From Rhizodiscina lignyota (lineage: Eukaryota > Ascomycota > Dothideomycetes > Aulographales > Rhizodiscinaceae), in contig ML978122.1 of assembly GCA_010015805.1 (NCBI GenBank), forward strand, positions 3,072,453 through 3,136,452: a DNA stretch of 64,000 bases. Direction: 5' to 3'. The position numbers were made by a program, and so were the translations under genes. The first letter of the stretch is position 1. Every line of letters begins with the position of its first letter. Shown here piece by piece: positions 1 to 64,000 of this stretch. The notes under the pieces were generated by a model. It had not been told where the DNA came from. It made no database searches and worked only from the letters and a program-made list of their open reading frames with translations.

Positions 1-266
1 AAGGTGGACTGGGGTTCGCAGAGATTGAGCTCGCGGCAAGCACTATTGGCGATCTGGGCGTAACGTATGCGATCACGAGCATCCCGACGTTGCTAGCGTT
101 CAGTAGAGGAGAGCCACAAACCGAGACACGCGTGAACAGATTGGAAGATTTGAAGAGTAGGGACTTTCTTGAGAGATGGTTGAGGGTGGAAGCAGCAAGG
201 GGAGGTGCTGGTGGCGCCGGGGGAACTGGAGCAAGTTTGCTTGGGAAATGGTTTGGGAATGGTTGA
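1..266 (+). CDS. Thioredoxin-like domain protein, C-terminal part (partial)
   Basis: The frame beginning at base 3 is open from the window edge to TGA at 264-266, giving 87 residues of a longer protein. The segment TYAITSIPTLLAFSRGEP looks like the second half of a thioredoxin fold: a strand ending in the cis-proline context (I-P-T-L) followed by a strand and turn. A Gly/Ala-rich linker and a short tail (LLGKWFGNG) follow. The CxxC part of the fold would lie upstream, so redox activity cannot be judged. The 55-bp repeat array starts about 40 bp after the stop codon. Family assignment rests on one short motif and is moderate. Confidence 0.6.
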   Translation, partial: GGLGFAEIELAASTIGDLGVTYAITSIPTLLAFSRGEPQTETRVNRLEDLKSRDFLERWLRVEAARGGAGGAGGTGASLLGKWFGNG

Positions 267-306
267 TTGGGTGTCAGCGAAATCCTCCGAGACCCGCTTG
301 CCTGAG

Positions 307-691
307 ACTGGTGCAATGATCGTATTCCTTACTGAGCTTGGCCTCCAGCGGTGGACCTAGGCTTGGAGCTTCGATTTGATTACACACAGAGCTTCTTCTC
401 TATCGGGACCCTGACATTTGGGCTTTGACTTGATCCGTTGGAGACCCTCTTCTTCCACCGTAAGCCTGGGAACGGAGCTTCGGCTAACTTTGTTGGAGAT
501 GATATTCTTCCACCCCGGGCCTAGGATCGATCATCGATTGTATTCCTTGGAAAACTTCTTCCTCAACTGCGGCAATGAGATTGGAGCTTTGGCTAGACTT
601 CTCGGAGAGATTCTTCTCCACTCGAGAGCCTGGCGTTAGATCTTTGATTAGCTTCCTTGTGAAGCTTCTTCTTCATCCGCAAGTCTGGGAT
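307..691. repeat. Degenerate 55-bp tandem repeat array (about 7 units)
   Basis: Units start at 307, 362, 417, 472, 527, 582 and 637, each exactly 55 bp. Each has a variant of GGAGCTTTGRYTAG at the left, CTTCTTC near the middle and AGCCTGGGA at the right. Neighbouring units agree at roughly half to two thirds of positions by eye. A still weaker unit may lie at 252-306, overlapping the stop codon of the preceding gene. Because 55 is not a multiple of 3, the array cannot be a repeated coding domain in one frame; it is best called an old minisatellite. Confidence 0.75.
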
Positions 692-1014
692 TAAAATATC
701 GACTGGTGCCCTCAGAGACTATCTACTAGAAGCGGTGGACCGATTGTGTGCGACGACTGTGTGACTAGGAGGCCTTTTCGCAATGCAGATCGAAGCACCC
801 TGAGTTTCTACGTGTCCAAGACGAAGATAGTCTTCTATAGCTGCACCACTGCACGGGGAACCACGTTGGAGAGCCTCAAAGTCATACAACACCGGCAAGC
901 CACCTGATCGTCGAGCACGTATTCAATTATGCATAGGATTTGCCTATTGCGTTTACGATTGACTCGGGAAAATGCATAATACTTTTGATTAAACCATCGC
1001 TATCTCTAGATCTC
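692..1014. other. Intergenic, downstream of the minisatellite
   Basis: This stretch holds the likely 3' region of the minus-strand Ulp1-like gene. No further gene or repeat unit is visible. Confidence 0.4.
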
Positions 1015-2601
1015 TCACATCGTAAACGAACGCTGAATGTCCTCCGCCATCAGCGCGTCCTCGTATCTCTGCTGCAGAGTCTCCTCGCCATCCATCTTCA
1101 CGGATCTCGCGAGCCTGCGAGACTCCGGCACAGCGCCTGCTGTTGCTACCACGTAGCCTGTCCCAGCAAGGAAGCTGTAGACGATCTCCCAGTTTACCCG
1201 GCCAGCCAAGGCGCCATTCACGACCTCCTGCGCGCCTTGGTAGAATGTCTTGTCTGGCTCGAACTCTGGATGTAGCTCGAGGTCGAGGGCGTGCGACCAT
1301 GCATTCAAGATGACGTGCATGCCGCACTCGACGCCGCCAGCCTGGGTGCAGCAGGCCTTGTCGATCGTCGGGAGGAACGGCGCGTCGCCAGGGCGGTATG
1401 TGCTGTGGCCCCCGTGCCACTGCAAGGCTATTGTCACCTCCACTGCTTGCCGTTCGATGGCCTTACGATGTCCCGCGAGGAAGCCTGGCATGCTGTCATA
1501 CCAACAGATCTGGGGAAGCTCCAACAAGTTCGGCGCCCCGTCGACGGCTTTAGCGATCTCTACGACGCAGAGGAGCCAATGTCCAGTTCTGTCGGCCTTT
1601 TCCATGCTCTTCTGGAAATCCTCTCCGGAGATCTTCTCCGCTGCCTTCGCGTCCTCATGATATGAATGCCACAGCCACGGCAGGTACAGCGTTCTACGTG
1701 GCCGAGCAGCGCGGTTATTGAGAACACCCAGACTGGGCTTCCAGGACTCCTTGCCGAAGTCCGGCTCCTGGCGGGTGACGCGGGCGACATATAGGGCACT
1801 CTCAGAGATGAGGCTGATGATGCTTTTGTTGGCCGATTTCTGCTGCAGCTCCTCGATTGCCTCAGTAACGCAAGCAATGCTCAGGAAAGTGTCAGTGGGA
1901 TTCATATATCTGTCCCACTCGACTTTATGAGGAGAACCTTCGTCGTCATCTATGGGAAAGAGCTCATCCACATCGTTGAGGAGCCGTTTGAGGTGCTCGA
2001 GCATAGCGTCCGGGTCGGCCCAATCAGGTGTCGAGTCGGACTCGGCGTGGCTTGGATCGTCATCTTGCTCCTCGCCTTCTTCTGCCTTTTTCGGTTCCTC
2101 GTCCGCCTTGGCCTCGATGGCTCTCAGTTCCTCAATAGCCGCTGTCAACTCTTTCTTGAGGACCTCTTTCAATAACTCTTGTCCGGTGCTCACAAGATCC
2201 GAGCACGATTCCGGGGCAGGCTGGTCGACGTTCTTGCTCTCATCAATGATCTCTTGCAGAGCTCCTTTGAAGAGAATTTCCAGTGCCTTCTTGCGCTTGT
2301 CGGTCACTGCGGAAGACTCGTCTTCCGATGGAGTGGTAGTAGCTACCTCTTCAGACTTGTCTGCTTGTGCTTTTGCAACACCACTTGCTTTCTTCTTTGC
2401 TGTCTTTGCCGGTGTCTTGCTGTCCTTGGTCTTGGCCTTCTCTTTCTCGGACTTCTCCTTCTCGGCTTTGCGGGAGCTCGATCGCAGAACGCGATCTGAC
2501 TGCGGTGCAAGCGGAGGAGTCACAGACTTGGACTTCTTTTCAACGTGGCCAGGTGCATCTTCGGTCGACTTTCTCTTCTCTGCCGCTTTCTTGGGTGCCA
2601 T
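1015..2601 (-). CDS. Ulp1-like (C48 family) cysteine protease, putatively active
   Basis: This uninterrupted 528-codon gene has an ATG at 2599-2601 in a strong context (CACCATGGC). The first ~230 residues are Lys/Glu/Ser-rich and look disordered, with possible nuclear localisation signals. The C-terminal ~280 residues match the Ulp1/SENP (C48) fold: GHW gives catalytic His341, WYDS gives Asp369, and TQAGGVECG gives the oxyanion Gln420 and nucleophile Cys426. These enzymes cleave SUMO-like modifiers; the substrate here is unknown. DCG of classical Ulp1 is ECG here. A clear paralogue lies at 40092-42173 (shared ILNAW/ILSAW, VPESRR/VPESQR and RQRY-like blocks), but that copy has lost the Cys. 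The gene is probably lineage-specific rather than the orthologue of yeast Ulp1. Confidence 0.8.
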   Translation of the reverse strand: MAPKKAAEKRKSTEDAPGHVEKKSKSVTPPLAPQSDRVLRSSSRKAEKEKSEKEKAKTKDSKTPAKTAKKKASGVAKAQADKSEEVATTTPSEDESSAVTDKRKKALEILFKGALQEIIDESKNVDQPAPESCSDLVSTGQELLKEVLKKELTAAIEELRAIEAKADEEPKKAEEGEEQDDDPSHAESDSTPDWADPDAMLEHLKRLLNDVDELFPIDDDEGSPHKVEWDRYMNPTDTFLSIACVTEAIEELQQKSANKSIISLISESALYVARVTRQEPDFGKESWKPSLGVLNNRAARPRRTLYLPWLWHSYHEDAKAAEKISGEDFQKSMEKADRTGHWLLCVVEIAKAVDGAPNLLELPQICWYDSMPGFLAGHRKAIERQAVEVTIALQWHGGHSTYRPGDAPFLPTIDKACCTQAGGVECGMHVILNAWSHALDLELHPEFEPDKTFYQGAQEVVNGALAGRVNWEIVYSFLAGTGYVVATAGAVPESRRLARSVKMDGEETLQQRYEDALMAEDIQRSFTM

Positions 2602-3501
2602 GGTGACAGGTTCAGTATACGTATCTGGCCTGCAGATGTTTGATAGGAGAACGACAATATATGCGACGGTGTTTGAAATACAGATGAACAGAGCGGCACG
2701 AGTTCAAAATGTGATATCGAAAACAGTGCGCATTCGACAGTGGAAAGAGAATCTGGAGAAGAGAGAAACTGGTAGAACGAAAGCAGCATATATCTGCTCA
2801 CCCCGAGGCTCCATTGCTGAATGGGAGCGGCGGGCATTGCCATTCATTGTTGGATGAATGGGCTCTTTTTATTGTTGCCGTGGCTTTTGACAATAAAGAA
2901 CGGTTGTCCGCTGTAATTGTGAATAAAATGCACGGCTGCCACTCATTGTTGCCCTCTCAATAGAACAATCAGATGGCACATCAGCAATGCTCTAGTGGTA
3001 CTCCGTCATTGCACACTGGAAACAGAAAATCGAGAATCTGTGTCCGAATACAGCGCTATAATTTTGGATTCTACGAGAAAATAATTGTGTTTCAGAGCGT
3101 TGTACTGAACGACCGGATTGGATAGTAACATGGACGGCGATAATGGCGGAGTACTACTTAACTCCGCACTTTGAGCGCGTCTCTGCTCATTTGAAAGTCG
3201 CGGCAACCCCTTCACGAGTAACAAGTATCTGCAAAGCAACATTTAAAGCAAGAAGCGTTTTTAGCGTGATTTCTCACCGTTCGGACAAATGATCTACCGC
3301 ACAGATAACGCCATGCTGTCCCGTCGATGATGCAAGATTGGTTGTCGGCGATTTGAAATGGAGTTGAGGGGTTCAGCAGTATCGTAAAACACTACATGTA
3401 GGCCTTGCATCCTCACTTCTACGGCCTCAAAGACCTTTTTCCTCAAGTCCTCCGCTCTGCACCATTTCACGGTCAGTTCGGATTGCATCTAGACAACCAT
3501 C
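2602..3501. promoter_or_regulatory. Divergent intergenic region with a cluster of ATTGTT motifs
   Basis: This 900-bp region separates the Ulp1-like gene (-) from the GST gene (+). Between 2845 and 2970 there are four ATTGTT/AACAAT hexamers (2846, 2871, 2945 and, inverted, 2965). This is the core recognised by HMG-box factors, including fungal mating-type and Ste11-like proteins. No gene is visible in the rest. Confidence 0.35.
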
Positions 3502-4255
3502 ATGGGTTCAATTGATGAGAAAATCATTCTGTACACCAACCATCGCTGCCCTTGTGAGTTCCAGCACGACCCCACTCGAAAGTACTCTTATTGACTCTCT
3601 AGGGGCCCACCGCGCACACATTGCGCTCGAAGAACTCAAGCTTCCCTTTGAAGAAGTCATCATTGACCTGGACACGCCGCGCAAACCCGAATACCTCGCC
3701 ATCAACCCGCGCGGCCTGGTACCATCCATCGAATACAATGGAGAGATTGTATACGAGTCGGCCATTGTGTCATGGCTGCTTGCCGATGCGTACCCATCGC
3801 ACCTAGTGCCAGCGTCCGACACCAAAGGCGGCCCGTTGCGCCGCGCCCGCATCGCTTTCTTCGTCGACACCTTCTTTTCTAAATTCCAGAGCGCCACGAT
3901 GAAGATCATTGGAGCCAAGTCGGATGCCGAGATCGAGTCGTTCATCGATGCCGCCGTCGACCAGGTCGTCAAGGAGCTGGAGCCGCTTTCGAAGGATGCA
4001 AAGCCGTTCTTCGGAGGCAGCGATAAGCTCACGATGGCCGAGGTTCTCACAGGCCCGTTTGTGCTTCGCCTGGTTTCATTGACGAAGGCCGACGTCTATC
4101 CGAGCAGGTTGGGAAGCTCGATTGCAGAGAGGGCGCCCAGCTTTTGGAAGTGGGCTGAGGCGGTGGCGAAGCATCCCAGCGTCACGTCTATCTATGATGA
4201 AGCGAAGATTATTGAATCTACGAAGAAACGTATTGCAAAGGCCAGAGCTTCATGA
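3502..4255 (+). CDS. Omega-like glutathione S-transferase
   Basis: Two exons, 3502-3553 and 3603-4255, are joined across a 49-bp GTGAGT...CTAG intron and encode 234 residues. Splicing creates CPWAHRAHI, the signature of omega-type GSTs with an active-site Cys near the N terminus (residue 16). Reading straight through the intron would lose this motif, which decides the start at 3502. NPRGLVPSI and ESAIVSWLLADAYP are the thioredoxin-fold loop with the cis-Pro and the glutathione-binding E-S pair. The helical C-terminal domain follows. Omega enzymes reduce disulfides and glutathionyl adducts, or conjugate glutathione, in the cytosol. The gene is convergent with the M20 peptidase, 281 bp apart. 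Confidence 0.9.
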
Positions 4256-4536
4256 CTAAATGGTCGCACTGCTTCAGTTCGGCTGTGATGCTGAACTTCA
4301 TGGCCTGGACGAGTTGAGGGAGATATTTATCGGAGCCTCTAGTATGAATGTTACGAAATTTCAGCTCAGCTCTCTGTTGACTTGCAAGAATGGAACTGCA
4401 GCAAGTTTCCCTTGCACATATCCTTCGGTTCTAGGAACGATAGTGATCAAGTATCTATGCCGAGGCCCTGTTAAACAATGGCTACATACATGTACGCATC
4501 TAGACTACTGCTCCCAGTTCGCAGAGAGACTCCATG

Positions 4537-6156
4537 TCAAAACTTGGTGTCTGGTCCTGTTCGAATAATAGCTGTGGCACCAGCCATCACATCAGGATCA
4601 TTCAGAAGCTCCACAGCCATCTGAGCAAGTGCGCGGCCGACTTTCTCAGTTTCCCTAAACGCAAATTCTGTAGCAGCAAGCAATCTGAAACCGGGTTCAT
4701 GGTTAAGTGGACAGGGAGTGACCGTTCTGTTGTAATTACAAATGTTGAAGGTTGGATGTACGGTGGCTTTGGCGACGCTTTGAAGAGTGTAGTTCCCGCC
4801 TTGTTTGACCACATCCGCTCGTTGTACCCAGGATGTATCCCCAGCAGCGGGCGGTGTAGTGGAGAAGGGGAATGTTTGGTTTCCGTACTCAGGTAACGTC
4901 ATTGTGTCGATGAATAACGACCCAAGATACGGCTCGACTTCAACTGCCGGATATATGACATCCAGACTCCAGTTATTAGTTGGCAGCAGGCTAACCACGA
5001 TGTCTATGAGACTGTCCATGTCGAGAGTGTAGCGAGTACGAAGATCGATCGTAAAGTCGAGCTCAGTTGAAGTGGAATTGTCGGGCAGATAGAATTTGAG
5101 ATTGGGGTTTGAAGCGTTAAGTGTCCGAAACGAATCGACAGACAGAGTAAGAGATCCAAGGTTGTCTGTGGCAGTATGGCCGGAGTTCCCAACAAAGCTG
5201 ATTGCTACTCCACCCTTAATATTTGGATCATCCGTAACCGTAAAGTTGGTTTGCGCATAGCCCGCATTTGCGGCCTTGATAGCATTGATAGTGTTGTTCA
5301 CTACGGTGACATTCGCTCCTACAACTCCAAGTGCAATGTCGGCCTGGACAACATTGCAAACAAATAGCCCGACATCTTCAATCAGTGACACGGTCGAGAA
5401 GGAGCCAGGTAACGTCCCCGTCAAGCTCAAGTTTCTAAGCAACACAAGAGTATTGTAAACCTCCTTGACAGCTTCAAAGTGGGTCGCTCTCTTGATTCGG
5501 ACAACAACATTTTGTCGTGCTGACAGCGGTGGAACGGCGCTTGAGCTAGCCGGATGAGCCATCATCCAAATCTGACTATCTTCAAAGGCGCCGGCGAGGA
5601 AGAGATCATGTTTTCCACAACTCTCCTCCTCGTCTGGAGTGCCAACGACAACAATGCGGCCAGGGATGTTGTAATGGACTAAAGCTTCACGGGCGAGACT
5701 AGCAGCGTATACCCCAACGAGATGGATGAGGTTATGGCCGCAAGAATGGCCAATTCCTGCAAGAGCGTCGAATTCGCAAAGAAAGCCCACGGCGGGAAGA
5801 ATCTTGTTCCCCTTCCCATGCCAATGAGAGGGCTTGTGAGAGGACTCCAGCTTCCATGCTGTCGGGAGAGTTTCTAGAATATTCGGATACACGTTCCAGT
5901 CTCCAGGCGCTCTGTTTTGGAAGTAGTCAACGGTGATTGCGTGTGCAAAGGTCTCATTCCGACCAATCTCAGGATGGTGGTAGATCTGTTTAGATATCTC
6001 CCTGAGGTCAGGGTAGATTCGATGTTCCAAGCTTTGAAGATATTTTGGCAGTGTAGAGACATCTTCCGTAGGAATACCAAAGCTGGATCCGCTCAGAAGA
6101 GTGACTAATATCAAGCCAAACCAGGCGCATCTCCATTCAGTGTAGATACGCGCCAT
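4537..6156 (-). CDS. Secreted M20-family metallopeptidase / amidohydrolase
   Basis: This single exon encodes 539 residues. An N-terminal hydrophobic segment (about 11-27) looks like a signal peptide, and many N-x-S/T sequons support secretion. EFDALAGIGHSCGHN (128-142) and GTPDEE (172-177) are the metal-binding and catalytic-Glu motifs of the M20D/ACY1L2-like branch. SFVGNSGHTA belongs to the later part of the fold. Relatives hydrolyse the amide bond of small peptides or N-acylated amino acids using one or two zinc ions; the true substrate is not readable from sequence. The protein is somewhat longer than typical bacterial M20D enzymes. Extracellular or vacuolar action is inferred from the leader. 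Confidence 0.85.
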   Translation of the reverse strand: MARIYTEWRCAWFGLILVTLLSGSSFGIPTEDVSTLPKYLQSLEHRIYPDLREISKQIYHHPEIGRNETFAHAITVDYFQNRAPGDWNVYPNILETLPTAWKLESSHKPSHWHGKGNKILPAVGFLCEFDALAGIGHSCGHNLIHLVGVYAASLAREALVHYNIPGRIVVVGTPDEEESCGKHDLFLAGAFEDSQIWMMAHPASSSAVPPLSARQNVVVRIKRATHFEAVKEVYNTLVLLRNLSLTGTLPGSFSTVSLIEDVGLFVCNVVQADIALGVVGANVTVVNNTINAIKAANAGYAQTNFTVTDDPNIKGGVAISFVGNSGHTATDNLGSLTLSVDSFRTLNASNPNLKFYLPDNSTSTELDFTIDLRTRYTLDMDSLIDIVVSLLPTNNWSLDVIYPAVEVEPYLGSLFIDTMTLPEYGNQTFPFSTTPPAAGDTSWVQRADVVKQGGNYTLQSVAKATVHPTFNICNYNRTVTPCPLNHEPGFRLLAATEFAFRETEKVGRALAQMAVELLNDPDVMAGATAIIRTGPDTKF

Positions 6157-6989
6157 TGCTTCCGGCAGTACGGTAAAGAGTGCCCGATAGCGAATTGAGG
6201 TGAAAGAGGATACTCAATTGGAGATCCGCATCGGTCTACGCGCATATTTGAAGGCCAACTCACCGGTTGATGGCTCGCTCTACTTTTTGAAGTATTGGTC
6301 ACGCAATAGAAGAGATCCATTAGGTGATAGGTTAAAATCATAAAGCAGGGGATACATTGTTGACCTAACGACGTCGTTCATCGGCTTCTTGCTTCCACCA
6401 CCGTTCTGCGGCTCTTAAAGAGATGGGGACACTACCCCTACAAAGTAACACCGATTGATGGCCGAAAAGTCCTTACCAGATTAAGGATAAGAACACGCTA
6501 AATCGAACCTTTCGAGTTAGCTGCAAAGTGGTGGTTGAAGCAAGAAGCCGATGAACGACGTTACTTCTGGCATGGATAACTCCCCGGGATTGCTTAATAA
6601 GAAAGAAGGAAAGCCTCGATACTGAATCAAAAGTCATTTCGGACACTCACGAATTGTACTTTATTTTGGCAGCCAGTAATCTAACTGGTCCTCTCTTGAG
6701 ATATCATATGTGAGCGTACCATTTGACGAAATCACAGCGATTTGCAGGTGCTCACTCTCCGGAATGCAGTCTTCCGCATATCGTATACTCCAGTCGGGAA
6801 AATCGATCTCGCGGCGATGCTTATTTGAGTTAGAGTAGCACCATATTATTTTTCCGTAGGCGAAATGTGGCTGAGCCCAGGGTTCCAGGGTTCGGCCCAG
6901 CCTCAAGCCAACCTACAGGAAGGCAATGATCTCTTTTTCATCTCAGTACTGCGCACATATACCAACCAAATGAAATCTCAACTACGAGG
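6157..6989. other. Intergenic region with an inverted repeat
   Basis: This divergent region lies between the M20 peptidase (-) and the HET gene (+). It contains the inverted repeat at 6366-6566, annotated separately. An 81-codon minus-strand frame at 6661-6906 has a plausible composition but no recognisable family and no supporting context, so it is not called as a gene. Confidence 0.4.
6366..6566. repeat. Inverted repeat with perfect 25-bp core arms (MITE-like)
   Basis: Bases 6371-6395 are exactly reverse-complementary to 6537-6561. Similarity continues imperfectly on both sides to give arms of about 45 bp around a central ~140 bp. The arms start with CGTCGTTCATCGGC. The layout fits a small non-autonomous DNA transposon or a long hairpin. 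No clear target-site duplication was found and the centre has no coding capacity. Confidence 0.55.
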
Positions 6990-8969
6990 ATGACTAGCTA
7001 CCAGTTCTCATACACTGCAACAATGTGTGCCGCATGCCAGCGCATCTTCCAACTGGAAGACCCTTCCGAACCAGGCATCCATCATCTCAATGCAGAAGAC
7101 ATGTACGCAGCAGCCACCGCTGGGTGCTGGTATTGCTCTCGCCTGCTGCTTCGATGGTCCTCAAATGGCAAAGTTGACTTGAGAACGCAATCACTGCAGC
7201 CGTTCAGCAAATTTATATTGGATTCCAATTCTGTTGGTTTTTGCATGAATGACTCTACTAATCCAGAGGACCCGCAATGGCCTACCGATGAGTTCTACTG
7301 CGCTGGTCAGTCGAAATTTTTCGTATGAAGAATCATATCTTTCGTAATTTCAGTAGTGGTACTCATCCATATCATCAACGTAGATGGTTATGCGGCATTA
7401 CGTGATGTGCAAATTGATCCTAATACAGGCTCTTGCATGTCTCTTCGACGAGTTTCCAAGTGGTATGAGGAATGCACCCGAAATCATCTAGAATGTAACA
7501 ATCTAATCGCCATGGACTGGCAGCCGACACGACTATTAGATGTCCAGCATTCGGAGACGTCAGTTCGACTCTGGTTGCGGGACGACGGTGTGGCGTCAAG
7601 TTACATGACGCTTTCACATTGTTGGGGAGGCACACTGCCGCTTAAGTTAATAAACTCAAGGATCGCAGAGTTCCGAACAGGAATCGAGATCCAGCAACTC
7701 CCTCGAACGTTCATTGAGGCTGTGCATGTTGTACGCAAGCTTGGTGCCCGATTTCTTTGGATCGATGCCCTTTGCATTGTTCAGGATAGCGAAGATGATT
7801 GGAGACAAGAGTCACAACGGATGGGAAAGATCTACGCGAATAGCCTCCTCAACATCGCCGCCACGGCATCGCGTGACGGCTCAGGAGGTCTCTTTCGAAC
7901 CAGAGACCCGCACGTCGTGGAACCGTGCGAATTTACTCGTCGTTGGAACGACCGAAAAAGTGAGGTCACTGCTCTTTGCGAGAAAGATCTTTGGATCCGC
8001 GATGTGGAAGACGCGCCGCTGAATCGTCGCAGCTGGGTCATCCAAGAGAGATTCTTAGCCCCGCGGATCATTCATTTTGGGGAGACGCAGCTCTTTTGGG
8101 AATGTAAGCACTATGAAGCGTGTGAAACGTTTCCGGACGGGTTACCTGTCCCTGGGAGACAGTTCGATCCTTTCAAAGCTGACCTCGAAATACACAATCC
8201 CGTATTTGACGGGAGAGGAAGCAGCGAGTCAAAAGAAATTTACAGAAGGCTTGAGACTTGGCGTGGAATACTTAAGCGCTACACTACTTGCGGACTGAGC
8301 TATGAGAGGGACAAACTCGTCGCAATATCTGGTGTTGCTAGGAATCTTACTTCTGATGCGGACAACGATATGTATGTCGCTGGGTTGTGGCGTGACGACA
8401 TCGTCTCAGACCTGCTCTGGTCGACCGTTGGACATGATGAAAAAGATCGTTCTGGATACCACATGGCACAATCGTACAGAGCGCCTTCATGGTCATGGGC
8501 ATCGATCGACGCTAGTATTTCCTATGTGTACAGCGGATACAATCCGAAGCGTCTCACAGAGATTATCGCCATCAAGCTGCAGCACAAACACCCTGGAGAT
8601 CCCTTTGGTGAACTCGTCACTGCGTCTCTCACTATTCGTGGCCGCCTCGTTTTTGTGAAAGTGACTACTGGTTACCCCGGCGGTATCACAATATCGAGGA
8701 AGAAGAAGAAGCCTGTCGAAGTGGAACTTCATCCAGACGTAGGTTCGTTCGAAGAGGGTCGGATGGTGTTCTGCTTGTACGTTGCCCTGGATTCGCTTTC
8801 GGTGCCGCGTGTCCAAGGCCTAGTGCTCGATCATGCTCCCAATAAGCCGCAGGGCCATTACTTACGGCGTGGGTTCTTTCGGATCGACCAGTATGACCCT
8901 AAGGCAGTAGACTTTATCGATCATAAGTTTCACATCGAAGGGACACGAGATGAGCTAGTCATATTGTGA
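6990..8969 (+). CDS. HET-domain (heterokaryon incompatibility) protein
   Basis: Exons 6990-7305 and 7354-8969 flank a 48-bp intron (GTCAGT...TTTCAG) and encode 643 residues. The N terminus has CAAC and CWYC pairs, a possible zinc-binding element common in front of HET domains. The HET domain follows, with hallmark blocks YMTLSHCWGG, FLWIDALCIVQDSEDDW, IYANSLLNIAATAS and LNRRSWVIQERFLAPRIIHF. HET proteins are fungal cell-death and allorecognition effectors, often with a TIR-like fold. No NACHT/ankyrin or other partner domain is fused; the C-terminal ~200 residues are unassigned. No stop or frameshift is seen. These families are large and polymorphic, so the allorecognition partner cannot be named. 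Confidence 0.92.
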
Positions 8970-10306
8970 GCATGTACTGGCGACGGAAGGATTCTGAAAT
9001 CAAAGCGGTACTCGTGAAGGTAGAGCTCGGGGGCTTGACGTGATGCTCGGGAAGTCGTACGCTTCTCGCACAGCATTGATGCTGTGGTGGAGACCCGCAA
9101 AGTTCAATCGTATCTCACGAAGCGGGTGCAAAAGCCTAGAAGAGAGAGAGTCCTAAGGATGAATTTCAGGTGCTAGTGAGACATGCGCAGGATGACACGA
9201 GAAAGACCTTGTCGAATCTCATAATACATCCGCTAAACAGCGCACACAACTCCGGACAAGAGTCCCGTACTGCTCCATATACGTGCCTGGGCAACCGGAC
9301 AGCACTTCTGTTACTCTCCAGGCGTATATCATGCCGACGGTGTGGCTTGAGGGCAGACCGTGCAGCTGTGACAGTTCTCAGTCGATACGGGCACTGTGTT
9401 GGAACGATCTGTGCTTATGATTGCAGCAGCTCCTTCGAGAGACTCATCAGATATGGTGAAGTCGGAGCGTATTACATTCTCTGTGCTCTCGCTTCGGAGG
9501 TTACGGAGGTGAGGGGAGCGCCCATACCGCTCCAGTGTTTCGTTTCAAGCCGTGTCAGGATGAATAGAAAATCCTCTGCGCTTTCTGAATTGGGTTCATG
9601 GACGGCAAGGTAGAACGCCTTTCTAACAGACTTTTATGCGTTAGCCTGCTACAGTGAATCAGCTGCTGGCGATATTGGGGTTTCGCAGCATGATCACTGC
9701 CTGTCATAGAGGAACGGTTCGCTGCACATGGCCCCCTCTCTGAGCGGAGACATTATCACGACACAGGAAGAGCAAGCGCAACAACCGTCGTAAGGCGACC
9801 AAGAGATGTCGAGAGGCCAGGACTGATGAAGGCTTCACTTAGGTTATTCCGACCACCTCAATCGATTCATCGAAAAGATGCAGAATTCATCCCCGCGCGA
9901 TTCTCAAGTGCCGTCCAAAGCAAGTCGAACTGGACACGGAATAGATCCCGAGCAGATGGGACCAACGCTCCTCTATGTCCTCGTGGATATGTCGCATGTC
10001 CCTATCGAACATAGGCAAAAGGCGTCGTCGAAACAAAACCGGGAGCTAATCGTGCTAGCCTCCGGGCCGATCAGCGCATAAACGCGCGTACCCTGCAGGT
10101 CAGCATCATCCAGTTACTAGCATGGCGGGTAAAGCGCTGTTCCGTCTCAACCGACCCGTCGATCACTCTGGGGTAAAAAGTGCATTGGATAGATGACGAT
10201 TTTGGGATTCATGATAGACGGGCGGAGTTAGGGGAGAAGTCCGGAGGATTTCAGGATTGGAAAGAGAAGGATGGAAGTTGAATTGGGAATGGACAGTTCA
10301 ATTGGA
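8970..10306. other. Gene-poor intergenic stretch
   Basis: This is about 1.3 kb between the HET gene and the 3' end of the GNAT gene. The open frames here are short, overlapping and without recognisable motifs. No RNA gene or repeat was recognised. Confidence 0.4.
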
Positions 10307-11509
10307 CTATCTCGATCCTCTCTTTACGAATGTGCCTCTCTGCCGGGAGACTTCATCCAGGGCGTCCTGGGCCTTCATGTCTCGTCGATTGAAGGCAGTA
10401 TTAAAGAAGGGTCTGAGTACTCGCTTGGAATCTGATTTGATAGGTTAGCATTCCGTGCCACGCGGCAATGATGCAATTGAACATATTTCGGGACTGAACG
10501 TACTCGCATGCTCTTCCGCAAAATCAATGCCATCACCGCCCTTCTCGTTCACGATTCCTACGGCCTCTTCTAGCAATCCAGTGCCAACGCCCTTGCCGCG
10601 ATATCGTAGTCTGACTGTCCACGCTCGGATTAGACCTCTACCTACTCTTTTCCTCCGACTGCCCCTTCCATCTCCTGCTACCCATCCGAGTACCAGTGCC
10701 CCAATAATTTCCTCGCCAAACTTCGTGACCAATATTCTATCATCATCCAGCCAATCCCAATTAATATCTTCAGCATATATCAAATAGTCTTTCGTCAAAA
10801 ATCGTACAAGCAATAAATAGGCCATGATCAGGCCAGCCCAAGTAGTGATAACTCTTGCCAGATCCGAACGGGTTTTGTAAATCCATTGCGTGACAATGGC
10901 CAGGACCACGGAGAAAAGTGCCAGACATAGAGGATGGAAAATAAGGATGCGAGATGCGGTCTGGCGTTGCTGGGCGACAGAGTCTGCGACCAATTTCAGG
11001 CCAGCGACTTTGTCATCTTCGAATTCGGCAGTGTAAGTGGTCAATTCGGGGATTCCAGCCAGTGGATCGGCGGGGGCACTCTCGTCATCTTGCTTTTTCG
11101 CAGACAGCTCGCTGTCGAAGTTCGAAATGTCGTCGTGGGATGCAGAGAAGGAGGCCAGGGGGGAATTGGCCGACGCGGACATCAGATCGCATGGGCGCAA
11201 GCTGGGCGTGCTCAGCGGCGAAGGAATGTTCAAGTCGTCGTCGGTTATGCGCAGGTTGGCGCCAAGCGAACTGAAAAAGGCTGCTCGTGTGACACCGAGG
11301 CTCGTCAGCCACACATTTCTCTGGCAGATGCTGCGGAATTTGCAAATACTTTTGTTTGCGCAGATCAAAGGAAAGGCGTTCAGTCTCTCACCAGCGCTGG
11401 TTCTGAGGCCTGGAAAAGCAGGAATGGCGGCGGAGGAGTAGGAGGAGGAGTAGGACGAGGTGGACGACGGTGGTGGCTTTATTGCTGTGGGCACGAGTTG
11501 CCGACGCAT
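10307..11509 (-). CDS. Membrane-anchored GNAT-family N-acetyltransferase
   Basis: The preferred model has exons 11392-11509, 10504-11280 and 10307-10431 (introns 111 and 72 bp) and encodes 339 residues. The last intron (GTACGT...AATCAG) is well supported: it restores HANSKRVL and a basic tail that I recall from fungal homologues, while reading through gives an unrelated C terminus. The acetyl-CoA-binding motif A is RYRGKGVGTGLLEEAV. Two hydrophobic segments precede it (LCLALFSVVLAIVTQ and LIMAYLLLV), so the enzyme is probably membrane-bound with a cytosolic GNAT domain. The N terminus is less sure; the ATG at 11509 has a good context (GCCATG), but an internal ATG at 11182 is an alternative. 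The acetyl acceptor is unknown. Confidence 0.7.
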
Positions 11510-14500
11510 GGCTGCCGATTCGGGGTGGGATAGTGGGTGACGGCGTGTGCTGCTGGCGGGCCGGGCGGGGAGTAATTACATGATGCTCGAGAAAGTCGAG
11601 CACCTCTCGTCGTGCCCGAGCCTCGCGGGACGGGCACGATATAAAAACGTGGGCGTGGTGAGGGCTGTTGATAGGAAGATAGGGTAGAGGCGGGCTGCCA
11701 AGCCGCCTCGCAGGACTATGGCGCTGATTGATAGCGGCGTGATTCGCTGTCGATGCTCCAGACCGCCGCAAACAGGCGTGTGGCACGCGGGCAGAGGGAG
11801 CTTGGGTGCAGACGAGCGACAGTCTTGCAATGCTGAGAGCCACGCGGACGGGTCCTCTATATTTTAAGGGGTGGGTGGGCTATCTATACAGATATGTCGC
11901 CGCGATGCAATTGGACTGCGGGCGTGAGGCGCAGAGAGGCAGATAAAGGGCCCAAACGCAGCGTTTCGAAGGCAGCATGTCGTGTGCTTTTTCGGCTTTG
12001 CGAAAGGATGCGCTCCAGAAGCAGCAGCACGCACGCGCAGATCGCTGAGCAGACTGAGGTCAGAATTGCAGAGCAAATGCTGCGCCAGTGGCCACTCAGC
12101 GCGCCGGCCTCGCGTAGCGTGGGGAGAGGGCATTTTGGCAAAGACTCGGAAGCGTAGCGACTGGAGCAGCGCCGGCGGGGGCGAGTTGCAGACGTCAACG
12201 TGCCAACCGGCTGTGCCTCCGCCTTCCCCACTGTATCTGAAACTTTCACGCCGTTTCAGCGAGTAAGCGTTACATACTCGAGAGCGCCTGTGCGAGGGTG
12301 GATGACGACGACCAGCCCGCTGCATGGGGACTACGAATTGGAAGAAAGACGCCGGGCGTGCACGCTTCGTTGCAAGAGCAAGCACTCAGCTGCGGCATGG
12401 CATGCAGGAAGAGCGAGAAGAGGCTGGAGATGCAGAGGTGCAGCGAGCGAAGGAATGCTGCGCTCGATTGGTGCTGGCCGCCGTCCAATGTTGCTTTTCG
12501 GCGATACGTCGCTCCAGCGAAGTAACAAGCGTTCAGGGAAAGGACCACTCTTCGCCCCGGACTGCCCTGAGATACATTGAGCAGAATTGCGCAACCGCGT
12601 CCACGAATTCGCGTCGTGTGGATGACATGTTTCAATCGGCACATCCGACGACCGCCGTATTCCAGCAAGTCATCCTACACGTCAGGGGCATCGATCGTTC
12701 ACGCACCCCATATCAAATCGCATGCATCCCTTTTTGTCAACCTCGCACGTCTCGCATTCCTCGATTGAGCAAGGTCAGCTTCGTCCTAGAAGCGAATTGA
12801 TGTTCCTCTCCGACGTATATCTATAAACGTCTCTGCCACAGGATTCCTCTTGCACTGATCCTACCATTGTGCGCCGAAATGTCCCGAGACGAAGAGACGA
12901 AAAAGTATCCCGCGCTACGCAGGATGGCATTAGAAGAGCCAGCCAAAGAACGCTCTTGCAGTTACGTTTGCTATTCTTTCTAGAATGGATCCCCTAGCCA
13001 TTGACATTGTCCCAATGCAGCTCGGAGCTGCCGTCATAAGCTGATCAGCTTCCGGATCAGCTTCCTCAAGGCGCAGTTGCTTGCAAAGCCCCGAGGTTAC
13101 TGCACCAGCTTCCCTTCGCTTTCTCGCACGACAGCGCACCATATTACTCTCGCAGTAGTTACAGTCAACGTTTCTGTTCTTCATTCTCTTCACACAATTC
13201 CTACTACCTTTTCATCTATCCTCAACATTTTCTTCCATAAGCAGCGTTTCCGAATCCCAGAATCCCAACTTCTCAACGCCAAGCCATGTATACCCTCCCA
13301 CTAACATCCTCCGCTCTTATCTCAAACCCTACCCACCTACGCCCAATTCCATGTATAAGTGCATGGCGGTAGTCCACAAAAGCCCCCAGCTGACCCACCA
13401 GGATCGCTATACTGGGCACACAACCACTCCCGCCCACGAACCACGACCCAGTCCCCAGGTTTTGGGGAGCGGCCAGACCGTGCGCGAGCCCGGGATGCTC
13501 GTTGGCGCTAAGTTTCAAACGTATCTCGTCATGCAGCACACAGCCCTTCACACACCCTCAGAGGCTCCGCTTCGAGCTGCGCTGGCTTATACATACAGCT
13601 GTAGAGCCCCAGCCAGCGCTGCCTGCAGCGCCGGATAAAGAGGCGCCTGGATCGGTTGAATGCTAGTGGTGGGATAAACTCGCCTTTTCATGCGGCCAAA
13701 AACCTCGTGCTTGCGGCCCAGCTTTTTCTTGCAGCGCATTTCGCCGCTGCCTTTAAATGCTCAATGCTAGTTGTTGATTGCTGGTGCGCTTTGAGTCGAA
13801 TTGGGCCCACTCAAGACGCCGTAGCTCCGTCTCCTGGCATGTTGCCAGAAGCAATGATTTCGCCCCGAATACCTTTCGATACAACGAATTGCAGGACAGT
13901 CAAGATCGCAGAAGTCTCTTCCTTTTGTGCTGGGGGCTCAAAGAGCAATCGAGATATGCTGCATTCAGCAAAAGGCCATGCTCGTGCAGTGGAGACTAAT
14001 ACGATCTGTGCCGCTCGAGCATGTCTTCGTTAAAGATGCATGTTTCTTTGTAGCAATATCCAGATCGAGATGGAAATGGTAGCGATCTGATGAGTGATCA
14101 CATGGGTAGCAGTGGTTGCTGTCAAAGCGGGAGGTTACGTCTGTGTCGTCAACAGCTTCATTGCACGATTTCACCAGGTTTTGATATCACTTTCCTCCAG
14201 CTTGAACCGAGTGCGTTTATCCATTGAGTCACCAGCCAAGCCGTCTCAAGTTGCCTCAAAAATATTGGGAGGAGATGTGGCTGGTGTTCGTAATCCGCTG
14301 TTTTCATGGCGCCATCGTGACATTGGAACCGTCGCCATTTCTTCGCCAGCCTTCGATCCCTCGACCCTCATCCCTCGACGCACCACGGTTCACACGAATC
14401 TCTCACAACTTAATTGCGGGCATAGCGTCATTACACATTAGAAGTCTATCTAATATCTGCTAGTCTACAGCCAGACTGGTATAGCCATTCTATCACTTTC

Positions 14501-14564
14501 CAAGTCGCCAAGCTCCTACCCGTTATGCTGCCACTCGTAAAGCTCCCGCTCGTCAAGCCCCCGA
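11510..14564. other. Three-kb gene-poor stretch
   Basis: Many overlapping frames occur on both strands, but none has recognisable motifs or consistent splice structure. A pyrimidine-rich tract at about 13150-13280 resembles a fungal promoter/5' leader and precedes ATGs at 12880 (34 codons) and 13286 (28 codons). Either could begin a small gene or be upstream ORFs of an unseen transcript. This is the largest apparently empty stretch in the first 60 kb. Confidence 0.35.
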
Positions 14565-15863
14565 TCATGAGATAAAGGTTGCCTCGGTGAATAACTGGCC
14601 ATCCTCCTCCTTCTCTTCATCGCCAATCTTGATCTTCAGCTTTGTCTTAAGGCCGTACTGCTACGAGTCAGCAAGTTGTTTCGAATATACTGGCAGAGGA
14701 ACTTCTCACCTGATATATATATGGCTTTGTACCAGCGGCCCCAGCAACGATCTGCTTCACGAACTTCGGCACTTCAGCCATGACGTCGATCCGGTCCAGT
14801 CTGTCGCCCAGTGGGGCAGCCAACTCGGCGGTCACCTCTTTGCCGTCCTTCGTCGTACCGTGCCACGTGTATCTTCCAGCAGTCGGGGCAGGCCATTCGT
14901 TCTCCGCGTCTTGGCTTGTCTCGGTATGCTCCGCCTTCTGCGGCGCACCAGCGAACAGAATGGTGTCCTGGGTAGTAATACCACCCACATTGACAACGGT
15001 GGTACCATACGATGCGGGCGTGGTGAATTCCATCATGATGGCGTTGTAGCTCGGCGACTTGAAGTTGGCAAAGTTCCACCTCGCAGCAGCATGGTGCGGC
15101 TTCATACCCTGAATTGCGTGAATATACACGCCCTTTCCACTCATGTCCAGGTCGCCGCCTTCAGTCCTGTATCTCCCAGTGACCGTGCATGCCGGCCAGA
15201 AGCCGTGGTACATATGACCCCAAGGATTCGCGTGGTCGGTGCCAAAATACGACGTCCCGTCTTTGCCGACCTTGAAGCCAGGCGTTGTGCGCGTGAACGT
15301 GACATCCACAAGGCATTTATCACTCGTGGACGACTGGATGTGATATGCGCTGCCGTCTTCCGACAGCTCGACGGAGCATTTGTCGGCGAGGAAGGAGAAT
15401 TTGTCCTCCGACGCGGTGTGGTTGTGTAGCGGGTTGGAGCTGAAGAGGTTAGGTGTCTTGCCGTCTTGGTAGAAGACCTTTGAGCAGAACTGCACGGTCA
15501 CGTTGAGGCTCCTGCGGGCGTGGTCGGTCAGTAGTGCCCTTGTGAAAAACTGGCGAAAACTCTGAAACGCACATCACGTTGCTGTATATCACCTGCGCCA
15601 TTGCGATTTTGCCGTCGTTGGTGAACACGTAGAACGTCTGCGTCTCGACGTTCGTGTAGTTGAGCTGCCGCCATTTCAGGTCGTCTTTGGTGAGCTCGGT
15701 GTATGGCGTGTCCTTGGCTTGAGCCTCGACGGACTGGATGGCTTCGGGGCCATAGTGCGGCTCCTGAGTGCCCGCGACGTTGGCAAGTCTGTTGTGTAGT
15801 AAGCGTCTACTGTGAGGGGAGCCAGGCGGGCGTCGCTCACGTCTGTTGCGCCCACTGGAACAT
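14565..15863 (-). CDS. svf1: SVF1-like oxidative-stress survival factor
   Basis: Four exons (15841-15863, 15573-15788, 14710-15511, 14565-14657) with introns of 52, 61 and 52 bp encode 377 residues in consistent phase. The protein starts [18 protein letters not shown] and contains [47 protein letters not shown] and GTKPYIYQ, closing with TEATFIS. All are hallmarks of the Svf1 family, a two-lobed lipocalin-like protein. Yeast Svf1 is needed for survival of oxidative and cold stress and has been linked to ceramide handling between ER and Golgi. The length fits filamentous-fungal members. It is divergently placed relative to the kinase gene, 1007 bp apart. Confidence 0.95.
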
Positions 15864-16870
15864 TTTGTTATGATGCGTGTGGTGCTGTTCACCGCTGGTG
15901 TTTTTCTTGTGGAGGTGCATGAGGATGGGCGTTGGCGGGTGGTATGTATGACGTCGATCCGGTGCTAACTGCTCGTGGGTGAGGGGAGTGCTAGAGGCAG
16001 CAGTCGATCGGCAGGAGATGGAATCTCGCTCGCTGTCGCCCAGACGACAGAGTGCAGCGCGAGCATATATGCGGATGCCGCGCGCTTTGAATGCGACGCT
16101 GCTCGCCGTGTTGACGCATCTTTAGAAGCGTCTTTGTTGATTCCGCAGCGCCGTCGGGCCTTTCTTGCGATCTGCTGTGCTGGGTAATCGGCATGCCTAC
16201 CCCCCCACCCCCCGGTCGTTCCTGAGCACGCCTCACATTCGAACTTTGCAGCCAGCACTCTCCTCTCCTCTTCAACCTCACACGTCGTATTGCCCTTTTC
16301 ATACCCACGGCCAATTCTTGGAATACGCGCTCGCTCTGCCCTCCTCAGGCCGAGCAGGCCTTCATATCCGAGCAATTCCTTACTCACCGCCCATCATCGC
16401 GTCACGTCAGCTAGCCGCACGCCCCGCGAGCATCCGCATCTAGCTCCCTCGTCCGGCCATTCTGCACACGCCCGCGTCACTGCTCGTGCAACATCATCGT
16501 CACTGTCAAAAGGAGCTGCCGTGCTCCTCCATCTTCAGCACAGCAGAGCGTTTCGTAGCCCAGCTCGAGCGACGTTGAACCGCGCCGTCTCGCTTTCACG
16601 TGGCGGCCACTCGCGCCTCCGAAGCCGCGCCCCACTATATCAACCACAAAACACTCGATCAATTTTTCGCGTCTAGCGCAAGCGCGCCTGCTGCCTTAAG
16701 AGGCCAGAAGGCCTCGTATAGGCATCACTTTCACCACGTCCGCTCTAATCCAGGTGCGTGTTTTCACTCGTTATTCAGCCTGACTCACTGGAGATCTCAT
16801 CAGATTGCAGATCGCGGGGTGCTGATTTGAAAGTCTTGGCTCGCAGATATCGCTCTCCTACCCTAACACA
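15864..16870. promoter_or_regulatory. Divergent promoter region, SVF1 / Hal-type kinase
   Basis: A pyrimidine-rich stretch at about 16200-16640, including a C-run (C7AC6-like) near 16200, precedes the kinase gene. Overlapping open frames here look like shadows of biased composition. No specific operator is claimed. Confidence 0.35.
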
Positions 16871-19282
16871 ATGGCTACAAAACAAGAAGACAAACCAGCA
16901 GCCTCGCCCGGCGTCCGCTTCAGCTCGCACGACGAAGAGATTGAGCCCACCGCGAGCTTGGAGCAGGTCGACACCATCACCGGCTCGGATAGGCGGGAGA
17001 GAGACGACATCGATCCTGAGGCTCAAGAGGAATTGAAGAACCTGACAATGACGCTGCAAAAGTCACGACAAAAGCAACGCGCTGAGAACTTTCATTTCGA
17101 GCCAGTTTCCCTTCCTGCTTCGAGGGTGAGTCATGCACATCGGCCTTGGCTCGGATTTTGTATTTGAAGCAGCTCGCTGAATGTTAAATCGCGCAGGTCC
17201 CGTCCAACTCCTCCGGCCAAACGCCAGCACACTCGAACAAAGCGTCTCCCAGGACCTCTCCGCCCGTCTCTGCCGCACACACACCCCCTCTCACTCCTGC
17301 TGCTTCCGGTGATCGTCCCTCCTCCTCCTACGTACAACAACATGATCGAAGATCTGTCACGGACGCTGGTCCGGTTACTCCACAAGACTCCCCACCAGCA
17401 AATGATAGTAGACCATCGGCTGCCGCTCAGGCGAGGATACCAAGAGGTGTCAGGCCAAGATCTATGGTAGACATGCCCGGACCAGTAGCAGCTCATCCAA
17501 AGCAAGGCCCTACTTTCACCCTTGGACCTGCTGGAGACTCTCTGCCTGGCTCACAAGAGGCAAGTCCTGCAGTCACTCCTGGCACGACAACTCCACCTGG
17601 TGTTGCTACTCCGGGCTCTCCGTTCAGTCGGCCGTTCACTCCTGCTGGCGATGCCAATGACCCATATGCTCGCGGCAAACGCCCACCGCAGGCAAAGAAT
17701 CTCGAAGGCATTGACCCTCGATTCGTCTTCACGGGAAGGGATCCTCGACGCAGCCATGTTTTCGGCAGCACCGGCTCATCTGCCTCGCTGCCTCGGTCTG
17801 CGGCTGGTAGCACTACCGACGTCAGCACCAAAGAGGACAAGCGGCGTTCTTTGTTCGGCGGCAATCACTCGGAACTCTCGGACCAGAAGCCGCACGGATC
17901 AATGTCTGAGCTCAAGCGCTTCTTCCGCCTCGGCGGCCATAAGAAGGACAAGGAGAAGCGAACTCGGTCGCCGGCACCTGCCTCGCGTACCGTGAGCAAG
18001 GCAGGCACCCGAACGCCGCCGTCGACCCCGGGTTCTGTCAGCCTTCCGTTTGCGGATGACCACGGCCTGCAGAGCAAATACGGCAAGTTTGGCAAGGTGC
18101 TTGGCTCTGGCGCTGGTGGTTCGGTGCGCCTCATGAAGAGGAGTAGTGATGGCGTCACGTTTGCTGTCAAGCAGTTCCGCGCTCGACACTCGTATGAGAC
18201 TGAGAAGGAGTACAGCAAGAAGGTCACTGCCGAGTTCTGTATCGGATCAACTCTCCATCATGGCAACATCATCGAGACCATGGATATCGTTCATGAGAAA
18301 GGCAGTTGGTATGAAGTCATGGAGTACGCACCATACGACCTGTTCGCAATCGTCATGACGGGCAAGATGTCGAGGGAAGAGGTTACATGCTGTACATTGC
18401 AGATCCTCAGTGGCGTGACGTATCTGCATGGCATGGGTCTAGCACATCGAGATCTGAAGCTCGACAACGTCGTCGTCAACGACCAGGGCATCATGAAGAT
18501 CATCGACTTTGGCAGCGCTGCTGTCTTCCGCTATCCCTTCGAGAATGAGCTTGTGCTCGCCAGTGGTATGTACGCTCTCTTCATTAGATACTGTTATTTC
18601 TAATATTCCTCTAGGTATCGTTGGTTCAGATCCCTACCTCGCCCCCGAAGTCTACGACCTCCCCAAATACGATCCTCAGCCAACCGACATCTGGTCCCTT
18701 GCCATCATCTTCTGCTGCATGACGCTTCGTCGCTTCCCTTGGAAAGCGCCTCGCCTCTCTGATAACTCCTACAAGCTCTTCGTTGCCGAGCCCGATGAAG
18801 ATACAAAGCGGCTCTCGGTCGCTTCCCGTGCTCCGCAGTCCGAACCAGCCTCACGTGCTACATCTGGCGACTCGGACTCCGGACATCACCACCATCATCA
18901 CCACCGACACTCCGACGATCAGACCCACAGCGCCTCCGCCCGGTCCGACCCAACGGTAGACAAGACCAATGGCGAGGCTAACGGCAACGCAAGTGCTGCT
19001 CGTCCCACCACCTCTGGCGGCAGCCAACAGCAACAACAACAGATCAAAGGCCCATGGCGCCTGCTCCGCCTTCTCCCTCGCGAGACGCGCCATATCATCG
19101 GCCGCATGCTCGAGATCGACCCGAAGAAACGCGCTACGCTCGACGAGATCCTCGCAGACAGGTGGGTTGCGAATAGTCTTGTCTGTCGTCAAGAAGAAGG
19201 AGGACAAGTCATCCGCGCGCCTGGACATGAGCATACGCTGGAGCCTGGATCGGGAGCCACACCCGCACCAAGTAAGAAGTAA
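16871..19282 (+). CDS. Serine/threonine kinase, Hal4(Sat4)/Hal5-Npr1 family
   Basis: Exons 16871-17125, 17197-18565 and 18615-19282 (introns 71 and 49 bp) encode 763 residues. About 380 N-terminal residues are Ser/Pro/Thr-rich and disordered. The kinase domain shows the G-loop [12 protein letters not shown] (385-396), AVK Lys410, HRDLKLDN (Asp504), DFG (522-524) and GSDPYLAPE. The GxGAGGSVR loop and the [10 protein letters not shown] segment are typical of the fungal Hal/Npr1 group, which stabilises plasma-membrane transporters such as the Trk potassium system in yeast. The C-lobe carries a low-complexity insertion of about 90 residues with a run of seven His and six Gln before the [10 protein letters not shown] helix. 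Catalytic residues are intact. Confidence 0.9.
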
Positions 19283-20708
19283 TCCAACGTTACTGTGAGA
19301 ATTGATATATTCGTCCATAGGTATGTATCTACTTGACTATCAGATGAGCAACAACGCGATTACCCTTACGGAACAAGGTCGACGACTCGGTCATCATCGG
19401 AGGACGAACGCGATTGACTTTTCGGCTGGTACAATGAAGGAGATCATGATGAAGAAGTTTATCGAAGCACTTGTGCGGCAGAAGGCTAAGCTGTTGAGGG
19501 ATCACGGGGTTCACAATGTCCTGGACCAAATCGAAGAAATCCCTGGGACTTGGTCTATTCGTGCTGCTGTCCATCGCAGATTGGCTCTGTTGAAATTGGA
19601 GGGGAATTGATTGTGATAAGTGGACAAAGGGGGTCTTCAATGGCTGGTACATAGTGAGGAGGAATTCCCTCGATCGTACTGCTATCCGTGCTAGCCATTT
19701 TCGAAGCAGTAGTTTAGGTGGTTGACGATGATGAGAGCTGAATTCTTAACGGGCACTTGAGTGTCTTTCAACAATGCCAATGGGCATGCTTTTTGTACCA
19801 ATGCTAGATTTTCAACTCTCCTCTTTTTTCCTTGCGGCAAAAATAGTAGTCTTCGGATGTTAATTGCTTGTCTGTCAGGCGCTCGCGGAATGGTATCTCG
19901 GCAGAACTTTGAAGAAACGGCCCTGCGTGCTGCCTAGTGTTTTTGCTGGAAGTTTCTGCGGATAACTTATGTATATAAATACTTACGACCGGGTGCAATT
20001 CATCTTGACATCATCTCTATGCGTATTGTCATGTGGCGTCTAAGGACACACTGCGATTGGCACTGCTGAAACTTATCTGTGTGTAGATACAGGGCTGCAA
20101 AGGCTTCTACACGAATTAAATGCAAAGCTGTGACACAGGCTAAGGATGGTGATTTGGTGTTGTGGCACAGACGCGGCTGACCTCCCTGCTGCTCGGCGGA
20201 ACATGCCGAGTCGCGTCTCTTCATCTCACGGTCAAGCTAGATAGCAAGTCTCTCTCGCTAAGTCAAGACTCCTGGTATGATCTAAAACGAACTCAAACAT
20301 TGAGCGGCAAAGGCCCCGTGCATGGGCTTTGCGAGTTAGTGATGCCCTTGTTGGCTCTGTGCCAGAGCTCTGGAGCCGGCTTCTCTGAATATTGAACGCG
20401 TCTCTGGGTGCAGCCCAGGTAGGTTTGGAGTCTCCTTTGCGTTTTCTGTAGCATGGTCTTAGGATCTGTGCTGTTTTGGAGAGATCCTACTCATGACTAG
20501 CAACACGAAGCTCTCACTGCTAAAAGAGCTTACATGAGAACGCATGCCCTCGGTATTTACCCCGCTGGGATAGACGTCCCGTTCGTCAGATTTGCCACCG
20601 TGTATCTCGTACTGTGTTCTAGAATACTTCAATTCTAGATATCGCGGCTCTCTATTTTCGTTAATTATATTGTGCCTTCAGCTCTCGTATCCTATCAACA
20701 CTCCAATC
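19283..20708. other. Intergenic stretch downstream of the kinase
   Basis: This includes the kinase 3' region and the upstream region of the aldolase gene. A 102-codon plus-strand frame at 19302-19610 has no recognisable motif and overlaps an equally long antisense frame, so neither is called. Confidence 0.35.
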
Positions 20709-21908
20709 ATGGTACCACACGCTGAGACGATCATCGACACTCCCGTCGAAGCTCACAATGGCTTAAAAGAGAAACTCAAGAGCGACGTATGTTTCCCTAT
20801 ACTGGAAACTGTTGATACCCCTGCCGCTGATCTGTTCAATATCTTAGGCACTGTGGACGTCTTACGGCAAGGACACGAGCGAAAGCGTGCAGTCCAAGGT
20901 CCCCACAATCCCCAAATTCTCAGACTTTGCTTCGGATCGCATGTATCAGAAACAACACGCCGCTGCGGCTTTCCGGTATTTGTCGGCACAAGGGTATGTT
21001 GAACTCTTACAAGGCCCGTTTCAACATAGCCTGGTTTCCTTACTTATTTTGTCGTTTTAACGCGCGGATAGCTACGACGAAGGGTTGGCCGGGCACATCT
21101 CACTACGCGATCCAGAGCATCACGACCGTTTCTGGATCAACCCGCTATGCAAGGCATTCTCGACAATGAAGGCATCGGATTTGGTGCTCGTGAGCGAGAA
21201 GGGAGAGATTCTAGCAGGTGGCAATCAGGTACCGATCAATCCAGCGGGCTTTATGATCCACTCCGCGATCCATAAGGCGAGACCGGACGTGAATGCGGCG
21301 GTGCACACGCACTCGGTGTATGGGAAGGCATTCTCATCGCTGGGAATCGAGCTCGATATGATCACTCATGATGCCTGTGAGTCGTGCCTGCCTCTTTCTT
21401 TGAGAAAAGGAGGAGAGAAAAGGAGGCTGTTTCGATGATTGTAGTGTCAAGATTGGAGCTTGTGCTGATGGCTGTGACACAGGCAACTTCTTCTACCAAG
21501 ATCACAGTGTCTACCCCAATTTCGGCGGGACGGTACTAGATGAAGAGGAAGCAAATAACATCGCAAACGCCCTTGGCAACAACTCTGCTGTCATTCTGCA
21601 GAACCATGGTCTCGTGACCGTCGGTCATACTGTGGATGAAGCCACATACCTATACGGTGCTTTGGACAGATGCTGTCACGGCAAGTCTCCCTAATTCTCA
21701 AGCACGTTGGTATAGGACTAACATGCATATAGCACAACTGTTGGCCGATGCGGCGGCGGATGGAAGAGGGATCAAGCCTAAGATCGTCGGCCACGAGGAA
21801 GCGAAGTTCTGCCATGAGAAATTGGTCAGCAAGGACATACGCTGGATGTTCTTTCAACCTGCGTATGAAGAAGTGCTCGAAAAGACTGGCGGTGCATTCC
21901 TATCATGA
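20709..21908 (+). CDS. Class II aldolase/adducin-domain protein
   Basis: Five exons (20709-20786, 20848-20993, 21072-21376, 21483-21680, 21733-21908) encode 300 residues with all phases consistent. Class II aldolase motifs are SAQGYDEGLAGHISLRDPE, INPAGFMIHSAIHKARPDVNA, the metal-binding AAVHTHSVYGKAFS and NHGLVTVG. Family members are zinc-dependent fuculose-phosphate or ribulose-phosphate aldolases/epimerases; the eukaryotic cytosolic members mostly lack a known substrate. The fourth intron (21681-21732) starts with GC rather than GT (ACG|GCAAGT), a recognised minor class; only that donor keeps the conserved AQLLADAA helix in frame. The gene is convergent with the 2-oxoglutarate oxygenase, only 59 bp between stop codons. 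Confidence 0.88.
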
Positions 21909-21967
21909 TCGAGGATGGCCACGCTATTACAAAATGGTTTAATTATATGCCCTTCTCGCCTCTGCGA

Positions 21968-23177
21968 TTATTTTCCGTTGGCCTGCGTATTGGTATCATA
22001 CGCTACCTTGCCCGCCTTCCTCGCCGCAATGCTAGCCGGATGCTTATATCTTGCACTGTACAGCCTCATTTTCTGCCATTGATCCGCGCTGATATCTTCA
22101 TACTTCTTTGGCCTGTCGGGTCCCCAGCATGTCGGGAACGTCTCAACCATGGTGTCCATCGTCGGAGTCAGGAAGAACGGCAGGCTGTACCGCTCCTTGC
22201 CCGTCTTGTTCACCACGCGGTGGACCGTGCTCACGAACTCGTCATTCGTTGCCCTCTCCAAGAAATCGCCCACGTTCACGACCAGCGTATTCGGCACAGG
22301 CACGGCGGACACCCAGTGCGCGTTCGCGTTGAGCACCTCCAATGCTGGGTCGGGCGTGAGCTGGTTGACCAGCGTGAACCAGGTGTAGTCCGCATGTGCG
22401 CCGATGCCCACGTCGTTCGACACTTCCTGCGGCGGGTAGCGTAGTAGGCGGCACGAGCTGTGTGGGTATCTGAGGTACTTGTCGAGATACAGTTCGTCAA
22501 GGTCCAGTGCCAAGGCGATCATGTGCACGAGCGTTTTGGAAAAGGCCAGAAGTGCGTTGCGGTATTCGTAGATGGTCTTGCGGAACTCGGGAAGTAGCTC
22601 GACGGGCGGCCATTGGTTACGGACCTGGCCTGGTGGGTAGATTTCCGGGTCGAGATCCTTGGGAGCATCCTGTTCTGGGTCCTTCGGGTCGGTGCCCATC
22701 AAGAATGCTTCCTTGAGATCTAGCTTATTGTTAGATAATAAACCGAGAGTGGTATTTGAAGATGACGAACGCACCTCCACGAGTAGTCTCATCGAGCTTT
22801 GTCTCTAGCAGTGCCTCGTAACCCATAATCGCCGGTGAGTTGTTGATGTGTAACTTCACCTTTTCCTCGGTCGGCAGCGCGAAGAACTGCTTGACGGCCT
22901 CCTTCGTCCTCTCCTGCAAGTCCTCTGGAATACCATGTCCCTTGGCGTACAGGAAGCCAACATTGCGGAACGCGTCTCCTACCTCCTTGGCAACACTCTT
23001 CCGGTCTTCAAGTGATGACGAAAAGGCCTTGGTGAAATCCACAGTCGGAATAGTCTCGAAAGTGTCCTTCATCTTGTCGCCCTTGAGCACGAGACGCTTG
23101 CCTCGGCCCTTGGCCGCGTGGAACGTGACATACTCAGGCCCGGTCTCAGTGACGGTTGCGATTGCGGATGGTGCCAT
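21968..23177 (-). CDS. 2-oxoglutarate/Fe(II) oxygenase, isopenicillin-N-synthase-like
   Basis: Exons 22775-23177 and 21968-22719 flank a 55-bp intron (GTGCGT...GCTAG) and encode 384 residues. The N-terminal DIOX_N segment contains IPTVDF and VGFLYAKGHGIP. The catalytic jelly-roll has HAD (His243, Asp245) and His301 for iron, and RYS (Arg311, Ser313) for 2-oxoglutarate. The enzyme is therefore predicted to be catalytically competent and cytosolic. Such proteins hydroxylate or desaturate small molecules; no secondary-metabolite cluster surrounds it, so a specific pathway is not claimed. The start at 23177 follows CAATATGG. An annotation might mis-splice here because an alternative AG lies 4 bp before the true acceptor. 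Confidence 0.9.
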
Positions 23178-23985
23178 ATTGACTTTTTGATGCTGCAATT
23201 GAAAGTGAACGGAAACGATAGAAGGAAAGATATATACCTACCACCTAATGACCAACAATATGAATGTAATGTAGATATCCGGAAGAGCGCTGCCGAGTCT
23301 ATGACCTTATCGAAATCGCCGCGTCGGAGAAGAGCGCGCAGGATGGTGATGCGGGGAGCTGCCGCAAGTGGCAACAGAGGGATCACCGCGTACTTATTCC
23401 GACATGCTCTTCTTGAGACATGGAAAGAGTTTTGGTTGTGTAATTTCACCCAAGGCTGAACAGTTCTCTTCTCCCGCTCGAACCGGTCGACACTGACGCG
23501 TTTGAACCGTTCGGGATCCACCTCGACGAATCTCCTCCACCTGCACAGGCTTGGCGCAAGTCAGTTGCAGAATGTTTGAGGCACTTCCTGGATACGATAT
23601 TTATTTCTCCGCGATATCCCAAAGGGCCCGCAAATATAGCTGGACTGTGCAGCAACGAAACATCTTGTCAGAGGCGCAATGTAGAGAGATGAGGCCTGAA
23701 TTGGCGCGCAAGGGGCTGAATTTATTGAAGCTACCGAAGAAGTGAACAGGCACGTTCAGGATTCCAGGAACTCAAAATATATCAGATGAATACAAGCCCT
23801 GAACGTAAGGTAGAAAAGGGGCTCTTGGGACGCCACACGTGCCAGGGTCGGCGATCGGTGAGCTCGGAGATTACGTCGCCCTCTGCATTCAATACTCTCC
23901 TATGAACGCCTTCGCTTCAAACTCCGTAGTCTCTCTTGAAAGGCGATCGCTTGTAGTGCCTCAAAACTCCAGAATGGTGTGCCAT
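23178..23985. other. Intergenic stretch
   Basis: It holds the promoter of the oxygenase and the 3' flank of the Hsp70-like gene. A 64-codon frame at 23551-23745 has no recognised motif. Nothing else is visible. Confidence 0.35.
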
Positions 23986-25969
23986 TCAATATTCTGCTTC
24001 GACAGCACCATATTCTTTGCCGCCACATTCGAAGGTAAATACCATCCGCGCGCCTTCAATCTTGACAATCAGGTTAAAGTCTATTCGAAGATACCATCGT
24101 CCATCTGACGCTCGCTGCACCTTCTGCACCATGTCCTTGTCGACGACGCTCAAATCGATTTTGAGCAAACAGCATGTCTTGATTTCTGAATACCCGGTCA
24201 GCAGGTAAAGCAACTTCAAAAGGGCAGACCCGGCGCATACCTTTGGTAGAATGGACTGGAGCAGTGTCTGAAGCGCACATCTGAAGCATGTACATTTGCT
24301 TATATTCCTTCAGCTGCGGATCCAGTGAAAAGGTATTGTGAAACGGGAATTTGATGTGGCGGCTTCGTTTCAAGTCGTCATGCTTCGCCAGATCAGGCTC
24401 ACACTCTTCCTCAATATCGACGGCTAGACACATACCTTGTGGATATACCAGGCCAATGTCCTTATGCGATACACCTCCTCATACTTGTCCCAGAACTTCT
24501 CGTTCTCACGTCCTTTATCACGATAGTAATCCCATTCAGCGCCAGCCGACACACCGTAATGTCTCTCCGCAACACTGCTCACAACTAACGCTTCCTGAGG
24601 TAGTTTGCTAAGCACTGCGCCCCGAACGATCGCAGACCATCTACGATACTGATAAGCACTCTTGTAAACGTCAAGTATTACCAAACTTACGCATCATTTG
24701 GTTGTATGACTTGGATGTCTTTATGCGCAGCTACAACTGCGTCTCTGAGGTATGCATTTGCACCAAATCCTCCGACCAGGAAAATTGCTTTGATCTCGGC
24801 GCCTTTCGGATGTCCTTCCTGCAGTCGTTTGATACGTACTTGGGCGACTTGCCTCGCAATCAGCTTGTCAATGTCCTTGAACACTGGTTCGAATATGCCG
24901 TGCATTGCCTCCCCTGTCAGTGTCAACGTGCTCGCCTTGATGTACTTCAGTGGCTTGTGTTTGATCTTTGCCATCGTAAAGGTAATGTATTGATCATCAT
25001 CTTCCTTCGATCTGAAACCTGGTTTGATCACCTCATCGAACTGTTTCATTGCCAGCCGATATCCATTCGTTATCTTCAGATCCTGGAATGAACGCTCACC
25101 GACGGTATCCTTGATCCACTGTTCGAATCGTTTGTTGATAATCATTGACCCAGCAATGCCGCCTGTAGGTGGGACGAGTTCCTTGAGTTCAAGAGGGCGG
25201 AGCTTCAAAATTTCATAAGACACGAGGTCAACCGTGCCGCCACCGGCATCACAGATCGTAATGGCATCTCCTATACTGAGTCCATGATCCTTGAGGTCAT
25301 GTAGTGTTGACATTGCTGCGGCTTCCGGCTCCTTGATAAGCTGGATGGGACCAATCCCAGCATGACGGGCGGCTCGCAGAGTTGTATCTTTGGCCTTGTC
25401 GCTCCACACAGCGGGCACCGATATAACGAATTGCTTTGCCAGCGTCTCAAGATAGTGCTTGGGAACTTTCCGCTCTATTACATTCAGTGCATGCTCGTAT
25501 ATTGCCCCAATATAATCGGTCGCAATGTCTATTGGGGTTTGCCGAGTTTCTGGATTTCAGCCTTGGTCGCTCCAGCGCTCGTAGGGTCATAGAGTGGCCT
25601 GGTCTGGTCTGGATCAAGAAGGAGCTTTACTCCTTCAATTTTCTCCTCAACAGTGCGGTCGAGTTCATAACCCCATTTAAAGTTACCGTCAGTATCGTAT
25701 TTCAATATTGTTGGCGCCTTCGGTACGGTTCGTCCCACTGCCCCAGGCCACTCCGTCACGGAGTATACTTGGTCTGGTCTGGTTGTGAAAGCATATGCAA
25801 CTCTACTCCTTTCAGTTCCAGTGAATGTCCATCATAAGACAGCAACAATGACATACCCGCTGTATGTTGTGCCAAAATCAAGGCCAATAATCAGACGATC
25901 GGTATTCTCATTAGGCAAAATGCTCCGTATGCTTAGCGCACTGAGATTCTTTGATAACTCCTTCGCCAT
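23986..25969 (-). CDS. Hsp70-like ATPase (fungal actin-fold family), disrupted by a one-base frameshift
   Basis: Exons 25857-25969, 24691-25802, 24436-24640, 24241-24382 and 23986-24185 give about 590 residues, if one missing base is allowed for. IIGLDFGTTYSG is the phosphate-1 loop of the Hsp70/actin ATPase, IKEPEAAAM and ICDAGGGTVDL the connect and phosphate-2 motifs, and FLVGGFGANAYL the adenosine motif. The family is a divergent, often expanded fungal Hsp70-like group without a canonical substrate-binding domain. Near 25535 the frame ends in TAG right after a four-C run; one more C would continue smoothly into PIDIATDYIGAIYEH. All five exon phases agree only with that extra base. This is either a young pseudogene or a homopolymer sequencing error. 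The fourth exon's acceptor (GCGAAG, 53-bp intron) is the weakest site. Confidence 0.8.
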
Positions 25970-26882
25970 CGTGGTATTCCGACCATTGCCAGGCTGAGAA
26001 ATAAAATTGAAACTGCTGAGAGACAAAGTGGGATATAATATGCACCGTCAACTGCTTAGCAAGGCTGAGAGAGCTACATCTTCGGTCTGCCGATCTGTGC
26101 CTGCATGGGCCTTCTATACGAGAAATCCAGAGCTGTGGTGCATTTTATCGCCTGGATCCAGAAGCTGGGCAGACGAGGCTGTCAGAGAGCAGGCTCCGCT
26201 ATGCATTGAAGAGCACGAGAGGGAATCTCCCATTCGGCACAACGGCAATGCCAGGACGCGACGAGCTGCAAGAAGGTCATTAGCTAGCTACAGGGTTTCG
26301 AGAATAGATTGCGATTGGCCTACTCTGTAAAATGCGCCTCATTCTCAGGAATAAGGCAACGAGGCAGCGGCGACGGTCCGCACCGCAAGCAAGGCTGGAA
26401 CTACTCCCTGCGGCCCGATAATATGTCCAGTCTTGCGTTATGACTTTCAAAGGGATAATAAAACGCCGACGTTTGCATCTGTCTGTGCCTAAGAGCTCTG
26501 GAGGGAAATTTGTGAGTTCAGTGCTGGCGTGACTTTCTGGTTGCGGAGTTGACCAATCAGCTAATCAAGTCACAGGGTAGCTTTCATCATTCGCGACTCA
26601 CTACTTTCATTTCGCAGTTTACTGTGTTGGCTAGCGCGGCTAGTGTGGACTTCGTTGATTCGTAACAGAGAGCGTACTTGATTCCTAGCTGAGCCGCATC
26701 TTGCAAAGCTGTCTAGTCCTACTCAGCCTGATGGAATGCGACAACTCTCCCCCACCCAGCATCGGATGAACTATGCTTAGCGTTTATCTATGAGACCTGC
26801 CTATAATTCGTTGGTATAGTATTCAACATTCTCCATACACGCTCATTATGCTGACACGACAGACAGCGCATCAGCCGACGTC
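25970..26882. promoter_or_regulatory. Divergent region, Hsp70-like / coiled-coil gene
   Basis: About 0.9 kb lies between divergent start codons. No ORF with recognisable content and no repeat was seen. Confidence 0.3.
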
Positions 26883-28107
26883 ATGCAGCGTAAAATGGGC
26901 AAAAATTGGACTAGCGAGCAGCTCACCACGCTGAAACAGCTCGTTGCCGAAGCTGTTGAAGATGGTACCCGTAATGCGATTGAGACAGCTTTTGTTAAAG
27001 GACAACAATCTACCGCCAGTGTTGTCAAGCCATCATTGGCATCGTTTATGGAACTAGAGCAGCCAGATGTGCGTCGCATCATGCCTCTATTTCCAATCCG
27101 CACTCCTATATCCCTGCTGAGACATCAAAATTCTGACTAATTGAACAGGCGCTTAATCGAAATGAATCAAAAGCGGGAAACAAGACTCTAGAAGAAGAGA
27201 ATGAGCGATTGCGGCAAGAAATTCTCCAGTGGAAACAGAAAGACTTAGAAAAAGATTTAAAAATTACAAATCTTCACAAGATCATACAGGAGAGTTCAAC
27301 ATTAGATGACAACGCTCCAAACGATGATGACGTGGAGCGGCGATTCAGCGAGCTTCGAAACCGTATCCTACAAGTAGTGAAGAAACACTTTAGCAGAAAG
27401 TGGAGGAGACATGGCAGTTCGTCGTCTGCCACTATAGACGACTTATGGTCCATGGCCATAATCGCGGACGCCTTGTGGTCTAAGTTCTTCAGTCCCAAAG
27501 CGACGTGTTTCGGATTTAGTCCGCACTCGGATGAGTGCCTTGGAGGACTTGAGAACGAATTTGAGAATGTACTCGATGGTGAGTGACCCAGCCTAGGTAC
27601 GCGCACTAAAGGCTTAAATTTCCTAATCAATCAATTTGCACAGTACCTTTCGCCAGTGTCGTAGAATGGCGAGTGAGGGCCGTCCAACTTGCGGAGCTTT
27701 CTAAAATCGATGATGAGACAGCGTTCGGTAGTTCAACGCAGGAATTCGTTCGCAATCTTCTCACCAACCACCTTTTAGCCAAGCATCCACTAAAAGAACC
27801 GAATGCAGCAGTAGCAGCATTGACCGAGATACACGACAAAGCTTTCCGCCTGTCGTTGCTCTTCCGAGCAAACAAGACAGAGTACGTGTGGCTGCAGAAC
27901 CAGTCAGGGTCGATTGAGATTACGGAAGATCAGGTTGAAATTGTAGGAACCGCAGGATTCAGGAGCATAGGAGAAGCAAAGGGTCGATTCAAGATAGTCT
28001 TTGGTGCTGTCGGTAAAGCTGCGGCGCATGGTGGAAGATGTAAAGACGGCTTGTTCCTTCTGAGGAACGCGGAGATCATGCTGGGACCTTTCAATAACCT
28101 GACTTGA
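26883..28107 (+). CDS. Coiled-coil hypothetical protein
   Basis: Exons 26883-27068, 27149-27578 and 27644-28107 (introns 80 and 65 bp) encode 359 residues. A Lys/Glu/Gln-rich helix (LEEENERLRQEI and following, about residues 75-105) is a probable coiled coil. It is followed by a conserved-looking alpha-helical region with WSMAIIADALWSKFF and a C-terminal domain containing TEIHDKAFRLSLLFRA. I do not recognise a named family; the layout of a short N-terminal helix, a coiled coil and an all-alpha region recurs in lineage-specific Dothideomycete proteins. Intron 1 ends with a good branch and acceptor (CTAAT...AACAG). No signal peptide or membrane segment is visible, so the protein is probably cytosolic or nuclear. 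Confidence 0.72.
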
Positions 28108-29240
28108 TCATCAGATGCTTCGGTAGAGTGTGTATATGTTGTTATTGTTGTTATTGTTGTTGTACAGCGTGGTTGGGGCCTTCGGCTAAGGAGGGAGGAA
28201 ACCTCCAGCTGCTCTGAGTGCAGTCTCAGTGCCTCAGAGGCTCACGTGACTTAGCCTGGCTGTGGCGGCTTACCTACCTATATGGTTAAGCAGACTTGGA
28301 GGGGAAAGCCACGCTTGGAACATGCTATATCGCAACTCTTCAACCGAGACAGCTGACAGCAAGGGAGTTATCATAGGGCTTACTCTATGCACGACTTCTC
28401 TAAACTAAGCCCTATTCAGCGGGGATCGGCCCATTACCTGTTTCCCGTACTCCGGTCTATGATCCTCGCTTCTCTTTCCAAATCATGACATCGAGGGCGA
28501 CCCTGGAAGTCTTAAAATCGACAACATAATACCTATGTCCACAGATCTACATGGGGCGTCAAACTCACAACAGGAAGGAGAGCAGCCGCTCTCCATTCAG
28601 CTTATTGTCCCGACTGCCGTGGAGCTCCGAATCCCCCGCATAGTTATATTGCCCCGTTGTCCAGATTGCCTCGTCCTTCGAGTTAAAAAAAGGATCATCG
28701 AGGCAGACGAAAGGATTACCCAAGTTCTATAACAGTTTGCATCCTTCTTTGATGAGTAGATGCCAGAGTAGATGTGGATAATGGTATGGTAAGGCTATCT
28801 TTCAATGTCAGAAATGATTTCTGTCTCCAGATTCTAAATACTTGTTTAGTAGGAAACAATGAAGCATCTGAATACGTCCATATCTCCGAGCTATCAACTT
28901 TTGAAAATCCATTTCTAAATCCATTTCTGCTGCACATATCCTTGAGCAAGTCTTTGAATGTGCAGGGGGCTCTTATCCTCATGTGCGATGTCAGATATTT
29001 GCTATTACGATTCCGTATTACCTTCACTGTCAGCTCTATAATTCCGTGTGAAACAGACAAACAGTTCCACAACATTCTACTAAGCATGCTCAATGTCGTC
29101 AGAGAGCCGGAAGCTCTATAAGGGCCCGCCCGCTCTTGAAATTCGAGTTACTTCTGTACAGCTCAAATACTGCAGTCCAGCTTCCAAGACCCGCAAGTAC
29201 AAATTGAAGTCATTGAGATTGATAAAGAATAAGAGACAGG
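28108..29240. other. Intergenic stretch with a microsatellite and two doubtful small frames
   Basis: A TTG/TTATTG microsatellite lies at about 28138-28163. A 65-codon plus frame (28535-28732) and a 125-codon minus frame (28716-29093) both have strand-helix-like compositions; the minus one reads IIELTVKVIRNRNSKYLT and could be a small ubiquitin-like or lineage-specific protein. Neither has homology or splice evidence that I can see. Confidence 0.35.
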
Positions 29241-29532
29241 ATGGGCTTCTCAAAGATCGTCTCCGGCGCTCTGCTCGTTGCGTAAGTGTCGACACATGTC
29301 CGCTTTCAAATATATTGTATTGATTTTGCTGACTCCCTATCGAAGGTTTTTCGGTGTCCAAACAACAGCTCAGACGACATGCGGAACGGAAGGGTTCAGC
29401 GCCGCGGCTTGCCCGACGCCATTTAATCCTTGCTGCTCTTTCCTCTGCGCCGAGGCTCAGGTTCCGTTCCTCGTGTGCCACGAGACCTCTGTAACGGCTC
29501 TCGCAAGCTGCACCGCCTGCCCAACTGCCTAA
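29241..29532 (+). CDS. Small secreted cysteine-rich protein (effector candidate)
   Basis: Exons 29241-29281 and 29346-29532 flank a 64-bp intron (GTAAGT...CGAAG) and encode 75 residues. Residues 1 to about 22 (MGFSKIVSGALLVAFFGV...) form a typical signal peptide ending near TTAQ. The mature ~53 residues have eight cysteines spaced C-x9-C-x6-CC-x3-C-x9-C-x10-C-x2-C, an even number fitting four disulfides. The spacing differs from hydrophobins (C-CC-C-C-CC-C). The intron sits within the signal-peptide coding region, common in fungal secreted proteins. Size, secretion and cysteine content fit an effector or antimicrobial/adhesion peptide; actual function is unknown. The gene is isolated in a 3-kb gene-poor region. 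Confidence 0.8.
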
Positions 29533-31019
29533 CTGGAGCACACCTCATCAACTGGATGCATCAATGAGGTGTTGGATATGTGATGGTATGAGAAGGTTGT
29601 GGTGCCGTCGTTGACTTTGGAACTTCACCTACATGTAAAGACAATTGCAGGGAGTACACGGGAGACGTCAATCATCGTGTATTTAAATTGCTGCATTCTT
29701 TCGTCCAGAAATGAAAGTTCAAAAAGCGGTTCAACCTCATCATCCCATGCCCTCTTCACTATTTCGCTTCACGTACTTCGTCCTAAACGTCGCTAATCGT
29801 TAGGGCGTCTCGTTGCGCGTGGTGGTAAGCATATCCAAATCGAGGTGCTCTGTTAGCCACTCATTATGCAGTAGTTCAAGTACTCATAGATGTGCTAGCA
29901 TAAGTTAATGCTCGGAGGCTGCGGTCAGACTTTAAAAACTGTTAATGTCAGAGCACGAGGAGAATCACCGTAGCAGATGTCATTGGAGAGAGAGAAATGA
30001 GAAAAGTATGTGCGCTACAGGTCACTCACCGTAGCATCGTTGACGTTACGAAGCACCTGAGCTGCGACTGGTAATTGCTTCCTCGAAACCTGCTCCGGCA
30101 TCAGGTGCAGCCACCTTTGATATGTGAGGAGCTCCATCAATTCTGTGCGACTTGAGGTTGTCCTGCCAGGGCGCTAGCGATGGGGCATAATTGACGCAAT
30201 AAATATCCCACGGCGCCAGCGATTCCACTAGCGTTTAACTAGGTTTAGCGTTAATTTTCCAGCAGGGATGATGTGAAACTGATAGACAGAGGCAAGTGAC
30301 CTCGACGAGTGGAAATGGAGAAGTAGTGCACTCTCTGGGAAACACTGAACAGCAATACAGTGGTACGCTCTGAAGAATGTATAACTGAGCTTTCAGAGAT
30401 ACTTTCGCTCACCTTGGGGTAGCTTCCTCAGATTTAGAGTCATGGACTGAAAGTCTTGAGCACATGAATGACATAGTCCACACTCCATTGCCATTATGAT
30501 TAGACACTATCAAACCAGTTTTGGGCTGCGGAACTTCTACGTGAGTACGAGCACTGTTCAGTGAACCACAAGTGCCGAGAACATCTCGAACAAGGCCGGC
30601 ATCTGGGTGCGACACTGAAGTGGCGTTCCCTTTCTGACGCGTGCTGGTAACGGGGTTCAGATTGCTATCATCCTAAAAGCGAAGCTATTACAAATTCTGT
30701 TCATCGGATGCACACGATCCTCCATCCTCATGTGTGCCTGCAGGCATCCCAGTCCGTTGCAGCAACCCATACCCCCCGCACAACAGAAACGACAACGAAC
30801 GCCAAAACTGGGTAAACAGGTGGTGGTATCGATAAGGAATACAGGAAGGGAACGCCAAACGCACAGGCTGGTTGGGTGTTGCCATGAATGGGCGTAAGCA
30901 CCCAAAGTGCGCGTCGAAGCAGCCGAACGTAAGTCTTCAGATCCTTGACAAGCGCCGGAATCTAGTGCTAGTGTCGTTCGCGAACACTGTACGCCTGGCG
31001 AAAAGTAGTAGGGGAAGTG
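29533..31019. other. Gene-poor intergenic stretch
   Basis: About 1.5 kb with only short, overlapping frames (for example a Cys-rich 82-codon minus frame at 30657-30905 without a leader). No repeat or RNA gene was recognised. Confidence 0.35.
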
Positions 31020-32483
31020 CTAAAGGAAATAAGGAATCATCGAACTAGAGAAATATTAGCACACTTGAAGGTAATAAACGACACATTGTGAGGACAGAAA
31101 CTCACCCTACTGCGAACACGGCTATGACGCCCACCATCGCTCTGTTCCTGACTTTCTGCCTCTTCAGCTGCTGTTCCATCATCTTAACCTTCTTTGCAGG
31201 TTGCACAGGTCCAGCCTCATCGGCATCCTCCTCTTCCTCTTCTAGTACGTCCGCTTTTCTCTTGCCTTTTGAACTTGTTGGCCGTCCTTCCTCTTCCCTC
31301 GCCTTCTCAACCATCTCCCTCGCCTGCGCGATCATATCCTCCGCATTATCGGGCAAAGGCAGCTCCGGAGACCCAGCTGGCATCTCAATCCTCACAGTCG
31401 TGTGTGTTGTTTCCACATCATCGGTCCTCTCTACGGTCTCATCAACCTCTACGCGGACTTTATCCTCCATATCTATGCTCTCGGTTTTGCTCTCTGGCTC
31501 TGTGGATGGAGCAGTACCATTTTCACCATTTTCAATTATCTTATTCAGTTCTTTGCTTGCCTCTGCAGCCGGTGTGTCCTCGGTTGCCGTTTTCTTTGCC
31601 GCCCTCTTGCGCGGGCTAGCAATCTTTCTGCTTGGCGTTGCGATTTTCGAAGGGCTGGCTGAGCGAAGTTCTCTTCTCCGTGACCCACGAACTGAGTTGG
31701 TTCCTTCTGTAGGAGCGAGAGCGTATTTCTTTGGGAGGACGTACTTTGGAGGCGTTTGGATACTGGACTTATCCTTGTCCCTCGTACCCTTCTCTATCGG
31801 TTCTGGATCGAGCAGCGCAATGATCCACGATCGCATATTATATTCATCCGCAAGTTTGAGCGCTGAAATTAGGGTCAAGTTAGCAATTGCGATGATTGGA
31901 GAGTCCGGCGCTGTGCCGCATACCAACTTCCGGCGAGATCCAGACGTTGCCTGCAACCTCCTCTGGGCCCACCGAAGGAAGCTCCTTGTGATGTTTACGT
32001 TCTACTTGCTCTTCTTGGAGTGACGCCCAAGGAAATGCAGCTTTGAACATTCCCGTCGCACTGATAAAGCCATCGCTGCTGCGACGCTGAGAGGTTCAAT
32101 TAGCTTTTGCGCAATTACAAACGCTAATGGAGCAGCGCATACCATTAAGAAGTACGATTCAGGGTACTTGTTATCAGCTGGGCGGAAGATGCCTGAGCCC
32201 TTGAGATCTTTCGGGAGAGGCACGCGTAGGTGCGCGTAGTCGAATACGCCGAGACTCTCTGCCTTGGCTGGTGGCGACATGCCTTCTTCTCCAGGCTTGA
32301 CACTCAGGTCGGTAGAACCCAATCTCCTCCTCTCGACGAGGATTTCCACTATATCCGGTCAGCTGCGCTGAATCGCGTTTCTGGCGCATTACAGGCGCAT
32401 TGCGCGTGAATTGACCTACACTGTGGAGTGTGCTCCGGCTCCAAGAGCGGATTGTGACGCTCTGGGATATGTCGCTTCACCAT
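31020..32483 (-). CDS. bqt4: Bqt4-like inner nuclear membrane protein (KilA-N/APSES-type fold)
   Basis: Five exons (32420-32483, 32143-32348, 31924-32086, 31106-31862, 31020-31044) with introns of 71, 56, 61 and 61 bp encode 404 residues; every phase fits. The N-terminal ~160 residues form the KilA-N/APSES-like domain ([71 protein letters not shown]). A Lys/Ser-rich then acidic linker follows, and a basic stretch leads to a C-terminal transmembrane helix ([19 protein letters not shown]) that ends the protein. In fission yeast Bqt4 anchors telomeres to the nuclear envelope and helps maintain the membrane; the same topology is evident here. The tiny last exon (8 codons plus stop) completes the membrane anchor. 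Confidence 0.92.
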
Positions 32484-33526
32484 TTTGAGCAAGGAATGGC
32501 GATGAAGAGATGCGGGAACGGAGTTTTCGAGCTATCAAGATGCCTCGTTGGCGTTCCCTTGCGCGCGCGAATCAGAGCAAGACAGCGCACCAGCTGCAGA
32601 ACACGCGATTGAGGCGTGATACGGCGCGGAAACGGCGCGAATAGAACGTTGCAAAACTTTCGAGGCGGTTGACAGGTGGCTCAGACGGCGAACGCGATGG
32701 AAATTGATGCAGGGAATGAGGTGAAAGTGATGGGGAGAGGTACTTGTGAGACGGGGGTCGATTGACGATGCTTGGCACGCTAGCACGGGAGAGGCTGGGC
32801 GAATCAAAGACCCCATAAATACCATTCTTCAGATGTGAGCGTCCCTACCATATCTGCTGCTGCTGCTGTTTTGACGATAATTGCATGAGACGGCAATTCA
32901 TGTGTGTGTTGTCTCCTTTTCCCGTGGTGGTTATGGCAATATACCGTCGAGTGAATACAGCTCATTGTCTCCTCAAGCGTAGCTTCTGCCACACATCAAC
33001 ACGCAGATATCCGGCAGTTCAAGTGGATGGGGGTACTCCTTTGATTTAGCAAATATGTATAAGGAGAATATTAGCTCTTTATGCATAGGTCCCTGCATTT
33101 CAAGTACAACATCCACCTGCATGACAGATTGGGCTGCCATTATACGACTACCCCTTTCTGCCGCCGGGCTGAGATCTATGTATGCATACCCTGCAGCCTC
33201 TCCACACCAAGAGATCAGGAACGACAGCTTTTTCTGATCGCTCCCTGATTAATTGCGGCATCAACCGCGGGTCCGAGATTTTGCACCTCTTCTGCATCGC
33301 TATTGGTTGAAGCTCATAAACCCAGATCCATGTCACGTGCCTCGTCTAGACCGACTGTGGCATTCTGAAACGGCTGGACCAAACAACCTTGAAAGTCCCT
33401 TAAGCATTGGGCATCAGCACACTCAAACAAAACTTACTGTGCTACCCTCACCACTTCCTCTCTCCAAAAGTTTTTGTTTCTGAGCCTGAGCGCCCTTAGA
33501 CCCTCTTCGGGAACACTCTAGCCGTC
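32484..33526. promoter_or_regulatory. Divergent promoter region, Bqt4 / RhoGDI
   Basis: About 1 kb with a CTG microsatellite near 32860 and a pyrimidine-rich run at 33425-33480 just before the RhoGDI leader. No ORF worth calling. Confidence 0.35.
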
Positions 33527-36434
33527 ATGTCAGACCAAGTTCACGACCACGAGCTGCAGCCTGAGGCTACTGAAGGCTTCAAGGTTGGCGAGAAGAAAAC
33601 CATCGACGAATATCAGAAGTTGGGTAAGCTTTAGATTTCATGTTCAATATTCCCGAGGCCATACCTGCCACCGCTGCATCATCGGACTACTGCCTTGGAT
33701 ACCACTGCCTTTGTGGATGACCCTCGATTATGCCTTCCAACGACGAAACACTGGACCAAAACAATGTCTTCTGGCCCTCAGGACTATGCATCCTCCACAC
33801 AAATTCCCGAGCTTCAACATCCCATACTCTCGCTCTTACCAATCATCTCAAATCGTGCGATATCTCTACACATATGCGATCGTTACTAGTTGCGATCGCT
33901 TTCATCTCATATCAAAATGTCGCTTGGCGTTCCCGGAAGAGTCCCCCCTATGCGAAAGCGAGACTGGTTCAGTCCAGCTGTCATTCCTCTCGCTATCAAG
34001 TTTTTCCCACATGCTTGCCGCAAGCTGCCTCACAAGATTTCCGAATGGCGCCGAGGGGACTCGCTGTTTGCACAGTTCTGGCGCCGAAGAGCTCAATCAA
34101 CATCCACATACTTGACCAACGAAGAAGATCCAACAATGTCCGGGGCTTTGTCACCAAGAGGGCGTAGGCCTAACCATGCTCTCCAAGCCGTCGAAGCCGT
34201 CAAAGCCAAAGTCCATAATCTCAAAGGAAGAAGACGTCTACCGGCCCGGGAAAGCAAACGCGGCCGTATTTTCGGAGCGTTCAAGATCAAAACAAAACGC
34301 AAGAAAACTCGGCCACCGCTTGATGGCTACGAGCAGGAGCAGGAGGCAATACAACCATCTCCTCCCGAAAGTCTAAAAGGGTCGGCTGTCTGTCCTTGCA
34401 ACCCCAGACGTTTTCCTCGACTTCGAGACAGCAGTGATGACGACAGTGACGTTGGCGATGTGCACACTTTGCAACTGGACAGCCATTGGTCTGTTTCAAC
34501 AAAGTCACAGAAGCAAATGACAAGATTACTTCCAACAATCACTTTCCAGGGCAGGCCTATATTCAGGAATCCATTTTCGCCGTCGGAAATCCTTCCAGAG
34601 GGCCGAATTGCTGTGGACAAGCAAAAATGCGACGGAACAACAAATGTAAAATTAGTCCAACCTCGTGAGCCGGACAGTGGGATAGGGTCGACCACCAAAC
34701 TTGTCCAATTTGAGCATCCGCCGGAGACCAGCCCTCAACTGGATCATCAACTGCCCGAACGGATGTCGCCTGTGTCTCAAAATATTGCTCGGGACACCTT
34801 ACGACGCCGCATCCGACAGGATTTCCATGAGTCGGTGGTTTTTATCAGGGGAGCAGGTATGCTAACATATTTCTTTCATGTCAGATGCAAATGATGAGTC
34901 CCTTCGTAAATGGAAGGAGTCTCTTGGCATTGGCTCTGGCACTAGTGTTTCTGACCCGAATGATGCGCGCAAGGTCGTCATCTTAAGTCTAGGCTTAGAG
35001 GTGAGCACTTCATCCATTTCAACTTCTTGTCCGACTGCAGAATGCTAAGTCAACCCAGGTCGAAGGCCGTCCCGACATCATAATCGACCTGAAGCAGCCG
35101 GGAGCGGTCGACAAGCTGAAGGACCAACCGTTCACGATCAAGGAAGGATCGACGTTCAGGATGAAGGCTATCTTCAGAGTTCAACACCAGGTTCTCTCGG
35201 GCCTGAAGTACCTTCAGGTGGCAAAGAGGATGGGGATGAGCGACAAGATGCAGGAGATGATCGTAAGTTTCGCATTGATTCATATATTTGAGCAGCACGA
35301 CAGTGCCCCTCCATGGACTTCTGCCCACACTTTTCGCTCATTGCACTCTTTCATCGATCCCCGGAGACATGCTATTGCCATATCCGTTTACGTTACGCAA
35401 AGACGGCCGCGAGCTAGGGTATGTGCTGACGCTATCACAGGGAAGCTACAGTCCGAACACCACGGACAAGCCAACTTACGAGAAGAAGTGTCAGTAATCT
35501 CCTCTTCTTCTGCTGTTAAATCTACATGCTCTTCTTTTTCGTTTATTCCCACGCCGCCCGAAGGACTGCATACCAGGAAATTTCGGCCCACGTTCCGCGA
35601 GCACGAGCCCAATGTCGACGAAGGCCGCATTAACAAGATTGGCGTCCTCTTCGCCGAGGCCAATTTTATTCTGAATGGCTTGCGTCGGACTAATCCCAAT
35701 AGTCCAAATAGTGAGTATGCGGCGCCCCATCAACCGAACGGATTTCAGCGTGGATATTCAGGATTGCATCCGTGCAACTGCCCTGTGACGCCTGGATGTC
35801 TACAACTGCCGCAGGCTCAGCCATTCAACCTCCCTATTGCGGATGGCATGCAACATACGCCTGATCCAGCGTTCTATCAGCATCCACATGCTTCACTGGT
35901 ACCTGGCGTTACTGCACCTAATGGCTGGCATCCTCCACCGGCTCCACCGTTCTACCCGCCTCCATATCCCTGGCCGACTGGATACGCCCCTGGTCCCGCG
36001 TTCTACCCGCCACCATACGTCTGGCCATATGGGTGCCCCCGTGTGATGTACGGTGCGCAACACCCACTTGCCCAGGCGTTCCACCAGCCTCCTCATGGGA
36101 CGACCGGCTACCATCCCCCTCCGATCAATGGCGCTCCACACCTGGATTCCCCGCCGCTGAACACGCAGTCCCCACTCTCCCGTAATGGACATGACTACTA
36201 CGAAGATGATGTTTACAGTGATGAGGATGGATTGTTTGTGTTTTCTATCTGCATCGCAATATGGTATTGAGCCTTGAATCGCTGACATCTGTTTTTGTTA
36301 CAGTCGAACCCCAGACCGCCCCGACCGGAATGATTGCTCGTGGCCACTATAACGCGGTTTCCAAGTTCGTCGACGACGACAACGAGACGCATCTCAAGTT
36401 CGAGTGGAGCTTCGACATCAAGAAAGACTGGTAA
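33527..36434 (+). CDS. rdi1: Rho GDP-dissociation inhibitor (RhoGDI)
   Basis: Exons 33527-33623, 34885-35000, 35059-35262, 35441-35489 and 36304-36434 encode 198 residues, the normal RhoGDI length. Family blocks are in order: DEYQKLDANDESLRKWKESLG (the N-terminal switch-binding arm), KEGSTFRMKAIFRVQHQVLSGLKY, SYSPNTTDKPTYEKKF, and GHYNAVSKFVDDD...EWSFDIKKDW at the end. RhoGDI extracts prenylated Rho GTPases such as Cdc42 and Rho1 from membranes and holds them GDP-bound. Introns 2 and 3 are 58 and 178 bp, but introns 1 and 4 are 1261 and 814 bp, far above the rest of the window, and both hold long open frames (see the interleaved candidate). The gene itself looks intact. Confidence 0.93.
33917..36270 (+). 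CDS. Candidate gene interleaved with RhoGDI (or alternative-exon isoform)
   Basis: RhoGDI intron 1 holds a frame open from 33890, with ATG at 33917 in an AAAATG context, for 313 codons to a GTATGC donor at 34857. Intron 4 holds another open frame to TGA at 36268-36270. Joining 33917-34856 to 35495-36270 (acceptor TGTCAG) keeps phase and gives 571 residues. Part 1 is basic (KTKRKKTRPP) then Ser/Asp-rich; part 2 has FREHEPNVDEGRINKIG followed by a Pro/Tyr-rich region (PPPAPPFYPPPYPW). The chosen acceptor overlaps the RhoGDI exon 4 donor, and the whole model is inference. No family is recognised. Alternatives are longer RhoGDI isoforms or two unrelated chance frames; long open length with biased but protein-like composition argues against pure chance. 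Confidence 0.4.
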
Positions 36435-36835
36435 TGTACTTTGCGACACACGTAAACGAGACTCTTGAGGATGGCAGGCGCACGGAGAGGTTGTTTAGGG
36501 AGCGGCTAGAGATCGACGTGCCTTTCACTTTTCATCTGTTTGCGAACCCGAGCCTGCATGGAGCTAGCATTTGCAGCGGTTTGCAATTGCAATTGCAATT
36601 AGCATGAGATTGATATTTTCAAGTCTGTCTTTAGCCCTCTAGAAAATTCTGAATTACACGTCATTTCAGATACACGGCATAATTCATCGGGAAGTCACTC
36701 TCATCAACCGTAATAGAAAGTCCAAGCCAGGTATACGAAGCAATAGGAGATCCATCTTATGTTGCCCAAGCCAGGGATATCGAGCTGAAACGTCGTCATG
36801 TGGTAGTGATATGCGACGCGGACCAATGTCTCTCT
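36435..36835. other. Convergent 3' flank, RhoGDI / F-box gene
   Basis: About 400 bp between stop codons. A short (GCAATT)n-like repeat occurs at about 36578-36600. Nothing else is visible. Confidence 0.4.
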
Positions 36836-38504
36836 TCACAAAGAGAGATATCCGAACGACACTGTCTGGCGCGGCTTGGATTGTTCGATGGTGTCGCTGA
36901 GTTTCCAGAACGCGGTTGGTCCGCATGGACCTTGGTCGTCATAGTCCCTAATCAAGAGCTTAGCGAGAACGCACAAAGGACAGATGCATTTGGGTTGGGA
37001 ATGAAGACATACTTATCAAACCACGTTCCAATGACACCACGGCTAGAACGCAAGCCGCCGACCTGGATGCCTTCGCTCTTCCATCGTTCCTCACTGCAGG
37101 AATTGTCAATGCTGCCGTTTCGCACCTCAACAGGAGACTTACCCATGGAACACGGAAATCGTCGTCCACCGGACTTCTCCCTCGGGTGTAAGTCTGACGG
37201 TGCCTTTGAAGACTACTTAGCCTCTCTTTCAGCCTGCTGCCTCCGCTCAACAAAATAAATGAATCACTTACCCCTGATAGCCGAATTGGCGTTCGGGTCC
37301 CAGCTCGGATGCATCGAGTGCGAGGACCCTCTGAAATGTACGACAGGCAGAGCAGGGTTGTCATTCGGTCCTGGTGCCTCGATTTTTGTGGGGTACAGCT
37401 TCATGGTGATGAGACGGATTGCTTCTTCCCGGTGGATCGGGTCCCGGGGTTCTGCGCGCGGGATGTCGGTGCTAAAGTTGAAGAGGTAGAAGTCATTGTA
37501 GTCGAGGAAGCAGACTACCCTTCTCCACGTTCCATGAATGTTATAAGGATCAACTTGCTGCAGATCCAATCCCGGCTCCTTCACCAAATTCATTCCGTCT
37601 CCTCTCCACTTCGCAGCCTCCATGCGGTCTCCTGTCATCCCCGCAAACGGTGTGTCCCAGACAATATCTACACCGTGATGTTCGCTGAAGTGCCGCATGT
37701 TATGTCCCAGCACCACCATGATCGCCTCCACTTTCTCCCAATCGACTATCAGCCCTCCACCCCACTCCTCGCCTGACTCGTCGAGGAAAGGCCCCCAAAG
37801 GTTGTTGTCGGTATAACCGCGGATGTCGTACACAACTGATCGCGCATAAGGGAAGGTCGGCGAGTTGCAACTTCTGCTGACATTGTCGATCTTGGTGCCG
37901 TAGAGGGAGTGCAGTTTTGCGGAGAATTGGCGCTCCTCTTTCGTGAGCTGTGACGTCGATTCTGTCGCGCGGATGAAGAGTGTGGAGCGCGAGAGGAAGG
38001 AATCCTTATTCCGTGGTTCCTGAAAACGGGAATGTAGGAATTGGACGTTTCGTGAGACATGTGGATCTGGATTGGCCGTCGCGAGTAGAGAAGACGTGGC
38101 AGACGTGACGAAGGAGATATGCGCTTGCTGTCTCATGTTCAGAATGTTGTTCTATGCCATCAATCGGTCAGCGGGAAGTCTAGACATACTTTTGTCTCGT
38201 CGTCGGACGTTTCAAGCAGCTTCTGCAGCTTCACGACCTCCTTCAGCCTTTCGATGTAGTGCGGGTCACCATCTGGTGAGCCAGCAGCGGGATCATCCTG
38301 TGTTGGTAAGCCAAAAGAGATATACGCTCGGAGGGCCTGGTTTACAAGGTGTTGTAGGTAAAGCTCCTTGAAGAGCAGCCGATTACTCGTCACATAGCTT
38401 TGTAGCGTCTTGCATGTTGCGGAGATAGCGGCGAGATCAGCGGGTTCGACCTGGATGAAGATGTGGTGGAGGATCTCATGAGCGAGTTCTAGGAGGGACG
38501 CCAT
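36836..38504 (-). CDS. F-box protein
   Basis: Five exons (38190-38504, 37272-38151, 37143-37203, 37013-37093, 36836-36947) with introns of 38, 68, 49 and 65 bp encode 482 residues, phases consistent. The F-box is at the very N terminus (LLELAHEILHHIFIQVEPADLAAISATC..., residues 4-45). The rest matches a fungal F-box group with the blocks RSVVYDIRGYTDNNLWGPF, WEKVEAIMVVLGHNM, GTWRRVVCFLDYNDFYLFNF and, near the end, ERWKSEGIQVGG and GTWFDKDYD. F-box proteins bind Skp1 and deliver targets to SCF ubiquitin ligases; the target is unknown. The 38-bp intron is the shortest I accept here; it has a GTATGT donor, a GCTGAC branch and a CATAG acceptor. Confidence 0.85.
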
Positions 38505-39044
38505 CGCGTGAGCATCTCCTACTGCTCATCGCAGCTCATGAAGAGAAGAAAGAAAGGGACGGATCACGGCAGTGGTTTGCGTGAGGTTGCAGTGGATGAT
38601 ACCATCAGTCATAGGCCGTCTGCCCCTCTATCGGCAAATCGCTATAATGTCACAGCTATCAATTTCGCCGAGCACTTACAACAGTCCCAAATTGTTCTTG
38701 CTGGACTTCAAATTAATCTGGCTTTTGCTCTGATCTCGCTTTCAGCCCTAGATCAGTTTACAGAAGTGCAGGCTTTGGTTGCACTATGCGAAATCCAACA
38801 CAGTCAACTCGGGACTCTTCCGTACAGCAGCTTTTATTGGCGAGATAGCTTTGTCGGCGGGACATTATAACCAGCGCGCGACGTCCCCGGCCTTAACGCC
38901 TGAATAAGCTGTTAAAGCCGTATGACAGGGGATCCCGAGAAGGAGACTTTCCCTTTTGAAGACACTTCCATTCTGTACTGGAGCAAACCAACATCAACCC
39001 CTTTGTGCCAGTTCAACCCTCTAACACCCAAAAGCCTTTCGAAT
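38505..39044. promoter_or_regulatory. Divergent region, F-box / DUF423 genes
   Basis: A 120-codon frame at 38508-38870 has no recognised motif and starts 4 bp from the F-box ATG on the other strand, so it is not called. Confidence 0.35.
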
Positions 39045-39846
39045 ATGTCAACCTTGTGGACAATCGGCTGCATCTACGGCGGCGCGTCTGTCGTCCTCGG
39101 TGCCTTCGGAGCCCATGGCTTGAAGCGTCGAATTGCTGACCCGGCGCGCCTCAGCAACTGGAACACGGCGGCACAATATCAGGTATGAGCGTTTCAGCTT
39201 CTCAGACATCGGCCGCCAGCTGAATACTCCCTTTCGATGCATGTGTCTTCTCTAGTTGCTTGGAAGAGCTTGGATTTGGGAATCATGCTGCCGTCGACGT
39301 CTAAATCAAGGGTTGCTCGTGTTCTGTGCATGTGATGTCGCCGATTGTAGCTTTTCCAGTTGCGCGGAACCGTTTCGCTAGGCTTCATGTATAATGTCTA
39401 GCGTACCGGTGGAACCTACACCTCAACGGTCCCAAAGTTCTGCGTGGGAAACTGTGGGGTTGGGGATTGGTAAAACGCATCGACCACCCTTTTCACAGCA
39501 ACGTAACGGCAGCGCAGACCCCATGGAATACCAACCTCCATTTATTTCTCAATGGAGTGAAAGCGTCTGAAACAGAATCCACTAACGAAACATTCAGCTC
39601 ATGCACTCGACAGCCCTTCTCATCACATCACTGGCGCCTCAATGCCGTGCATCATCCATCGCTGGCGTGTTCTTCACAACTGGCATGACGATGTTCAGCG
39701 GCTCGCTCTACCTCCTCACCCTTGATCCGCAGCGCTTCAAGTTCATGGGTCCCGTAACGCCGCTTGGGGGCATGTGTATGATCGGAGGCTGGATTGCGCT
39801 GGCGTTTGCGAGCCGGGGACGAGTCAGGCTGCCTCCCAGCGCATAA
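39045..39846 (+). CDS. DUF423/TMEM256-like small membrane protein
   Basis: Exons 39045-39182 and 39598-39846 encode 128 residues, the usual family size. The conserved N terminus GGASVVLGAFGAHGLKRR is followed after WNTAAQYQ by LMHSTALLITSL, then hydrophobic helices with FTTGMTMFSGSLYLL and FMGPVTPLGGMCMIGGW. Four transmembrane helices are expected. The molecular role of DUF423/TMEM256 proteins is not established; the mammalian member is reported in mitochondria. The intron (39183-39597, 415 bp) is several times longer than typical here, with no convincing ORF inside. Confidence 0.88.
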
Positions 39847-40091
39847 AATATATCACATCTTACCAGCGTTGGCAGGGAAATTGGAAGCGGATGGTACTGG
39901 TAATAAATTCAATTGTACGTGTTTGGGGTTTGCGAATATTGGAATCAATCGCATCTCACTTCTCGTCGAAGTTGGAACGCCGCTCTGATAGAAAGAAATT
40001 GTATGAGATATTTAAGAGATCACTTACCTGTATCATTCTCGCTGGCGCCATGCCTATTCTCCCATCTTACTGACCTTACCCTTACAACTGT

Positions 40092-42173
40092 TTACAGAGT
40101 TGCCATCCAATTCTCTCTCTGGAGGACCTGATCATACCTCTGCCTCACGTGTGCAGCCGACCGAATGTCCTCATTCCTCGAGAACCTTTGGCTTTCCGGG
40201 ACCTCTTCATTGGTAGCAATGATGTACCTGTAGCCCGCCAGGAACAGATAGATCAGGTCAGAGCCAGCATGGCCGGCAATAACATGATTGATCAACTCGA
40301 CAGCCTTGGTATAGAAATCCAAGATGGCGAGCCGACTGTTCTTAGCCGTAAAGTCGAAGTTGGGGTTGACTTCCAAGTGCAGCGCATGCGCCCAAGCGCT
40401 GAGGATAGTGTGGATGCTAGACGACGCCTCGGCCGTCTGCACCTCAATCTCTTCATTGGATTTGGCTTTGAATTTCTTTTCACGAACCTTCATGCTTTCA
40501 GTGTCTCTCTGCGCCGGACTGGGAACGTATCGCATCTTCATGAAGTTGACCGAGGGGCTATGGTGGTGAGCTTGGCCGGAGTACCAGCATAAGCTTTCCA
40601 CGATGGTCTTGACATGGTCTTCCACGTCATCTTGAGCTACACCTTCACGTAAGAGCTCAGGAGCGCTGTCGTACACGTCTATGCGAGGCATTCCAGCAGT
40701 GTTGGGCTCCGGCGGGCCTCCAACCATGGGCGGAACGTGAACCACGAAGAGGATCCAGTGCGGTCGTTGATCTTCGGAGTTATCAGTGTCCTTCGCTGAT
40801 GCTGAGCTAGCTTCTGAGGGCTCATTATCTGCAGACTCTCCTTCAGAGCCCTTGAGCTCTGTTTCCCCCTCAGATCCTTTGCTGCTTGCTTCCTTGGAGG
40901 CTCCTTTCACCTTCTTGGGGGTGGCAGGGGGCTTCTCCATGCTGAACGGCAGACGAGGTCCTGCCTTTTCTTGAGCTTTCTTCGCATCCTCCTTCTCCTC
41001 TTTCGGGTAGTTGTAGACGTACGGGAAATAGAACACGCGTCGCGGCCGACCTACCCTTTGCGGCGAGTCCACTCCGCGCACCCACTTATTCAAATTCTCC
41101 CCGTCAATAATGCTAAATTGGCATCCACGAACGGGGTCGCTGTCATATCTAATGGACTCCGTTACGGCAGCGATGGCGGTGATGATCTCCTCCCTGAATA
41201 GGCCTTCGTTAGAAATGTTGAGCCCCTCTGGCTCAGAGTCATCACTGGAGTCGTCGCTGCTGTCAGGGTCAGACTCTTCGCCGTCCTCCTCCTTCTTCTC
41301 CGCCTCCTTGCGGACCTTCTCATTCAACGCCTGCATTCGCTTGGTGTACGTGCTCTTCAACGAGCTCGGATTTGGTGGAGCATTCTTGTCCTTCTTCTTG
41401 CTCTTCTTCGGAGTCGGGTTCGCATCCGTCTCCTTCTGTGACCTCTTCCTCTTCTTACCTGATTGCTCCTCAGAATCATCCGCTGGAGCGGGCGCAGCAT
41501 CCTTTATCTTAGTCGGCATATTATCCCCCGGCTTTGTCGGTCCTTTCAAAGTTGTCGGAGTCGGCATAGATGCTACACCACCTGCTGAAACAGGCTTAGC
41601 AGGCGTCTTTGTCGGCTGTGATACATAAGAGGCAGCGCCTGGGTCCGAACCAGGCTTCTTCGTTGCCGGCGCCGGCATATTAAACTTGAACCCGGAAGAT
41701 GCTACACCTTCCGTTGAAGGAAGTTTAGCAGGCGTCCTCGTCGGGTTTGGCACATCAGAGGCTGGGCTTGGGTCTGAAGTAGGTTCCTTCGCTGGAGTAA
41801 TGGGAGTAGAGGTAGCTGGTGCCGTCGCAGACGCGACCATATCTAAATAAGGCATTAGTTCAAGCTTCCGCGAAGCCCAATAATGGACGTTCGGAAAGGA
41901 CAAATTCAACGCTAAAGATTCCGCATCCTCGACGTCCTTTGCCGTTCTGGCTTGGAAAGGAGAGTCAGACTTACCTTGTTTGGCCCCTTCTCCCTCCGCC
42001 TCTGAATGAACACTGGTGTGGACACTGATAACGTCCGAATCATATTCGTCTGCCTTGTCCATCTCTGTCTTCTGGCGTTTATCTAACACACTGTCGATGC
42101 TTCTACCATTTGCATCTGAATGAGTGCGCTTCCGCTTTCCTGCCGGGGTGTTGATTGGGGTGAATGAGCTCAT
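40092..42173 (-). CDS. Ulp1-like pseudoprotease (catalytic Cys replaced by Ser)
   Basis: One exon encodes 693 residues from ATG at 42171-42173 (MSSFTPINTPAGKRKRTHSD); the frame is open further upstream, but that part reads like leader sequence. The first ~430 residues are disordered and Pro/Ser/Lys-rich with nuclear-localisation-like KKRKR. The C-terminal domain is paralogous to the protease at 1015-2601: PHWILFV, VYDSAPE, then EVQTAEASSSIHTILSAW aligned with the active QAGGVECGMHVILNAW. His, Asp and Gln positions remain, but Cys is Ser585 (codon at 40419-40421, one base from a Cys codon) and the following Gly is also Ser. The protein cannot be a cysteine protease and may bind a SUMO-like partner or inhibit its active paralogue. 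Extra insertions separate the His and Asp motifs. Confidence 0.82.
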   Translation of the reverse strand: MSSFTPINTPAGKRKRTHSDANGRSIDSVLDKRQKTEMDKADEYDSDVISVHTSVHSEAEGEGAKQGKSDSPFQARTAKDVEDAESLALNLSFPNVHYWASRKLELMPYLDMVASATAPATSTPITPAKEPTSDPSPASDVPNPTRTPAKLPSTEGVASSGFKFNMPAPATKKPGSDPGAASYVSQPTKTPAKPVSAGGVASMPTPTTLKGPTKPGDNMPTKIKDAAPAPADDSEEQSGKKRKRSQKETDANPTPKKSKKKDKNAPPNPSSLKSTYTKRMQALNEKVRKEAEKKEEDGEESDPDSSDDSSDDSEPEGLNISNEGLFREEIITAIAAVTESIRYDSDPVRGCQFSIIDGENLNKWVRGVDSPQRVGRPRRVFYFPYVYNYPKEEKEDAKKAQEKAGPRLPFSMEKPPATPKKVKGASKEASSKGSEGETELKGSEGESADNEPSEASSASAKDTDNSEDQRPHWILFVVHVPPMVGGPPEPNTAGMPRIDVYDSAPELLREGVAQDDVEDHVKTIVESLCWYSGQAHHHSPSVNFMKMRYVPSPAQRDTESMKVREKKFKAKSNEEIEVQTAEASSSIHTILSAWAHALHLEVNPNFDFTAKNSRLAILDFYTKAVELINHVIAGHAGSDLIYLFLAGYRYIIATNEEVPESQRFSRNEDIRSAAHVRQRYDQVLQRENWMATL

Positions 42174-43939
42174 TGTTAGTGGGATATTATCAGTAAGTGT
42201 ATAGATGTGTGGGGAAATGCGTCCTCCTATGTTTGTCAACTGTGCAGAAGTCAGTTGGTAAGAATGCGGGTCTAAGATCGCAGCAAGACTTTGAAACTGA
42301 TTGTTTTCTGTCCCTTGGAAGGTGTTGCTTGTTTCTTCGCCTGATCCGCTGGTGTCGTTGGGTGAGCTGAATAGAAACCGTTGATACCTATACATATAAT
42401 CCGTGAGATGTATAAGAAAAAAGGAAATAACGTAAAACTTAATACCACAACAGTTTGTCGATGTTGAAAAAGTACTCGTCTGGTGCGAGCAGGCGCACGC
42501 GTTTTGAACCAGCGGCGGCATTGAATGTCCTGGAGCCATGGAACAAAGGTTCGTGAGTTATTGACGCCTGTCGTCCTTTGAGTTCTCAAAAATTCTTCAA
42601 GGACAATTGTCCCGTCCACTTGAGAACAAGACGCTTGGAGGGCCATTGTCCTCGACTCACAAACACGAACAAAGAATTAACTCCAGTCGGCCGCCAAGAC
42701 AATGGACCATCGTCTGGAATATCAACGAAACCACAGCCCCGCAATTATTCTAGTCAGCGCGGGAGGAATTAAAGAATTAATTGTCGAGCGACACGATTCA
42801 TACCAACCCGCTCTTAAATTATACGCGAGATGCAGCTGTAACGGACCGAGTGTCTTGAAAGGGATATGGACAAGGAGTGCTCTGTGGCCGGAGGACGTGC
42901 ACTGCGCGGCTGCCCAGTTCTGAACCGGGCAACCTGGTCGTAAGCGGAAGCCCAAGGATCGGGGAGATCGGGGACCCCAAAATACGGAGCGTAATGATGA
43001 TGAACGTGTCTCACGCTCGCGTGTGCCTGGCGGGGTATTGCGAAAGCGAGAACAAAATGGTGGTGATGCTTAGTCGATTGGTGCGTTAGATCGGCTTTGC
43101 GGTGGATCATCAGCGCGAGAACTTGCCTCAATTGCGTGGCGAGAGGATGAAGTTGACATTGGAGGACATTGCTCGCTGCGGAAGAATCTGTCACTCGGTT
43201 GACGTGAGAGGCATGTTGGAACACGAGGAAGAAATGTGTGATATTTGTCTTTCCGAACGCCTACGGTAGCGAATGGCACTACCGTCGATGAAGGATGATT
43301 CAAAGAATCTTCAGATGCCGAACTCCCAATGACTATTCTTCAAGAGGGATGACAAAGGTGCAGAGTGCATTTCTCGGGCCTTGGAATTTAGCAAAACACC
43401 ACAAACACCGCCAAAAACGCATAGAAACAAGGGGATCTCAGCCACCAAGGACCAAGAACGGGGGGAATAGTAAAAACAGGTACTGAGCAAGCAGTGCATG
43501 AAAAGGATAGTTAAATGGAGTAAGTGATGACTAGCATCCTCGACACACGGTTCTGCCGAGAGCCACGAAGATTTCCGCTGTTCCTTTTCTCCTCCATTGC
43601 AGTGAGAATGACGAGCAGATCGCAGAAATGAACAAGTGCAAAGTCTGCCTGCGGTCCCTGATAAAGTGTCCTGTCCGGCAAGGAATCCTAGACCGGTAGA
43701 AGGAAGAGAGGGCCGCCAGCCTCCATAGCATAGCCTTTGAAAGTTTTTGTTGCGAGGCATAATCGTGTCCTCCGCCTCGCATGATCCATGCACATCCAGC
43801 ATTTTGACTTTTCCATTTTCCAGAGAAGTTCTTTTTCACATTCCGTTACCCAATGCTCTTGATATCTTGACTTCGTTCGTCCACATCCACACGCTGGCCG
43901 TATCTTTGCCCCATGCTTCATGTCACACCAGAAAGCCAA
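42174..43939. other. Intergenic stretch
   Basis: About 1.8 kb containing the promoter of the Ulp1-like paralogue and the 3' flank of RAS. Frames here overlap on both strands without recognisable motifs. Confidence 0.35.
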
Positions 43940-44793
43940 TCACATCACTACGCAGCATCCACATCCCTTCCTCTCATTCTCGCCGTCCATCTCCATCTTT
44001 TGCGGTGCCGACGCGGGCACGCCGGAGCCGTAGCCGGACATTTCCTTGTTGTACCTTCTGATTTCGCGGACAATGTCGTAGAATGCTTGGTCGACGTTTT
44101 TGCGGGACTTGGCGGAAGTTTCGATGAATTTGCAGCCGAACTGTCTGGCAAGATCCTGGCCCTCTATAAGTGCAGAATATTAGCATCGATATGGGAAGAT
44201 GCATGGTAGAGCCATGTTGTAAGAAGCATGCTTAAGACTAACCTTGTGTTGTGACCTGTCTCTCCGACTCCAGATCGCACTTGTTGCCGACAACGATGAT
44301 GGGGAAGTAGTCCTTGTCCTTCACTCTCAGGATCTGCTGCTGGAAGGTGAGGATCTCCTCGAATGACTGCCGTGACGTTATCGAGTAGACGAGCAGGAAG
44401 CCCTCGCCGGTCCGCATGTATTGCTCCCGCATCGCAGAGTATTCTTCTTGGCCAGCAGTATCCAGTACGTCCAACAGAGCGACTTCATCGTCGATGACGC
44501 ACTGCTTGCGGTACGAGTCTACAAATCGGTTGTCAGTCCCTGTTCCTGACAAGTGCGGGCTTGGCGCCGACGGCGACGGAGAGGATACCTTCAATTGTAG
44601 GGTCATATTCGTCGACGAAGTGGCTTTGTATGAGCTGGATGGTCAAGCAGGATTTGCCCACACCACCGCCGCCCACCACGACCAACTTGTATTCCCGCAA
44701 AAACTGTAGTGAAAAGTTGCGTCAGTCCCAAAGCCCTGTGCTATGACCCAGAGTGCCGGGACACGTCCGGAATGGGCGTACCTTTGATGCCAT
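43940..44793 (-). CDS. ras1: Ras GTPase
   Basis: Four exons (44782-44793, 44589-44703, 44243-44518, 43940-44163) with introns of 78, 70 and 79 bp encode 208 residues; the first exon codes only MASK. The P-loop is GGGGVGKS (15-22, the usual fungal Ras form), switch I YDPTIEDSYRKQ, switch [26 protein letters not shown] and ETSAK complete the nucleotide pocket. The tail ends in CGCCVVM, a CaaX box with adjacent palmitoylable Cys, so plasma-membrane anchoring is expected. It is the orthologue of fungal RasA/Ras1, acting upstream of cAMP and MAPK signalling in growth and morphogenesis. No unusual substitution is seen. Confidence 0.97.
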
Positions 44794-46154
44794 CTTGTAG
44801 CGGTGTGAATGAGCGCGACAGGCTCTGGCAGCCGGTGCGGAGAGAGGGCGCAGAGGATATAGTAGAGATCTGGGCGGCTATCTGGAAGCTTGAAACAATG
44901 CTCGATCGAAGGGGGGAGGCGGGCAAGGGAAGCAACGGCGGCAGCGGAGGGAGGAAGGAGCGCTTTCAGCGGCTGCTGCACGGCGAAGTAAGGAGCAGGG
45001 CAGTCGAGCGGCGGCAGATGCAATTGAGGCAGTGGTGGACGCTGTGGGAGAGGGTGGCAGAGTGGTGTCGGAGTTGAGGGCGGTGGTGTGCAGGTTGTTT
45101 CTTCGGCGAGCGAGAGCGATTGTGGATTGACTGAGCTGGCCTGCGCGCCCGCTAGGAACTAGTCGCCCAGCGCCAAGACGCCGCCCCGACGCGGCCTAGC
45201 GCGGCCAGCGCCAGAGGCAAGAGCGCATCCTTAGCACACGCCGTTGGAGCCAGCAAGATGGCACGCGTCCCAGCTCCAGCTAGCCTTCTCCGAGCTGCAG
45301 AAAAAGCAGTGCGTGCAATACTGCACAGCTACAGTGCCCTCACACGCGACGACGAGCGAACTGCTGCAGCGGCAGGCATCCTCTGCACTGCACATATGCG
45401 CCAACCCGTGCCTCCGCGTGCCACCGCTGCTGCAATCAGAGGCGTGGGGAGCAATTGTCGGCGGACGCACAAGGCCTATTCGTGCCCCTACTCCCCTGCG
45501 CGTCATAATTCGACGAGCATTTCTCTGCCTTCTCTCGTCCTTTCTGCCAGAGTCAGCCAGCTGCCGCAACGGGCAGCGATCGGCGCGCAAGGCGACGTCC
45601 GTTCGTCGACGGGAATCTGCCGAGATGCACGCAGATGCTGGCGAACGGCCTGAGGAATCGAAATGCCCTCCCCTTTCCCACACATCCCCCCTATCTCACA
45701 CTGCTGTCCATCGCGAGCACTTCCGTCTCCCACCGGAGCAAGCCATCGGCGTATCGGTGACACACGCTCGCACTCGCCTACACGCGCTCCAATTTCGCTC
45801 CTCCAGTGCCCGCGTCACGTTATTCGCATTCCATGCACCTCTGTTTACACGCCGAGCCTGCCCACTCCCCCAATAACGTGCGGTCATTCCTGTCCACTCC
45901 GTCGGCGCAGACGCAGAAAAAGCAACGATCGATCTACTCCACGGCCCGCGCTACCGAGCTGGCCTGCATCTATTTTGCTGGCGCACTTTCGCAAGCTCTG
46001 ACGCTCTATCCCTTAGGACCACCGAACCGACATCTGTAGCTACCCCGGAACCTACAGTGCTAGCAACATCGCACCCGTCTACACAGCGCTGACCAATTCC
46101 GCTCCGTTGCTTTGAAATTCAATAAAAGCCTTTTCGCTTGCCGCCCGTGAAACC
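44794..46154. promoter_or_regulatory. Divergent region upstream of RAS
   Basis: About 1.4 kb, GC-rich, with long overlapping frames on both strands (for example 45244-45876 +) that look like composition artefacts. Pyrimidine-rich runs occur near 45660-45720. Confidence 0.35.
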
Positions 46155-46729
46155 ATGCGCGGGCGCGTCGCTTCACTATCACAGACATTCCGCCACTGCG
46201 CGCCTATACCGCCCAATCGCCTACGTCACTTCACACCCCTCGCGACATCGCCAATATTCACTTTACCACGATGTCAGAGAGCCACGTTTGCTTCACGAGC
46301 TTCTCCACTAGAGGAGGAAAAGCAAGATGAATGGATTGTGGCGCAGGAGCGTACAAAGATACTCGCGTTAGCGCAGAGGATCCGTATCAAGTCGAAGCAC
46401 TTGAAAACCCTCAAGGTCTTTGTGTATGGAGCATGCTTCACAGCTCCCGCGACATGAATCACTGATTTTGTGCCCTCAGACAAGAACAGCTTCTCGACAC
46501 AGACAAACTGAACGAGAGTGACCGTCGCAAGGCGAAAGAGTTGCTGAGCAGGTTGGAGAGCGAGGAGGTCCACACCAAAACCCTCTTCGTCCAATTGTAC
46601 GGCCTCACATGAATCAATTGTCTCTCGGACCAGTGGCTAACTCTGAATTTTTGCAGTGCCGACCTTTTGAACATGACAGCCGAGGAACTTCATGCTGAGA
46701 CCGACCCTGATGGCCCCATAATTGAGTGA
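46155..46729 (+). CDS. Small, probably mitochondrial protein of unknown function
   Basis: Exons 46155-46423, 46480-46596 and 46657-46729 (introns 56 and 60 bp) encode 152 residues in consistent phase. The first ~45 residues are rich in Arg, Ser and Thr with almost no acidic residues (MRGRVASLSQTFRH...), a typical mitochondrial presequence. The rest is strongly helical and charged (ERTKILALAQRIRIKSK, LNESDRRKAKELLSRLESEE) and ends FADLLNMTAEELHAETDPDGPIIE. I do not recognise the family. ATG context is ACCATG. Intron 2 has a textbook GCTAAC branch site. Confidence 0.7.
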
Positions 46730-47210
46730 TCCCGCTTTTCGGGACGGTGCTTGGAGACCCTAGTTGTGAAGAGACGACAGCCGCAATTTCGGCTATGAAT
46801 ACTTTACGAGGCATCGCATTCGAAGAAGTGCTGACACCTCCATGGGTCCATAGCGACTTCCAAGAGCACGACTGTTTTCGGCATATATTATTGGGTGACA
46901 CTAAGACAAAGTCTGAGGGCACGTGGAGTACAGCTCTACGTGGACGTCGCCAGCCTGCGCGTAGACAATGGGCGAAACGACATCCGGAGCCACAGCAGAG
47001 TTCAATAGCCCATGGAGATCCAGTGGAAGAAGACTGGAGCAGCCTGTGTGTACGGAGTAAAAGAGAAAGAAGAGCTTGCGAAAGAAGCACAACATGTCTC
47101 TTTCGGTCTATGTACGACGATATATATCACAAGTATCTCTTGATCCTCGTCTATCTTAATCTCTTATGCAGCTGCGATGTTTAATACCTATGATCAAGTC
47201 TCGTACACTC
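46730..47210. other. Convergent 3' flank
   Basis: About 480 bp between the small mitochondrial-type gene and the MoCF-domain gene. A 152-codon plus frame (46726-47184) overlaps the previous stop and lacks motifs. Confidence 0.35.
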
Positions 47211-48703
47211 CTATGTATCCTGATCACTCTTCTCATCGTCATCTTCTCCCTCAATAGTAACCCTCCTCCCTTGAACCGACTTCTCCACCTCGGGCACCAA
47301 CGCATCCATAAATTCCCTGTCCGTCCCCACTAAGGTCACCGTATTCCGACTCTTCCCCCACCTTGGGTAACTCCCAACCTTCACCCCCTTACTCTCCACC
47401 TTCGCCGCAATCTCCGTCAGCGCTGGCGCCACCGCGCTCTCCGGCAGCGGCGTGCTGATCAAGATCCTGTACACCCCGCCGCCCTCGGGATCCGCCACTC
47501 TCAACTGCAGGCTGGGCTTCAATCCTTCCAACAAAGCCTCGAACAGCCGCGGTATGCCAGGCAGGATGTGTATATTTCCGTTCACGCACGCGATCGGCAC
47601 CCACAGGTTATCCTTCACGAAGATGACCTGCGCCTCATCCGATATTTTCGCGTCGTGCGGCAACTCGACCATGCGCTTCTTCGCCGAAAGAGCAGGCGAC
47701 GGCGTGTCCCAGTCGAAGTTTGGCTGCGACGGATGCGGGCGCGAAAGCTTGCGCATGCGCGCGAACGCCGCGGGGTGCAGGGTGAGCGGGAGGTCGAACG
47801 CCTTGGCTATCGAGGCGTACGTGATGTCGTCATGGCTGTGGCAGGGCTTGCGTCAGCTTGTGTCGCCATTCAGATCTGGGTGCGAGCATAAGGCTGTGAG
47901 GCAGAATGCAGAATTGCAGAAATTTGACATGAGATGGTTGGCGCGGGAGGCTTGAGGCATTTAGTGAAGGGGTGCCACGAGGTGCGCACGAGGGCGACCA
48001 CGAGGTGGGCGTATGAAGGGGTTTGGATTAAAAATACGAGCGGAACGATTCCATGGAAGCCTTTAAGGTCGGGGATGAGAATAAGAAATGCGGCGGATGC
48101 GAGAGTGCACGGCCGGGGAGTAGACCGTAAGGCGAGCGGGAGGAGAGGTGATAGGACGGGGCGTATAGTTATGAAATACAGCATAAGGTCTCGAATAGGG
48201 CAAATGCGGACAGACATACGTAGGACCAATGCCGCCGGATGTAACCACAAAGTCATATTTGCTGCTCATTCGCCGCGCCGCTTCTATTATGTCCTCCTCG
48301 ATGTCGGGTATGACCTCGACGCGCTTGAGGTTGATGCCGAGCGAGAAGCAATACTTTGCAAAGTATGCGGAATTGGTGTCGACCGTCTGCAACATGTGTC
48401 CATCAGCGAACGTGCAATACTTGCGACCTGCCTCATCGGTCAATTGATCTGGACTGCTCGACTCACCTTGCCGCCAAGAACCTCATCGCCTATGATGATA
48501 CAGCCGGCCGTGTGAATCAGTCTCCTGCCATCCGGCGCGGCCATGGCAGCGGCGGAAGGGTCTGACGTCGAGGCGCCGAGGCCAGTCGGCGAAATGCGCT
48601 GGTGGAGCGAGGAGTTTGAGGCGATGGCAACCGCTGAGCGATGCGCGTAATTTGGAAGCGGACGCGAGAGATGCCGGGCTAATTGGCTGAGGCGTGCGAA
48701 CAT
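47211..48703 (-). CDS. MoCF-biosynthesis (MoaB/CinA-N-like) domain protein
   Basis: Exons 48467-48703, 48220-48386 and 47211-47835 encode 342 residues, phases consistent. Residues 1-50 are Arg/Ser/Ala-rich and may be a mitochondrial presequence, though an internal Met (MAAPDGRR) could start a cytosolic form. The fold is marked by CIIIGDEVLGGKTVDTNS, KYDFVVTSGGIGPTHDD and the later RPHPSQPNFDWDTP. This domain binds molybdopterin in cofactor synthesis and also forms the N-terminal hydrolase part of eukaryotic FAD synthase; here there is no PAPS-reductase half, so the protein resembles fungal stand-alone members whose reaction is unsettled. The second intron, 384 bp (47836-48219), is unusually long. 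Confidence 0.85.
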
Positions 48704-49626
48704 CTGATGACTACAATGAGATGGGCCGGGCTAGCGGTGCAGGCAATCGTGGCATCCTCGTGGTCGAGAGCACGGAGGGAGAGAGGGGGGAAGTCAGAGG
48801 TTGGACTTGGGCTGGTGGAAAAGGGTGGTCTGGGAGCATGTGGGGTACTACCGTGGGTATGGGCGAGGTACCAAATCCGCCTAGGGCGCAGGCATGGTGC
48901 GCTGCAGCATGGACGGAGTAAGGTACAGTAAGAGGGATAGATAGCTCGCTCTGATCGTGACGATATGACGATAGCTACATTAGACGACGGAGCATTCCAA
49001 CTCGCGTGGTTGGGTGGAACGGCGCATCCGCACTCTCGGTTTCCCGAGCGGACGGACGATCGCGCAATCGGCAGTAAATTTGGCAGCCGGGCAGGGGCCA
49101 CTCGGCAGCCCTCGGCAGGCGCGACGTCCACTGATGCCAATCCTGCCCGCTGCCCGGCCGCTTTTGGTGTTGAGAGCGCAAGCTAGACCCGCGCCGCCTT
49201 ACCGCCTTCCTCACGCAGCAGCCGTGGCTGTTGCTGCTGCTCGTCGCCGCGTAAGCTTTGTCTTGGCGCCGGACGAGAGTTGGCACAAAGTCTTGCTCGT
49301 CCCAAAGCTCCCAGACGTCTCCATGCCCTCTCCTTGCCCAATGCTGCGCGACGATGCCAAGCTGAGCCCGCCCCGGCCCTCGCAGCCCTCCGCTCGCATC
49401 TCGAGCGTCTTGGCCCTCCACCACTAGACCGATCTGGCGCTTTCGAGCAATCTGGAATTTGAGTTAACTTGCGTCTTGACCACGTAATTATGTTCCCGAC
49501 TCCGCCTCCCCAGAGGACAAATTGCCCTTAATTTGCTTGGCACAATATCCCCAAAGCAATCCTATTCCCCATAAATTTGCTCCCACGCCCGCCACACATC
49601 GAGCAGAAGGTCACTTGCCCCTCAAA
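48704..49626. promoter_or_regulatory. Divergent region, MoCF / bZIP genes
   Basis: About 0.9 kb, GC-rich in its first half, with overlapping frames on both strands judged to be shadows. No operator is claimed. Confidence 0.35.
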
Positions 49627-50581
49627 ATGACCGACTCTATGCAGGTATGCCCAACACTTCTGTCAGTTTCATCTCGTCGAAATGAGGTTGGCTGATAACA
49701 CTCAGACTCGGAAGGAAAAGGACAACCTCGCCCGCATCAGGGAGAACCAGCGCCGCTCCCGGGCGAGGAGAAAGGAGTACCTACAGGAGCTCGAGGCGAA
49801 ATGGCGAGCCTGCGAGCAGAAGGGCGTCGAGGCGACCGCTGAAGTCCAGGCAGCAGCACGCCAGGTGCTGGAGGAGAACCGTCGACTCCGAGCCTTGCTC
49901 AAAGAGAGAGGCATTTCGGACGCCGACATCGACAATGTCCACCTCTCGCCAACGACGACGACGGGATTCGCCGATGTCATCTCAGCGCCCGTGAATCTCG
50001 AGGCGATGCTCACTGCTCGTCGGCCGTGTCAGCCTTGCTGTGACGGTGGCGACTGTGGACCGGACAGTCGACGATCCAGTTCGACGAACAGACTCTCGCC
50101 ATCGCCGACAGCTACTATCCAGGAGCTGTCTCCAGTCGAAACCAGACATCCTCAAATTCAGATCCGCCCGAGACCGTCGTGGCCGACACAGTCTGCACCG
50201 GAGTACCACGACGCTCCCTTCGCCTGGCACGATCCGGGTAGTCTTACGGTGCCCAGTCTGACGTCGCAGTCGTCTTCGTCGAACTCGCAGCACTCTACTC
50301 CCATCGAAGGCTTTCAAGCGCACCACAGCCTGATGTACAGCGACAACTTCGCACCATCTTGCCCGTGGCCTCCAGCGTTCAGCGCACCTCACTCGAGCCA
50401 TGAAGCCACCTCTTACTCCTGTGCCGAAGCAGCCAACATCATCCGCAGCATGGGTGGCAACGTCGGTCCTGAGCTGGACGACGACCTGGGATGTGCGAAC
50501 ACAAGCGTCAACTGCAAGATCAACAACTCGCTCATCTTCGACGTCATCGATCGCTATTCACACGGAGTGATCCATCCTTGA
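49627..50581 (+). CDS. bZIP transcription factor
   Basis: An 18-bp first exon (49627-49644, MTDSMQ) is joined over a 61-bp intron to 49706-50581, giving 297 residues. If the intron is retained, an in-frame ATG at 49682 would replace it, so a start switch is possible. The basic region RIRENQRRSRARRKEYLQELE (about 15-35) has the N-x7-R contact pattern, and a long heptad helix runs to about residue 85. A Cys cluster (CQPCCDGGDC) is followed by a Ser/Pro/Thr-rich region, and the C terminus has the conserved-looking EAANIIRSMGGN. This C-terminal motif marks a fungal bZIP subgroup, but I cannot assign a named regulator. Nuclear location is expected. Confidence 0.9.
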
Positions 50582-51751
50582 GCGGTTGTTGGCGGAATCG
50601 AGCGCATAGTACTTGCGCGTCCTATCCTTATGTGGAGTATGTCGTGACAGTTTCCGAGTGCGTTCGAGCTTGGTGGCAGTAGCGATCTCTTCGAGCACGA
50701 GAGCTTTGCACCTACACATGACTGTCACTTGACTACGGCGTACGCCTGATCCATCCTATTGCGATCGATGTCATTCGGACAGCCACAAGCTGACAGCGGC
50801 GACAAGCATCGAGTCAGATTCCAGAGCGAGTGCTCCTCCTCTTCGGCTTCAGGGAGCCGACTGCAAGACAGAGAAGCAGCGTCAGGCAAACCTTCACCTA
50901 GACCTAGACCATAGATACCATGATCCTTCATGCTCTTGGCAGTACTCAATCCGGTCACTTCTCCGCATCGGCGTTTTTGCGCCACATTGATGGGTGCCAA
51001 CAATACGCGATGCAAGGATCAAGAGGACATAGGGAAAGGTGCTAACTAGATGTAGGTGGAAGACATAAAGGTGCAAGTCTAGTCGAGATTTCGCATCTTG
51101 AACTCACTTGAAGCGAGCATAGGAGCAGTAGTTTGAAGTGAATTCAAGCAGGAAAGGGCGCTGAAAGCCGAACAAATCCCACTCATGCTTGCTATGTGAA
51201 GAGCTTCCTGAGTAGAAACTACGTTATTAGACGAAAGACACTCCGCACCTGTAGATAGCATTGAGTGTTAGATCAAATTGGAACATAATTGTTGAAGCAA
51301 TAGAACGTGCTGCACACTCCGCTCTCCGCCTCCAAGTTCGCCACGGACCCGTGCTCGGCAACTTCCGCGCTCACAGCAAGCCGCAGGAGCAACGCCAAGA
51401 AGGGCATTAATGGAGCAGCCGACGCAACTTCACTTCCAATTCGCAACAAATCACCAATCCTCCACCATCTAAGCTCGCTCGCAAAATTGCTATCAGCAAG
51501 CTCACAAAGCAATATCTTCGAGTACACAGCAACCTTTACGCTACTCCGCACACCCTCACGCGACTCGACTTTTCACTCGCTCACCCCTCTAGACGCGGCT
51601 ACCGTCACAACTTCACTTGAAGTGCTGAGCCTTTCGCGTCCCACGCCCCGTTCCCCCAACAACAGACAACCTCAGCTTCCAAACACAACTGAATTGCCAG
51701 CATACTACAATCTGAAGCATCAAAGAGGCCTTCAAGTACGTACGTCCCACT
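50582..51751. promoter_or_regulatory. Intergenic region upstream of the 4E-T-like gene
   Basis: About 1.2 kb, pyrimidine-biased towards 51400-51720, as in fungal leaders. Frames on both strands (such as 51307-51777 +) overlap and lack motifs. Confidence 0.35.
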
Positions 51752-54268
51752 ATGGGACTCGTACGCTACACTCATGAGCAGTTGCTCAAGCTACAAGAAT
51801 CACCTCTCGTGCGCAAACCGGATGGCCTTCCTTCAATAGCGCAATGGATGGAGTCAGAAACCCGACGTGCAAAGGACGCAGAACAGTTACTCACATCACA
51901 CAGAGTCCCTCAGACCGACCAGAAAGACCGTAAACAACCTCGCCAATCTCTAGGCCGCAACGACGAGCAGGAGAGCGGCGAACCCATCACCCAGCGAAAC
52001 TTCTTTCAGACACGTCAGATGGGAAAGGCTGCTCTATGTGAGTTATACCCACCAATTTTGTTTCCAGACGTTCTTTATAAAAGACCGGACATCACCAACA
52101 CGATCGCAGCATCTGAAGAGCTCCTGCTTGGAAAGTTCCCCATGCCTCGACACCAGATCCGCAACCGCGACTCAGACAAGCCTACAACCCCAGACGACGA
52201 AGGAGCCAATCGACCCTACAACCGATGGTCTCGTACCAAGGACGACGAGGAGAGGCCGACACACCTGGGCCGTGAGAGGAGCAACATGCTGAATCTGCGA
52301 GGTGATAAGGATGATGAAGGTGAAGGGTGGGCGACTGTTAAGCCGCGGAAGAGCTTCGGTCACGAGGATGGCGAGCGCTGGCAGCGCAATGGCGACCGTA
52401 TTCGCGACAAATTCACACGCAACGCGGAAGGTGATCAAGACGTGAAGCGAAACGGCGCTGGTCGGGGCAGATTCGACAAGCCATGGCATCGTGATAATGG
52501 CGAGCAAGAGCCAAGAAGCGCTGGCGGCCGTACGGGTGGCTGGCGAGACAAGGAACGTCAAGATAATCGTGAGTGGGTTCGAGGTGGCCGAATGGACTCA
52601 CGAGTTGAAGAAGATCCAGAATGGATGGATGAGACACCAAAGGATGAATCTGCGCACGTTCGCACGGCAGCCGATATGGAGAAATTCAAGCAGATGATGA
52701 AAGACCAAGCAGCAGGAGGAGGGGCGAAACTTCCAGCAGACAGCCCCGTCGACAAGACCAAGCAGTCGCCATCGGATATGAACATTACAAGTCCTCTTTC
52801 TGGCATCGATGGTGGAGGTCTCTTTGGTAGATGGGGTGAGGCGCAGAAGACTGAGAATAGAGGAGCCAATGGCACTGGTAATGGCACTGGCACTGGCACT
52901 GGCATTGGCACTGGCGCGATCAAGCCCGCTACGAAGGTGAAGGCATCCAAGTTCTCAAGCTTCTTTGGCACGCAAAAGGACGAGGACGTTCGCGAACCCG
53001 AACAGCCATTTGCACAGGCATTTGCCCAGCAGCTTGCCCCTGCCAGCGCTCCCGCAGGAGGTGAACCAAACGATGCGGACAAGGAGGGCTTCAACAAGAT
53101 CCTTGCAATGTTGAGTGGAGCGAACATCGCGTCGCCGCCTCCAGCTCCCACAGCTGGCCCACAGCCGCCATCAATGCCAACTCGTACGCCGATTGACCTG
53201 CAATCACCAGAAGCCCTTCGTCAAGACATGCGCCGTCAAGAATCACGTGAAGAGCCAGGCATGTTCTTCCCAGGTGATGAGTACGGCTTTGGAGGTGATC
53301 AGTATGGCCACCAGAACCAGCACCGGCCACAGAACAAGAACCATGAGCCTCCTGGTCTACCTCCGCAACAGGATTTCCCAAGCCAGGACTATGACTTTGG
53401 CCTGTTCAGTCGCCGTCACCCTGAAAACGCTCCTTCTCGAAATGGGGCGGGTAGTGCCAGGGCAGCTGGCGGTCCATTCGGACCTCCAGAACCTCAGGGT
53501 GGACCAAAGATGGATCCGAATCACGAATTCTTGCTCAACCTCATGCAGTCGCGTGCAACACCACTGCAACGCCAAGAGCCCATCACGTCTCCGTCCGATC
53601 TCAACAACAACTTTGTGTTTCCTGAGAATAAGGTTCCAAAGCAGCCTCATCCTCAGCCACAGCAGCAGAAGATGCGCGCCCCTCCTCCAGGCTTTCCAGG
53701 CATGTACGACGAGCGCCAGCACATGTTCGAGCTTGAACAGCAGCGCCAGCGCGAAATGGACAACATGCCCGAGCTCGGCCGCAAGCCGTCCAACCGCGCC
53801 CCTGCGCCTCCTGGCTTCTTCGACGATCCTGCTATCGCTGGACTCCAGCGTCGCAACACTACCGAGGCGACTTCTCGCCAACCACAACAGCAGCACATGA
53901 CGAACATGGGCATCCCACGCCAGATGCCCCCCCAGCAGGAAGACTTCTTCATGAAGGCACAGCCTCCACCAGGAATGCGTCCTCCAAACATGCCTGAGGG
54001 CATGGGCCTCCCGCCTGGCGTGCGTCTCCCTCCAGGCTTTGGTCCGCCACCTCAAGGCCCGCCGCCGAACTTGCCGCATACCATCCCCAACACTCCGCTT
54101 GGTCATCCGGGTATGCAGCGTATGCCACCTGGCATGTTCCCTCCCGGAATGCCGCCACCACCTCAGTACTTCGGCGGCCCTGGACCAGGCTTCGGAGGCC
54201 CAATGGGTCCGCCACCACCATTCGGAGGCCCTATTCCTCCAGGCCGTGGTAGGGGCATGCCCTTCTAA
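51752..54268 (+). CDS. 4E-T-like eIF4E-binding translational regulator
   Basis: A single long frame of 838 residues, mostly disordered. The N terminus carries YTHEQLL, a canonical YxxxxL-phi eIF4E-binding motif, followed by LKLQESPLVRKPDGLPSIAQW. Charged Arg/Asp/Gly-rich stretches and DPEWMDETP...TAADMEKFKQMMK match the eIF4E-transporter family region. The C-terminal half is Pro/Gln/Met/Gly-rich, typical of P-body proteins. In animals 4E-T represses cap-dependent translation and recruits decapping factors. A hexanucleotide run (GGCACT-like, 52868-52915) encodes Gly-Thr repeats. A 30-bp in-frame segment at 52038-52067 starts GTGAGT and ends TTTCCAG; removing it keeps the frame. I keep it as coding because it is shorter than normal introns. 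Confidence 0.82.
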   Translation: MGLVRYTHEQLLKLQESPLVRKPDGLPSIAQWMESETRRAKDAEQLLTSHRVPQTDQKDRKQPRQSLGRNDEQESGEPITQRNFFQTRQMGKAALCELYPPILFPDVLYKRPDITNTIAASEELLLGKFPMPRHQIRNRDSDKPTTPDDEGANRPYNRWSRTKDDEERPTHLGRERSNMLNLRGDKDDEGEGWATVKPRKSFGHEDGERWQRNGDRIRDKFTRNAEGDQDVKRNGAGRGRFDKPWHRDNGEQEPRSAGGRTGGWRDKERQDNREWVRGGRMDSRVEEDPEWMDETPKDESAHVRTAADMEKFKQMMKDQAAGGGAKLPADSPVDKTKQSPSDMNITSPLSGIDGGGLFGRWGEAQKTENRGANGTGNGTGTGTGIGTGAIKPATKVKASKFSSFFGTQKDEDVREPEQPFAQAFAQQLAPASAPAGGEPNDADKEGFNKILAMLSGANIASPPPAPTAGPQPPSMPTRTPIDLQSPEALRQDMRRQESREEPGMFFPGDEYGFGGDQYGHQNQHRPQNKNHEPPGLPPQQDFPSQDYDFGLFSRRHPENAPSRNGAGSARAAGGPFGPPEPQGGPKMDPNHEFLLNLMQSRATPLQRQEPITSPSDLNNNFVFPENKVPKQPHPQPQQQKMRAPPPGFPGMYDERQHMFELEQQRQREMDNMPELGRKPSNRAPAPPGFFDDPAIAGLQRRNTTEATSRQPQQQHMTNMGIPRQMPPQQEDFFMKAQPPPGMRPPNMPEGMGLPPGVRLPPGFGPPPQGPPPNLPHTIPNTPLGHPGMQRMPPGMFPPGMPPPPQYFGGPGPGFGGPMGPPPPFGGPIPPGRGRGMPF
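52868..52915 (+). repeat. Hexanucleotide repeat inside the 4E-T-like gene
   Basis: Eight units of GGCACT with single changes (GGTAAT, GGCATT, GGCGCG) encode alternating Gly-Thr/Asn/Ile/Ala. Length change here would alter a disordered linker by two residues per unit. Confidence 0.8.
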
Positions 54269-54980
54269 ACTCCACGAGTTTCACCAAACGCCCTGGGATG
54301 TATAGCTGTCGACATCGGCTCGTGCGCTGTACTTGTGGATATCGACGTCCACTGCGACACTCTACCTTCTCTTTTCACTTGCGAATGTTTTGCTAGGCTT
54401 GCCCGTCGTCGCACTGTTCAGCGGTACGAAGGGATGAATGGCAGGCGAACCTCTGCTTTTCTACGAACAGGAATCGAACACAAGGGTGTACATGGGTGTG
54501 GTGATCGTGTGGGACATGCTCGCGAGTTGGATCATGGCGGCGGTCCGGTAGGATAGCTTGCGCGATGCAAAAGTGTGCCACACAGTAGGATAGCGATCTA
54601 CCCATAGGAAAAGAACAACGAATTGGCGGAATGACTACTTTGTCTTCTGCACAAAATGTGTTGTGTTTGATTATGTGTTTTGAGTGTGAGACTTTGAGCT
54701 GATCTCGGCGCTGACGATTAAATGGTTGTGTTTCTTCAACTTCGGCTTCGAGACCATCAATTGCCATGGTGCAAATTCCCTTCGACAAACTCAACATGTC
54801 AATGTCGAAGCTGGCTATTATAGTTTGACGCAGTCCCAGGCATATATAATTGCATATTCAGGGACAGTCTCGCATGTCTCGAAGCGTGAAACTTGCGAAT
54901 CCAGCCACCCAGCCTCCACCCAACCTCCACGCCGGACCACTTGTGCCAAGAAGACACTGATTTGCCCAATACATGATAAT
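54269..54980. other. Convergent 3' flank
   Basis: About 0.7 kb between the 4E-T-like gene (+) and the J-like gene (-). No gene or repeat is seen. Confidence 0.4.
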
Positions 54981-55994
54981 TCAATTCTCTTTTCTCGATT
55001 GTCTACTTTCGTCCAGTAGTGCCTGAATGATTTTGAACATTTCTGTCACTTTTGCCTGAATCATCTCGCGAGAAGAACTCGGACATCTTCCGAACTTGTC
55101 CGGGTGCCATTCCAGTTTCTCCTTCTCCAACAATTCTTGAAGATCATCAACACCAGATGCTTCATAAAGTCGCTTGATGGTGTGTCGGCAAGCCTTCAGA
55201 ACCTCATTATCCGGACACGCAGCTGTGCACGGCCAATCTGGAGGATCCGGAAATCTAGTCATGGCTTCGCGGCATGCAAATAAGGCTTCGCGTTGCGCCA
55301 GCCACTGCTTGTACACTTTCCGTTTATTCTCTCCAGTCTGTCGCCTCCTTTGAGCCTCCTCTCGCCGTTTTCGTTCTTGCTCCTGCCGGCGATGCTCTTC
55401 TGCCCTGCGTTGTCCTCTTTCCGCCTCCTCCCTGATCCGTGCCTGCCGCTCAGCTTCTTCTCTCCGGTGTTTTGCCCGCAGTTCTCTTTGTATCCGAAGT
55501 TGCTCCTCATGCTGGTATCTCCGATAGATCCTCACTACTGCCTGCACAGCAATGCTGAGTACCACGAGCGACAGGACAACAAGGATCCCAAACCCGAGGA
55601 CCTTGAGGAATAGTTTGATGGCAGCGAGAATCGCGTGTACACCGGTGCTGATTGCTTGAGAAGTACGATTCATCCATTGAGATATGGCCGTAATCGTGGC
55701 CTTGGGTAAGTGTGCGATCCATAAGGCTGAACTTTTCACGGCTTTGACACAGCGTAGAAAGAAGTCTCCAACGCCAAGTAGGCTCTGGTAAATAGCATTC
55801 CACGCCTGTTGAGTTCTTGTGGCTGCTTTTGCCCCGATATTACGACTGAAGATTGCGTGAGCTTGCTTAAGAGTGGAGTTATAGCCTGATGAAAGATTCT
55901 TGTATATTCGGTGAAGTCGGTCCTGATCGACCGGCAGCAAACGCTGTGCTGTCTCGAATAGCGAATCGACTTGTCGGAGTATTTGAGGTTCCAT
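54981..55994 (-). CDS. Membrane protein with coiled coil and degenerate J-like domain
   Basis: One exon encodes 337 residues. After an N-terminal helical region comes one long hydrophobic span (LFLKVLGFGILVVLSLVVLSIAVQAVV, about 128-154) acting as a membrane anchor. A highly charged Arg/Glu coiled coil (about 160-235) follows. The C terminus contains LEWHPDKFGRC then a helix, keeping the HPD tripeptide that J-domains use to stimulate Hsp70. The surroundings resemble the shortened J-like segment of NFKBIL1-type proteins more than full DnaJ. An anchored co-chaperone is possible, but this subgroup is functionally undescribed as far as I know. Topology is inferred. Confidence 0.72.
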   Translation of the reverse strand: MEPQILRQVDSLFETAQRLLPVDQDRLHRIYKNLSSGYNSTLKQAHAIFSRNIGAKAATRTQQAWNAIYQSLLGVGDFFLRCVKAVKSSALWIAHLPKATITAISQWMNRTSQAISTGVHAILAAIKLFLKVLGFGILVVLSLVVLSIAVQAVVRIYRRYQHEEQLRIQRELRAKHRREEAERQARIREEAERGQRRAEEHRRQEQERKRREEAQRRRQTGENKRKVYKQWLAQREALFACREAMTRFPDPPDWPCTAACPDNEVLKACRHTIKRLYEASGVDDLQELLEKEKLEWHPDKFGRCPSSSREMIQAKVTEMFKIIQALLDESRQSRKEN

Positions 55995-56427
55995 TGGATC
56001 ATACCAAGCTCACCGGAAATTTAGAGATGTGCATTGAGAGCTGTCACTGTGCAGTTGGGACTTAATTTAGGCCGTACTCCCAGGCTGTGTATGTCCAACA
56101 AAACATGACTGTAAGGAGAGACCACAAGGGTTTTCAGCATTTGCAATAAGTATCTCAGTAGGGGTGGTACGAAGTCGCGATGTTTGATCGGCTGGCTCGA
56201 CCCTCCGCGTAGGTAGTCTGTATCACCCAAAAGACGTTACACAGCATGCGCAACAGTTTCTCACATCTGATAGGCCGTGGCATTATCCCGAATCTGCCAC
56301 GTTCTAGATGCTAAGCTATATTGTTCATTTAAATCGTAAGCATAACGTTTCCTGATTATGTTTTGGAGCCATACACGGGAAATATAGTACGGAGCACTCA
56401 GCTACGCCGTACTGTACTGGTGGCCTT
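55995..56427. other. Intergenic stretch
   Basis: About 430 bp between the HAD gene's 3' end and the J-like gene's start, both on the minus strand. Nothing is visible. Confidence 0.4.
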
Positions 56428-57219
56428 CTATTTGCCCTCCACTTTGAATGCCTCTTCTACAATATCCGTCAATTCAGCCAGATTCTTCACTCTCCAACCA
56501 TATTTCCCAACCTTCATCTCTTCACTTACATTCCCCAGAACCCCCATTCTATCGACCCAAACGCCCGTCTCCAACCCGATCTTCGTCGCCGGCACATGGT
56601 CATGGAACAGGCTCTGTGCAACATGCCAAATCTCGTCCTTCTTGGCACCCAATTCCTTCTCTGCGTATCCGATGAGATACTCAAAGTTGCGCTGGTCAGG
56701 CTTGTACGAGCCAATATCTTGTGCCGTGTAATATGCCGCCAACGGTACTCCTTTCAGTGCCCCCGCAAGAGTTCGTTCCTTTAACACATTGTCTGTATTC
56801 GACAGTGCCACTAGCTTGTAGTATTTGCTGAGCTGGTTCATTGCCGAGACGGTATCTGGGAACGCCGGCCACTTGCTCACTGCTTCTGCAAACCTTGCCC
56901 CTTGTCTCTCGATCTCTTGTGCGCTGAAGGACGACATCGGAACATTCTCAGCCTCTAAGAGGCGTGTGTACACTTCTGACAGGACTTCACTGTACAAGTG
57001 TTTCGACAATGGAACCAAGCTGCTCTCCTGTTTCTTGAAGGCCACGAAGGGGTATGCCGCGTCTGTCTTAAGCGGATGTGAGTCTGGTAGCGCCGCAATC
57101 GGCTCAAGTGAGAGCAATGCTTGACGAATTCCAGTTACCCAGTCGACAAGTGTTCCATTGACGTCAAATGAACATACTTTGAAGTGGGATGGCGATTTCG
57201 ATGGCGGTACTTGTGTCAT
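56428..57219 (-). CDS. HAD-superfamily hydrolase, haloacid dehalogenase type II-like
   Basis: One exon encodes 263 residues. Motif I is SFDVNGTLVDW with nucleophile Asp19; motif II is LSNTDN; motif III is SYKPDQRNFEYL with the conserved Lys; and motif IV follows around VAQSLFHDHVPATKIGL. The helical cap lies between motifs I and II. The second residue of the classical phosphatase DxD is Asn here, and the dehalogenase DxYGT has Asn for Tyr, so neither reaction can be assumed. GVWVDRMGVLG near the end fits the fungal 2-haloacid dehalogenase-like group. Cytosolic. Function in fungi is mostly unknown. Confidence 0.88.
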   Translation of the reverse strand: MTQVPPSKSPSHFKVCSFDVNGTLVDWVTGIRQALLSLEPIAALPDSHPLKTDAAYPFVAFKKQESSLVPLSKHLYSEVLSEVYTRLLEAENVPMSSFSAQEIERQGARFAEAVSKWPAFPDTVSAMNQLSKYYKLVALSNTDNVLKERTLAGALKGVPLAAYYTAQDIGSYKPDQRNFEYLIGYAEKELGAKKDEIWHVAQSLFHDHVPATKIGLETGVWVDRMGVLGNVSEEMKVGKYGWRVKNLAELTDIVEEAFKVEGK

Positions 57220-57746
57220 GATGGTAAATTTCGATGAAATTGTCTAATGATAATAGACGCAGGTATGGGAAGAAATGACAAAATCTCTCAACCACTGATT
57301 ATTTGGCTTCACTTTGGAGTATTGGTATCTTGCATTTGAGTCTCTGCCGAATTGGTCGCAAATGTTATTTATCCATCGCAAAGCTTTCATGGCACTATCC
57401 GCAAATGACTCGCAAGGAAGAACGGCCGTCCTGCCCTCAGCCGTGAGTTCCCCGGACCGCAGCTCTCTTCAAGCGCTCTACGCTTGCTACCTGACAGTCA
57501 GTTCCTTTTGAATTGACCTCTCGAAGCACTTTGCGCTCCGTAGAGTATCCCGTATCCCAAAGTAGCTCGACCCTCCCCGCTATTACATCGCTTCGTACTT
57601 CCAATTTTTTCTAATTCGAGTCAACACGTAGCCCTTTATTTATATCACTTAAAAGCTACTCGATGGGGGAATGCTATTGTGGTACTCAGATGAGCTGTGA
57701 ATAATTTGCTGACAAAGTTATGATATTGAGCTAACTTAAATAGGAA

Positions 57747-57773
57747 GGGGAGAGGGGCAGGGGGGATAAGGGG
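57747..57773 (+). other. Putative G-quadruplex motif
   Basis: Four runs of at least four G (57747-57750, 57754-57757, 57760-57765, 57770-57773) are separated by loops of 3, 2 and 4 bases. This satisfies the strict intramolecular quadruplex pattern. It is about 0.5 kb upstream of the HAD gene's start. Confidence 0.6.
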
Positions 57774-58159
57774 TAAATAAGAATAAGGCACCTTACCCTT
57801 TCCCACTCACCAAACTCTACTTCTGTATTTGAACTTGAGCTTGCACTCTTTTTGAACACTTACTACTGCCCATAGATCTCGTGCACTCCTTCTACGATAA
57901 TGACACTGTTGTTCTGTTCTGTTCCACCTTCCGGGGTTGGACATGGTATGGGGTACACTGCGAAACCCAGCATCTGGGTGAAGTCAAGCCCTATGTACGA
58001 CGATGGTGCAATAACCAGGAACATGAAAATTTCTGGATTTTAGTCTGCTCTCGGTGAGCTGTTCCTTCTCCAGCCTCTCCCTACAATTCGCCGTACTCAT
58101 TTCCCGCCCTGATGAGGAGCGACGTATTTGGGCCTTGGTACTGTGACCTGCTTACTGCA

Positions 58160-58520
58160 GCTTTCGTGAGCAACACTTTGAGTTCAAAAATACCCTTCTT
58201 CCAAGGTCATTGTATGCTCTTCTGAGTAACTCTTTGATTTCATAAACTCACTGTTCTTCTGGCAAAGAGCTCGAAGCGTGATCGAGTCTTCTATCGCACC
58301 GTCCGTAAGAAATGCTTTAATATCGAGAATGCCTTCTTCCACCACAGTTGCATGCTTTCTGAGCAACTCTTTGGATTTATAAGCTGCTCATATCCTGAAT
58401 TGCCGATGCTTCACGAATATCTACAGTTCGTTGCGGGTAGTATAGTCGAGTCTTCTATCGTGTCGCTCGCGAGCAATGCTTTGACATCAAGAATAGCTTC
58501 TTCGGTCGCCGCTTGATGCT
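58160..58520 (-). pseudogene. Relic of a tandem-repeat protein gene
   Basis: On the minus strand three repeats can be read: EEAILDVKALLASDTIEDSTIL, EEGILDIKAFLTDGAIEDSITL and a frameshifted EEG-(I)FELKVLLTKAA. Repeat starts are 164 and 138 bp apart. The second and third repeats share AAATC-AAAGAGTT-CTCAGAA leaders. Stops and a frameshift interrupt the reading frame, so the gene appears dead. The repeat family is not recognised. Shared Ile-Glu-Asp-Ser and Asp-Val/Ile-Lys-Ala cores make the repeat itself certain. Confidence 0.55.
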
Positions 58521-58883
58521 CTCCGGCAACAGGTAGGGGCTGGCTGGACTCTCTATTCTGCCTCTTTGTCAACAGTCTATCAAGATGATATCCCCTCACT
58601 GAAGCCTGGTCTCTACATAGCTCACCTTCGCACTACTCATGAAGTTCAAATGCATTTTGTACAGAGCTCCTCCAATGGACACCAGACCACCTGCACAGGA
58701 TAGAATGGGTACTAGTACATAGGGGTATATCATCACACTGACATAGACAATGCAGAAATGCAACAGAGAATTTCTCGTTCATTTGAAGGTACATTTCCCT
58801 TTTAGGGATCGTCAATTTATGTAGAGAAATCCGATTGTTTAACCAATCAGAAGGCGAAGCAAGATCACGTGACAACAGGCTAT

Positions 58884-60066
58884 TTACATGCTGTTGTAAA
58901 GTTTGCCAAGGTCACTTAGACCCGTGCCGGCAGTGTTGATGAGGATACCATCCTCAGCCATGAAGTACGCATAGCGCTCCACGTAAGTTTGGCTGTCAAG
59001 CCATGGAAGCACCGCCCTCAAGAACGAGATCTGATCATCCGTGCCGGCCTGAAGCTGAAACTCTGGGATCCACACTGGGCGGTCGCCGAAATAGGTAGAG
59101 CTGTCGCGAACATGGTCCTTGAAGTTTGCGACGGCGGAGGAGACGGGCGAGGGCTGGTACCAGTGGATACAGATGAAATCGATGCGTCAACCTTTGCAGG
59201 ACTCGAAGAATTCGCGTAGCCAGTGAAGACCTGTAGAGCCTTCGCCATTGGTGACACACTGAACGAGCAAGTAGTTAGCACAATGCAGGAGGGCGGAAAG
59301 GAAGGATGAGCATACTGGAGAGCCGAGACGGTACTTTCCAGCGTATGGCTGCATGTTCGTCTTCCAGGCGGTAATAGAGCTTGCGACATCAGTGCAGGAG
59401 CCGCCGCTGCCACATTGATCGGGCTCTGGAGCGCGTAATATGGTGTTCCCATAGAGAGCTGAGGGATTAGGTAGACATACCATTGAAGAACATGATCGAA
59501 GCACCCGAATTCACGGTTTGCTTGAGGTTACCAGCCCAGCTCGAAGTCAAGTCGGACGCACCACTCCACAGCATGGGCACGTATTGGAAGCGATAGTTGT
59601 ATGGAGACCCAGGCAATTGAGCCCAATTGTACGCCCAGGAAACCTTTGTGTTGGCAAAGAGCTTGGTAAAAGCAGCATTATTGTAAGCTACGCCACGCTT
59701 ACGAGCGACGGTAGCACGAGTATTGAGGTAGATGCCGAAAGACTTGTTACCGGAGGAGTGGCTGCCGAGAGACAGGTTGCCGTGGGGGTGGTTACCGAGA
59801 GAGTTGTTACCGAGCGAGTGATTGCCATGGGAGAAGTCGCTAAGAGAATGATTGCCGAAAGTGTGGTTCGCGAGGGGGTGGTTACCGACGGATTGATTAC
59901 CGCTGAAGGAGTGGTTGGCGTAGTATTGAGTGATAGTTGGATACAGAGAAGGGTACGGGTCGATAGCATCGGCGACATGATTGTACTCATGGTGTTGACG
60001 ATGCAGCTCTGTGACCTGCGGAAGCAGCAAAGCAAGGCCAAACAAGGCCAAGATGATGACGATCAT
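58884..60066 (-). CDS. GH128 (Asl1-like) glucanase with an in-frame UGA and sequon-rich repeats
   Basis: Exons 59481-60066, 59316-59425 and 58884-59258 (introns 55 and 57 bp) encode 356 codons, one of which is an internal UGA at 59187-59189. The N terminus is a signal peptide or anchor (MIVIILALFGLALLLP). About 60 residues of NHSLG-like pentapeptides follow, full of N-x-S/T sequons. The GH128 domain starts at KRGVAYNN and has the two catalytic Glu motifs FFNEPDQ and WIPEFQ, plus HWYQP. The domain attacks beta-1,3-glucan and such proteins act on fungal cell walls. The UGA falls after ESCKG where relatives usually have Cys, and the frame resumes with RIDFICIHWY. Nonsense mutation is the simplest reading. 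Confidence 0.85.
59735..59910 (-). repeat. 15-bp minisatellite encoding NHSLG-type glycosylation repeats
   Basis: About eleven imperfect 15-bp units encode pentapeptides such as GNHSL, GNNSL, GNHPH, GNLSL and GNKSF. Most contain an N-x-S/T sequon, so the array is a potential dense N-glycosylation spacer between leader and catalytic domain. Units are in frame, so copy changes would only change spacer length. Confidence 0.75.
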
Positions 60067-60622
60067 GTTGTTAATGAGCGAAGTTATGAACCAAAGAACC
60101 AGAAAGAGTGTCAGGGGCTGTGCAAGCTTAGGGAAGCAATGAACGACCGTGGTTGTTGGATGTTGTTGAGAGGAAGATTGAGGTAGAGAGAAATAGAGGT
60201 TTATCTAGGGAAAGGAATCGGTCCGTGCTAGCGCGATTGGTGGTTTGCAGCGGTATGAATCGGCACAGCGAGCAGATTCGGGAAGTCAGGGTCGGTCCAG
60301 TGCTGCGATGTGGTATACGGCATCCGGCGTCTGTCTAAAACAAGCTTCAATCTTGACCTCAACAACAACACCAACTCAAGCTCAACATCCTGCACCGCGT
60401 GCTCCTCCGCTTGAACCAATTCGTTTCGCAGAAGCATAGTGAGTCGCCTCCTGCTCAGAACAGCGCGGAGAATAATTTTACACTTTGGGAGTAGCTTCTT
60501 CGTCCTTCATGTCGGCTATGCATTACACCGGCTTCTTAGCATCTTTAACAACTAGTCAACACCAGTCATTCTCACAGCACACACGGAATCTGCTTACTGA
60601 CCTGCATAGCTTCAACAGCAAC
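60067..60622. promoter_or_regulatory. Divergent region, GH128 / small protein
   Basis: About 550 bp between divergent start codons. An AC-rich leader precedes the ATG at 60623. No operator is claimed. Confidence 0.35.
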
Positions 60623-61038
60623 ATGAACTCCTCTACTTCCGGCTACACCTCAAACAACGACATGTACCCGCCATCACGAATGGATGACTTTGTCGCCATC
60701 CAAACGGCGACCGCGGTGACGATGACAAGAGTGAGGGCAAGGGAAGTTTGGATCAGTCCGTACGTTGTTCCAGTTTCTATCCCACACGCCCTCGACACCA
60801 GGAGCAACTCTCTTCAATTGGGTCCTAACGTACGTTTAACAGTCCATACCAACCCCCATCACCTGCCAGCGACTCCCATTACTCCTGGTCCGAGGCGACG
60901 CAGTCGCGACACGGAATGAGGGACTCGAAGACGAGAAGGAATACGGCGGAAGAGGTTGCGGGAACCGGAGACGGCCTCGTCAAAAACGTCGGCCGAAAGG
61001 TCGGAGCTTGGTTTCGGCGGTTGATTGGAAGGGAATGA
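60623..61038 (+). CDS. Small 110-residue protein with amphipathic C-terminal helix
   Basis: Exons 60623-60759 and 60843-61038 flank an 83-bp intron with a strong GTACGT donor, CCTAAC branch and AACAG acceptor; phases agree. The start has an AACATG context. The protein is Ser/Thr/Pro-rich (GYTSNNDMYPPSRMDDF, PPYQPPSPASDSHYSW) and ends with GDGLVKNVGRKVGAWFRRLIG, a basic amphipathic helix that could bind membranes. No signal peptide. I do not recognise a family. An alternative reading without the intron gives 144 codons from 60485, but loses the helix. Confidence 0.6.
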
Positions 61039-64000
61039 GGAGAGAAGGAGTGGCCTTGACGACGTAACGATGGTAGGGGGGGATGGCTTCGTGTTTGTTA
61101 ATATTGTGCTCAGGTACCCATCAAAAGACCTAAGCTTCTTCCTGAATTAAGTCACATTCTCTGCACCTTAAAGCACATTGAATCGGGGGGTCCTGTGGAC
61201 GTTAGTCATCTCAGCAAGGTAGGAAGTTGAATTTCAGAGCTTACAGGAAGGCCAGAGACGAGACAGTTAAGAACTGGCGAGCGGGTGGCAGCAGCAGGAG
61301 TGCATTCCCATCAAGCCTCAGATGCACTTCCTGACACCCACAACAATGCCCTCAATAATTGCCGACGGTGCAGCACATACGATGTGATCCAGAGTAGCAG
61401 ATGGGACAAAAGTGATCCAGGACAGCGCCAATCCTGAGCAACAGGGTATTCGATGCGACAGAATCAAGCAGTCGGCAGGAGGAGGTGCGCTTTCAACATC
61501 GGCGACATAGCTCAATACGAGCGTAATCGGTCCAACGGTACTTTAAGCAAGTACGAAGGTCGCAACAGATGGAAGAGATCCAGCGCAATGGCAAACGTAA
61601 GCTCGCAAACGCGGCGGTGTAGTAAGATTACGATACTGCCAACCGTGTAACTTGATGCCAATGTCAAGGGGTTAGCCCAAGAAGTATCGTGAGGCTGGTT
61701 GGCATGCCTCAGTAGCAGGTAGTGTCAAGGGAGCTGAAAGACGGACCAAACAAGGCTGTCCAAGCTGCAAAGGCGGCAGCAGCAGCAGCAGCTCTAGTTT
61801 CCCACAGCGCAAGGGCCTTGGATAATAAAGAGGCTAGCCAGTCCGGTCTTCTTCGCTGGACGACAACCTCCACGATCGCGTCCGCCGCCACCCCTTCGCA
61901 GCCGGTACCAAGCCCTCTAAGCGTCACCTCGCGAAAAAAAACTTATTGTCACTCCGACAAATGAGCCTCAAGCCGCAAGCATGTACCGGGAGAAGCAATC
62001 GCCTGCTCTTCTCGATGTTGATTTCACACTACCCATAGCTCTTACCGAAGCAGACAACAGGAGAAAAGAGAAAGGTTAGGAGGGCTGGTATCAGACAAAA
62101 GAAGATGGAGTTAGAAGGAAGAAAATGTTTTCAGAAAACAGACGGAGGCGGCTATGGAGAGTCGCTGAGATGGAGACGAGAGGATTGGTATACTTGAGAA
62201 AGAAGGTCTGATGATTCAAGAGCTTCCATTGGGAAGACTTCTGCCGCCAGCAGCAGTTTGAACCTCTCAGCAGTCGATATACCCAGTGTCAAACTGCGAA
62301 GCAATTACGGTAAAAAGAAAAGATGCCACACGCCGCGAGGATACATTCGAGGCTTTCACCGGTTGGAGAAGAGGCTAGTCGCAAGGATACCAGGTCTCTG
62401 GCGCCTTCCAGAGTAGCGGAAGTTGACTTACGGCCCAAGATACTGTGGGACCTGCTACCATCCACACTCCCGGCAAGCGAATGATCCGTGTGAGTCGTGC
62501 TGGTGTGCTGGGCCTCGAATAGGTAGAAGATTAGTCAACAACCTCAGTACCGTCACCTGGGAGCACGTCGCTTTATTATCGAGATCGTCGTCGCTCGGAA
62601 GAGCAATTTGTTCTAAATGCGGTGGGCCCCGTAAGACCTTTGGCTCCTTCAGCAGTCTTCCCTTCTGGGCTGGAAGTGGTACAAACGATCCAAGAATGGC
62701 TCATCCATGTCCTCAGCAGGACGCGCGCGCAGCGAGAGGCTCTTCCTCTTACGGCAATCGATTTTCCGACAATGTGATAAAGGCACAATAACGTCTCTAC
62801 CTTGAGTCTCAATACCGGTCCTACTCTTGGGCCATGCATCGCGTGTCTGATCTCCCATGTCTTGGTATCGCTGTGCCACTCATGGCAGACTGTCAATGTT
62901 GAATGTGCCATGGCCAGCTGACATCCGAACGGTGATAACCCATAGCAGCTCTATGCCAAGTGCTTCTTAAAAGGTCCGTTCACATTTCCAAAGCGTCCTG
63001 TCTCTGATGCTGAAGGTAAACTGTTCTGCAGTCCGCTGGCCTTATGTGAGTATCTGATGCAAAGACTGCGAAAGCCTACTCTCTCCATGTTCTATGTCAT
63101 TGGTTTACCCAGAAGTGCAGGTAGTGAGTCACATAGAGTTCCGTTGCGTAGTCATCAGGCGTTCGTAAATGTCGTGACCGGTTGATTAGACTCGGATTGC
63201 GGAACTTGCGCCGTCTTATGACCCTTGTACCAGCATCTCAAGCATTTCATGATCCATGCATTCCGGTTTCCTTCAAGTTGTGAACCGGGTCCGATCTCAA
63301 GCTTGTGCTCCATCGAGTAGTATGCGTTGTGTACAGAGCGAGCTGGGTGAAGGTCGGTCGGTCGATCGGTTTACAACGTATTTTTGATTCCTTCGCGGCA
63401 CCACGCCCTGGCCCTGCCTTAGTGTTGCTAAACCATCTCGGCTGCAGCACAAGGGATGAGAGTATGTCTTAGCATCGAAAGTCCGTCTCCGACACCATCG
63501 GCATTGATGTGCGCGCCGTGGAGCGTTGCAGGATGGCTAAGGTTGGTCGCTCATGGAGCTGAAAGTATCATAATGGATAGAGATCGAAGAGAGTAGAGTG
63601 ATAGTGATAGAAGCTTTGGCATCGAGCTCCCAGCGACCTCGTCAATTGCAATACTGAAATGTAGTTGTGGGAGAGGCCGATGGAGGTCAGGACCGGGACA
63701 GGGGCTGTATCGTACTAAACCTAAGAAATCCGTCCCATTGGCTCAAATTTTGAAAACGGCACTCGATGAGAAAGTAACGTATGTCTCAACCCTTGGCTGC
63801 ATCCTCCCTTTCACTATCACCTCGTTTCGTAGAGAGCGGGCACCAGGGGCGCATGATGCATCTACGATCGAATGCCTAAACATTTGTTGTTTTTAGGTAT
63901 CTCCTCACATGCTTTATGGTACATTTAAGCTTGGTTTCTAGATACTCATAAACCCGTATGATTTTCGGTACTTATGCACCTATTATTTGGCTACCTGAAG
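61039..64000. other. Three-kb stretch without a confident gene
   Basis: Only short overlapping frames occur. The most protein-like is at 62423-62560 (+), reading YCGTCYHPH...DPCESCWCAG, a CxxC...CxxC pattern that could be a zinc-ribbon exon, but no start, splice partner or family was found. A GCA/GCT run near 61770 encodes poly-Ala in one frame. No transposon ends were recognised. Confidence 0.35.

What the first reader, a model, noticed from the sequence alone, without database searches (positions are those of the whole stretch)
33527..36434. RhoGDI is split by two giant introns whose open frames can form a second, interleaved gene
Seen: RhoGDI introns 1 and 4 are 1261 and 814 bp, while most of the roughly 40 introns I modelled in this window are 38-111 bp. 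Intron 1 has a 313-codon open frame from ATG 33917 to a GTATGC donor, intron 4 a long frame ending at TGA 36270, before the last RhoGDI exon. Both splice junctions are phase 1, and 33917-34856 plus 35495-36270 gives exactly 572 codons including the stop. RhoGDI exons 2-4 would then lie inside the intron of the second gene. Inference: two same-strand genes are interleaved, or one locus makes mutually exclusive proteins.
Basis: partly seen in the sequence, partly recalled or inferred. Interest (0 to 1): 0.75.

Follow-up and report, generated by a model that had tools for sequence, protein, structure and literature searches.

The report
Possible gene inside a RhoGDI intron
In this fungus the first intron of the gene for RhoGDI, a regulator of Rho GTPases, carries a long open frame that may be a second protein gene, and the related fungus Aureobasidium appears to carry a conserved coding stretch in the same intron, but the two-piece interleaved gene first proposed is not supported.

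Summary
The sequence facts are right. RhoGDI introns 1 and 4 are 1261 and 814 bp, and hold open frames that 0 and 2 of 2000 shuffles reach. The proposed join 34856/35495 is weak: the intron-1 frame has its own stop (34892-34894), the donor lies 28 nt before RhoGDI's acceptor over a CTAAC motif, the acceptor lies inside RhoGDI's exon-4 donor, and 166 of 480 GT/AG pairs keep the phase.

New: in Aureobasidium, 6 of 11 long RhoGDI clusters carry a stretch between exon 1 and exon 2, hence in the same intron; it is 71-92% identical in five pairs chosen of 55. Elsinoe, three Trypetheliales, Neofusicoccum and isolate NU459 have extensions joined at exon 2, location not shown. None clearly resembles this window's ORFs.

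Best reading: a same-strand, fast-evolving coding unit nested in intron 1 (ATG 33917, strong start context). Unproven: its codon score is below all 32 training ORFs and within the range of non-coding shadow ORFs, no homologue was found, no RNA could be tested. The intron-4 frame looks more coding-like; its start is unknown.

The parts
33527..33623 (+). RhoGDI exon 1 (phase-1 donor GTAAGC at 33624)
   Evidence: BLASTP to the 5 exon-1-bearing Aureobasidium clusters then held: 61-71% over 27-36 residues in four, 44% over 61 in the fifth
33624..34884 (+). RhoGDI intron 1, 1261 bp, host of the first ORF
33917..34894 (+). Intron-1 ORF: 325 codons plus stop TGA; start context CAAAATGTC; stop lies 10 nt inside RhoGDI exon 2
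34665..34670 (+). GTGAGC, donor-like, phase 1; would join the first 249 codons of the ORF to RhoGDI exon 2 across a 220-nt intron (rival model)
34857..34884 (+).
   Evidence: sequence printed
34885..35000 (+). RhoGDI exon 2
35059..35262 (+). RhoGDI exon 3
   Evidence: 67-79% identity in 16 of 18 hits, 50 and 54% in the other two
35441..35489 (+).
35490..36303 (+). RhoGDI intron 4, 814 bp, host of the second ORF
35497..36270 (+). Intron-4 open frame (257 codons plus TGA), proline/tyrosine-rich with four F-Y/H-x-x-P-Y/H repeats; coding-like periodicity, mainly from 35848 on; true 5' start unknown (first in-frame ATG 35848)
36304..36434 (+). RhoGDI exon 5 with stop

Best explanation
RhoGDI intron 1 most likely houses a same-strand, rapidly evolving protein-coding unit. 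Shown: an improbably long open frame from ATG 33917 to TGA 34894, in a start context that marks long ORFs in this genome; and, from protein models, a conserved stretch in the same intron of Aureobasidium. Inferred: a promoter in 33624-33916 starts a second transcript that reads this ORF as its first cistron and runs into RhoGDI exons 2-5, sharing RhoGDI's 3' end, while transcripts from the normal promoter splice exon 1 to exon 2 and discard the ORF. Each RNA of the locus would thus give RhoGDI or the nested protein. The intron-4 frame is probably a separate, lineage-specific coding piece whose start is not known.
For: ORF length 0 of 2000 shuffles. The start matches CAMMATGNC (consensus recalled) as do only 10 of 1108 + strand ATGs in the window; in 264 kb of this genome 6 of 38 first ATGs with this context open 200 codons or more, against 85 of 5299 without it (this ORF included). 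The sense frame scores best of six. Aureobasidium: 6 of 11 long RhoGDI clusters have exon 1, then the extension, then exon 2; in five pairs chosen of 55 the extension is 71-92% identical with 1-4 gap runs, RhoGDI being 96-99% (in P0006, P0009 and P0011 the compared string includes the exon-1 peptide). NU459's extension resembles the second half of Aureobasidium's (4 of 1000 shuffles; hhalign P 0.007; BLASTP E 0.086). Models that fuse the extension to exon 2 use differing junctions (by eye), as expected if predictors force a fusion.
Against: No homologue among 1802 candidates of about 173-549 aa, no Pfam domain, no clear similarity to any relative's extension (the strongest hint is a phmmer stretch in Trypethelium P0016 with domain E 0.0099 against 12 sequences, whole-sequence E 0.18). 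Codon score -0.012: below all 32 training ORFs (minimum -0.008) and only at the 76th percentile of 38 non-coding shadow ORFs. Codon-position chi-square 10.8: p 0.100 against 1000 random open frames, and 0.02 of 48 coding pieces score as low. Periodic Markov score 4.4 bits per 750 nt, under the 5th percentile (6.2) of 61 coding chunks. Lone-sequence structure model of low confidence. The NU459 match fails for the first half (304 of 1000). Sordariomycete models (P0026-P0028) also carry extra sequence before exon 2, so predictor artefacts at this intron are not confined to Dothideomycetes. No transcript or close-relative DNA could be examined.
Confidence: 0.45

Rival explanations
1. Alternative first exon: the ORF is spliced in frame to RhoGDI exon 2, giving a long RhoGDI with a lineage-specific N-terminal region in place of the usual regulatory arm.
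For: Relatives are annotated this way (extension joined at or near ...NDESLRKWK in Aureobasidium, Elsinoe, three Trypetheliales, Neofusicoccum, NU459). In the window, GTGAGC at 34665 is phase 1 and would use RhoGDI's own acceptor with a 220-nt intron; all 3 sites matching GTRNGY or GTATG in the ORF are phase 1.
Against: The relatives' junctions differ from model to model, and the Aureobasidium extension continues beyond the junction chosen in some models (by eye). The ORF here has its own stop. The donor nearest exon 2 is only 28 nt away. No RNA evidence.
Confidence: 0.2
2. The long frames are fortuitous: unusually large introns with few stops and no protein product.
For: No homologues or domains. 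Intron 1: weak periodicity, codon score below all training ORFs. Both frames score within the range of 38 shadow ORFs (76th and 84th percentile, maximum 0.054). The relatives' long proteins were found because they are long, so other species' introns may lack ORFs.
Against: Length beyond shuffles for both; start context of the intron-1 frame; strong periodicity in intron 4 (0 of 1000 random open frames; part may come from its repeats); conserved stretch at the same place in Aureobasidium.
Confidence: 0.25
3. One reading: one two-exon gene, 33917-34856 joined to 35495-36270, interleaved with RhoGDI, whose exons 2-4 lie in its intron.
For: Both frames open and phase-compatible. The intron-4 frame has coding-like periodicity but no good start of its own. 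RhoGDI's exon-4 donor is the poor GTCAGT here, whereas the read-through residues of six relatives' models fit GTAAG (P0006, P0018, P0019, P0022, P0037) or GTGAG (P0013); P0002 and P0010 do not (by eye).
Against: Acceptor at a purine-rich exon end with no T tract (sequence); the codon block just after it (35503-35562) scores -0.20, though such 20-codon blocks are noisy; 166 of 480 GT/AG pairs would keep the phase; no homologue of either frame.
Confidence: 0.1

Closest known systems
Intronic nested protein-coding genes (human KTI12 with TXNDC12, from section headings of PMC3192792, nesting recalled; Drosophila 2mit in tim2, abstract start of PMC3786989)
   Same: A second coding unit inside a host intron; nesting can lead to intron retention and exonization (abstract of PMC3192792)
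   Different: Here on the host's strand (2mit is on the opposite one), in a compact fungal genome, with the ORF running into the next host exon; no transcript shown
Long 'E set domain-containing protein' RhoGDI models of Aureobasidium
   Same: Long stretch between RhoGDI exon 1 and exon 2 in 6 of 11 clusters, same intron position
   Different: No detectable sequence similarity to the window's ORF
Tuber borchii RhoGDI gene (PMC2362126, passages read)
   Same: RhoGDI with an N-terminal regulatory domain; intron-containing gene
   Different: Its five coding-region introns are 57-145 bp (plus 78 bp in the 5' UTR), with no large hosting intron

Membership tests
RhoGDI (host gene) | Homology to PF02115 Rho_GDI proteins over the whole domain | tested here: met
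   Exons 2-5 are 81% identical over 99% to Aureobasidium P0005, PF02115 precomputed for that hit; Pfam was not run on the window protein itself
Intronic nested gene | Coding frame lies within a host intron | tested here: met
   33917-34884 of the ORF is in intron 1; the last 10 nt lie in exon 2
Intronic nested gene | Frame is protein-coding | tested here: inconclusive
   Length and start context favour it; codon score, periodicity and lack of homologues do not
Intronic nested gene | Own transcript from an internal promoter | not testable with these tools
   No RNA data
Alternative first exon of RhoGDI | Phase-compatible donor within reach of exon 2 | tested here: met
   GTGAGC 34665, phase 1, 220-nt intron
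Alternative first exon of RhoGDI | Splice junction seen in RNA | not testable with these tools
   No RNA data
Interleaved two-exon gene (reader) | Phase-compatible frames | tested here: met
   572 codons, but 166 of 480 site pairs are compatible
Interleaved two-exon gene (reader) | Credible acceptor at 35494 | tested here: inconclusive
   Purine-rich, inside RhoGDI's donor; the splice-site matrices were themselves unreliable
Family of the Aureobasidium intron-1 extension | Sequence similarity to that extension | tested here: not met
   hhalign P 0.65; 296 and 259 of 300 shuffles score as high for its two halves

The most novel reading that the evidence does not exclude
RhoGDI intron 1 is a long-lived cradle for same-strand nested coding units in Dothideomycetes: different orders carry different or unrecognisably diverged proteins there, sharing RhoGDI's 3' end, so that promoter choice makes the locus yield either RhoGDI or the nested protein; in this lineage a second frame has arisen in intron 4, possibly as part of the same interleaved gene. 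(Placement inside intron 1 is shown only for Aureobasidium, from protein models, and for this window.)
Probability: 0.15. Interest if true: 0.75.

Novelty: new variant of a known kind. Interest (0 to 1): 0.45.

Why it matters
If real, a housekeeping Rho regulator shares its locus with a fast-changing protein. That would couple their expression, explain the conflicting long RhoGDI models in public databases (which look like predictor fusions), and give a tractable case of gene birth inside an intron in fungi. One fungal gene-prediction paper calls nested genes, there of the opposite-strand kind, rare (passage in PMC4363200).

Tried and rejected
Transposon or duplicated-gene origin: both frames gave one place each in the 33.4 Mb genome. 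Homology of the window frames to relatives' extensions: nothing convincing by BLASTP, phmmer or hhalign (hhalign of the intron-1 frame against seven profiles P 0.15-0.73, of the intron-4 frame against three P 0.29-0.87; reversed and shuffled controls P 0.21-0.90). Scans for relatives with exon 3 in prokaryote contigs (44 pattern matches) and viral contigs (2): no relative. Splice-site matrices from a heuristic intron set: that set was smaller than its shuffle expectation (115 against 155), so its scores are not used. Structure of an Aureobasidium long protein: mean pLDDT 44, pTM 0.24; a helix-strands-helix pattern occurs twice, but confidence was too low for a fold search. Its apparent internal repeat is weak (34 of 1000 shuffles). 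Structure of the window ORF alone: mean pLDDT 46, no use. Direct splice of 34857 to exon 2: a 28-nt intron, judged too short (general knowledge). Papers: 59 papers held at least 3 of 4 terms, 15 listed; 2; 0; 21, 10 listed; 1, unrelated; I noticed no paper on this arrangement in those listings.

Full report
What is there. The window lies in a 33.4 Mb genome, fungal by its gene content and hits (inference). RhoGDI is encoded by five exons at 33527-36434, with introns of 1261, 58, 178 and 814 bp. Intron 1 contains an open frame with ATG at 33917 that stays open to TGA 34892-34894, 10 nt into RhoGDI exon 2 (325 codons). Intron 4 contains an open frame ending at TGA 36268-36270.

Is it more than chance? 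In 2000 dinucleotide shuffles of each intron, 0 reach the intron-1 open frame (331 codons within the intron) and 2 reach the intron-4 one (259). Codon statistics were trained on 32 ORFs of at least 400 codons from 264 kb of this genome. In both introns the sense frame is the best of six. But the intron-1 score (-0.012) is below all 32 training ORFs and at the 76th percentile of 38 shadow ORFs (open frames lying inside longer ORFs, taken as non-coding); the intron-4 score (0.005) is above 12.5% of training ORFs and at the 84th percentile of shadow ORFs. Codon-position periodicity: intron 1 chi-square 10.8, p 0.100 against 1000 random open frames, median of 48 coding pieces 39.5; intron 4 chi-square 33.3, 0 of 1000, median of 59 coding pieces 32.4. 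The intron-4 signal comes mainly from 35848 onward (chi-square 28.5; upstream part 11.3, p 0.099), where proline-rich repeats contribute; among four repeat copies the pairwise differences by codon position are 10, 10 and 17. A periodic Markov model gives 4.4 (intron 1) and 20.2 (intron 4) bits per 750 nt, against a mean of 29.7 and a 5th percentile of 6.2 in 61 coding chunks. Block scores in intron 4 rise from about 35563-35623 on, but the blocks are noisy (one at 35743 is -0.33).

The start. ATG 33917 is the first ATG of its frame, 27 nt after a stop, in the context CAAAATGTC. The fungal consensus CAMMATGNC is recalled, but it was tested here: in 264 kb, 6 of 38 first ATGs with it open at least 200 codons, against 85 of 5299 without it (this ORF included). 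In the window 10 of 1108 + strand ATGs have it.

The proposed junction. The GTATGC at 34857 runs directly into CTAAC, a pyrimidine tract and the acceptor of RhoGDI intron 1, 28 nt in all. The acceptor at 35494 is the CAG inside RhoGDI's donor GTCAGT, preceded by a purine-rich exon end. Of 16 GT x 30 AG = 480 combinations tested, 166 keep the phase. A donor-like GTGAGC at 34665 is phase 1 and could join RhoGDI exon 2 over 220 nt.

Homologues. The intron-1 protein has no hit (1802 candidates of about 173-549 aa), no Pfam family and no second place in the genome. The intron-4 frame likewise has no Pfam family and no second place; a search with the 421-codon frame that also covers RhoGDI exon 3 gave 18 hits among 2971 candidates, all 18 with the precomputed RhoGDI domain. 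These hits, and the 35 of a RhoGDI-anchored search limited to roughly 263-838 aa (281 candidates, E up to 1e-10), include long RhoGDI proteins: 11 clusters from Aureobasidium, one from Elsinoe batatas, three from Trypetheliales (order recalled), one from Neofusicoccum parvum and one from Dothideomycetes sp. NU459. In 6 of the 11 Aureobasidium clusters the typical exon-1 peptide precedes the extension and exon 2 follows it (P0006, P0008, P0009, P0010, P0011, P0036), so the extension lies in the same intron. For the other genera the models lack exon 1, so the place of the extension is not shown. In five pairs that I chose of 55 possible, the Aureobasidium extension is 71-92% identical over 268-426 residues with 1-4 gap runs, RhoGDI being 96-99% (three of the proteins include the exon-1 peptide in that string). 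In the all-against-all listing of the ten clusters then held, the main pieces are 65-100% identical. I read this as coding constraint; no DNA was available to measure it. The NU459 extension matches the second half of the Aureobasidium one (4 of 1000 shuffles; the first half 304 of 1000; hhalign P 0.007; BLASTP E 0.086). The three Trypetheliales extensions match each other (E 3e-30, 1e-8, 3e-5). None clearly matches the window's frames; the strongest hint is a phmmer stretch in P0016, domain E 0.0099 against 12 sequences, whole-sequence E 0.18.

Limits of that comparison. The searches favour long proteins, so they say nothing about how many Dothideomycetes lack such an ORF. Sordariomycete models (P0026 Pleurostoma, P0027 Pyricularia, P0028 Niveomyces) also carry extra sequence before exon 2, and some unnamed metagenome proteins (P0002, P0013, P0041) look like plain read-through from intron 1 into exon 2 (by eye). 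Extra sequence at this place is therefore not by itself evidence of a gene; conservation is.

Fusion or nested gene? The relatives' models disagree on how the extension reaches exon 2: some leave at ...QDLHQ, others go on through RKQT..RGK..RFFRWM, and P0012 enters exon 2 late (by eye). Differing junctions with a conserved sequence continuing past some of them suggest that gene predictors force a fusion onto a separate ORF. This is inference. The alternative first exon remains a live rival.

Mechanism proposed. Promoter in 33624-33916 (inferred), translation from ATG 33917 (supported by context), stop at 34894 (sequence), RNA 3' end shared with RhoGDI (inferred: the ORF leaves no room for a terminator inside the intron). 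Nested human genes are reported to cause intron retention and exonization in their hosts (abstract of PMC3192792), so RhoGDI output could be affected. A fungal gene-prediction paper calls nested genes rare, speaking of genes overlapping a larger one on the opposite strand (PMC4363200, passage). The Tuber borchii RhoGDI gene has coding introns of 57-145 bp (PMC2362126, passage), so large hosting introns are not universal.

Verdict. Without RNA or sibling genomes the protein-coding status of both frames is open.

Noticed in passing
35490-35495: RhoGDI's exon-4 donor is the non-consensus GTCAGT here, whereas read-through residues in six relatives' models fit GTAAG or GTGAG; P0002 and P0010 do not (by eye).
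   Followed up: partly
35497-35560: Strongly pyrimidine-rich tract at the start of intron 4, followed by CCAG at 35576; it could be a promoter CT tract or a splice acceptor tract, but that acceptor is phase 2 and fits none of the upstream exon ends considered.
   Followed up: partly
outside the window: protein hits P0029, P0032-P0035: Zygomycete RhoGDIs (Backusella, Rhizopus, Gilbertella, Mycotypha, Cokeromyces) are listed with additional Pfam domains PF14604/PF00018/PF07653 and PF00787 (SH3 and PX, names recalled) in one protein.
   Followed up: no
outside the window: Aureobasidium extension, e.g. P0007 residues 150-380: The extension shows a possible two-fold internal repeat (34 of 1000 shuffles); three Aureobasidium proteins scanned gave no Pfam family above cut-off in it (VSG_B at E 0.19 in P0011).
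   Followed up: partly
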